A stretch of 32,181 nt of DNA from positions 1-32,181 of the forward strand of contig MGDP01000016.1 in assembly GCA_001790955.1 (NCBI GenBank), read 5' to 3'. How positions within the stretch are numbered: position 1 is the stretch's first letter; every line of letters begins with the position of its first letter. Shown here piece by piece: positions 1 to 32,181 of the stretch. The DNA comes from Candidatus Tectomicrobia bacterium RIFCSPLOWO2_12_FULL_69_37. Its GTDB lineage: Bacteria; UBA8248. The position numbers and the translations under genes were made by a program. Under the pieces are notes generated by a model. The model was not told the origin of the DNA. It did no database searches and saw only the letters and a list, made by a program, of their open reading frames with translations.

Positions 1-411
1 CTGTTCGAGGATCTCGACCAGATGGCGATCTATCTCCTGATCGCGGGGACATACACCCCGTTCACGCTCGGCCGGCTCAACGGCGTGTGGGGCTGGACGC
101 TGCTCGGGCTCGTGTGGGCCCTGGCCATTGCCGGCATCACACTGAAGGCTGTGGGCAAGCTGCGGTCCGTGAGGGTCTCAACCTGCCTGTACCTGGCGAT
201 GGGCTGGCTCGCCGTCGTCGCGATAAAGCCAATGTGGCTCCTTATGCCGCCGTGGGGATTGTTTTGGATACTGGCCGGCGGTGTCGCGTACACGGTGGGA
301 GTGGGGTTTTTCGCCGCCAAACGGGTTCCCTACAACCACCTGATCTGGCACCTGTTCGTCATCGCGGGCACCACATGCCACTTCATCGCGGTGCTGAGGT
401 ACGCCACCTAG
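1..411 (+). CDS. Hemolysin III / PAQR-family membrane protein, 3' part
   Basis: The frame is open from base 1, so the N-terminus lies outside the window; 136 residues remain and end at TAG. It begins with a version of the family's conserved 'D-H-x-x-I-Y-x-L-I-A-G-T-Y-T-P' motif, here with Gln in place of the usual His. Four or five hydrophobic segments follow. The last carries the paired His pattern HLIWH...CHF typical of the end of hemolysin-III/AdipoR proteins, whose His residues bind a metal in the membrane. Family members (about 210 residues) are integral membrane proteins; bacterial ones are proposed to be hydrolase-like, but their substrates are mostly unknown. No partner gene is visible: the next 800 bases are non-coding. 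The family call is firm, the biochemical role is not. Confidence 0.85.
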   Translation: MFEDLDQMAIYLLIAGTYTPFTLGRLNGVWGWTLLGLVWALAIAGITLKAVGKLRSVRVSTCLYLAMGWLAVVAIKPMWLLMPPWGLFWILAGGVAYTVGVGFFAAKRVPYNHLIWHLFVIAGTTCHFIAVLRYAT

Positions 412-614
412 GGGAGGAAACCCTTGGGACGGTATGCTGGTGAGCGTTGTGCCCGACAATAACAAGATGACGAGCTGGCGGCCTCCCTGCGGGGATACTT
501 TAAGGGCAAGCGTTAGACTCGGACCCGGCCCGCACCAGCAATCGAACGAGTTTTTGGACAGGATGGACTTGAGGACACGGATGCCTCGCAAATTCACTGA
601 TCCGAGGTTTTGAG

Positions 615-763
615 TTCCCTGTTAGGTCGCAAAAATTCCCTGTTAAGTTTTTCGGCACTACGGGCGAATGGTCCTTGAATTCAGGACGCTTTCGCCGATT
701 TGAGGCTCGCCAAGTGGCCTAAAATCTCGAAAATTCCCTGTATTTTCCCTGTTTAACAGGGAA
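615..763. repeat. TTCCCTGT repeat cluster with a palindrome
   Basis: TTCCCTGTTA occurs at 615-624 and again at 636-645, exactly 21 bases (two helical turns) apart. TTCCCTGTAT follows at 734. The cluster ends in TTCCCTGTTTAACAGGGAA (745-763), a perfect inverted repeat with 9-base arms around one T. Four same-strand copies plus one inverted copy within 150 bases is not chance. It could be the end of a decayed insertion element or a protein-binding array. Confidence 0.6.
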
Positions 764-1060
764 TTCGGCGGAGAAGGGTTCGCTCCGGACTGCGCCCACC
801 GCCAACCAGTCTCCTCCGTCATTCTCTGACGCGATCCTTCCCGGAGTTCTCCTGATTCCCCGCAGTTTGCGCCCATTTCATACCCCACCGCCGGATTCTC
901 CAGGGCGGATTCGGGGGCCGATGGTGGCCCCGACCGGCGGGTTTTCTCCGGCGCGATCTTTTCAGTCGGATTTGGCGGGGCGATTACTGCGCGAAGAGAC
1001 CGATCTTCCGGCGTTGCCCGGCCCAGGACAGGGCAGGTCTTTCTCGAGGAGACGGGTGTG

Positions 1061-1166
1061 CCAGTCCCCCGATTTTCGGGGTCTGGCCGTCCAGGATGAA
1101 AGGCTTTGAAATATGTGGCAATCTTCGGGGGTTCAGTTATCGGGAATCTTCCGGGGGCCACCATGA
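1061..1166 (+). repeat. Dispersed ~105-bp repeat, copy A
   Basis: This segment aligns with 15640-15750 in the same orientation and order. Shared blocks include CCGATTTTC, CAGGATGAAA, a TTGAAA-ATAT block, GTGGCAA, and TCTTCCGG followed by CA(T/C)CATGA. Copy B has about 6 extra bases before GTGGCAA. Neither copy is coding. The pair looks like an old MITE-like or other genome-wide intergenic repeat. Confidence 0.65.
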
Positions 1167-1259
1167 GAGCCAAAAAGTCCGATGCCACACGGAAATGGCC
1201 AGATTGGAATACCGAAAATTCGGTGGACCAAGACAGGAGGGGCGGGTCGTGCCCTCTCC

Positions 1260-2234
1260 CTAGGGCTTAAGGATGAGCTTTCCATGATGCCCGCCGCTCC
1301 AGAGGAGTTCATGCGCCGCGTTGGCCTCGGCGAGCGCCATCTCGCGGCAGATGGGCACCTGGAAGTGATTTTTCGCGACCAGCGGGTAAAGGCGCCGCAT
1401 CAGGTCCGGCAGCCTGGGGATCAGGTTCGGCATCGACATGCAGAGGATCCGGGCGTCCTTGAGCAACGTCCTTTGCACGGCGAATGACGCCTTCTCGTCC
1501 AGGGCCTTGGCCGTGCCCAGCACGACGATCCGCCCGCCCGTGCGGATGGCGTCCACGTCCTTGGCGAGGTTCACGTCGGCGGCGGGGTCGACAATGACGT
1601 CCACCCCGCGGCCACCCGTCAGCTCCAAAGAGCGCTCCGCGAAATCCTCCTCACGATAGTTGATCGCCTGATCCGCGCCCAGTCTTTGGCACAGAGCGCA
1701 TTTGTCCTTGGAGCCGGCCGTTGCGAGGACCCGGCATCCCATGATTTTGGCGAGCTGGACGGTCGCCATGCCGACGCCGCCCGCCCCCCCATGGACGAGG
1801 ACCGTCTCCCCGGGACCTGCTTCGGCCTGGATGACGAGAGCGTTCCAGGCAGTGATGAACTGGACCACGATGCCCGCCCCCTCGGCGTAGGTGTAGCTGT
1901 CCGGCAACCCCATCGCCCAGCTCGTGCTCATCCGGACCTTTTCCGCGTAGGAGCCGCCCACGCAGCGGCCGCAGACCCGCTGCCCCATGCGGAAGCCCGA
2001 CGCCCCCGGGCCGATCGCGATGACTTCGCCCGCGGCTTCAGGCCCGGGGATGTACGGAGGCGTGAAATTCTTGTGGAACGGGTGCAGCGCCGCGCGGATG
2101 ACGACGTCAACCGGATGCGCCCCGATGGCGTGCGACCGCACGAGTATTTCGCCCTCCTGCGGCTGCGGATCCTCGACTTCGTCCAGCCGCATCGGATGTT
2201 CAAGACCGAATTTGTGAACGCGGATCGCTTTCAT
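1260..2234 (-). CDS. Zinc-less MDR oxidoreductase (quinone oxidoreductase/enoyl reductase-like)
   Basis: The protein has 324 residues, normal for NADPH:quinone oxidoreductases. The N-terminal GroES-like fold carries the 'P-G-x-E-A-A-G-E-V' motif near residues 63-71. The Rossmann nucleotide-binding loop HGGAGGVGMA lies near 148-157, as in NADPH-dependent zinc-independent MDR enzymes; the zinc ligands of alcohol dehydrogenases are absent. It probably reduces an enone, quinone or enoyl-CoA-type C=C bond in the cytoplasm. ATG at 2234 is chosen because GGGAGGGAAC lies just upstream; a longer frame reaching 2297 would overlap the preceding gene. It is the last gene of a minus-strand operon, 22 bases after the alpha/beta hydrolase. 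The exact substrate cannot be told from sequence. Confidence 0.88.
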   Translation of the reverse strand: MKAIRVHKFGLEHPMRLDEVEDPQPQEGEILVRSHAIGAHPVDVVIRAALHPFHKNFTPPYIPGPEAAGEVIAIGPGASGFRMGQRVCGRCVGGSYAEKVRMSTSWAMGLPDSYTYAEGAGIVVQFITAWNALVIQAEAGPGETVLVHGGAGGVGMATVQLAKIMGCRVLATAGSKDKCALCQRLGADQAINYREEDFAERSLELTGGRGVDVIVDPAADVNLAKDVDAIRTGGRIVVLGTAKALDEKASFAVQRTLLKDARILCMSMPNLIPRLPDLMRRLYPLVAKNHFQVPICREMALAEANAAHELLWSGGHHGKLILKP

Positions 2235-2256
2235 CGTTCCCTCCCAGGACCGCCCT

Positions 2257-3264
2257 TCATTCCTCGAGAAAGTTTTGCACCTCGTTGAAGAGATCATCCC
2301 TGCGCTTCTCGAACTGCACGAAATGAGTGGCGTCTCCGATGATCACGTAACGCTTCCCGGTGGCCCGCGCGAGGGCTCCGAAGAGCCGCTGGGCCTCTTG
2401 ATCGCTGGAGACGAGGTCGTGCTCCCCGCGGATGAGAAGGGCGGGGCATTTCACCTCAGCGGGCTTGTAGAGCGACTGGCCGCGCGTGCGGTCGTAGTGA
2501 TCGGCTATGAGCCCGTTCGGGATCCGCACGCCGTGGGGCCTGCGCCGCGCTCCCTCGGGGTCGTACCGCAGTTGCTCGGCCCAGTATGCGCGCACGGCGT
2601 CCGGCTCCCGCCACAGGGGCGCCTTTCCGCGCGGGAACAGGCGGCTCCAGTTCCATTGCTGGCCTTTCTCGGTCACCCACCGCCACGCCCCCCGGAACTC
2701 GGGATTGAGCCGCCCGGGTTGTTCCGGGTCCTCGAACAGGACGGCGGCGGCGGGGTCGTCGCTGAGATGAAGGGGGGAAAACAGGACCACCTTTTCAACG
2801 CGGCGGGGGTGGGCTGCGGCGAAGGCGGCGGCCAGCATGGTGCCCTGGGCCCAGCCCAGGAGGCTCAGCTGCTCGGCACCGCGTTTCTTGCGGATGAAGC
2901 GGACGGCGGCCTCGACGTCGCGCAGGGCCGTCCGGCCCCGCACGGCGGGAGGGGCGGATGCGGGGTCCCGCTCCATCTCCGGGGGCCGGGTGGACATGCC
3001 GTAGCCCCGGAGCGTGAGCGCGAATACGTCGTAGCCGCGGGCGGCGGCGTAGTCCATCCACGAGTAGCCAGGGAGGGGGAAGTCGAAGCACACGGGGGAC
3101 GGCAGGCTTTGGCCGTGGACCATGAGAAGGACGGGGCGGGCGGCCCCGGAGCGGGTGCGCCCCTGGCATTTTTCCCGCAGATGCAGGCGGATGCCCGGAT
3201 CGCTGGTTTCGATGAGGTGCTCATGCCGATGAAGGCGTATCCTTCGAGGCCGCCGGACTTTCAT
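2257..3264 (-). CDS. Alpha/beta hydrolase-fold protein with Ala at the nucleophile elbow
   Basis: This 335-residue protein has an alpha/beta hydrolase layout: oxyanion-loop region VLLMVHGQ near 45-52, a cap region around 170-260, the acid in LLIRGEHD (Asp283) and the His in GDATHF (His314). The nucleophile elbow, normally G-x-S-x-G, reads G-W-A-Q-G, with Ala139 encoded by GCC where Ser would be TCC. If the sequence is right, the classical serine hydrolase reaction is not available and the protein may be non-catalytic or use another mechanism. It starts 4 bases after the hydroxyacyl-CoA dehydrogenase stop and ends 22 bases before the MDR gene, so the three are probably co-transcribed. A sequencing error or recent inactivation is possible, though the frame is otherwise intact. 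Confidence 0.85.
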   Translation of the reverse strand: MKVRRPRRIRLHRHEHLIETSDPGIRLHLREKCQGRTRSGAARPVLLMVHGQSLPSPVCFDFPLPGYSWMDYAAARGYDVFALTLRGYGMSTRPPEMERDPASAPPAVRGRTALRDVEAAVRFIRKKRGAEQLSLLGWAQGTMLAAAFAAAHPRRVEKVVLFSPLHLSDDPAAAVLFEDPEQPGRLNPEFRGAWRWVTEKGQQWNWSRLFPRGKAPLWREPDAVRAYWAEQLRYDPEGARRRPHGVRIPNGLIADHYDRTRGQSLYKPAEVKCPALLIRGEHDLVSSDQEAQRLFGALARATGKRYVIIGDATHFVQFEKRRDDLFNEVQNFLEE

Positions 3265-3268
3265 AAGC

Positions 3269-4258
3269 TCACTCCTCGCGTTTTTGCAGAGGGATCTGGC
3301 TCCCGGCGCGCGGCGGCAGAGGGGGGAGCGGGGGCTGCTGCATCCACCGGATCAGCTCCCGTCCTCGCGCCTCCACGATTTCCTGGACGCGCGCCTGGGT
3401 CCAGCGGTAGAAGCCCTCTCCCGCCTTGACCCCCAGTTTGCCCTCTTCCGCCATCTTTTCTATCAGGAGAAATGGCCGGTCCCGGTGGCATAGGTGGGGG
3501 AGGATGTTCCGCTGGCTGTTCCGGGCCATGTCGACCCCCGAGAAGTCGGTGAGGAGGAGTATCCCCATCACCGGAAATAAGCGCCCCACGGAGCGCATCA
3601 CGGTGTCAATCGCCTCCGGGGTGGCGTATCCCTCTTCGACCAGATGGAAGGCTTCCCGGCGCAAGGCATTGGTCAGTCTCGATCCGATGTGGCCGGGTAT
3701 CTCCTTGCAGATCACCGGTTCTTTCCCCACGTGCCGGAGCAGGGCGCAGGTCGCCTCGACGGCCTCAGGAGCGGTCTTCTCGCCCGGCACCACCTCGACG
3801 ACCGGCATCAGGGGAGGAGGGGTGTAGTTGTGCGTTGTGATGCAGCGCTCTGGATGTTTGGCGCCGAGTACGATGTCCGAGATGCGAAGCCCCGAGGTTT
3901 CGCTGGCCAAGATGACATGGGGGGGTGCGAGGGCGTCCATCTCCCGAAAAAGCTCTTGCTTGAGGCGAAGCTCGTCCGTGACGGCTTCGACGATGAAGTC
4001 GGACGCACGGACAGCTGCCGCGAAATCCGAGGTCGGCCGAACAAGTTTGAGGGCGGAATCAGCCGCCGCGGGACTCAGAATCCCCGCATCCACGAATTGC
4101 TTCAGGCCCTTTTCGATGTTGGCCATCGCACGGGCTGAACTCTCCTCTGTCCTGTTGAACATCGTGACAGGGTACCCAGCCTGCGCAAATAGCTGAGCTA
4201 CCCCGTGGCCCACATAGCCACCTCCGATAATGCCTATTTTTTCAATTACTTCCGTCAC
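3269..4258 (-). CDS. 3-hydroxyacyl-CoA dehydrogenase family protein
   Basis: From GTG at 4258 the protein is 329 residues. The NAD-binding Rossmann loop IIGGGYVGHG is at residues 10-19. A conserved SETSGL turn is near 119-124 and the catalytic His is in TTHNYTPP (His143), followed by the E-V-V-P-G segment. The C-terminal domain begins at PGHIGSRL, where most relatives have Asn-Arg; Ser here replaces the usual catalytic-site Asn. It resembles the beta-oxidation, L-carnitine or hydroxybutyryl-type dehydrogenases that oxidise a 3-hydroxy group with NAD. The frame stays open to 4426, but that extension runs through the AT-rich promoter palindrome and reads as non-protein, so GTG 4258 is preferred despite a weak ribosome site. 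It heads the minus operon with the hydrolase and MDR genes. Confidence 0.85.
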   Translation of the reverse strand: MTEVIEKIGIIGGGYVGHGVAQLFAQAGYPVTMFNRTEESSARAMANIEKGLKQFVDAGILSPAAADSALKLVRPTSDFAAAVRASDFIVEAVTDELRLKQELFREMDALAPPHVILASETSGLRISDIVLGAKHPERCITTHNYTPPPLMPVVEVVPGEKTAPEAVEATCALLRHVGKEPVICKEIPGHIGSRLTNALRREAFHLVEEGYATPEAIDTVMRSVGRLFPVMGILLLTDFSGVDMARNSQRNILPHLCHRDRPFLLIEKMAEEGKLGVKAGEGFYRWTQARVQEIVEARGRELIRWMQQPPLPPLPPRAGSQIPLQKREE

Positions 4259-4303
4259 CGGATGGGAAAGCACAGGGTAACACCCCGCCGAGGGACTCGC
4301 GTC

Positions 4304-4352
4304 TTGCACAAAACAAGATATCAAGATATATATATCTTTGGTCCGTGCGCAA
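4304..4352. promoter_or_regulatory. Divergent promoter pair over a 16-bp palindrome
   Basis: AAGATATATATATCTT at 4323-4338 is a perfect 16-bp palindrome. Plus-strand promoter: TTGCAC (4304-4309), 17-base spacer, TATATA (4327-4332), serving the AhpD-like/TRAP operon. Minus-strand promoter: TTGCGC (4352-4347), 16-base spacer, TATATC (4330-4325), serving the hydroxyacyl-CoA dehydrogenase operon. Both -10 elements fall on the palindrome, so a dimeric regulator bound there would control both operons. The hexamers are read by eye and the regulator is unknown. Confidence 0.45.
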
Positions 4353-4442
4353 GTAGGATTTGGGTATCCGACGGATTCAGGGCTGCTCTTCAGCTTCCTC
4401 AGAGAACGCTCCGCCGGGTCTTTCATCGGTGAGGATTTCGCG

Positions 4443-5045
4443 ATGCCGCGGCTACCGTACTGCGACGAAGTGGAAACCCCTGCGGACGTGGCTCATCTCT
4501 TTCAGCAAAGCCGGGAACAGTGGGGAATCGTCCCGAATCTCTTCCGCATGATGGGCTACGCGCCCGCTTTTGTGGAGGCATGGCTCGCCAAGGACCGGGG
4601 CCTCCGCCTCGAACGCCTGAAGACCGGTGACATCGAGTTCGTGAAGCTGGAGGAGCTCGCGATCATCAAGGCCAGCGCGATCAACTCGTGCAGCCACTGA
4701 TACGGGCACAACGAGGAGCTCGGTCGGGCTCTCGGGTACACCGGGGAACAGATTGACCTGGTGACGGGCGACGGATGGCGGGAAAGCGGCCTTTTCAGCG
4801 AACGGGAGAAAGCGGTCATCGGCTGGGCGGAGGCGGTGACGCGGATGACCGCCAAGCGCGACGAGAATGCCTGGCGGGCCATGCTGCGGAATTTCAGCAT
4901 CAAAGACGTCGTCACCCTGACGGCTATCGCGGGTTTCACCAACTGCTCGAACCGGGTCGCCGAGGCGCTCCACCTGCTGCCGGAGCCCCCGGGCGAGAGA
5001 ATCAAGTTCCGGAGGGAGGATGGCGCGAAGCTCAACGTTGGGTGA
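4443..5045 (+). CDS. AhpD-like / carboxymuconolactone decarboxylase-family selenoprotein (UGA = Sec86)
   Basis: ATG at 4443 follows GGTGAGGA. The frame reads MPRLPYCDEV... to a TGA at 4698-4700 and then continues in the same frame, without another stop, to TGA 5043-5045: 200 residues including the UGA codon. The UGA sits in N-S-C-S-H-[UGA]-Y-G-H, precisely where CMD/AhpD proteins have the second Cys of the redox CxxC motif, giving Cys83-x-x-Sec86 and His89. The downstream half (GHNEELGRALG, FSEREKAVIGWAEAV, FTNCSNRVAEAL) is typical peroxidase-related CMD sequence and has not decayed. A SECIS-like hairpin follows the UGA. The expected role is thiol/selenol-based peroxide reduction or a related redox reaction. 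It is first in the plus-strand operon, before the TAXI receptor. Alternative: a Cys-to-stop mutation or sequencing error. Automatic annotation would stop at 4700 and might call a second fragment from GTG 4761. Confidence 0.75.
4712..4734 (+). promoter_or_regulatory. Bacterial SECIS-like hairpin downstream of the in-frame UGA
   Basis: C4712-G4734, G4713-C4733 and A4714-U4732 pair. G4715 is bulged. Then 4716-4721 pairs with 4731-4726 (six pairs including one U-G), closing a four-base GGUC loop (4722-4725). Twenty-one bases separate the UGA from the loop, inside the known 16-37 range for bacterial SECIS elements. The loop starts with G and includes GU, and a bulge interrupts the stem, all features SelB recognises in the E. 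coli fdhF element. Confidence 0.65.
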
Positions 5046-5118
5046 AAGGTGGAAGTCCGTCCCCAATCCTTACGAAATGACGCGGCCGCATATGTCCGGC
5101 AAAGGGAGGGTTCGAGAG

Positions 5119-6096
5119 GTGAAGACAAGATCAACACTAGCCATAGCGGCAGCTTTCCTTTCCGCCACTGCCCTGCTTGCGGGGATGGCAGGCGCGGCTC
5201 CGAAAGCGACCATCACGTTCGGGGGCGCTTCCGCGGGCGGCTCCCTCCAGTTGGCGTCAAGCGCCTGGGCCGGCTTCATCATGAAGAACCACCCCGAGTT
5301 CCTCGTTAACGTTGAGACCACGGGGGGAGCCCTCGACAATTTCCGGCTCATCAACACGGGCGAGGTGGATCTGGGATGGGTTGATACGCCGACCCAATAC
5401 GATGGGAAAAAGGGCCTCGGGTGGGCGAAGGGCCGCAAGTACCTGGAAGTGAATACGTGCATTCCTTGGTATCTCGGCAAGACCGAAATGTGGACGGTGG
5501 GCGGAAAGAAACTGACGAAGCTCTCCGACTTGAACGGCAAAGTGATCAGCCCTGGGCCCGCCGCCGGACCCGCGAACTTCATACTCCGCGCCGTCGTTCA
5601 GGAGTTTGGCCTCAAGCCAAGGCGGATTGCCACCATAGGGTGGGGAGACGCCATCAACCAGCAAAAGGACGGCCTCATTGAAGTGGCAACCGTATCCACC
5701 ATCTCTCCCTGGGGGGCGCTCAAGGACCTGGAGCTCACCCACAAGGTCAATTTCTTCTATTTGAGCCGTGCAGAGCTGGAGCGCATCGTCAAGAAAAACC
5801 CCAAGTATTCCATCGCCACCACACCGCGCGGCACCTATAAGAATTTGGAGAGGGATGGCGAGTCCTTGGCGTGGGTGACGGCCATCATGTGCAAGCCGAG
5901 GCTTGATGCGGACTTGGTTTACAAGCTGGTCAAGGCGACCTTTGAAAAGAAGGAGGAGTTGACCAAGCTCATGGGCGTCTACGGGACTCAGCTCGGGTTC
6001 GAGAACATCAAATTTGGGAATGTCATGCCCTTCCACCCGGGAGCTGCCCGCTATTACAAGGAAAAGGGCATGCAACTCCCCAAGATGATCGAGTAG
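5119..6096 (+). CDS. TRAP transporter receptor, TAXI family
   Basis: The protein has 325 residues from GTG 5119, which follows GGGAGGG at 5104-5110; in-frame ATGs at 5077 and 5092 are possible but would bury the signal peptide. The N-terminus (KTRSTLAIAAAFLSATALLAGMAGA) is a Sec signal peptide, so the mature protein is periplasmic. The mature part begins TITFGGASAGGSLQLAS, the ligand-loop pattern of TAXI ('TRAP-associated extracytoplasmic immunogenic') receptors, and includes the conserved SPGPAAGPANF segment near residue 145. It should bind an organic acid or amino-acid-like ligand and hand it to the fused permease encoded 76 bases downstream. The ligand cannot be predicted. Upstream neighbour is the AhpD-like selenoprotein candidate. 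Confidence 0.9.
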   Translation: MKTRSTLAIAAAFLSATALLAGMAGAAPKATITFGGASAGGSLQLASSAWAGFIMKNHPEFLVNVETTGGALDNFRLINTGEVDLGWVDTPTQYDGKKGLGWAKGRKYLEVNTCIPWYLGKTEMWTVGGKKLTKLSDLNGKVISPGPAAGPANFILRAVVQEFGLKPRRIATIGWGDAINQQKDGLIEVATVSTISPWGALKDLELTHKVNFFYLSRAELERIVKKNPKYSIATTPRGTYKNLERDGESLAWVTAIMCKPRLDADLVYKLVKATFEKKEELTKLMGVYGTQLGFENIKFGNVMPFHPGAARYYKEKGMQLPKMIE

Positions 6097-6134
6097 CCGG
6101 TCGTCAGAAGAGAAGTAAGAAAGCGCGAGAGACG

Positions 6135-6156
6135 AAGATGTTCCGGGGAACATCTT
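6135..6156 (+). promoter_or_regulatory. Intercistronic hairpin between TAXI receptor and permease
   Basis: AAGATGTTCC (6135-6144) and GGAACATCTT (6147-6156) are perfect inverted repeats around GG, giving a stem of about 9 bp with a CGGG loop. It lies 38 bases after the receptor stop and 5 bases before the permease ribosome site (GGAGAGG, 6162). No U-run follows. Such structures often stabilise receptor mRNA or reduce permease translation, giving the excess of receptor that binding-protein transporters need; that role is inferred. Confidence 0.5.
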
Positions 6157-6172
6157 GCTCCGGAGAGGCGGC

Positions 6173-8224
6173 GTGAACGATCCGCAAAAAATCGAGACTC
6201 GCGTTACGGTGCAAGACGAGCCGGGCCCGATGCAGCGGACGCTCGGAGAGGCGGTGGCCGCGGGTCTGCTTGTGTTCGGCGTGGCCATGTCGCTGTTTCA
6301 CATCATCGGCCTTGGATTCTATCCTGTCGATCCGATCGCCCTGCGGTCGGTGCACCTGCTCATCCCCCTTGTGCTGGTTTTCGCTCTGCTGAAAAGGGGC
6401 AAGCGCAGCCCCGGAAGACGAATGTCCGTTTTTGATTGGGTGGCGATTGGAGCCGGCCTCGTCGCAGTCGCTTACACCGTTACCCACACCGAAGAGATCC
6501 AGTTCAGCGCGGCCTCCGTGCCGGACGCGTGGATGATCACGGCGGGAGCCCTGCTGACCCTGCTCACCCTGGAAGCGACCCGGAGGATCATTGGCCTGCC
6601 CCTGGTCGTCATCGCCGTCATATTCTTGTTGTATGCCTACCTGGGGCCGTATTTCCCGGGCATGCTGGAACACAGGGGGAAGAGCCTGGGCAGGATATCC
6701 GGATACCTGCTCAGCGACAACGGCCTCTTTGGCGTTCCGATCCACGCTTCAGCAGCTTACGCGTTCCTGTTCGTTCTATTCGGGGGATTTCTGCGCGCTA
6801 CGGGCGTGAGCAGCGTTTTCATGGATCTGGCCTTCGCGTTCGCGGGGCGGACCCGGGGCGGGCCCGCCAAGGTTGCGATCATTTCCAGCTGCCTGTTTGG
6901 AACCATCTCGGGGAGCGGGATCGCGAACGTGGTCACGACCGGCTCGCTGACCATCCCACTGATGAAGAAGACGGGGTACAAGCCTCACTTCGCGGGCGCA
7001 GTGGAGTCCATCGCCTCGAGCGGCGGAATGATCACGCCTCCCGTCATGGGCTCCGCCGCCTTCATCATGGCCGAGATGCTGAACATTCCCTACTACGAGG
7101 TCATCCTGGCCGCTGCGATACCGGCGTTCATTTATTATGCCGCTCTGTTTTGGATGGTCGATTTCGAGGCGGCGCGCGAAGGCCTCGTGGGACTTCGGAG
7201 GGAGGAATTGCCGAATGCGCGGCAGGTCCTCACGAGCAGCGGTTACCTCCTCATACCTCTCGGAGTGTTAATTTATGTTCTTGTCGTCGAGTTCTCGAGT
7301 CCCATACGGGCGTCCCTCCTTTCCATGGTCGCCTCCATTGGCGTCGTTTGGGTGAAAGAAGCGGTCGATTATTTCCGCGCGGAAGGCCTTTCGGGCGCCC
7401 ATCCCTTTGCCTTGGCCAGGGCGATGATTCGGGGCCTCTTCGACAAGAAAAAGCCGATGAGCCTTCCCGGCATGTTCGGAGCCCTTGCGGAGGGGCCGAG
7501 GGGCATGATGGAGGTTGCGGCGGCATGCGCCACGGCGGGTGTTGTCGTGGGCATGATTTCGTTGACGGGAGTGGGCCTCAAGTTCGCCGCGTTGCTCATC
7601 GATCTTTCGGGCGGGCATCTTTTCCCCGCCCTCGTCTTGACCATGATCGTTTGCATCATTCTCGGGATGGGCCTTCCTGCAACCGCATCCTATATCGTGA
7701 CCGTGGCGGTCGCGGCTCCGGCGCTCATCAAGATGGGCGTGTCCCCTCTCGCGGCGCACATGTTCGCCTTCCATTTTTCCATAGTGTCCGGCACCACGCC
7801 CCCGGTGGCGCTTGCCGCCTATGCGGCCGCGGCCATTGCGAAGACGAGCCCGCTCGCGGTCGCATTCACCGGGATGCGGATCGGAATCGTCGCCTTTGTG
7901 GTTCCGTTCATGTTCGTTTACGCTCCGCCGCTCCTCATGGCGGGGTCGCCCGGGGAAGTGGCGGTCGCCACTGTCACGGCGTTCGTCGGGTGCATTCTCT
8001 TGGCCGCCGGAATCCAGGGGATCATGCTGGTCAAGGCGGAATTTGCTGACCGGGCGTTGTTCCTCGTTGCGTCCATGCTTCTTATCTTTCCGGGTTTCTA
8101 TACCGACATGACTGGTCTTGGCCTCGCGGCTGTTGGCCTGTTGATCCAATTCCGCCGAAAGGTGCGGTTGCGGCTTTCCGGGAGCGCGTTTGCTCCCGTC
8201 GCTCCCTCGTCACCGAAAGAATAG
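6173..8224 (+). CDS. TRAP transporter permease, fused small (4TM) and large (12TM) subunits
   Basis: About 683 residues from GTG 6173 (GGAGAGG four bases upstream); TTG 6155 is an alternative start but sits in the hairpin arm. The protein is almost entirely hydrophobic. The first ~170 residues form the DctQ-like part, and the rest is the DctM-like channel with the conserved stretches FGTISGSGIANVVTTG, SSGGMITPPVMGSAAFIMAE and ILGMGLPATASYIVTVAVAAPAL. This fused arrangement goes with TAXI receptors, matching the gene just upstream. It should drive Na+- or H+-coupled uptake of the receptor's ligand across the inner membrane. It ends 20 bases before the acyl-CoA dehydrogenase, suggesting that imported substrate enters CoA-ester metabolism. 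Confidence 0.93.
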   Translation: MNDPQKIETRVTVQDEPGPMQRTLGEAVAAGLLVFGVAMSLFHIIGLGFYPVDPIALRSVHLLIPLVLVFALLKRGKRSPGRRMSVFDWVAIGAGLVAVAYTVTHTEEIQFSAASVPDAWMITAGALLTLLTLEATRRIIGLPLVVIAVIFLLYAYLGPYFPGMLEHRGKSLGRISGYLLSDNGLFGVPIHASAAYAFLFVLFGGFLRATGVSSVFMDLAFAFAGRTRGGPAKVAIISSCLFGTISGSGIANVVTTGSLTIPLMKKTGYKPHFAGAVESIASSGGMITPPVMGSAAFIMAEMLNIPYYEVILAAAIPAFIYYAALFWMVDFEAAREGLVGLRREELPNARQVLTSSGYLLIPLGVLIYVLVVEFSSPIRASLLSMVASIGVVWVKEAVDYFRAEGLSGAHPFALARAMIRGLFDKKKPMSLPGMFGALAEGPRGMMEVAAACATAGVVVGMISLTGVGLKFAALLIDLSGGHLFPALVLTMIVCIILGMGLPATASYIVTVAVAAPALIKMGVSPLAAHMFAFHFSIVSGTTPPVALAAYAAAAIAKTSPLAVAFTGMRIGIVAFVVPFMFVYAPPLLMAGSPGEVAVATVTAFVGCILLAAGIQGIMLVKAEFADRALFLVASMLLIFPGFYTDMTGLGLAAVGLLIQFRRKVRLRLSGSAFAPVAPSSPKE

Positions 8225-8244
8225 CTCGCCGAGGAGAAGGGTCC

Positions 8245-9429
8245 ATGGTCGATTTCGCGCTTTCGGATGAACAGACCGCGTTGCAGAAGCTCGCCCGGGA
8301 CTTCGTCACCAACGAAGCGAAGCCGCTCGTGAAAGAGCTCGACAAGGGCCACAAGCCCGACGACTGCGTGAGCATGGAACTCATCAAGAGGTGCTCCGAG
8401 CTGGGCTTCCGCACACTGGCGGTCCCGGAAAAGTACGGCGGGGGAGGCGTGGAGGACACCGTGACCGTCGTCGTCGTGTGCGAGGAGCTCGGCGTGGGCG
8501 ATGTGTCTCTCGGCAGCCTCCCGATCAACGGCCGAAAGCTCTTCCACATGCTGAACGACCCCCGGGTGGCGACCGAGGACGTGCGGGACAAGTGGATGCG
8601 GGCCTTCTGCAAGGATCCCACCTTCCTCGTGGCGGTCGGCATGACCGAGCCGGACTCGGGAGCTGACAATATCCTCCCCTACAACGCGCCCGGCGCGGGC
8701 ATACGAACGGCGGCAGTGAAGGATGGCAACCACTTCATCATCAACGGGATGAAGCAGTTCATCGCCCACGCGGGGATCGCCAAGCTCTATTACGTGTTCG
8801 CCCGCACCGATCCGACGAAGGGGATTCTGGATGGCTGCTCCTGCTTCCTCATCCCGGACGGCCATCCGGGGATGAAGTTCGGCCGGGTGCACGACAAGAT
8901 GGGCTTCCGGCTTCTCCGGAACGCGGAGATCATCTTCGAGAACTGCCGCGTCCCCAGGGAGTGGCTGCTCGGCCCGGAGGGGACCGGGATCGTCGCCATC
9001 CGCGCTTCGCTGGCGAACGACGGCATCCTGAATGCCGCGCGGTCCCTCGGGGTGGCGCGGGCGGCTTTCGAGGAGATCGTGGAGTTTTGCAAGAACCGCG
9101 TCCAGGGGGGAAAGCCGATCATCGAGCACCAGGCGATCGCCTGTGAGCTAGCCGATATGTACGCCTCGCTCCAGGCCATGCGCTCGCTCGTGTGGAACGT
9201 GGCGTGGTCCACGGATCACGGCACGCCGGATCCGAAGCGGGTCCCCGCCGTGATGTGCTTCTGCACCAACCATTCCTTCGAGATCGCCCACAAGGCGGCG
9301 GAGCTCGCCGGCGGAATGGGGGTCATGAAGGAGGCCCCCTTCGAGAAGCTCCTGCGGGACGCATTCTCCATCAAGCACCTCGACGGGGGGAACTACATCA
9401 AGCGGATCAAGGTGGCCGCGGCGCTGTAA
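8245..9429 (+). CDS. Acyl-CoA dehydrogenase
   Basis: 394 residues; ATG 8245 is preceded by GAGGAGAAGGG. The three acyl-CoA dehydrogenase domains are present: N-terminal helical domain starting VDFALSDEQ, middle beta domain with the FAD/substrate signature VGMTEPDSGADN near residues 131-142, and a C-terminal helical domain with ELAGGMGVMKEAPFEKLLRDA. At the position where MCAD-type enzymes have the catalytic Glu (Y-E-G-T), this protein has L-D-G-G (Asp380), so the base is shorter or lies elsewhere. It should form a 2,3-double bond in an acyl-CoA using FAD, with electrons passing to ETF. It lies between the TRAP permease and an M24 gene. A paralogue starts at 31633. Confidence 0.92.
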   Translation: MVDFALSDEQTALQKLARDFVTNEAKPLVKELDKGHKPDDCVSMELIKRCSELGFRTLAVPEKYGGGGVEDTVTVVVVCEELGVGDVSLGSLPINGRKLFHMLNDPRVATEDVRDKWMRAFCKDPTFLVAVGMTEPDSGADNILPYNAPGAGIRTAAVKDGNHFIINGMKQFIAHAGIAKLYYVFARTDPTKGILDGCSCFLIPDGHPGMKFGRVHDKMGFRLLRNAEIIFENCRVPREWLLGPEGTGIVAIRASLANDGILNAARSLGVARAAFEEIVEFCKNRVQGGKPIIEHQAIACELADMYASLQAMRSLVWNVAWSTDHGTPDPKRVPAVMCFCTNHSFEIAHKAAELAGGMGVMKEAPFEKLLRDAFSIKHLDGGNYIKRIKVAAAL

Positions 9430-9482
9430 CGGGACGGGGGCTGCACTGAGACCGGCGCCCCGCGCCGGCCGGGGTATCCCGT
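9429..9482 (+). promoter_or_regulatory. Nested stem-loops between acyl-CoA dehydrogenase and M24 genes
   Basis: CCGGCGC (9452-9458) and GCGCCGG (9462-9468) form a 7-bp GC hairpin with a CCC loop. Outer arms ACGGGA (9429-9434) and TCCCGT (9477-9482) can enclose it. There is no U-tract, so it is not a classical terminator; it more likely affects mRNA decay or translation of the M24 gene, whose ribosome site begins at 9489. Confidence 0.4.
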
Positions 9483-9500
9483 CAGGATGGAGAGGGCGTG

Positions 9501-10700
9501 ATGAAGTGCCAAAACAACTTCTGGCCGTGGTTTTCCGAGGAGGAATACACCCGGAGGTACGAGCGGATCCGGGCCGCCATGCGGGCGAAGAACCTCGACT
9601 GCCTTATCGTTTACGGGATCGGAGGCTACCTGGGAACGGACCCCGGCCAGCCGAACGTGGTCTATATCGCCAGCTTCGCCGGATTCGTCCAGACTTACGT
9701 CGTGTTCCCGATCGAGGGGGAGCCGACCCTTTTCACGACGTGGGGGAACCACCTCAAGAACGTGAAGCAGACCACCCACTTAAGGGACGTGCGCATCGGA
9801 GGGATGGGACAAACTCCCCTGCGGGTGGCCGACCGCCTCAAGGAGCTCGGCCTCGCGCGGAAGCGGGTCGGCATCGTCGGCGCGATGCACTGGGCGAATA
9901 TCAATCTTCCCCATGACCATCATCTTGCCATCACAGGCGCGCTCCCGGCGGCGGAATTCGAGATCGTCACCGAATGGTTCGAGCGGCTGAGGCTGGTCAA
10001 GAGCGAAGAGGAGATGGCCTACATGCGCCGGGCGGCGGCCATGACGGACGCCGCGTATGACCTCATGGTCCGTGCCACCCGTCCGGGCGTGCGGCCCTGC
10101 GACCTGTACAATGTCGTGTTGCGCGCCGCCCACGGCATGGACGGCAAGATCCCCTTCGGCCATGTGGGGCGGACGCCCATGAGCGACCCCGACATGTCCT
10201 ACGCCCACCAGCTCGCCTTGACCACCCCCATCCAGATGGGGGATGTCGTCATGACCGAGATCGCGGTCGGGTGGGGGGGGTACTTCGGCAAGATCTGGGG
10301 GACCTATTTCGTGGGAGAGCCGACGCCCGAATACGAGAAGATGTTCCGGCTGGGCCAGAAGACGCATGTGGCCCTCCATGCGGCGATCCGGCCGGGCGTG
10401 AAAGGGCGCGACCTGACGCGCCAATGTCTCGACGTCATCCAGCACGGAGGATACAAATCCAAGACGTGCATCTTCGGGTGGTCGAACTACAATTCTCCCC
10501 CCGACATCCGCTCAACCAGCGACGGGGTGACCGACGGCGATTTCACCTTCGAGAAAAATCACTGCGTGAACGTTGTCGCATGGCCGGTGAACGAGGCGGA
10601 GACGGCGGGCATTTGGATTGGGGACACCTCCGCGATCACCGAGGGTGGGATTGAGAACCTGCACAAATATCCCCTGGCCGAGATCTGCGTCGTTCGCTGA
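9501..10700 (+). CDS. M24 (creatinase/Xaa-Pro peptidase) fold protein lacking the metal ligands
   Basis: 399 residues from ATG 9501 (GGAGAGGG at 9489-9496; GTG 9498 adds one residue). The N-terminal creatinase domain (about 15-160) and C-terminal pita-bread domain (about 165-399) are both recognisable, e.g. ERLRLVKSEEEMAYMRRAAAMTD and RPGVRPCDLYN. The two metal-binding Asp positions of aminopeptidases are Glu253 (in VVMTEIAVG) and Lys264 (in GYFGKIWGTY), and the usual HGIGL His motif is missing. That resembles creatinase itself, which uses the fold without metal, rather than a prolidase. A C-N hydrolase acting on a small imported amidine or amide is plausible but unproven. It is last in the TRAP operon, convergent with the corrinoid operon. 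A second M24 protein lies at 25651. Confidence 0.85.
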   Translation: MKCQNNFWPWFSEEEYTRRYERIRAAMRAKNLDCLIVYGIGGYLGTDPGQPNVVYIASFAGFVQTYVVFPIEGEPTLFTTWGNHLKNVKQTTHLRDVRIGGMGQTPLRVADRLKELGLARKRVGIVGAMHWANINLPHDHHLAITGALPAAEFEIVTEWFERLRLVKSEEEMAYMRRAAAMTDAAYDLMVRATRPGVRPCDLYNVVLRAAHGMDGKIPFGHVGRTPMSDPDMSYAHQLALTTPIQMGDVVMTEIAVGWGGYFGKIWGTYFVGEPTPEYEKMFRLGQKTHVALHAAIRPGVKGRDLTRQCLDVIQHGGYKSKTCIFGWSNYNSPPDIRSTSDGVTDGDFTFEKNHCVNVVAWPVNEAETAGIWIGDTSAITEGGIENLHKYPLAEICVVR

Positions 10701-10752
10701 ACTTCGCCCAGCGCGCGGGTCCAGTGATCTTTGGGGAAGTCCACTTTCCGAA

Positions 10753-12768
10753 TCATGCCGGGAATGGGATGGCCTCGATGAACGCCTTCTCGAATTCCGG
10801 CCGGCCGGCCAATTCTACATATTGCACGCGCTCCTGAATTTCTCCGGCGCGTTTGAGCTCCGTCCGGGAGAGCAGCGCCAGGCGCGCCCCGCTCGCCGCC
10901 GCGTTGCCGACGCTGCGGATATGCTCCGGCGGCTTCTCGGGAATGAGCCCGATGCGCAGGATCTTTTCCGGGCGCAGACTCGTCCCGAAGGCCCCGGCCA
11001 GGCAGACGTCCCCGACGTCGCCCCACCCGAGGCCCGCCTCCGCGAGAAGGAGGCCGACCCCCGCGCGCACCGCCGCTTTGGCGGCCTGGAGCTTCCGGAC
11101 GTCCCACTGGTCCAGGTAGACGCCGTTTGCGGATAGGGGAGAGGCATCTCCCCAGAGCATGAACTTTCGGCTTCCGCCCGTCTCGAAAATCCGCCTCCGG
11201 ATGTCCTCCGGCGTTCCGGCGGGGAGTTCCTCTGCGCCCCGCATCCGGCCGGTGGGGTCTATCACGCCGCACTCGAGCAGGCCAGCCGCCGCGTCGATGA
11301 GGCCCGTCCCGCAAATCCCCCTCGGCGGCGCGTCCTCGATGGTGCGGAGGGTGATCTCGCCGTCACGCACGTCCACCTCGCAGACGGCTCCCGGCCCCGA
11401 GGTCATGCCGCATCGGATCTCGCCGGCTTCGAAGGCCGGCCCGGCCGGGGTCGAGGCGCACCACAAGGATTCGCCCGGGATCCCCAGGAGAATCTCCACG
11501 TTGGTCCCCAGGTCAAGCGCGAGAATCGCCCGGTCTCCCTTCGTCCTGTCGAGATTCAAGGCCAATGCGACTCCCACCGCATCCGCTCCCACGAAGCCGG
11601 CAAGGAGGGGGAAAAAATGGGCCCTTGAGGAGGGTGGAAGTCGGATGCCCTTTTCAGCGGGCCGGAAGGCCACTCCCTCCTTCCGCAAAGGCGCGTACGG
11701 CGCAAACCCGAACGATTCGACGGGCAGGCCGAGGAAGAGGTGGTGCATTACGCTGTTCCCTACGAAGATCAGGGCGATGAGGTGGCGCCGCTTCGCGCGG
11801 ACGCGCCGGAGCAGGTCAGTGAGGACCTCGTCCACGTCCCGGCGCACGGCCCGGCTGAGGCGGGCCAGGGCGTCCTTTCCGCCGCGCTCAGCGGGCGAGG
11901 CGGCGAGGACCCGCGTCATCAGGTCGGCGCCCCATTCTCGCTGCGTGTTCGGGCGCGCGCTCTCGGCCGCGAGGGCCCCCGTCGCCATGTCGATCAGATA
12001 GCCGCACAGGTTGGTCGTCCCGATGTCGATGACCGCGCCGTAGGCTTTCCGCTCGGATTTCTCGCATTCGAGGTCGACGACGCATCCGTTCGTGATCGTG
12101 ACGGTGAGGGGAACGTCCCTTCCCTCGGCTCCCTGCCTCGGGGATGGGAGACGCAGCGCGAGAGACTCGTCGATGCGGAGCCCCGGCCTGCGCCGCCGCA
12201 GGGCGCTCAGGGTGCGCTCGACGAGCACCCCTTCTTCCTTCTCCCCCTTTCCCCTGAGCCAGATTGTTGATCGCTCCGCCCACGGTTTGATGCGCACGGG
12301 GAGTTGAGTGTCAATCGATTTCCGGGCCGGGCGGTCTTCGGGGAAGGGCACGAAAGCGGTAAGCCCGCCCTTGACCCGCACCTGGCAAGCCAGACGCCAA
12401 CCCGCGTCCCGCTCCTCCTGGCTGAGCTGGCGCTGCTCGGCGGGGGTCGGCGGATCGAGCCACGAAGGAGGGGCTGGCGCCGCCTCGCCTCGCCTGCCCG
12501 GAGCGAGGAGGAGGCTCCGGCACCGCCGGCATTTCCCGAACCCTCCGCAGTCGGTCCCGATGGGGTAGCCCTCAGCCCGCGCCGCCTCGAGGAGGGTGGT
12601 ACCCGCCGGGACCCGGACGCGGAGCTCCGATTTCTCCAAGGTTTCATGATCCGGGCCGGGACCGGCCGAACCTTCCCCCGAGGGGCCAAGCCGGCGCGAG
12701 AAGCGGATCTCGCAAGCAGGGGCGCGAAGGTTTCCGCGCGGCGGGGTGTCCTTAACGGTAGCGGCCAT
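10753..12768 (-). CDS. RACE-type reductive activator of corrinoid proteins (2Fe-2S + ASKHA ATPase)
   Basis: 671 residues from ATG 12768, preceded by GATGGAGT and overlapping the UroD-like gene by 17 bases. A plant-type [2Fe-2S] ferredoxin domain has Cys74-x5-Cys80-x2-Cys83 and Cys128 (in RLACQ). A linker follows and then a large ASKHA (actin/hexokinase-like) domain with phosphate-loop motifs AVIDIGTTNLCG and ALDLGTNVEIL, plus GNSVMHHLFLGL, GPAFEAGEIRCGM and VCLAGAFGTSL. Proteins of this architecture (RamA-like without the second ferredoxin; DUF4445) use ATP and a low-potential electron to return Co(II) corrinoid to active Co(I). Being last in an operon that encodes a corrinoid protein and two methyltransferases fits this role exactly. 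It is convergent with the M24 gene; the 52-base gap has only a weak hairpin. Confidence 0.9.
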   Translation of the reverse strand: MAATVKDTPPRGNLRAPACEIRFSRRLGPSGEGSAGPGPDHETLEKSELRVRVPAGTTLLEAARAEGYPIGTDCGGFGKCRRCRSLLLAPGRRGEAAPAPPSWLDPPTPAEQRQLSQEERDAGWRLACQVRVKGGLTAFVPFPEDRPARKSIDTQLPVRIKPWAERSTIWLRGKGEKEEGVLVERTLSALRRRRPGLRIDESLALRLPSPRQGAEGRDVPLTVTITNGCVVDLECEKSERKAYGAVIDIGTTNLCGYLIDMATGALAAESARPNTQREWGADLMTRVLAASPAERGGKDALARLSRAVRRDVDEVLTDLLRRVRAKRRHLIALIFVGNSVMHHLFLGLPVESFGFAPYAPLRKEGVAFRPAEKGIRLPPSSRAHFFPLLAGFVGADAVGVALALNLDRTKGDRAILALDLGTNVEILLGIPGESLWCASTPAGPAFEAGEIRCGMTSGPGAVCEVDVRDGEITLRTIEDAPPRGICGTGLIDAAAGLLECGVIDPTGRMRGAEELPAGTPEDIRRRIFETGGSRKFMLWGDASPLSANGVYLDQWDVRKLQAAKAAVRAGVGLLLAEAGLGWGDVGDVCLAGAFGTSLRPEKILRIGLIPEKPPEHIRSVGNAAASGARLALLSRTELKRAGEIQERVQYVELAGRPEFEKAFIEAIPFPA

Positions 12769-13915
12769 ACTCCATCGCCGCCTCGAACATGGCGCAGACG
12801 TTGCCGGGCGGCACCTCGTCCTGGACGTTGTGGACAAAGTTCAGGACGTAGCCGCCGCCGGGAGCGAGGTCATCGATTCGGCGCCGGACCTCCTCGAATA
12901 TCTCCCCGCGCGTTCCGAAGGGGATGACTCGGCCCGTGTCGATCCCGCCCCAAAAGAAAAGGTCCTTTCCGAACTCGCGCTTGAGGCGTGCCGTGTCGCC
13001 CATATTTTTTGCCGAAACCTGAACGGGGTTGAGTCCCTCGATGCCGATTTCGATCAGGTGGGGGAGAAAGATGTCGATGCAGCCGTCGCAGTGGTAGAGG
13101 AGCTTGGCATCCGGCGCTGCCTTGTGCATGGCCTCGAAGAGAAGCTTCTGCCGGGGTTTCACGAATTCTTCATACATCCCGGGTGAGATCATCGGCCTGT
13201 CCTGCGTGCCGAGGTCGTCCCCCGCGAGCATGACGTCCAAATAGCCCCGGGTTTCGTTCAGCGCGCGGACGGTCATCTCCAGGCGGACCTCCAGGATCCG
13301 ATCGAGCAGGGCGTGGATGAATCTCTTGTTGGTGACGAGGTCCGAGTAAAAATCGCCGAAGCCCCGCATCCACTCCGCCTCCGCCCAGAAGGAGGCGGCC
13401 GAGGTGAGGACGACCGCGTAGTCTGTCTTTTCGCGGAATTCCCGGGCCTTGTCGCGCAACCCCCGGTAGCGCGCCGGATCCCCCGGGTCGGGCCAGCGGA
13501 AATCCCTGAGCGCCTCGATCGTTCCGCGGCCGTCGCCCTCGAAGCAACCCTTCAGGAGGAAGTAGGAGTTCGACTCCTCGGTCCGCTGCCACTGGACGCC
13601 CCACTCGTCCTCGTAGGTGAGCGGGTCAACCCAGATGTCGTTCCAGTTCTCGGGCGGCCCGAGGAGGAGCGGGCGGGTGTCGACGTGGAACATCTCCAAG
13701 ATGCGCTCGTCCACGTAGGCGACCTGGCCCTGCTTGGCGAGGATGCGGGTCTCGGCCTCGACGCCCAGGTGGCGCTTCAGCTTCTCGTAGGCGAGGGCCG
13801 CGATGCTGGTGGTCGAGGTCGAGCCGAAGTCAATGGGCACGCGATCAGGCGCCTTGTGGTCCATGGCCGCCCGCAGGCGTTCGCGCGGGGTCATGCCCGC
13901 TCTGCCGGATGACAC
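12752..13915 (-). CDS. Uroporphyrinogen decarboxylase-like corrinoid methyltransferase
   Basis: 387 residues from GTG 13915, chosen because GGAAGGAGAG lies directly upstream; ATG 13894 is an alternative. The start MTPRERLRAAMDHKAPDRVPIDFG is typical of the URO-D superfamily branch that moves methyl groups (MtaA, CmuA and relatives) rather than making haem. A barrel with YHCDGCIDIF near 274-283 offers His275, Cys276 and Cys279 as zinc/thiol-site candidates, and AGDDLGTQ near 231-238 is a conserved loop. Placed between the corrinoid protein gene and the activator gene, it probably transfers methyl between an unknown donor or acceptor and the corrinoid protein. No other haem biosynthesis gene is nearby, arguing against HemE. 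The methyl donor is unknown. Confidence 0.85.
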   Translation of the reverse strand: MSSGRAGMTPRERLRAAMDHKAPDRVPIDFGSTSTTSIAALAYEKLKRHLGVEAETRILAKQGQVAYVDERILEMFHVDTRPLLLGPPENWNDIWVDPLTYEDEWGVQWQRTEESNSYFLLKGCFEGDGRGTIEALRDFRWPDPGDPARYRGLRDKAREFREKTDYAVVLTSAASFWAEAEWMRGFGDFYSDLVTNKRFIHALLDRILEVRLEMTVRALNETRGYLDVMLAGDDLGTQDRPMISPGMYEEFVKPRQKLLFEAMHKAAPDAKLLYHCDGCIDIFLPHLIEIGIEGLNPVQVSAKNMGDTARLKREFGKDLFFWGGIDTGRVIPFGTRGEIFEEVRRRIDDLAPGGGYVLNFVHNVQDEVPPGNVCAMFEAAMEYGRYR

Positions 13916-13946
13916 CGGATCTCTCCTTCCGCTGGCGGCGCGGAGA

Positions 13947-14594
13947 TCAGGGCGTGCGAAGGGCCGCGACGAGCCCCTTGAAGCACTCGACGGCGACCGT
14001 GGCGTCCTTGGCGTATCCGTCGGCACCGATCTTGTTTGCATACGCGAGGTCGAGGGGGGCGCCGCCGACCGCGATCCGGACGCCGGCGCCGGCGCGGGAC
14101 TTGCGGATCTCCTCGATGATTCCACCCATGCGGCTCATTGTCGTGGTGAGGAGGGCGGACATGCCCAGCAGGCGGGCGCCGGACTCCTCGATCGCCTGGA
14201 TGAAGCGCTCGGCGCCCGCGTTCACCCCGAGGTCGATCACCTCGAAGCCCGCCCCACGGAGCATCATGCACACGAGGTTTTTCCCGATGTCGTGCATGTC
14301 CCCCTTTACCGTGCCCATCACGACCTTCCCGAGCGACTCCACGCCGCTCGCCTCGAGTAGGGGGCGCAGGATTTCCATGGCGGCGTTCATGGCCTTGGCC
14401 GCCGCCATCAGCTCGGGGATGAACGCCTCGCCGCGCGCGAACCGCTCGCCCAGGACGTCCATGCCGGGAATGAGACCCTCGTTCAGGATGCCGACGGCTT
14501 CGCGCCCCGCATCGAGCTCCTCCCGGGTCAGCCGGACAACGGATTCCCGATCCCCCCGGATGATGCCCTGGGCCAGCTCCTGGTCGCGCGGCAT
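13947..14594 (-). CDS. Corrinoid (B12-binding) methyl-carrier protein
   Basis: 215 residues from ATG 14594, which overlaps the upstream stop as TGATG and has GGAGGGG upstream. The N-terminal helical cap domain (about 1-85) is followed by a B12-binding Rossmann domain. The cobalt-ligating motif D-x-H-x-x-G is Asp99-Met-His101-Asp-Ile-Gly104, followed by the SALLTTTM and VGGAPL segments that wrap the corrinoid nucleotide tail. Size and order match the MtaC/MtbC/MttC-type carrier proteins and the cap-plus-B12 module of MetH. It should carry the methyl group between the two flanking methyltransferases and be reactivated by the RACE protein of the same operon. Longer frames upstream overlap the homocysteine methyltransferase gene and are rejected. 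Confidence 0.93.
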   Translation of the reverse strand: MPRDQELAQGIIRGDRESVVRLTREELDAGREAVGILNEGLIPGMDVLGERFARGEAFIPELMAAAKAMNAAMEILRPLLEASGVESLGKVVMGTVKGDMHDIGKNLVCMMLRGAGFEVIDLGVNAGAERFIQAIEESGARLLGMSALLTTTMSRMGGIIEEIRKSRAGAGVRIAVGGAPLDLAYANKIGADGYAKDATVAVECFKGLVAALRTP

Positions 14595-15520
14595 CAGTTT
14601 ATCCCCTCCGACGGAGCCAGGCGGGTCGGCCGGCGGTCCCATGCGCGGCGCAGCGCCTCCCCCGCCGCCCGGACGTGCTCCGGCGTGGTCCCGCAGCAGC
14701 CGCCGATGTAGCGGACGCCCGTCTCGAAGCATCGCAGGGCATGCTCGGCCATCCTTTCAGGCGTCACTCCGTAATTGATCTGCCCGTCGGCGAGCCGTGG
14801 CCTGCCCGCGTTCGGCTGCACGATCAGGGGAATCCGGCTGCTATCCGCCATCTCCTGCATGATGGCCTCAATCTCGAAAGGCCCGTTCCCGCAGTTGGCG
14901 CCGAAGGCGTCCACGCCGAGGCGCTCCGCAGTCTTCCGCGCCTCCTCAGGCGCCGTGCCCATCATCGTGCGCCCGTGCATATCGAACGTCATGGTGCAAA
15001 GCACGGGAAGATCGCAGTTCCGGTGGCATGCCTCCACTGCGGCGCGCACCTCCTCCAGGTCGCTCATGGTCTCGATCAGGAGGAAGTCCACTCCGCCCTC
15101 GGCCAGAGCGCGGCACTGCTCGGCAAACGCTTCCCGGGCCTGCTCGAATGGCAGATCGCCGATCGGCTCCAGCAGGGCGCCCGTGGGTCCCATGCCGCCC
15201 GCGACCAGGATCTCCCGGCCGGCGCCCAAAGCGGCTTCGCGGGCGATCCCGGCCGCGGCGCGGTTGACCTCGGGCACACCCTCTTCCAGATCGTGCAGCG
15301 AGAGGCGGAAGCGATTCGCCCCGAACGTGTTCGTCGTGAGGACGTCGGCCCACGCGTCGGCGTAGGCCTGGTGCACTTCCCGCACGGCGCGGGGGCGAAT
15401 GAGGTTGAGGCCCTCGGGGGCCTCGCCCGGCTCCAGGCCCGACGCCTGGAGCATGGTCCCCATGGCCCCGTCGCCGACCAGCAAGCCCCCTTTCGTCAGG
15501 AACCGTTGCAGAAGGCCCAC
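14594..15520 (-). CDS. Homocysteine S-methyltransferase (MetH N-module/BHMT-like)
   Basis: 308 residues from GTG 15520, with GAGGAA six bases upstream. The barrel begins LLVGDGAMGTML, the hallmark of the Hcy-binding domain of MetH and BHMT, and contains LTTNTFGANR. The zinc/homocysteine ligands are Cys210 (GANCGNGP) and Cys275-Cys276 (GGCCGTTPEH), all present. It lacks the pterin, B12 and activation domains of MetH. The next gene, overlapping by one base, encodes the missing B12 module. It therefore probably takes methyl from that corrinoid protein to make methionine, or works in reverse or on a related thiol. First gene of the corrinoid operon, driven by the promoter near 15579. Confidence 0.9.
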   Translation of the reverse strand: MGLLQRFLTKGGLLVGDGAMGTMLQASGLEPGEAPEGLNLIRPRAVREVHQAYADAWADVLTTNTFGANRFRLSLHDLEEGVPEVNRAAAGIAREAALGAGREILVAGGMGPTGALLEPIGDLPFEQAREAFAEQCRALAEGGVDFLLIETMSDLEEVRAAVEACHRNCDLPVLCTMTFDMHGRTMMGTAPEEARKTAERLGVDAFGANCGNGPFEIEAIMQEMADSSRIPLIVQPNAGRPRLADGQINYGVTPERMAEHALRCFETGVRYIGGCCGTTPEHVRAAGEALRRAWDRRPTRLAPSEGIN

Positions 15521-15562
15521 GGTGCGTTCCTCGAGGAAGGTGCCATAGCCCCGCGAGGGAAA

Positions 15563-15587
15563 TCCCTCCGGAGGGAGGAGTATAACA
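15563..15587 (-). promoter_or_regulatory. Extended -10 promoter with a 14-bp palindrome for the corrinoid operon
   Basis: On the minus strand TGTTATACT (15587-15579) is an extended -10 element in an AT-rich stretch; a -35 near 15602-15607 is poor. Immediately downstream, over the likely start of transcription, is the perfect 14-bp palindrome TCCCTCCGGAGGGA (15563-15576). It could be an operator or a 5'-end hairpin. The leader to GTG 15520 is about 50 bases and shows no SAM or cobalamin riboswitch. Confidence 0.4.
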
Positions 15588-15639
15588 AATAATATCAGAT
15601 ATAAAACTCCCGTGTTCTGGAAAAACACTCCCCGAGCTG

Positions 15640-15750
15640 ATCCGCCGATTTTCTAGGTCCGGCAGCTCAGGATGAAAAGCCTTGAAAATATTGGGTATGT
15701 GGCAACTTCCGAGGCCCGGCAACCCGGACTCTTCCGGAGGTCATCATGAC
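15640..15750 (+). repeat. Dispersed ~105-bp repeat, copy B
   Basis: Same orientation as copy A (1061-1166), with matching blocks along its whole length (CCGATTTTC, CAGGATGAAA, GTGGCAA, CTCTTCCGG and CATCATGA) and a short insertion before GTGGCAA. It lies just upstream of the corrinoid operon promoter. The two copies bracket about 14.5 kb of genes but show no transposase or target duplication that can be seen. Confidence 0.65.
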
Positions 15751-16360
15751 GGTGAAAGGGGCCCAGACCCGGGTTCCCGTACTGTCCAAGAATATGAACG
15801 GACCGGAGTCCCTGATCCGGGCTTGCCGTTCCTGCCAGCCGAGGGGGAAGGGGAAGCGGGCGCCGCGCATCAGCCGGCCGGCGTCACGCCCGCATATGGC
15901 GGCCCCACTCCCGCGCCACCCTCGGCCCCAAGAGGCGGATGGGCGGGCGCGGCAGGATGCTGGAGTTGGTCAAGCCTTGCCGCAGGCAGGCGCGCGGGAT
16001 GGCCCTGTACTCCCCGGCGGGGATGTTGCTGGCGGTGTCCCGGGTGGAACCCGCCTGGGGGTTGAAGGTCACGTCGGCGCTACGGTGAACGCCTTCGCGG
16101 CCTCTCCCAGCTTCTGGACCGTCAGGACCATCTGCCTGGGGCGCCGGTGGGCGTAGTTCGATATCACGGCCGGGCCGATCACCTTGTTGCCGGCGAAGTC
16201 GAAGTGGCCGCCGCCGGTCATGCGCCCGCTGCCTGCGCCGAGTTGGAGAAGCTCCTCCCGGATGTATTCGCCCGGCCGGCCCATCTCCACCGTGAGGCTG
16301 TCCAGCAAAGGGCTGTCCGAGGGGCTGCCCACGGCGGGGAGAGGGGGCGGCTGCGGGCGG
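15751..16360. other. Unassigned stretch with a possible small or broken gene
   Basis: No confident gene. On the minus strand, 16332-16069 encodes 87 residues (containing GHFDFAGNKVIGPAVISNYA and a predicted amphipathic end). A second frame, 16072-15884, continues with 62 residues, as if one reading frame had shifted. Neither piece is recognised, and codon use is not clearly coding on either strand. This may be a degraded gene downstream of YceI, or nothing. Confidence 0.25.
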
Positions 16361-16978
16361 TCAGTTCCCCCGGCGCTTCAGGACGAACCGCGCCGTGAGC
16401 GTCAGGGTGTCCTGGGTGTAGAGGAAGGGGAGGGGGCTGGGCACGGTCATCTGGTAGTCGGAGATCTTGAGATCGAAGCGGGCCTCGGCAGTCAAGCGGC
16501 CGCCCGCGAGGCGGGCGCGCACCGGGAAGGAGAGCTCCTTCCTCACGCCGTGGAGGGTGAGCGCGCCCTTCACGCGGTAGACCGGCGTACCCTTCTCCTC
16601 CCCCGTGTAAGTCGCCTCCGAAGCCTCGAAGACGATGTCGGGGAACTTCTGGATTTCGAGGACGTCCTCCCGCATCACCGTATCGCGCATATAGCTTCCC
16701 GATTCCATGTCCCGCGGAGAGAGCTCCAGGCGCAGCCGGATGGACCCGGCCTCCGCGGCGGATGCTGTCAGCTTCCCCTTAGGGGCCTTCGCCCGCACCT
16801 CGAAGTCGTGCAGGGTGGAGCGCACGAGGATTGTCACCACGCTCTCGTCCGGGAGGAGGGTGTACCCGCCGGCCGGGATCGGCGAGGCGGAGGCGGCCAC
16901 GGCACCCGAGGGGATAAGGGAAGCGCACAGGAGCCACACAGCGCCGAGCAGGTGAAGCGAGCAAAGCGGTTTCGTCAT
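16361..16978 (-). CDS. YceI-family periplasmic lipid-binding protein
   Basis: 205 residues with a Sec signal peptide (hydrophobic core about residues 8-27, cleavage near AVA-AS). The mature part starts with the classic YceI pattern: PAGGYTLLPDESVVTILVR, then STLHDFEVRAKAPKGKL. Later come FPDIVFEASEATY, VKGALTLHGVRKELSFPV and DYQMTVPS. YceI proteins form a lipocalin-like barrel that holds polyisoprenoids or amphiphiles. ATG 16978 is preceded by AGAGGAC. It lies 56 bases after the FAD oxidoreductase in the type III PKS operon, so carrying or binding the lipid-like polyketide product is an attractive inference. Confidence 0.9.
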   Translation of the reverse strand: MTKPLCSLHLLGAVWLLCASLIPSGAVAASASPIPAGGYTLLPDESVVTILVRSTLHDFEVRAKAPKGKLTASAAEAGSIRLRLELSPRDMESGSYMRDTVMREDVLEIQKFPDIVFEASEATYTGEEKGTPVYRVKGALTLHGVRKELSFPVRARLAGGRLTAEARFDLKISDYQMTVPSPLPFLYTQDTLTLTARFVLKRRGN

Positions 16979-17034
16979 GGTTGTCCTCTGAATGATGGCT
17001 CTGGTTCAGAAGCGGAAGAACCTGAAGCGGCGAT

Positions 17035-18306
17035 TCACGGCGCCATTCCCCTGCCTGGGGCGAGGAGATGGCGGGAGGAGCCGGGCAGGAGTCCCCTGGC
17101 GACCTTTGCCAGAATGGAGGGGCGCAGAAGGGCGAGCGGGGAGACGAGGTCTCCGGTCAAGCCCACAAGGAGCTGCGCCAGCTCCGGGGCGCGGACCAGC
17201 TGGGCGCCGAAGCGGGCGACCAGCCTCTCCCGCCGGATGAGCTGCTGGAGCAATCGCCAGACGAGCATCTTGGGCCGGATCCAATGGGCCCGCATGCGGC
17301 CGTATTCGGAGAGGCTCTCTTCGGAACAATTCCCCTGGCTCAGGGCCCTCTCCGCGACGATGGCCGCCATGGAAGCCGTCTGGAGGGCCGCGTAGATTCC
17401 CTCGCCGGTGAGGGGGTCGTAGAAGCCTGCCGCGTCCCCTACGAGCATCACGCGCTCGGCGTAGGGGCGGCGCGTCCTCGCCTGGAGCGGGGCGAGGACG
17501 CGGAGCGGGCCGGCCGGCGCGGCTCGGGAGAACATCTCGCGCAGGAGCGCGCTCTGACGGAGGCGATCCCGCAGCAGGCCGGCCTCGCGCCGCCGCCAGC
17601 GCAGTGCAGCCTCCAGGTCGTCCACGCAGGAAACGTTGCACGTCCCGTCAGGCATGGGGTTGAGGGCGCAGTAGGCCCCTCCGGGGAGGATGTGCATCTC
17701 GCCCTTGTCCCCGAGCCCCCGGACGCCCTCGAAATACCCGTGGACGGCCGCCCGCGCCCTCCCAGCCGGAGGGAGGGAGAGGCGGCTCTGCCGGGCGACG
17801 GCGGAGAAGCGCCCGTCGGCCCCGATGACGAGCTGCGCCCGGACGCGGAGGCTCGCCCTCTCCTTCTCGCGGCGGAGGGTGAGGGTGGCCCCCCCGGGGC
17901 CGATCTCCAAGGCGCTCAGGCGGGTCCCGCGCCAGAGGGCGGCCCCCTGGAGGGCGGCGGTCTCCTGGAGGATGCCGTCGAAGCGCGGCCGGGGCAGCGA
18001 GACGCCGTGCCGGGGGGGACCGCATCCGCCCCCGGCGGCGGGGAAGGGGGCGTCCACCCGGTGGCCGGCGGGAGAGGAGAGCACCATGCCCGTCACCTTC
18101 CGGTGGGGTTCCCGCGCGAGGGCGGGGGTGGCGCCCATCGCATCCAGAATATGGAACGACTGGGGGCACACGAACTCGCCGCAGACTTTCTCCGCCGGGG
18201 CGGACGACCTTTCGACGAGCAGGACGGCCAGCCCCTTCCGGGCCAGGAGCGCCGCGCAGGCGCTGCCCCCGGGACCGCCCCCGACGACGGCGATGTGAAA
18301 ATCCAT
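17035..18306 (-). CDS. FAD-dependent oxidoreductase (geranylgeranyl reductase/monooxygenase-like)
   Basis: 423 residues from ATG 18306, which overlaps the PKS stop as TGATG. The N-terminal dinucleotide motif VVGGGPGGSACA is at 7-18. Further FAD motifs are LVIGADGRFSAVAR (about 159-172) and VMLVGDAAGFYDPLTGEGI (about 286-304), placing it in the PHBH/geranylgeranyl reductase group. It could hydroxylate or reduce the polyketide formed by the upstream enzyme. Type III PKS genes followed by this flavoprotein family recur in bacterial alkylresorcinol, alkylpyrone and quinone clusters. The frame continues upstream through the PKS gene as a spurious antiphase frame, which should not be annotated. Confidence 0.88.
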   Translation of the reverse strand: MDFHIAVVGGGPGGSACAALLARKGLAVLLVERSSAPAEKVCGEFVCPQSFHILDAMGATPALAREPHRKVTGMVLSSPAGHRVDAPFPAAGGGCGPPRHGVSLPRPRFDGILQETAALQGAALWRGTRLSALEIGPGGATLTLRREKERASLRVRAQLVIGADGRFSAVARQSRLSLPPAGRARAAVHGYFEGVRGLGDKGEMHILPGGAYCALNPMPDGTCNVSCVDDLEAALRWRRREAGLLRDRLRQSALLREMFSRAAPAGPLRVLAPLQARTRRPYAERVMLVGDAAGFYDPLTGEGIYAALQTASMAAIVAERALSQGNCSEESLSEYGRMRAHWIRPKMLVWRLLQQLIRRERLVARFGAQLVRAPELAQLLVGLTGDLVSPLALLRPSILAKVARGLLPGSSRHLLAPGRGMAP

Positions 18307-19361
18307 CAGTCTTTCCACCGCATGAGGAGCTGCTCGATGGTGAAGCCGGGGCCCATGGCGAGCATCAGGCCGGCGTCCCCCGCTTCGGCCTCGCCGCGGC
18401 GGAGGATCTCGTCGAGGATGATGAGGACCGAGCTCGATGAGACGTTTCCGTACTCGCGGAACATCTTCAGAGAGAAGCGGAGGGATTCCTCCGGCACGCC
18501 GAGCTCCTGGTTGTAGACCTCGAGGATGCGCTTTCCCCCCGGATGGAAGATGAGGTGGCGGACCTCGTGGAGGGCGAGGCCGTTGTCCCGCAGGAAATCC
18601 TCCACCACGGGCCTCACCCGGGCGCGGACGGCGGAGGGGATCTCCCGGGAGAGGATGATCCGGAACCCGCTGTTTGAGAGGTGGAACCCCATGAGGCCGA
18701 TCGTGTCGGGGAGGGTGGTGGTCCGGCAGTCCACGATCTGCGCCCCCGGCCGGCGCGCGCTTCCGGTGAGGACGGCGGCGGCAGCGCCGTCGCCGAAGAT
18801 GGCGGCCGAGACCAGGTTGTCCATGGAAAAATCGCCGGGCTGGAAGGTCAGGGTGGCCAGCTCGACCGAAACCACCAGCACCTTGTGCTCCGGGAAGGCG
18901 CGGAGGTACTCCCAGGCCCGGGCGAGCGAGGTGGCCCCGGCGGCGCATCCCATTTCGGTCATGGGGAGGCGCTTGGCGTCCGGCCGCATGCCCAGGCGGT
19001 TGATCAGGTAGGCGTCCACCGACGGGATCATGTACCCCGTGCAGGAGACGGAGATGATGAGGTCGATCTCCCTCGGGGAAACCCCGGCCTCCTCCAGCGC
19101 GCGCCGGGCGGCCTCCTCGGCGAGTTCGATGGCCTTTTCCTTGTAGAGGTTGTTCTTCTCCTCGAAGGAGCGCTCCCGGAAAATCTCCTCGATGGGAACC
19201 GCCGAGGTGCGCGCCCCCACCCGGGAGTTCCGGCACATCTGGAGGACGCGCTCGCGCGCCTCCCCTTTATCGCCCAGCCACTGGCGGAGCCAGGGCTCCA
19301 CTTCTTCTTGGGTGTAGTGGTAGTCGCCGAGGCGCTTCGCGGTGGAGAGGACGGTCGCCAT
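18306..19361 (-). CDS. Type III polyketide synthase (chalcone synthase-like)
   Basis: 351 residues, the usual size. The catalytic triad is complete: Cys139 in EMGCAAGATSL, His273 in LIFHPGGKRIL and Asn306 in EYGNVSSSSVL. SVSCTGYMIPSVD (about 104-116) and GDGAAAAVL are further family signatures. Such homodimeric enzymes extend an acyl-CoA starter with malonyl-CoA and cyclise it to resorcinols, pyrones or phloroglucinols. It is co-transcribed with the flavoprotein (1-base overlap) and YceI genes. Upstream lies a candidate sigma-54 promoter, then the NtrC-type regulator gene on the same strand, suggesting regulated rather than constitutive production. The starter and product are not predictable. 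Confidence 0.95.
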   Translation of the reverse strand: MATVLSTAKRLGDYHYTQEEVEPWLRQWLGDKGEARERVLQMCRNSRVGARTSAVPIEEIFRERSFEEKNNLYKEKAIELAEEAARRALEEAGVSPREIDLIISVSCTGYMIPSVDAYLINRLGMRPDAKRLPMTEMGCAAGATSLARAWEYLRAFPEHKVLVVSVELATLTFQPGDFSMDNLVSAAIFGDGAAAAVLTGSARRPGAQIVDCRTTTLPDTIGLMGFHLSNSGFRIILSREIPSAVRARVRPVVEDFLRDNGLALHEVRHLIFHPGGKRILEVYNQELGVPEESLRFSLKMFREYGNVSSSSVLIILDEILRRGEAEAGDAGLMLAMGPGFTIEQLLMRWKD

Positions 19362-19445
19362 ATCCGGAGAGGTTCCTTTCCTGAGCGGAAAACGTCAGCC
19401 CGCCAGGGCGGTGGCGGGTCCGCGAAGGACGCTGGCGGGGACAGA

Positions 19446-19460
19446 GCAAGACGGATGCCG
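19446..19460 (-). promoter_or_regulatory. Candidate sigma-54 (-24/-12) promoter of the PKS operon
   Basis: On the minus strand CGGCATCCGTCTTGC (19460-19446), followed by T, has the two anchors of sigma-54 promoters: GGCA at -24 and TTGC at -12, with exactly 10 bases between GG and GC. Transcription would start near 19434, leaving a ~73-base leader before the PKS ATG. The presence of a sigma-54 activator gene immediately upstream supports it. Consensus matches outside the two anchors are imperfect. Confidence 0.45.
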
Positions 19461-19525
19461 CCGCATCCTTCAGGGGGCGGCAAGAGGGGGATTGCTTCCC
19501 TTACCTAGGAAAACACGGGAGTCCC

Positions 19526-19552
19526 GGATTTCTTTCCGGCGGCGGGAAATCC
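19526..19552. promoter_or_regulatory. Inverted repeat upstream of the sigma-54 site (possible activator site)
   Basis: GGATTTC (19526-19532) and GAAATCC (19546-19552) are perfect inverted arms separated by 13 bases, centred about 90 bases upstream of the -12 element. That spacing suits binding of an NtrC-type dimer. It could instead be a hairpin after the regulator gene, but no U-run follows. Confidence 0.35.
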
Positions 19553-19606
19553 CCTGGGCTACCCATTTCTCGGACGGGGCGTCCCAGAATCGGGCGGCGG
19601 GCGCGG

Positions 19607-21022
19607 TCATGCGTCCCGGGGGGCGGGGTCCCGGTCCTGGGGGTCTCCTCCCTCGCCCGACGGCTCCCGCAGGCCCAGGCGGGTCATCCGGTACTGGAAA
19701 TTGCTCCGGCTGATGCCGAGCTCCCGCGCCGCCCGGGCCTGCACCCCGCCGGCCCGGGCCAGGGCCTGGACGATCATCTGGCGCTCGTACTGCTCCAGGA
19801 CCTGGGCGAGGGTGCCCCCGTTCCGCTTGCCCGCGTCCACGGCCGGCGGGAGCCCCCCCGCGGGGCGCACGACGTCGCCCGGGAGGTCGCGCTCGTCGAT
19901 CAGCCTTCCCGCGCAGAGGACGACCGCGCGCTCGATGGCATTCCGCAGTTCCCGGATGTTCCCCGGCCAGCGATGGGCGGCGAGGGCCGCTTGCGCCTCG
20001 GGGGTGAGTCCGCCGATGGGTTTCCCCATCTCCGCCGCAAATTGCCGGACGAAATGCCCGGCGAGGGGGAGGATGTCTTCCGCGCGCTCGCGCAGGGAGG
20101 GGAGGTGGATGTGGAAGACGAAGAGGCGGTAGAAGAGGTCCTCGCGGAAGCGGCCCGCCTCCACCAGTTCGCGCAGGTCCTTGTTGGTGGCCGCGATGAT
20201 GCGGACGTCCACGCGGATGGCCTGCTCCCCTCCCACCCGCTCGAACTCGCGCTCCTGGAGGACGCGGAGCACCTTGGCCTGCAGGTGGGGCGTCATCTCG
20301 CTCACCTCGTCGAGGAAGAGCGTCCCGCCGTCCGCCCGCTCGAACAGCCCCTTCCGCATGGCGACGGCGCCCGTGAAGGCGCCCTTCTGGTGACCGAACA
20401 GCTCGGTCTCCAGCAGGCTCTCGGGGATGGCGGCGCAGTTCGCGGGGATGAAGAACCGCTCCGCCCTCGGGCTCATGGCGTGGAGAGCGCGGGCGAGGAT
20501 CTCCTTGCCCGTCCCGCTCTCCCCGCTGAGGAGGACCGTGGTGGCCGACGGGGCCACCTGCTCGGCCAGGCGGATGGCCTCGCGCATGGGGGGGCTTTGG
20601 CTCTCGAAGACGGCGCGGGAGGCGCGCTCCTTTTGAAGCTGGCGGTGCTCGTGGCGCAGCTCCCGCACCTGGACGGCCTGGCGGATCGCGGCCAAGAGCT
20701 CCTCGTTCCGGAACGGTTTGAGGATGTAGTCGTACGCGCCCTTCTTCATCGCCTCGACGGCCTTCTCCACGGTGGCGAAGGCGGTCATCAGGATGACGGG
20801 GAGGTCGGGGTCGATCCGCAGGACCTCGGAGAGGAGCTGGATGCCGTCCATCCCGGCCATCCGCATGTCGGTGAGCAGGAGGTCCACGTCCGCGCGCCGG
20901 CACACCTCGGCGGCCTCGGCGGCGCTCCGCTTGGTCACCACCTCGAAGCCCTCCCCGCGGAGGAGCTCCTCGAGGACAATGAGGTAGTTCTTCTGATCGT
21001 CTACGACCAGAATCGTCTTCAT
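19607..21022 (-). CDS. NtrC-family sigma-54-dependent response regulator
   Basis: 471 residues. Receiver domain (1-~120): acidic pair Asp8-Asp9, phosphorylation site Asp52 (LLLTDMRMAG), conserved Lys in ILKPF. AAA+ domain (~140-370): Walker A GESGTGKEI, the sigma-54 contact loop GAFTGA and Walker B GGTLFLDEVSE. C-terminal Fis-type helix-turn-helix ends ...AARELGISRSNFQYRM, followed by an acidic, Gly/Pro-rich tail. ATG 21022 overlaps the kinase stop by four bases (ATGA), so the pair is co-translated. It should activate sigma-54 promoters when phosphorylated; the PKS operon 245 bases downstream is the obvious target. Confidence 0.96.
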   Translation of the reverse strand: MKTILVVDDQKNYLIVLEELLRGEGFEVVTKRSAAEAAEVCRRADVDLLLTDMRMAGMDGIQLLSEVLRIDPDLPVILMTAFATVEKAVEAMKKGAYDYILKPFRNEELLAAIRQAVQVRELRHEHRQLQKERASRAVFESQSPPMREAIRLAEQVAPSATTVLLSGESGTGKEILARALHAMSPRAERFFIPANCAAIPESLLETELFGHQKGAFTGAVAMRKGLFERADGGTLFLDEVSEMTPHLQAKVLRVLQEREFERVGGEQAIRVDVRIIAATNKDLRELVEAGRFREDLFYRLFVFHIHLPSLRERAEDILPLAGHFVRQFAAEMGKPIGGLTPEAQAALAAHRWPGNIRELRNAIERAVVLCAGRLIDERDLPGDVVRPAGGLPPAVDAGKRNGGTLAQVLEQYERQMIVQALARAGGVQARAARELGISRSNFQYRMTRLGLREPSGEGGDPQDRDPAPRDA

Positions 21023-22395
21023 GCGCCTTTCACCCGAGCGACGGCCAAGGGATCCCGCCGGGAGGCTCCCGCCCGCAGGCGGATGCTGAACAGGGCGCCG
21101 CCCTCCGGCGCGCTCGACGCGTCCACCCGGCCGCCGTGCAGGGAGACGATCTGCTGCACGATGGCGAGCCCCAGGCCGCTCCCGCCCTCCTTGGTGGTGT
21201 AGAAGGGGTTGAAGATGCGGGATTCCTCCCCCGGCGGGACGCCGCGGCCGGTGTCGCGGACCGTGATGAGGGCCTGGCGGCCCTCGTCCTCCGCCTCGAT
21301 CGAAAGCTCCACCCGGCCGCCCCCGGGCGTGGCGTCGACAGCGTTCACCAGAAGGTTGAGGAGGCACTGATGGATGAGGCTCTCGTCCACCTCGGCGAGG
21401 AGGCCGTCCGGAACATGGAACCCGAGCCGGATGCCGGCCTTTGCAGCCGCGGTCTCCACCAGCTGGACGGCCCGCTGGGCGATGGGGGCGAGGGGCTGGA
21501 GCCGGAGGCGGGGCGCCGGGGGGCTGGCGAAGCCGAGGAAGTCGTTGATCAGCCGGTTGAGGCGGCCGATCTCCTCGACGATCACCTTGACGAGGCGGTT
21601 GTCCGGCTCTTGCGTGAGGACGCGCTGGGCCAGGGTCTCGACCGAGCTCTGGATGACGCCCAGGGGGGTGCGGAGCTCGTGGGCGATGCCCGAGGCCATC
21701 TCGCCCAGGGCGGCCAGCCGGTCGGCGCGGCGGACGGCCCTCTCCATGTTTTCGAGTTCCGTGATCTTTCGCTGGAGCTCGTTCTGGGTCTCCCGGAGCT
21801 CCCGGTTGGCGTCGGCGAGCCGCTGGCCCGAGCGCTCGAGGCTGGCGCGCGCCCTCCGCTCCTGGTGGTTGGCGACCGCGATGACGAACGCGATGACAAA
21901 GCTGAAGAACAGGTTGATCAGGAGCTCGATGGTCTCCTCGATTCGCTTCTCGGGTTCCAGGGGAGGTTTGTCGAGGAGGAAGCTGGCGTAGAGGGCCATC
22001 GCCAGAAAGGTGACACCGAAGGCGCCCGCCGGGTGGCAGCGGGTGGCCGCCGTCAGGATGGGGAGAAGGAAGATGAGGCTGTACTTGCTCTCGAGGCCGC
22101 CCGTGAAGCGGACCAGGAGGTAGCAAAACAGCATGGTGGCGCCGAGAAGTATCCACTCCGTGGCCGTCAGCCGCTGGCGGTCGGGGAAGAGCACGTCGTT
22201 CCGGTGGAGGAGCCAGGCCTCGGCCATCTGGAGAAGGGCGAGGCCCACCAGGGTCAGGTGAGCGTGGGGGAAGCGGATCTCGGTGAAGTGCTCCGTATTC
22301 CAGAGCAGGAGGAACACCCCCAAGATGATGGGACCCTTGAGCAGATTGATCTGGCGGACCAGCACATGGAAGTACATGGAGGAGGGTGCATTCAA
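21019..22395 (-). CDS. Membrane sensor histidine kinase (partner of the NtrC-type regulator)
   Basis: 458 residues from TTG 22395, favoured because AAGGAAC lies six bases upstream; ATG 22377 has no ribosome site. About six membrane helices occupy residues 20-175 with almost no periplasmic domain, so it probably senses a membrane or intracellular signal. A coiled coil (about 178-225, ERRARASLERSGQ...) leads to the dimerisation box with His239 in GIAHELRTPLG. The ATPase domain has the N box NLLVNAVDA, G1 DTGRGVP, F box FNPFYTTK and G2 GSGLGLAI. It resembles AtoS/ZraS/NtrB-type kinases that act on NtrC regulators, consistent with the downstream gene. Confidence 0.94.
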   Translation of the reverse strand: MNAPSSMYFHVLVRQINLLKGPIILGVFLLLWNTEHFTEIRFPHAHLTLVGLALLQMAEAWLLHRNDVLFPDRQRLTATEWILLGATMLFCYLLVRFTGGLESKYSLIFLLPILTAATRCHPAGAFGVTFLAMALYASFLLDKPPLEPEKRIEETIELLINLFFSFVIAFVIAVANHQERRARASLERSGQRLADANRELRETQNELQRKITELENMERAVRRADRLAALGEMASGIAHELRTPLGVIQSSVETLAQRVLTQEPDNRLVKVIVEEIGRLNRLINDFLGFASPPAPRLRLQPLAPIAQRAVQLVETAAAKAGIRLGFHVPDGLLAEVDESLIHQCLLNLLVNAVDATPGGGRVELSIEAEDEGRQALITVRDTGRGVPPGEESRIFNPFYTTKEGGSGLGLAIVQQIVSLHGGRVDASSAPEGGALFSIRLRAGASRRDPLAVARVKGA

Positions 22396-22687
22396 TTTTC
22401 GTTCCTTGTGCGCCGCGGCCGGGCTCTACCCTAACTTATTGAAAGAAAAACACTTTAGCCTGATCCCCCCGGGGGCCGATGCGGAGGAAGCGGGGCAAGT
22501 GTATCAAAATTTGTACGGAGTGGGCCAATTCCGGGCAAGATGCAGGCGGTATGGCCGGCCCGCTCGACCGCATGAATAAGGATGCGGATTCCGACTTTCT
22601 CTCCGCGAAGGGGTCCTCTTTCGACGCCGCTGAAGCTCCTTTATCAAAGGCATGCGCAAGAGCGCTCCTGCCAGGGATCCGACTTCT
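22396..22687. other. Intergenic region between the kinase and orphan receptor genes
   Basis: No gene seen in 292 bases. It must hold the promoter of the kinase/regulator operon and the 3' end of the receptor gene transcript. CCGCAT/ATGCGG arms (22568-22573 and 22582-22587) can form a small hairpin but lack a U-run. No convincing sigma-70 or sigma-54 promoter was found by eye. Confidence 0.3.
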
Positions 22688-24211
22688 TCACTTCATGCGG
22701 ATCTCCCATGGAAACAGATTCTCGTCGGGGCGCGGGGATAGCTCGAGGTTTTTCCGGTACCCCCATGCGTCCACCATCTGGAAGAAGACTTTGTGAACCG
22801 CCCTCTCCTTCATCATGTCAGTCAATTTCTCGAAGGCGGCCTGCTGCTCCTTGGGGGCATCGATCCCGGCCGCCTTCTCGTTCCAGTCGTCGAGATCCTT
22901 GAAGCAGCTCACACTCCAAATGCCCGCACAGGAACTCGTGCCCCTCCAGACGTAGGCGGCATCCATGGTCTGGCCCCAGCCGCGGAAGAACATGGCCGGG
23001 TCCTTCCTGTCGGTCTGGTAGGCGGTGAAGAGCTTCCGGTACATGGGGAAGGGAACCGCCTGGACCGAGGTCTCGATGCCAATTTGCTTGAGCATCCCCG
23101 CCACCGCCTCCCCAGACGCCCTGTCGAACGGGTAGGTCCCGGTGGTCGTGATGAGGGAGGCCTTGAACCCGTTGGGATGCGAGGATTCCTTCATCAGGGC
23201 CTTGGCCTTTGCGGGATCGTATCCGTGCCATTTCTTGCCGGGATTGTGGCCGGAGTATGCCCAGGGATGGTAAAGCTGGCCGATCGGAGTGCCCAGCCCT
23301 CCCACGATGGTTTTGATGATGCTGTCGGCGTCAATGGCGTAATTTGCCGCCAGCCGGATTTTCTCGTCCGCGAATGGGCCGCCGAAGCGGTTGGCGAAGC
23401 TGAGGTAGAAGATGCGAAGGCCGGGGACCACGCCGACCGTCGTTTGGGGATTCCGCTTGATCTCCGGCACCTCCTGGGCCGCCACCCGCATGATGGCGTC
23501 CACCTCGCCGACGAGGAGCGCCTTCACCCGGGTGGTGGATTCCTTGATGGTCCGGAGGACGACGGTCTTCGGACGATCAGGATACAGGCTGTTCCCCCAC
23601 CAAGTGGGATTCGCCTCGAAGACCATCCGAATGCTCTTGGTCCATGACTTGAGGACATAGGGGCCCGAGCCGAAGGACTCCCGGGCGGGGGCCGTAGCGG
23701 GCGCATCTTTCACCTTGGGGGAGATGATGAGAAAGCGCTCGCTGAGGCGCCGGAGGAAGCCGTTGTCGGGGGATTTCAGATGAGCGATGAACGCATATTC
23801 GTCGATGATCTCAAAGCGCTCGAAGTCCGCCCAGTAGGCCAGCTGGCGTCCTTTGAGCTTCGGATCCAGGATTCGCTCCATGGAATACTTGACGGCCGCG
23901 GTGGTGAAAGGTGTCCCGTCGGCGAACCTCACGCCCCGGCGGAGCCAGAACTTGTACTGCTTGGGCCCGAGCTTTTCCCACCGCTCGGCCAGCCAAGGCG
24001 AAACCTTTCCCGTCCGGGGGTCGGAGCTGAGCAAAGTGTCATACGGCCAGCGCCAAATCATCCATCCGATGGTACTGGAGGTGATGTGAGGGTCCATGCT
24101 GAGCGGATCGTCGGGCAAGGCGACGGTGGCGGTGCCCTTGTAGGCGTTTGCCGCGGAAGTCCAGCAGAGGAAAATCAGGAAAGTGGAGATGAGTACAGCT
24201 CGATTCAACAT
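22688..24211 (-). CDS. ABC transporter substrate-binding protein, family 5 (peptide/opine/nickel type), orphan
   Basis: 507 residues from ATG 24211 (GGAGGAGGG upstream); the longer open frame to 24646 runs into the regulator gene. A Sec signal peptide (NRAVLISTFLIFLCWTSAANA) is followed by the family-5 start TATVALPDDPLSMDPHI. Family features include WRWPYDTLL, LRRGVRFADGTPFTTAAVKYSMERILDP and GSGPYVLKSW. It should capture a di/oligopeptide-like or other small solute in the periplasm. No permease or ATPase gene is adjacent, so it may share the permeases encoded at 28486-30329 or others elsewhere. The GntR regulator gene 133 bases upstream on the same strand probably controls it. Confidence 0.93.
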   Translation of the reverse strand: MLNRAVLISTFLIFLCWTSAANAYKGTATVALPDDPLSMDPHITSSTIGWMIWRWPYDTLLSSDPRTGKVSPWLAERWEKLGPKQYKFWLRRGVRFADGTPFTTAAVKYSMERILDPKLKGRQLAYWADFERFEIIDEYAFIAHLKSPDNGFLRRLSERFLIISPKVKDAPATAPARESFGSGPYVLKSWTKSIRMVFEANPTWWGNSLYPDRPKTVVLRTIKESTTRVKALLVGEVDAIMRVAAQEVPEIKRNPQTTVGVVPGLRIFYLSFANRFGGPFADEKIRLAANYAIDADSIIKTIVGGLGTPIGQLYHPWAYSGHNPGKKWHGYDPAKAKALMKESSHPNGFKASLITTTGTYPFDRASGEAVAGMLKQIGIETSVQAVPFPMYRKLFTAYQTDRKDPAMFFRGWGQTMDAAYVWRGTSSCAGIWSVSCFKDLDDWNEKAAGIDAPKEQQAAFEKLTDMMKERAVHKVFFQMVDAWGYRKNLELSPRPDENLFPWEIRMK

Positions 24212-24344
24212 AGGGATTCCCTCCTCCGGCATCCTCTGGGTAGCCGTTGTCTCATTCGAGCCGGCGTTATTATCCCGTGGACGATAAGCCGCCCTCTGGA
24301 TAACAAGGAGACCGTCCCCCCACCGGCTTTGCCGTGGCCCTCCG

Positions 24345-25088
24345 TTACTCCGGGACCAGCTCGACGATATACTTGTGCTCGTCCCCCCGATAAAAGATCT
24401 GGGAGAATTCCAATGGTTTCTCGCTCTCGCTCCGCACGAATGTCTCGACGTATAGGACCGGGGACATGACGTCGATCGAAAGGTGCGCGGCGACGTCGCT
24501 GTCCGCCATCTTGGCTTCGATCGTTTGGTGGACTTTGCCCAGACGGAGCCCGAGGCGTTTGGTGATGATGTCCAGCATGCTGCGCTTTTGGAGGTCGGCT
24601 CGATGGATTTTTCGGGAACTCTCTGCGGAGAGATAGTGCAACGCATAAGAAATCGGTTTCTTTTCCATCAGCGGGAGGCGCCGGATTTCCGTCAGAGTCT
24701 CGCCGGCGGAAAGGCCAAAAAAGTCGATGAGTTGAGGAGAGGCCGGCACGTCCTTCACGGAAAGCAACCGATACGCTTTCCCGGGAAGGTCGGACCCTTC
24801 GGCGATTCCGGTAAGCCTGATGGTTTTCAGCCTCCTGGCGTTTTCCGTGACGAAGGTGCCGCGCCCGCGCTGGCGGAGCACCAAGCCATCCGCTGAGAGG
24901 AGGGAGAGCGCCTGCCGGATGGGCACGCAACTGACCCCGAACGTTTTCGCAAGGTCAATCTCTCTGGGGAGCTTCGAGCCGGGCGGGAGTTCGCCAAGTT
25001 CGATCTTCCGGCGCAGCAGATTGGTTATCTGGTAGTAGTAAGGGATATGGGGGTTGCCGAAATGCTTCTCTGGAATGGGATTTCTCAC
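24345..25088 (-). CDS. GntR-family transcriptional regulator with UTRA ligand domain
   Basis: 247 residues from GTG 25088 (GGGGAG four bases ahead). The N-terminal winged helix (about 15-80) has the GntR pattern YYQITNLLRRKIELGELPPGSKLPREIDLAKTFGVS...IRQALSLLSADGLVLRQRGRGTFV. The C-terminal UTRA domain (about 100-245), with the ETLTEIRRLPLMEKKPISYALHYL segment, binds a small effector. Members usually repress uptake or catabolic genes and release DNA when the substrate is present. It stands between the orphan receptor gene (same strand) and the divergent M24-ABC operon, so it probably regulates both. The AT-rich divergent region near 25250-25300 is the likely operator location. Confidence 0.93.
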   Translation of the reverse strand: MRNPIPEKHFGNPHIPYYYQITNLLRRKIELGELPPGSKLPREIDLAKTFGVSCVPIRQALSLLSADGLVLRQRGRGTFVTENARRLKTIRLTGIAEGSDLPGKAYRLLSVKDVPASPQLIDFFGLSAGETLTEIRRLPLMEKKPISYALHYLSAESSRKIHRADLQKRSMLDIITKRLGLRLGKVHQTIEAKMADSDVAAHLSIDVMSPVLYVETFVRSESEKPLEFSQIFYRGDEHKYIVELVPE

Positions 25089-25251
25089 ACCGCTCCCCGT
25101 CGCTTAAAGGAATCCATCCCTTCGCAATTGCTCGTCACTCCCGGCGCCTGAGCTCCCTTTTGTATGCAGGCGCGCCCGAGACAAAAGATCGTTAATCAAT
25201 TGAAATCTTGAGCAGTAATGTTCCGCGCTCTGCACGGGAGCAAATTTTTTA

Positions 25252-25291
25252 TTGATAAAACAGATATTCAGAGTATATTGTCATATATATG
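25252..25291 (+). promoter_or_regulatory. Promoter and short palindrome for the rightward M24-ABC operon
   Basis: TTGATA (25252-25257), 16-base spacer and TATATT (25274-25279) make a good sigma-70 promoter, followed by the perfect palindrome CATATATATG (25282-25291) over the expected start of transcription. This is the only strongly AT-rich part of the 560 bases between the GntR and M24 genes and is a candidate GntR operator. The rest of 25089-25424 shows no gene. Confidence 0.45.
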
Positions 25292-25424
25292 CAATGTAAT
25301 GGCTTCCGCGCGTTCTGGCAATCAAAAATTTCTCTTCATCTTCTGGGGTTGAGCGCACCTTTCCTGGAGGGAGATTCGCTTCTTCTTCGGCAGGGGAACT
25401 GAGACGGAACGGGGGGCAACGCGC

Positions 25425-25624
25425 GCCAAAGAGGGAGTGTCGCACGGGCGGCCGGCGCCAGCGGCGGCACCGGAACAGCCCTCGTGCGGGCCCTCGTGCG
25501 AGAAGGCGCTGCCGCAGGGGTGCATTCTTTCACTCACCGCGAGGGGGCCGGGGCAATCGTCGAAGCCATCCGAGGGGAGGGCGGCTACGCCCTGGTCGTT
25601 CCCGCGTATTTTTTCCGGACCTAA
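25425..25624 (+). pseudogene. Relic of a short-chain dehydrogenase (SDR) N-terminus
   Basis: From 25439 the frame reads VARAAGASGGTGTALVRALV and on to TAA at 25622, 61 codons. It matches the start of an SDR: glycine-rich cofactor loop G-A-S-G-G-T-G, then ALVREGA, then the HSFTHREGAGAIVEAIRGEGG helix and LVVPA strand, as in 3-oxoacyl-ACP reductase relatives. The preceding A-K-E-G-V-S is in another frame, so a frameshift separates it from its own start. The catalytic Ser-Tyr-Lys part is absent. It is transcribed-strand DNA between the promoter and the M24 gene; 26 bases separate its stop from the next start. Confidence 0.5.
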
Positions 25625-25650
25625 GCGCATGGGCGGCGGGAGGAAGCAAA

Positions 25651-26796
25651 GTGGCGAGTCTCTCAACCAAGGAGCGGGATCGGCGCCAGGGACAATTGCG
25701 CGCCGACATGAAGCGCGCGGGACTGGACGTCCTCATCGTTTACGGGAATAGCGGCCGGCTGGGGCCCCGGACGGGGAACCTCGCGTATGTGAGCAATTTC
25801 CGCCCGTTCTCCGGCCAGCAGGCGATGGTCTTCCCCCTCGAGGGAGAGCCCGTCCTGCTCGTGGGGGTGGACAACCAGCGCATCGAGGCGCTCCGCACGG
25901 GGTGGGCCGCCGATGTGCGTTGCAGCCCCCTGGAGTCGGTTCCCGAACAGGTGTGCGGCTACATGAAGAAGGCCATCGGGGCCGGCAAGCGCATCGGGAT
26001 TTCGTCTTTGTCGATCATGCCCGTGGCCTTTTACAAGCTGCTGCAAGAGCAGGTGCCGGCCAAGGAATGGGTTGAGGCGGGCGACCTCATCCTGGAAAGG
26101 CGCTACGTCCAGAGCGAAGAAGAAATCGCGCTCTCCCGCCGCGCCGCGGGGGTCGCGGACAAGATGTGGGAGCACCTTTGCAGGAACGCTCGGGAAGGCA
26201 TGTCGGAACTCGACATCCGCATGGAATTGGACCGGGTCATGATCCCATCCGGGGCCTGGGACAATTTCAATATGGTGGGCTTGGGAAACATGGCCGACGG
26301 TGGAGAGGCGCCGTGGGGATACATCATTCCTCCGACGGAAAGGCGGGTGAAGCGCGGAGACGCGGTCGTGCTGGAGATCTCTCCGCGCGTGGATGGGTAC
26401 TGGAACCAGATCGTGCGCATTTTCACGCTCGGGCCGGCGGCGAAATGGCTTGTCGACGCCTATGACGTGGCGCGGCGCGCCCGCGATGCGGCGCTCGCGG
26501 AAATGAAGCCCGGCGGCTCCATGGTGGGGATGGTCACCGCCATGCAGAAGGTCATCGAGAAAGGCGGTTACTCCTTATGGCCATATGGGCTGGTTCACAT
26601 CACGGGGCTGGACCTTACCGATTATATGATCACGCCTAAGTCGACCGGCGCCCTAAAGGCGGGGATGGTCCTTACGCTTCACCCGATGTTCTCCTTGGGG
26701 AAGGACCGGCAGTTGTTCATGGGCGAGTCCTACCTCGTGACGGGCGGCGGTTACGAACCGCTGAACCGGTGTTCGGACCAGCTGGTTTCCCTTTGA
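25651..26796 (+). CDS. M24 (Xaa-Pro peptidase/creatinase) fold protein with altered metal site
   Basis: 381 residues from GTG 25651 with GGGAGGAAG upstream. N-terminal creatinase domain about 10-145 (RADMKRAGLDVLIVYG) and pita-bread domain about 150-381. Of the five metal ligands of M24 peptidases, the first Asp is Glu242 (VVLEISPRVDGYWNQI), the second is in the Asn252/Gln253 pair, the His may be His316 (LVHITGLDL), the first Glu is His344 (LTLHPMF) and the last Glu may be Glu359 (MGESYLV). A normal dinuclear site therefore seems impossible, and a creatinase-like or mononuclear chemistry is more likely. It is the first intact gene of the operon with an ABC receptor and two permeases, suggesting it acts on the imported substrate. 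Confidence 0.85.
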   Translation: MASLSTKERDRRQGQLRADMKRAGLDVLIVYGNSGRLGPRTGNLAYVSNFRPFSGQQAMVFPLEGEPVLLVGVDNQRIEALRTGWAADVRCSPLESVPEQVCGYMKKAIGAGKRIGISSLSIMPVAFYKLLQEQVPAKEWVEAGDLILERRYVQSEEEIALSRRAAGVADKMWEHLCRNAREGMSELDIRMELDRVMIPSGAWDNFNMVGLGNMADGGEAPWGYIIPPTERRVKRGDAVVLEISPRVDGYWNQIVRIFTLGPAAKWLVDAYDVARRARDAALAEMKPGGSMVGMVTAMQKVIEKGGYSLWPYGLVHITGLDLTDYMITPKSTGALKAGMVLTLHPMFSLGKDRQLFMGESYLVTGGGYEPLNRCSDQLVSL

Positions 26797-26846
26797 AGAG
26801 AGCGCCCGGAGCGGGCTGAAGGGCCGAAGGAAGGGGGGGGACGTTG

Positions 26847-28373
26847 ATGCGAAAATGGGCTTGGGCAGTGGCATGGGGGCTGACGTTCTTATGGGCGGCC
26901 GCTTCGCCGGACGCCGCGCCAAAGGGGAAAATCGTCGTTGGCATAGCGGGGGAGCCGAACACCTTTGACCCGCACATCATCACCAGTCCCCCGCAAAGTC
27001 TGACGCTCCCTCTCGTGTTCGATACGCTGCTGGTACGGGACAGGGCAGGAAAAATCAGGCCCTCATTGGCGGCCTCCTACCGCTTGGTGAGTCCCACGGT
27101 CTGGGAGTTCAAGCTGCGCGAGGGCGCCAAATTCTCGAATGGCGAGCCCGTCGACGCGCACGCCGTCAAATTCAGCATCGAGCGGATCATCGACCCCAAG
27201 ACCAAGAGCCGGATCATCAGTTTCTTCCGGAGCGTAGACCGCGTTGAGGTGGTGGATCGGTACACCGCACGGATCCACACCAAGTATCCGGACATGTACC
27301 TCATTTCTCCCCTTGTCCTTTATGCGCAGATCGTGCCGCCGAAGTACTACCAGAGCCATGACATGAAGTATCTGGCAATCCATCCGGTGGGCAGCGGCCC
27401 TTACCGCCTGGCGAGGTGGAAGAAGGGGGAGGAGCTCCTCTTCGAGGCGAGCCCCACCCATTGGGATCCGTCGCGGCCTTCGATCAAGACCGGCGTCGTC
27501 AAGATCGTCCCTGAGCCTACCACCCGGGTTGCCGCCCTGGTGGCGGGAGATTTGGACATCATCGAGGCCGTGCCTCCCCAGCTGACGGGCTTGGTGAAAT
27601 CCAATCCCAATCTCCGGGTCGTGTCGGGGAAGTCGCCCCGGACTTGCTACGTGGTCATGATCATCAAGCCGGGCGCTCCGTGGGCAGACGTCCGCGTGCG
27701 CAAGGCCCTCAATTACGCGGTGGAAAAAGATGGAATCATCCGCCACCTCCTGCAAGGCTATGCCCGTCAAGTGGCCACCAACGTGGGGCCGGACAGTTTC
27801 GGCCATAACCCGGACCTGAAACCGTACCCGTATGATCCCGAGCGCGCCAAGAAACTATTGGCGGAGGCGGGCTACGCGAAGGGCTTCAGCGTGGACATGT
27901 ACGTTCCTACCGGGCGGTATCTGATGGGCAAGGAGGCGGCGGAAGCCCTCGCGGGCCAGCTGGCCAAGACCGGCGTTCAGGCGCGTGTGCGCACGGTCGA
28001 GTGGGCCAGCCTTGTGAAGATTTTCGGAACGCGGTGGGAGCCTCATGTGCCGCCTTATTGGTGGTACTCGTGCCGGTTCGACATGACCCTTCACTCGGAG
28101 GGGATGTACGCGGGGACCATCCACAGCGCCTCTACCTGGGGAGGGTTCCGGGACAAGGAGGTGGACAAGGCCATCGACGAGGCCCGCGCCGAAACGGATG
28201 AAGAAAGGCGGGAGAAGAAATATCAGGATATCGACCGTCTCCTGCACTCGGAGAAGGTGCCGCTGGTCTTCCTCTACATGGAGGACCAGATCGTCGGCAA
28301 GAAGGCGAAGCTGAACTGGCAGATGCGGAGCGACGCCCTTGTCTTGATCTCGGAAGCGAGCTGGGGGGATTGA
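26847..28373 (+). CDS. ABC transporter substrate-binding protein, family 5 (peptide type)
   Basis: 508 residues from ATG 26847 after a G-run ribosome site; the TTG at 26844 is less likely. The signal peptide (RKWAWAVAWGLTFLWAAASPDAA) shows it is exported. Family-5 hallmarks: IVVGIAGEPNTFDPHI, VWEFKLREGAKFSNGEPVDAHAVKFSIERIIDP, VGSGPYRLARW and VRKALNYAVEKDGII. The ligand pocket is unassigned; peptides, amino-acid conjugates or other small solutes are possible. It follows the M24 gene by 50 bases and precedes the two permease genes, the usual order for a Dpp/Opp-type importer. It is distantly related to the orphan receptor at 22688. Confidence 0.94.
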   Translation: MRKWAWAVAWGLTFLWAAASPDAAPKGKIVVGIAGEPNTFDPHIITSPPQSLTLPLVFDTLLVRDRAGKIRPSLAASYRLVSPTVWEFKLREGAKFSNGEPVDAHAVKFSIERIIDPKTKSRIISFFRSVDRVEVVDRYTARIHTKYPDMYLISPLVLYAQIVPPKYYQSHDMKYLAIHPVGSGPYRLARWKKGEELLFEASPTHWDPSRPSIKTGVVKIVPEPTTRVAALVAGDLDIIEAVPPQLTGLVKSNPNLRVVSGKSPRTCYVVMIIKPGAPWADVRVRKALNYAVEKDGIIRHLLQGYARQVATNVGPDSFGHNPDLKPYPYDPERAKKLLAEAGYAKGFSVDMYVPTGRYLMGKEAAEALAGQLAKTGVQARVRTVEWASLVKIFGTRWEPHVPPYWWYSCRFDMTLHSEGMYAGTIHSASTWGGFRDKEVDKAIDEARAETDEERREKKYQDIDRLLHSEKVPLVFLYMEDQIVGKKAKLNWQMRSDALVLISEASWGD

Positions 28374-28375
28374 GG

Positions 28376-28390
28376 GCCGGGACCGGCTTT
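28376..28390 (+). promoter_or_regulatory. Small hairpin just after the ABC receptor stop
   Basis: GCCGG (28376-28380) and CCGGC (28383-28387) pair, followed by TTT, starting two bases after the stop codon. It is too weak for a full terminator, but its position between receptor and permease genes suits partial termination or 3'-end protection that raises receptor output over permease output. Confidence 0.35.
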
Positions 28391-28485
28391 GGCGCGGCGG
28401 TTCGCACAAAAAGGCGGGCGGGCCCCGGGGGGATCGAAGGAAGATTCACCGGCCAATCGGTCCTGCAGAAGAAAGAGTGGCGGCC

Positions 28486-29415
28486 ATGAAGCGCAGGATG
28501 AGCGGCTACGTCTTCCACCGGTTGCTCGAGACCGTGGTGCTGCTGAACCTCGTCCTCGTCTTCGTCTTTCTTCTCCTCCATCTGACGGGCGACCCCGTCG
28601 CCGTGATGATGCCCCAGGATGCCACCCAGGAGGACATCGAACGGCTGAGGCGTCAGATGGGTTTCGACAAGCCTTTCTCGGCCCAGTTCGCGGAGTTCTA
28701 CGGACGCGCCGTGAAAGGCGACTTCGGCCAGTCCTGGGAGCACGGGGAGCCGGCGCTGAAAGTCGTCCTGGAGCGCTTTCCGGCGAGCCTTGAACTGGCG
28801 GTGACCGCCTTCCTCATCTCGATCCTCATGGGCATCCCGCTGGGGGCCGTGGCCGCCTACAAAGAGAACACGCTCTATGACAGGAGCTGCATGGTCGGCA
28901 CGGTGATGGGCCAGTCCGTGCCCGATTTCTGGCTGGGTCTCATGCTCATCATGCTGCTGTCGGTGTGGGCGGGCCTCCTCCCTTCATTCGGCCGTGAGGG
29001 CTGGCGCCATCTCATCATGCCCGCCTTCGTGGCCTCCACCTATCATACGGCCCGCCTCGCCCGCCTCATGCGGTCCCAGATGCTCGAGGTGCTGCGGCAG
29101 GACTACATCCAGACCGCGCGTTCCAAAGGCCTCGCCGAAGGGATCATCCTGTTCCGCCACGCCTTGAAGAATTCGGCCATCCCCATCGTCACGGTGCTGG
29201 GCATCGATCTGGGGGTCATGCTCGGCGGCACGGTCATCATCGAGACGGTGTTTGCCTGGCCGGGGGTGGGGCGCCTGGCCATCGAATCGATCCACAAGCG
29301 TGATTTCCCGGTCGTTCAGGTGACGGTCTTTCTCCTCGCGGCGATCTTCGTGGTGATCAATTTCGCGGTGGACATTCTGTATGCCTATCTTGACCCGAGG
29401 ATTGAACACGCATGA
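28486..29415 (+). CDS. ABC transporter permease, DppB/OppB type
   Basis: 309 residues from ATG 28486; GTG 28477 and ATG 28498 are alternatives and no ribosome site decides. It begins with a membrane helix (YVFHRLLETVVLLNLVLVFVFLLL), a periplasmic segment containing LRRQMGFDKPFSAQF, and five further helices. The cytoplasmic ATPase-coupling (EAA) loop is VLRQDYIQTARSKGLAEGIILFRHALKNSAIPIV, typical of this family. It forms the channel together with the next gene product, which overlaps by four bases (ATGA). The ATPase genes normally found next (DppD/DppF) are not in the window. Confidence 0.94.
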   Translation: MKRRMSGYVFHRLLETVVLLNLVLVFVFLLLHLTGDPVAVMMPQDATQEDIERLRRQMGFDKPFSAQFAEFYGRAVKGDFGQSWEHGEPALKVVLERFPASLELAVTAFLISILMGIPLGAVAAYKENTLYDRSCMVGTVMGQSVPDFWLGLMLIMLLSVWAGLLPSFGREGWRHLIMPAFVASTYHTARLARLMRSQMLEVLRQDYIQTARSKGLAEGIILFRHALKNSAIPIVTVLGIDLGVMLGGTVIIETVFAWPGVGRLAIESIHKRDFPVVQVTVFLLAAIFVVINFAVDILYAYLDPRIEHA

Positions 29416-30329
29416 TGGGCCGAGTGGCGGAGGCATCCGCGCTGAGCGGGGATTCCCGGGGGGCCGAAATGCCCGCCCGGGGGAGGGCGCTCTTCTGGTC
29501 GCTCTGGCGGCAGAAATCCGCCCTGGCGGGAGCGGTGCTGCTGTTGACGGTGCTGGCGGCGGCGGTGTCGGCCCCGCTGATCGCGCCGATGGACCCCAAC
29601 GAGCAATCGCTGCCCTATTCGATGAAGCCTCCCCTTTGGTCGTCGGAGGGCCGCGTCTATCTCCTTGGGACGGACCATCTGGGGCGCGATCTGCTCAGCC
29701 GGATTATCTACGGTTCGCGCATCTCGCTCGTCGTGGGTTTCTTCTCCGTGGTGTTCTCGGGAGGGATCGGGCTGGCCGTAGGGCTGCTGGCGGGCTACTA
29801 CGGCGGCAAGACGGACTACCTGCTGATGCGCCTGGTGGACTTCGTCCTGGCCTTCCCCTTCATTCTGCTCGCCCTGGCCCTGATCGCCATCCTGGGCCCC
29901 AGTTTGTTCCTGATCGTCGCGGTCATCTCCTTGCGGCTGTGGACCATCTATGCCCGGGTGGTGCGCGCCGAAGTCCTCTCCATGCGGGAGCGGGAATTCA
30001 TGCAGGCGGCGCGTGCCATCGGGGGCGGCGACCTCCGCATCATCGTCCGCCACCTGCTTCCCAATGTGCTGGCGCCTGTCGTCGTCATCGCCTCCCTGTA
30101 CCTCGGGAGGATGATCGTCATCGAGGCGGGCCTGAGTTTTCTGGGCCTGGGGGTCCCCCCCCCGACGCCTACCTGGGGGGGCATTTTGAGCGAAGGGCGC
30201 TCCCTGCTTTACGTCGCGTGGTGGATCGTCACCTTTCCCGGCCTGGTCATCATGCTGACCGTCCTGGGGGCCAACTTGCTTGGCGACTGGCTGCGGAACG
30301 TTCTCGACCCGCGCGTGCGCAGCATCTGA
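29412..30329 (+). CDS. ABC transporter permease, DppC/OppC type
   Basis: 305 residues; ATG 29412 overlaps the DppB-type stop (ATGA), showing translational coupling. The N-terminal cytoplasmic stretch precedes helix 1 (ALAGAVLLLTVLAAAVSAPLIAP). LLGTDHLGRDLLSRIIYGSRISL is the hallmark of DppC proteins. The EAA loop EVLSMREREFMQAARAIGGGDLRIIVRHLLPNVL contacts the ATPase, and FLGLGVPPPTPTWGGILSEGR near the C-terminus is also conserved. With the DppB-type partner it makes the inner membrane pore for the receptor at 26847. No ATPase follows; the next gene encodes a CapA-like protein. Confidence 0.94.
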   Translation: MMGRVAEASALSGDSRGAEMPARGRALFWSLWRQKSALAGAVLLLTVLAAAVSAPLIAPMDPNEQSLPYSMKPPLWSSEGRVYLLGTDHLGRDLLSRIIYGSRISLVVGFFSVVFSGGIGLAVGLLAGYYGGKTDYLLMRLVDFVLAFPFILLALALIAILGPSLFLIVAVISLRLWTIYARVVRAEVLSMREREFMQAARAIGGGDLRIIVRHLLPNVLAPVVVIASLYLGRMIVIEAGLSFLGLGVPPPTPTWGGILSEGRSLLYVAWWIVTFPGLVIMLTVLGANLLGDWLRNVLDPRVRSI

Positions 30330-30476
30330 CGTGAGCCGGGCACGGCCGGTGCGCGAGGGAAACGGTCGCGAGAAGACCGGTGAGCGGGAACTGGCAAGGC
30401 GGGCCTCCCGAGGGGCGGGGGGTTCTCCCCGGCGGCAATGACAAGGTGAACGGGAGCGTCTGCGGATAGGCGGACA

Positions 30477-31502
30477 ATGGGAGAGGAAATGCCCGGGCCG
30501 GAGAGCAGGGGGGCGGAGGGCCACGTGTATCTTGCGGTGGTCGGCGATATGGAGATAAGCCGGCCTGAGCCCGAGAAAGTCTTCGAGAACGTCCTTCCCG
30601 AATTGAGGCGGGCCGACATCAGGTTCGGGGGAATCGACCCCCCGCTCTCCGATAAGGGCGCACCCGTCCAGGGGAAGATCGCCCTCCGGAACCATCCCGG
30701 GATGGTTGCGGGATACGTCGCCGGCGGCTTCGACGTCCTCGCCTTTTCGACCAACCATTGCCTGGATTACGGGGTTGAGGCGTTTTTGGAGACCTTGGAG
30801 GTCTTGGAAAAACATCACATCCGCCATACCGGCGTCGGAAGGAACATCGATGAAGCGCGCACCCCGGCGCTCGTGGAGCGGAAGGGCGTGCGCTTTGGTT
30901 TCCTCTCATACCTTTTGAATCTTCCGCTCGGCTACAACGCCCATCCCGGGAAGCCGGGAGCCGCGCCGGTAAGGCAGGATCCTCTCTTCGGGCCGCCCTA
31001 TCTGAACGAGGAGGACCTCGAGGCCATGAAGGCCGATGTCGAAAAGACGAGGCCGGCGGCCGATGTCCTGGTGGTTTCTTTCCATTGGGGAGCCAGCCAG
31101 AGCCGCACGCTGACCCTTTCCCAAAAGGCCGCGGCGCACGCCGCGGTGGAGGCGGGGGCCGACCTCGTCATCGGGCACCACCCCCACATTCTGCAAGGCA
31201 TCGAGGTCTACAGGGGGAAGGTCATCTTCTACGCCCTGGGCAATTTTGTCCTGGACCATGACCACCCCATGTTTGCCCCCACGGTCAAGGAATCGGTCCT
31301 GGTCAAATGCCTCGTCGAAGGCAAGCGGATCCGGCGGGTGTCATTCGTCCCTGTCCTGATCGGAAACGGCGGAAAGCCGCGGGTGCTGACCCAGGAGGAG
31401 GGCAAGTGCCTTGAGATCATGGGAGCCGTTCAAAGGCTCTCCGGGAAGCTGAACACGCGGCTGCATATTTCGGGAGGTGAGGCATCGGTCCTGGCCGGCT
31501 AG
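30477..31502 (+). CDS. CapA-family (poly-gamma-glutamate capsule protein-like) metallophosphoesterase-fold protein
   Basis: 341 residues from ATG 30477; ATG 30489 is equally possible, with GGAGAGGAA ahead of it. There is no signal peptide, so it is cytoplasmic, unlike many CapA proteins. Conserved features: VVGDM (Asp24), FSTNHCLDYG (Asn93-His94), FHWG and VIGHHPHILQGIEVY with LGNFVLD. The usual N-L-E metal motif is G-I-D (Asp54). CapA proteins are calcineurin-like; in Bacillus, CapA helps make or export poly-gamma-glutamate, but most bacterial members have unknown roles. Its position after an M24-ABC importer suggests a hydrolase role in the same catabolic unit rather than capsule synthesis. 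The 147-base gap before it contains no gene. Confidence 0.85.
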   Translation: MGEEMPGPESRGAEGHVYLAVVGDMEISRPEPEKVFENVLPELRRADIRFGGIDPPLSDKGAPVQGKIALRNHPGMVAGYVAGGFDVLAFSTNHCLDYGVEAFLETLEVLEKHHIRHTGVGRNIDEARTPALVERKGVRFGFLSYLLNLPLGYNAHPGKPGAAPVRQDPLFGPPYLNEEDLEAMKADVEKTRPAADVLVVSFHWGASQSRTLTLSQKAAAHAAVEAGADLVIGHHPHILQGIEVYRGKVIFYALGNFVLDHDHPMFAPTVKESVLVKCLVEGKRIRRVSFVPVLIGNGGKPRVLTQEEGKCLEIMGAVQRLSGKLNTRLHISGGEASVLAG

Positions 31503-31632
31503 GCGGCGCCCGTGCGCCCGCCCCAAGCGTTGACGCGTTGCCCTCGCGAGGCCGGCGATGGGAATCGGCTCAGGGGATCATGCATTCTCGCTGGGAGGCT
31601 GTGCGGACTCATTTCGGGGAGGAAGAGAAGCG

Positions 31633-32181
31633 ATGGTCGACTTTCGATTGACGGAGGAGCAGCTCGCGCTGAAGCAGATGGCCCATGAGTTCGCCGAGAA
31701 AGAAATCCGGCCCGTCGCGATGGAGCTGGACCATGATCCCGCTCCCGCCAACTCCAGCTACATCCCCCGCCTGCTGGCGAAGGCCGACAAGACGGGCCTG
31801 CGGACGATGACGATTCCCGCGAAGTACGGCGGGGGCGGCGTCGAGGACCTCTTCACCCACTGCGTCGTGGCGGAGGAGCTCTCCTGGGGCGACCGCGGGA
31901 CCGTCGGCATGCTTCTCTCGTGCAGCAAGATCACGCACCTCTTGATGGCCGACGGGCTGGCCCCGTTCGCCTGCGAGGCGAACCGCGAGAAGTGGCTGCG
32001 CGCCTATGTCGAGGACCCGACTTTCCTCATCTCCACCGCGACCACCGAGCCCGACTCCGGCTCGGAGAACATGCTGCCTTTCTACAACGAGCCGTCGGGC
32101 GGCTACCGGACGACGGCGGTCCGCAAGGGGGACGAATACATCGTCAACGGGTCGAAGATATTCGTCTCGCACATCGGCCAC
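31633..32181 (+). CDS. Acyl-CoA dehydrogenase, 5' part (paralogue of the one at 8245)
   Basis: The window ends inside the gene after 183 residues. ATG 31633 follows GGGGAGGAAGAG. It starts VDFRLTEEQLALKQMAHEFAEKEIRPVAMELD, nearly the same opening as the 8245 protein, and shares PAKYGGGGVED, an REKWLRAYVEDPTFLIS stretch (DKWMRAFCKDPTFLVA in the other) and the FAD signature TTEPDSGSENML. It is therefore a paralogue in the same subfamily. FAD-linked acyl-CoA oxidation is expected; the catalytic base region is outside the window. It lies 130 bases after the CapA-like gene, again placing an acyl-CoA dehydrogenase beside an M24/importer locus. Confidence 0.92.
   Translation, partial: MVDFRLTEEQLALKQMAHEFAEKEIRPVAMELDHDPAPANSSYIPRLLAKADKTGLRTMTIPAKYGGGGVEDLFTHCVVAEELSWGDRGTVGMLLSCSKITHLLMADGLAPFACEANREKWLRAYVEDPTFLISTATTEPDSGSENMLPFYNEPSGGYRTTAVRKGDEYIVNGSKIFVSHIGH

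Follow-up and report, generated by a model that had tools for sequence, protein, structure and literature searches.

AhpD-like selenoproteins in which selenocysteine (Sec) occupies the second Cys position of the CxxC motif (CxxU) were described in 2005 (PMC1088965). AhpD-like 1 and 2 were recorded in GOS, where CxxU AhpD-like proteins rank with the most common selenoproteins of the sea (PMC2398784), AhpD-like selenoproteins account for 9.5% in PMC9402790, and the catalogue of a 2026 review contains a CxxU entry under TIGR01926 (PMC13188914). Sec and Cys forms usually coexist in the family, as in GOS AhpD-like 1 with its 299 Sec and 902 Cys homologues (PMC2398784).

The gene reported here lies in a window of 32,181 nucleotides, the whole stretch of DNA analysed, and is almost certainly a further CxxU AhpD-like selenoprotein of the kind known since 2005. 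Like the described members, which are abundant in marine samples, it would have Sec at the second Cys, and a SECIS element whose small loop contains G lies downstream. The gene falls in a clade with the motif U-x-x-H-N (hereafter CxxU-xx-HN), which has one residue fewer before the His than the known proteins and differs from them also in its GGUC loop at +21, fixed in most copies, and in reaching 13 UGA copies per genome. The published GOS AhpD-like sequences may include this clade. Two described (seleno)protein families, NF053654 (YciW-related (seleno)protein) and NF041238 (AhpD_rel_CFYUT), share active-site homology with the window protein, which scores far under their cut-offs (39 bits against 310 and 22.5 bits against 175, respectively) and is a member of neither; no NCBIfam seleno model matched it at cut-off.

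An in-frame UGA at the active site of an AhpD-fold protein

The frame, opening with ATG, holds exactly one internal TGA (Table 1), at the position and in the N-S-C-S-H-U-Y-G-H context that the earlier note had given; the product reads INSCSHUYGHNEELGRALG around Sec. The placement of this UGA at the second Cys of CxxC also proved correct, as U86 aligns with that Cys in solved structures and Cys homologues elsewhere carry their Cys in the residue 86 column.

Table 1. Coordinates of the predicted selenoprotein locus and adjoining features in the window
Feature	Position	Strand	Remarks
GAGG motif resembling a ribosome-binding site	4431..4434	+	8 nt 5′ of ATG 4443; from sequence
AhpD-like selenoprotein gene	4443..5045	+	200 codons with UGA read through; terminal stop TGA 5043-5045
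Predicted Sec codon UGA (residue 86)	4698..4700	+	C83-S-H-U86-Y-G-H89-N90
Putative bacterial SECIS hairpin	4712..4734	+	9 bp; bulged G 4716; GGUC loop 4722-4725
TAXI-type solute-binding protein (NMT1_3)	5119..6096	+	PF16868, 6.6e-47; start GTG 5119 picked by eye
Fused TRAP transporter (DctM)	6155..8224	+	PF06808, 3.8e-88; context only

Profile searches placed the protein near TIGR01926 (3.3e-12; 46.6 bits, below the 81.8-bit cut-off) and the CMD domain PF02627 (20.7 bits, below the 23-bit cut-off), and its sequence matched the solved AhpD-like structures 2gmy (2.3e-13) and 2oyo (3.5e-12). An AlphaFold2 model (mean pLDDT 91.7) showed the all-helical AhpD fold and was matched by Foldseek with probability 1.00 to 2prr, 2gmy, 6k40, 2oyo and 3c1l. 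The CxxC AhpD/peroxidase-related proteins among these (2prr, 6k40, 2gmy, 2oyo) share the fold and the position of the motif, but have Cys for Sec and one more residue before the His.

The motif and its catalytic His are found as C83-x-x-U86-x-x-H89, one residue shorter from U to His than the C-x-x-x-H of Cys homologues, so that the catalytic His may have a different geometry. Among Sec homologues of other lineages, three genomes (G102, G370 and G224) have the longer spacing CxxU-xxx-H and three (G379, G065 and G302) lack the His. Judged from these comparisons and those below, the UGA is almost certainly decoded as Sec in an AhpD-fold redox protein, an estimate that leaves the peroxidase step aside.

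Predicted activity and gene neighbourhood

By analogy with AhpD, the simplest reading is an AhpD-type chemistry in which attack would come from the Sec86 selenolate, Cys83 would serve as the resolving residue by forming a Se-S bond with it, and His89 and Asn90 would take part in proton transfer. Such chemistry would make the protein a thiol/selenol redox enzyme, for which we favour, with moderate confidence, a role as peroxidase or peroxidase-linked reductase. The peroxidase role is read from fold and motif, the scores lying under the TIGR01926 and Pfam CMD cut-offs. Two paralogues (L047, L048) read SDYU, with Ser for the first Cys and Sec retained, suggesting that some paralogues can do without the resolving Cys.

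The debrominase Bmp8 was also among the Foldseek matches (6ohi and 6ohj; TM 0.66-0.68), and its shared fold makes reduction of an organic substrate a live alternative. The protein would then be a real selenoprotein other than a peroxidase, namely a substrate-specific selenol redox enzyme in catabolic or transport clusters, for example a Bmp8-like reductive dehalogenase or another AhpD-fold enzyme; we regard this as possible, though on the doubtful side. Paralogues adjoin molybdopterin dehydrogenases, Gfo/Idh/MocA oxidoreductases, short-chain dehydrogenases, small CMD proteins, TctA/TRAP/ABC transporters, and RNase PH with Ham1, and none of the neighbours examined was recognised as ahpC-like; the many diverged copies per genome likewise suggest different substrates. 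However, peroxidase-related proteins give the best matches in fold and in sequence, and the neighbours vary between subfamilies and so imply no single substrate. Neighbour genes were, moreover, called with a home-made codon model, and the starts of neighbours and paralogues came from simple scripts.

The selenoprotein gene lies 73 nt 5′ of the TAXI gene on the same strand, and the earlier note had placed it at the head of a TRAP/TAXI operon. We dropped this functional link, which is unsupported: close orthologues in three related genomes have other neighbours, with TAXI/TRAP genes not adjoining. PADLOC returned no match.

Two arrangements recurred around the paralogues. One AhpD-Sec paralogue of the window's genome lies directly 3′ of RNase PH and a Ham1-type pyrophosphatase (L080 1162-3139, G000:C103), and about 13-14 genomes have this placement in a housekeeping neighbourhood. 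A family of 249-residue proteins without Pfam match (L104 1795-2541) adjoins 22 AhpD-Sec copies on the same strand, 13 times upstream and 9 times downstream.

The UGA codon is conserved in relatives

The protein query was searched against 146 genomes. Every one of the 17 further genomes in the window's bacterial family gave matches (1-15 each), and almost all of these matches had a single internal TGA. The TGA was kept in 3/3 of the closest orthologues, which come from separate genomes and are 76-79% identical to the window protein. The earlier note had raised the possibility that homologues end at this stop, or have TGC or TGT at the codon; the orthologues run on beyond the UGA and none has either Cys codon.

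We then compared 127 distinct AhpD-like stretches from the window's bacterial family and one outside genome. The aligned Sec column held TGA in 123 of them; of the other four, 3 had Cys and 1 had Phe. Of the three Cys cases, two come from fused or adjacent copies, where they form the second domain and have lost the first Cys too. In an alignment of 54 sequences, Sec86, H89, N90, G94, G98 and W128 were invariant and the first Cys variable. A tree with outgroups gave a CxxU-xx-HN clade of 34 rows that requires one loss of Sec, in one pair of rows.

These data bear on the reading of the UGA as a true stop, by way of a pseudogene, a sequencing error or an 85-residue product. TGA is an ordinary terminator in this lineage, ending about a third of the AhpD-like genes compared (43/121), but the codon in question is TGA in over 120 copies, drawn from 18 related genomes, frame and sequence are conserved on both sides of it, and the hairpin that follows covaries, which makes a true stop extremely improbable. 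Sequencing error and pseudogene were rejected because the TGA is kept in orthologues and in those 123 stretches.

Fused double-domain AhpD-like frames were seen in genome G008 (L079 16051-17478 and L120, − strand); domain 1 carries the UGA and domain 2 reads S-x-x-C, the sole Sec loss found in the clade. A paralogue in the window's genome (L083 2404-3027, G000:C39, − strand) has a second in-frame TGA near its N-terminus, which is probably due to a misplaced start or a frameshift and not to a second Sec.

A covarying hairpin follows the UGA codon

The published bacterial SECIS model asks for a loop of 3-9 nt with G in its first two positions, an upper stem of 4-16 bp, and a loop 16-37 nt from the UGA (PMC13188914). 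The hairpin agrees with all of these constraints: its loop starts 21 nt after the UGA, and the spacing, loop and 9 bp with one bulge described in the earlier note were all correct. An Rfam search of the window gave no match.

Folding of the single sequence was modestly above chance (z −1.84; 10/200 shuffles equally good). An energy-only SECIS scan gave a median of −11.0 kcal/mol at UGA sites against −7.9 kcal/mol at other codons of the same genes. UGA sites were not cleanly separated gene by gene, and for this reason we relied on codon and covariation tests instead.

The tetraloop at +21 was GGTC in 100/121 copies, and its glycine codon was GGT in 100/121, compared with 93/1084 for the glycines that these genes encode elsewhere. 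In the closing pair, nt 20, a mostly silent base at the third position of codon +7, faces nt 25, which is the middle base of codon +9, a Gln/Arg codon. The two bases were T-A in 55 copies, C-G in 62, T-G in 2 and C-A in 0 (Fisher p 4.6e-32 when relatedness is disregarded, and p 0.002 for representatives sharing less than 60% identity). Over 49 distinct sequences of the 5-bp helix, 90.6% of cells were paired, compared with 26-58% for slid helix controls; double-change cells numbered 44 against 16.1 expected, and the covariation score was 0.521 against 0.262. None of 500 shuffles reached the paired fraction, the double changes or the covariation score. A tree-aware analysis gave 4 concordant and 0 discordant independent pairs, too few for significance alone.

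We also scanned about 2 Mb (both strands counted), mostly of this bacterial family, for TGA followed after 15-33 nt by a GGTC-loop hairpin in coding-like frames. All of the 79 distinct sites (79/79) fell at the U-x-x-H-N motif, and none was found away from it in the sequence scanned. Where single-sequence folding is too weak, these comparative data are decisive for the reality of the predicted hairpin. Together, the comparisons and the covariation strongly support a selenoprotein of the AhpD-like type that carries Sec in the second Cys position of CxxC and has a bacterial SECIS.

The E. coli fdhF SECIS likewise has a GGUC element in its apical loop shortly after the UGA. In the window GGUC lies 3 nt (one codon) farther from the UGA and forms the entire tetraloop, closed in the clade by C-G or U-A. 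By the proposed mechanism, SelB would bind the GGUC-loop hairpin 3′ of the UGA and bring Sec-tRNA(Sec), so that the UGA would be decoded as Sec86.

Sec machinery and genetic code

The earlier note had suggested looking for selA, selB, selC and selD in the same genome (3.3 Mb in 228 contigs, 91.6% complete). Three of the four are present: selA (550.6 bits), selD (330.3 bits), and tRNA-SeC (selC), which lies at the very start of a contig (75.2 bits) and was also identified by ARAGORN. selB was not found in the 91.6% complete assembly, and none of the other EF-like matches, judged by score and length, came up to the selB cut-off.

selB is present at full length in 14/17 relatives, where the order is selA, alpha/beta hydrolase, selB. 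Contig C200 of the window's genome stops 162 nt into the hydrolase, which is 89% identical to the copy from the same genus. Since the contig breaks where selB comes next in relatives, the absence of selB most likely reflects an assembly gap. selB was not seen within 1.5 kb of selC in relatives.

Stop codons of the 121 AhpD-like genes were TAG in 53, TGA in 43 and TAA in 25, indicating that TGA is an ordinary stop in this lineage and that the code is not changed. Genome-wide reassignment of UGA, or a suppressor inserting another amino acid, could appeal only to the in-frame TGA itself and has a negligible probability, given the 43 genes that TGA terminates, the position of the in-frame TGA at the catalytic Cys column with a SECIS-form hairpin following, and the presence of tRNA-SeC, selA and selD; code reassignment was rejected on the first of these grounds.

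In no fewer than 12 family genomes, the alpha/beta hydrolase separates selA from selB (L165 7673-11891, L146-L159). The selD gene of the window's genome has its own in-frame TGA, in GGUGSK (L016, G000:C62:962-1924, − strand; VKAGGUGSKLG), and its SelD is, judged from this sequence, likely itself a selenoprotein.

Multiple Sec copies and few Cys versions

The CxxU-xx-HN clade has at least 6 copies in the window's genome, and the maximum per genome was at least 13 AhpD-like copies with TGA, in G008; the genomes are fragmented, so copy numbers are lower bounds, and reported contamination in the family is 2-8%. Unusual and less expected in the clade are these many Sec copies per genome and the almost complete lack of Cys versions. 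That Sec was almost never replaced by Cys suggests that the chemistry needs Sec. It is quite possible, if short of probable, that this marine lineage radiated Sec-dependent CxxU-xx-HN paralogues, with their GGUC SECIS at +21, over catabolic and transport clusters, as substrate-specialised selenoenzymes and not as one antioxidant.

A literature search, thin on subscription papers, found no report of a many-copy Sec clade with few Cys versions, and nothing relevant on the lineage and selenoproteins. Standard gene calling splits genes at UGA, as did the simple gene caller used here, and such clades are therefore easily missed. Sec retained through many duplications, with SECIS elements that stay very alike between diverged paralogues, amounts to a natural experiment on the conditions under which Cys fails to substitute for Sec, and the clade supplies a covarying set of SECIS elements for testing what SelB reads.

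The window's genome also contains a tandem AhpD-like pair (L205/L206, G000:C49:4617-5790). One copy reads CNYUGNVR, with a UGA, no His and a GGC-loop hairpin; the other reads TYFANLR, with neither Sec nor Cys.

Follow-up and report, generated by a model that had tools for sequence, protein, structure and literature searches.

The four genes on the minus strand of the window (the whole stretch of DNA analysed here, 32,181 nucleotides long, contig C16 of its genome) form a real, conserved corrinoid methyltransferase operon, which most likely encodes a folate-independent, methionine-forming demethylase. The operon would be a self-contained module, in which a methyl group moves from the substrate of a UroD-like protein to a corrinoid protein and then to homocysteine to give methionine. 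The probability of this reading, judged from sequence comparisons, is about 0.68.

The genome is a 3.3 Mb MAG (91.6% complete, 228 contigs), and its nearest named relatives are Nitrospinota and Candidatus Tectomicrobia MAGs. The operon runs from position 15520 to position 10753 in the order Hcy, corrinoid, UroD and RACE (Table 1). The positions and the close packing given in the initial annotation were confirmed for all four genes: the Hcy and B12 genes overlap by 1 base, the B12 and UroD genes are separated by 52 bases, and the UroD and RACE genes overlap by 17 bases. The GC content at the third codon position is 0.82-0.90 in all four, as in coding sequence. A search for cobalamin or SAM riboswitches upstream of the operon and in its relatives found none, which counts against the main reading. 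A diverged intergenic repeat of ~110 bases sits just upstream of the Hcy gene (15640-15750, minus strand) and again at about 1060-1170 (minus strand). The core common to both copies is TTTCAA-GC-TTTCATCCTG...GAAAATCGG, and a whole-genome DNA search with the repeat matched the query alone.

Table 1. Genes of the operon, with positions in the window.
Product	Position	Strand	Features
Homocysteine S-methyltransferase domain protein (MtgE/Bmt clade)	14594..15520	-	308 aa from GTG; Zn Cys210, Cys275, Cys276; PF02574
Corrinoid (B12) methyl carrier	13947..14594	-	215 aa; DMHDIG at residue 99; PF02607 + PF02310
UroD-superfamily methyltransferase, putative methyl-donor (MT-I) enzyme	12752..13894	-	380 aa; PF01208; predicted ligands His268, Asp270, His355
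RACE/RamA-like ATP-dependent corrinoid reductive activator	10753..12768	-	671 aa; 2Fe-2S Cys74/80/83; PF14574, PF17651, PF00111

The Hcy protein matches its Pfam domain with an E-value of 4e-76. The previously reported numbering of its cysteine triad is exact when the GTG at position 15520 is taken as the start, and becomes 211, 276 and 277 when counted from one codon upstream. The B12 motif DxHxxG was confirmed in the corrinoid protein, and the hallmark of MetH, an Hcy domain with three zinc cysteines and a B12 domain with DxHxxG, is present in the operon. The best NCBIfam match of the Hcy protein is PRK07534 (betaine--homocysteine methyltransferase) with 310 bits, below the cut-off of 338, and human BHMT matches it distantly (E 5e-25). 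A tree built from 84 Hcy domains places the operon proteins with the bmt products of S. meliloti and Paracoccus (SH-aLRT 99). Grouping with enzymes that use betaine or S-methylmethionine had been named as an outcome that would speak against the proposal. The operon protein does group with S. meliloti 'Bmt', but the latter is reported to lack betaine-binding residues and has been reassigned as MtgE, a methionine synthase module coupled to a corrinoid protein, so the objection fails; its homologue in Ruegeria, MtgE, serves as the homocysteine module in a split methionine synthase (Mausz et al., PMC12478193). One of the related genomes (G007) has a second free Hcy gene (L084 1824-2729), the product of which is 48% identical to the operon protein; this gene adjoins a trehalose-phosphatase gene, and there is no corrinoid or UroD gene at that locus.

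The corrinoid protein (PF02310, 8e-28; PF02607, 3e-22) is MtgC/MtbC-like in NCBIfam with scores below the cut-offs, and its closest solved structure is 1y80, a predicted cobalamin-binding protein. The RACE protein (PF14574, 3e-66; PF17651, 1e-37; PF00111, 3e-9) matches the solved RACo structure 3zyy with an E-value of 9e-58. It carries a C-x5-C-x2-C 2Fe-2S motif at residues 74-83 together with the middle and C-terminal domains of RACo, which bears out its initial description as a 2Fe-2S/ASKHA activator, and it is the sole RACE protein (PF14574) of its genome.

The UroD protein (E 2e-19 to its Pfam family) belongs to its own clade, with a support of 100/100, in the UroD tree, outside the HemE clade; the true HemE of the genome is encoded on another contig (G000:C104). 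CmuA was not recovered for this tree from the plasmid collection, and CmuC alone was included, on a very long branch. The best NCBIfam model, mtaA_cmuA, gives 42 bits with a cut-off of 235. A PDB search with the single sequence found no match, and the family profile matches MtaA, HemE proteins and, marginally, CdmB. Three concordant alignments (a profile match to MtaA (4ay7), MAFFT, and a profile-profile comparison with SCMT-like proteins) align the zinc ligands His-x-Cys...Cys of MtaA with His268-Cys-Asp270...His355 of the operon protein, both thiolates being substituted. Thus, the HCDGC motif of the initial annotation is present at residues 268-272, but it is not an MtaA-like cysteine metal site, as only His268 is conserved relative to MtaA. 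Asp270 aligned to a zinc cysteine is a carboxylate substitution of the O-demethylase type, and the mlp-type His-Cys-Cys site is absent. Most relatives of the protein have His-Ser-Cys...His at the metal site, so Asp270 characterises the operon clade, along with a few others. A His-Cys-Cys site marks S/Se-methyltransferases and a carboxylate substitution marks O-methyltransferases (PMC10418091); in CdmB and in the Moorella O-demethylase the zinc can be missing altogether. As the site is His-Asp-His and not the thiol-type His-Cys-Cys, we infer with moderate confidence that the methyl group of the putative donor would be bound to oxygen.

The direction of transfer proposed here might also be reversed, with the Hcy-type protein demethylating an S-methyl compound (S-methylmethionine, DMSP or methionine) and the UroD protein methylating an acceptor. 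Corrinoid methyl transfers are in principle reversible, the UroD-family enzymes MtaA and MtbA are acceptor-side enzymes, and the best NCBIfam model of the Hcy protein bears the name of a betaine enzyme. Such a reversal is nevertheless very improbable, since the H-D-H site is unlike a thiol-acceptor site and methyl transfer from a thioether to oxygen is uphill. In addition, proteins of the MtgE/Bmt clade lack betaine-binding residues and are homocysteine acceptor modules (PMC12478193).

Another thiol or selenol might replace homocysteine as the acceptor of the same four proteins, for example in the recycling of methanethiol or selenide, as proposed for mlp clusters. The Hcy fold is able to act on other thiols as well. 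The mlp clusters, which combine UroD methyltransferases with corrinoid and RACE proteins without a folate methyltransferase, are tied to methyl-S/Se metabolism (PMC10418091). An acceptor other than homocysteine is unlikely, as the acceptor-type protein is an MtgE/Bmt homologue with its zinc cysteine triad intact and the His-Cys-Cys site that S/Se-methyltransferases have is missing from the UroD protein.

The phylum-wide search reached 18 genomes, all from one family, and the operon was found in six of them: the genome of the window (G000), G001, G002, where it is cut by the contig end, G007, G010 and G012. The same order of genes is found again in related genomes, with proteins 54-80% identical, and is therefore not due to chance. 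Wherever the order can be read in a carrier, the UroD gene is flanked by the corrinoid and RACE genes. G007, G010 and G012 have two tandem UroD genes, which the UroD tree places as a duplication inside the operon clade; the window has one.

A genome-wide search of five carriers for a stand-alone pterin methyltransferase (PF00809 beyond folP and MetH) found none. Each of the five genomes has two PF00809 genes: MetH, which in G012 is a 1027-aa open frame located at the end of a contig, and a separate, higher-scoring gene, which is taken to be folP and is partial in G007. PF02607 is restricted to MetH and the operon, and PF01208 to HemE and the operon, allowing for the G010 operon being split over contigs. 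PF14574 has a single occurrence per carrier, within the operon; in G010 and G012 this copy is on the contig onto which the operon extends. PF06253 (MttB/MtgB) and DUF1638 are absent from all five, which are incomplete, fragmented MAGs that agree with each other. A glycine betaine donor acting via MttB was rejected because of the absence of PF06253. As the carriers have no folate-linked methyltransferase partner, the corrinoid protein can exchange methyl groups with its own operon only, and this absence of other genomic partners is the strongest evidence for transfer between the UroD, corrinoid and Hcy proteins. The four genes are also present or absent together, as four sister genomes without RACE lack both the UroD and the free Hcy protein. 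Because the five carriers have no other corrinoid partner and the sister genomes lack the components jointly, the flow from the UroD protein via the corrinoid to homocysteine is the best reading. The initial suggestion that a UroD-like enzyme takes the place of the pterin domain and that methyl reaches homocysteine without methyl-THF is thus retained. A pterin-binding methyltransferase that consistently accompanied the operon in relatives would have contradicted it; there is none in the window operon, as noted at the outset, or beside any copy in a relative.

Could the UroD protein have an unrelated job in an ordinary split methionine synthase, which uses the pterin domain of MetH or a methyl-THF enzyme missing from the assembly? 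There is precedent for a split MetH activated by a RamA-like protein (PMC5764234), and the MAG is incomplete. An extra pterin enzyme was found in 0 of 5 carriers, the UroD gene keeps its place between the corrinoid and RACE genes and overlaps the latter in the window, and RACE-negative sister genomes are without UroD too, all of which makes an unrelated job improbable.

The initial annotation described the operon as a dismantled methionine synthase and proposed checking the genome for MetH. As history, this description does not hold. Elsewhere, the genome has a gene for an intact MetH of ~1240 aa, complete with its Hcy, pterin, B12 and activation domains, so nothing has been dismantled there, and the operon Hcy proteins do not group with this MetH in the Hcy-domain tree. 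The possibility that the operon replaces a lost MetH was rejected for the same reason. The operon would run beside the intact MetH, not instead of it, and the presence of MetH is a point against the main reading, casting doubt on the need for a second methionine synthase.

Relatives of the UroD protein in other genomes (33-47% identity) mostly have no corrinoid gene nearby, another point against the main reading. At the annotatable loci of these closer relatives a free Hcy gene was found in none and a corrinoid gene in two. The combination in the operon is therefore specific and not general to the UroD subfamily, the wider part of which may do something else. UroD-family genes were also seen near aldehyde ferredoxin oxidoreductase genes at two loci (L082 627-5666 and L065 3348-7703); at the former, a corrinoid gene is adjacent to the UroD gene, and Hcy and RACE genes are absent.

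Approached from the side of the free Hcy genes, a similar combination is found in unrelated genomes. A UroD-family gene lies within about 6.5 kb of 12 of 40 free Hcy genes in other genomes, whereas random placement of the UroD genes counted in each genome predicts 0.98 (the nearby genes were found with the profile of the operon UroD family, and the background was counted with PF01208). With one locus per family, eight such loci remain, with 0.87 expected. The UroD proteins at these loci fall in several subfamilies. In the unrelated genome G160, the genes are arranged as RACE, SCMT-like UroD, DUF1638, Hcy, corrinoid and a second UroD (L131 2355-9536). G297 has a similar cluster, and DUF1638, a B12-reactivation partner of split MetH in Phaeobacter (PMC5764234), is present in both. 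At two other loci (L125 and L130), Hcy, an MtaA-like UroD, corrinoid and RACE genes occur together. At a further locus (L129 3292-7151), UroD-family, inosine-uridine nucleoside hydrolase and free Hcy genes stand in a row. The clusters suggest that the same kind of machine may have been assembled repeatedly from different UroD enzymes. Tentatively, they might belong to a widespread, unrecognised type of modular methionine synthase that works without folate. A core of corrinoid, free Hcy and RACE proteins would have been combined repeatedly with different UroD-family demethylases as substrate adaptors, making methionine directly from O-methylated environmental compounds (such as methyl sugars, methyl inositols or methoxy compounds).

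By combining these observations, it is possible to propose the following sequence of events. The UroD-like protein (MT-I) would take the methyl group from the putative donor and load it onto the corrinoid protein in its Co(I) state. From there, the methyl group would be passed to homocysteine by the MtgE-type Hcy protein (MT-II), forming methionine. Corrinoid that has become oxidized to Co(II) would be rescued by the RACE protein, using ATP and a reduced ferredoxin-type donor.

The neighbourhood of the operon varies between carriers, and there is consequently no conserved donor gene. Directly upstream of the operon in G001, on the same strand, are genes for all parts of a CUT2-type monosaccharide ABC transporter (ATPase, two permeases and binding protein). 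CUT2-type transporters stand beside the UroD gene at 3 of 25 loci of UroD relatives, compared with 0 of 40 control loci, and the best NCBIfam model of one CUT2-type binding protein is a rhizopine (O-methyl inosamine) binding protein, at a score far below the cut-off. A sugar- or cyclitol-like O-methyl donor might perhaps fit this transporter context, which is not common to the other carriers. Also upstream of the G001 operon is a nitrite/nitrate oxidoreductase-like cluster (L165 12252-17000) with genes for NnrS, a cytochrome c/ethylbenzene dehydrogenase-like subunit, the delta subunit of a nitrate reductase and a ferredoxin subunit. The neighbours in the window (TAXI-TRAP transporter, acyl-CoA dehydrogenase, M24 peptidase and YceI) were considered as clues to the donor and set aside, since most of them lie on the other strand and relatives do not retain any of them next to the operon. 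The window has two creatinase/prolidase-like M24 peptidase genes (9498-10700 and 25651-26796), both of which belong to gene runs that include transporters (TAXI-TRAP; dipeptide-type ABC).

If the proposed module is correct, these uncultured carriers would be able to charge methionine and SAM straight from a foreign methylated compound, with folate bypassed. Annotations of a 'uroporphyrinogen decarboxylase family protein' beside a free Hcy gene could then serve as a search key for demethylation reactions. As the system consists of only four proteins, donor and acceptor could be screened in vitro.

Compared with MetH, the operon has the same Hcy domain, B12 cap and binding domain with DxHxxG, but these are carried on separate chains, and neither a pterin domain nor a SAM-dependent activation domain is present. 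The core methionine synthases MesA-D (PMC7857596) resemble the putative module in that methionine is made from methyl-corrinoid without methyl-THF, as proposed for MesA-C. They have the MetE fold and are fed by MtrA or CoFeSP, whereas the operon has a MetH-type Hcy protein (PF02574) with its own dedicated corrinoid protein.

The three-component O-demethylases MtvABC, Odm, Vdm and Mto, together with CdmBCA (PMC13222342, PMC8630106), share with the operon a UroD-superfamily MT-I, a related corrinoid protein and a RACE-type activator. In these systems the methyl group is passed on to a tetrahydrofolate/pterin methyltransferase, in place of which the operon has the Hcy protein, and the sequence similarity of the operon UroD protein to the solved CdmB is marginal. 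The Type 1 mlp clusters (PMC10418091) also combine UroD-family methyltransferase(s), corrinoid and RACE, and a folate methyltransferase is absent nearby. Mlps are close to MtaA/MtbA and have the His-Cys-Cys zinc site, and an Hcy protein is not a defining component; the operon has a distant UroD protein with His-Asp-His and does include an Hcy protein. It does not contain at least two Mlps over 25% identical to coenzyme M methyltransferase, by which Type 1 clusters are recognised.

The closest parallels are the split MetH and MtgBCDE systems of Phaeobacter inhibens and Ruegeria pomeroyi, in which, as in the operon, an MtgE-clade Hcy protein and a corrinoid protein are separate and accompanied by a RamA-like DUF4445 activator; a further likeness is that one corrinoid hub serves both demethylation and methionine synthesis (PMC5764234, PMC12478193). 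Split MetH with RamA-like reactivation was described in Phaeobacter in 2018 (Price et al., PMC5764234). Thus, of the folate-free split with ATP/ferredoxin reactivation put forward initially, the design of separate Hcy and corrinoid proteins with a RACE activator was already known. The operon differs from MtgBCDE in lacking MtgD (pterin), MtgB (PF06253) and DUF1638, in having a UroD-family protein in the donor place, in the gathering of its four genes into a single operon and in its coexistence with an intact MetH. No description of clusters of Hcy, corrinoid, UroD and RACE genes was found in the open-licence papers searched, and a UroD protein that stands in for the pterin and MttB modules appears to be new.
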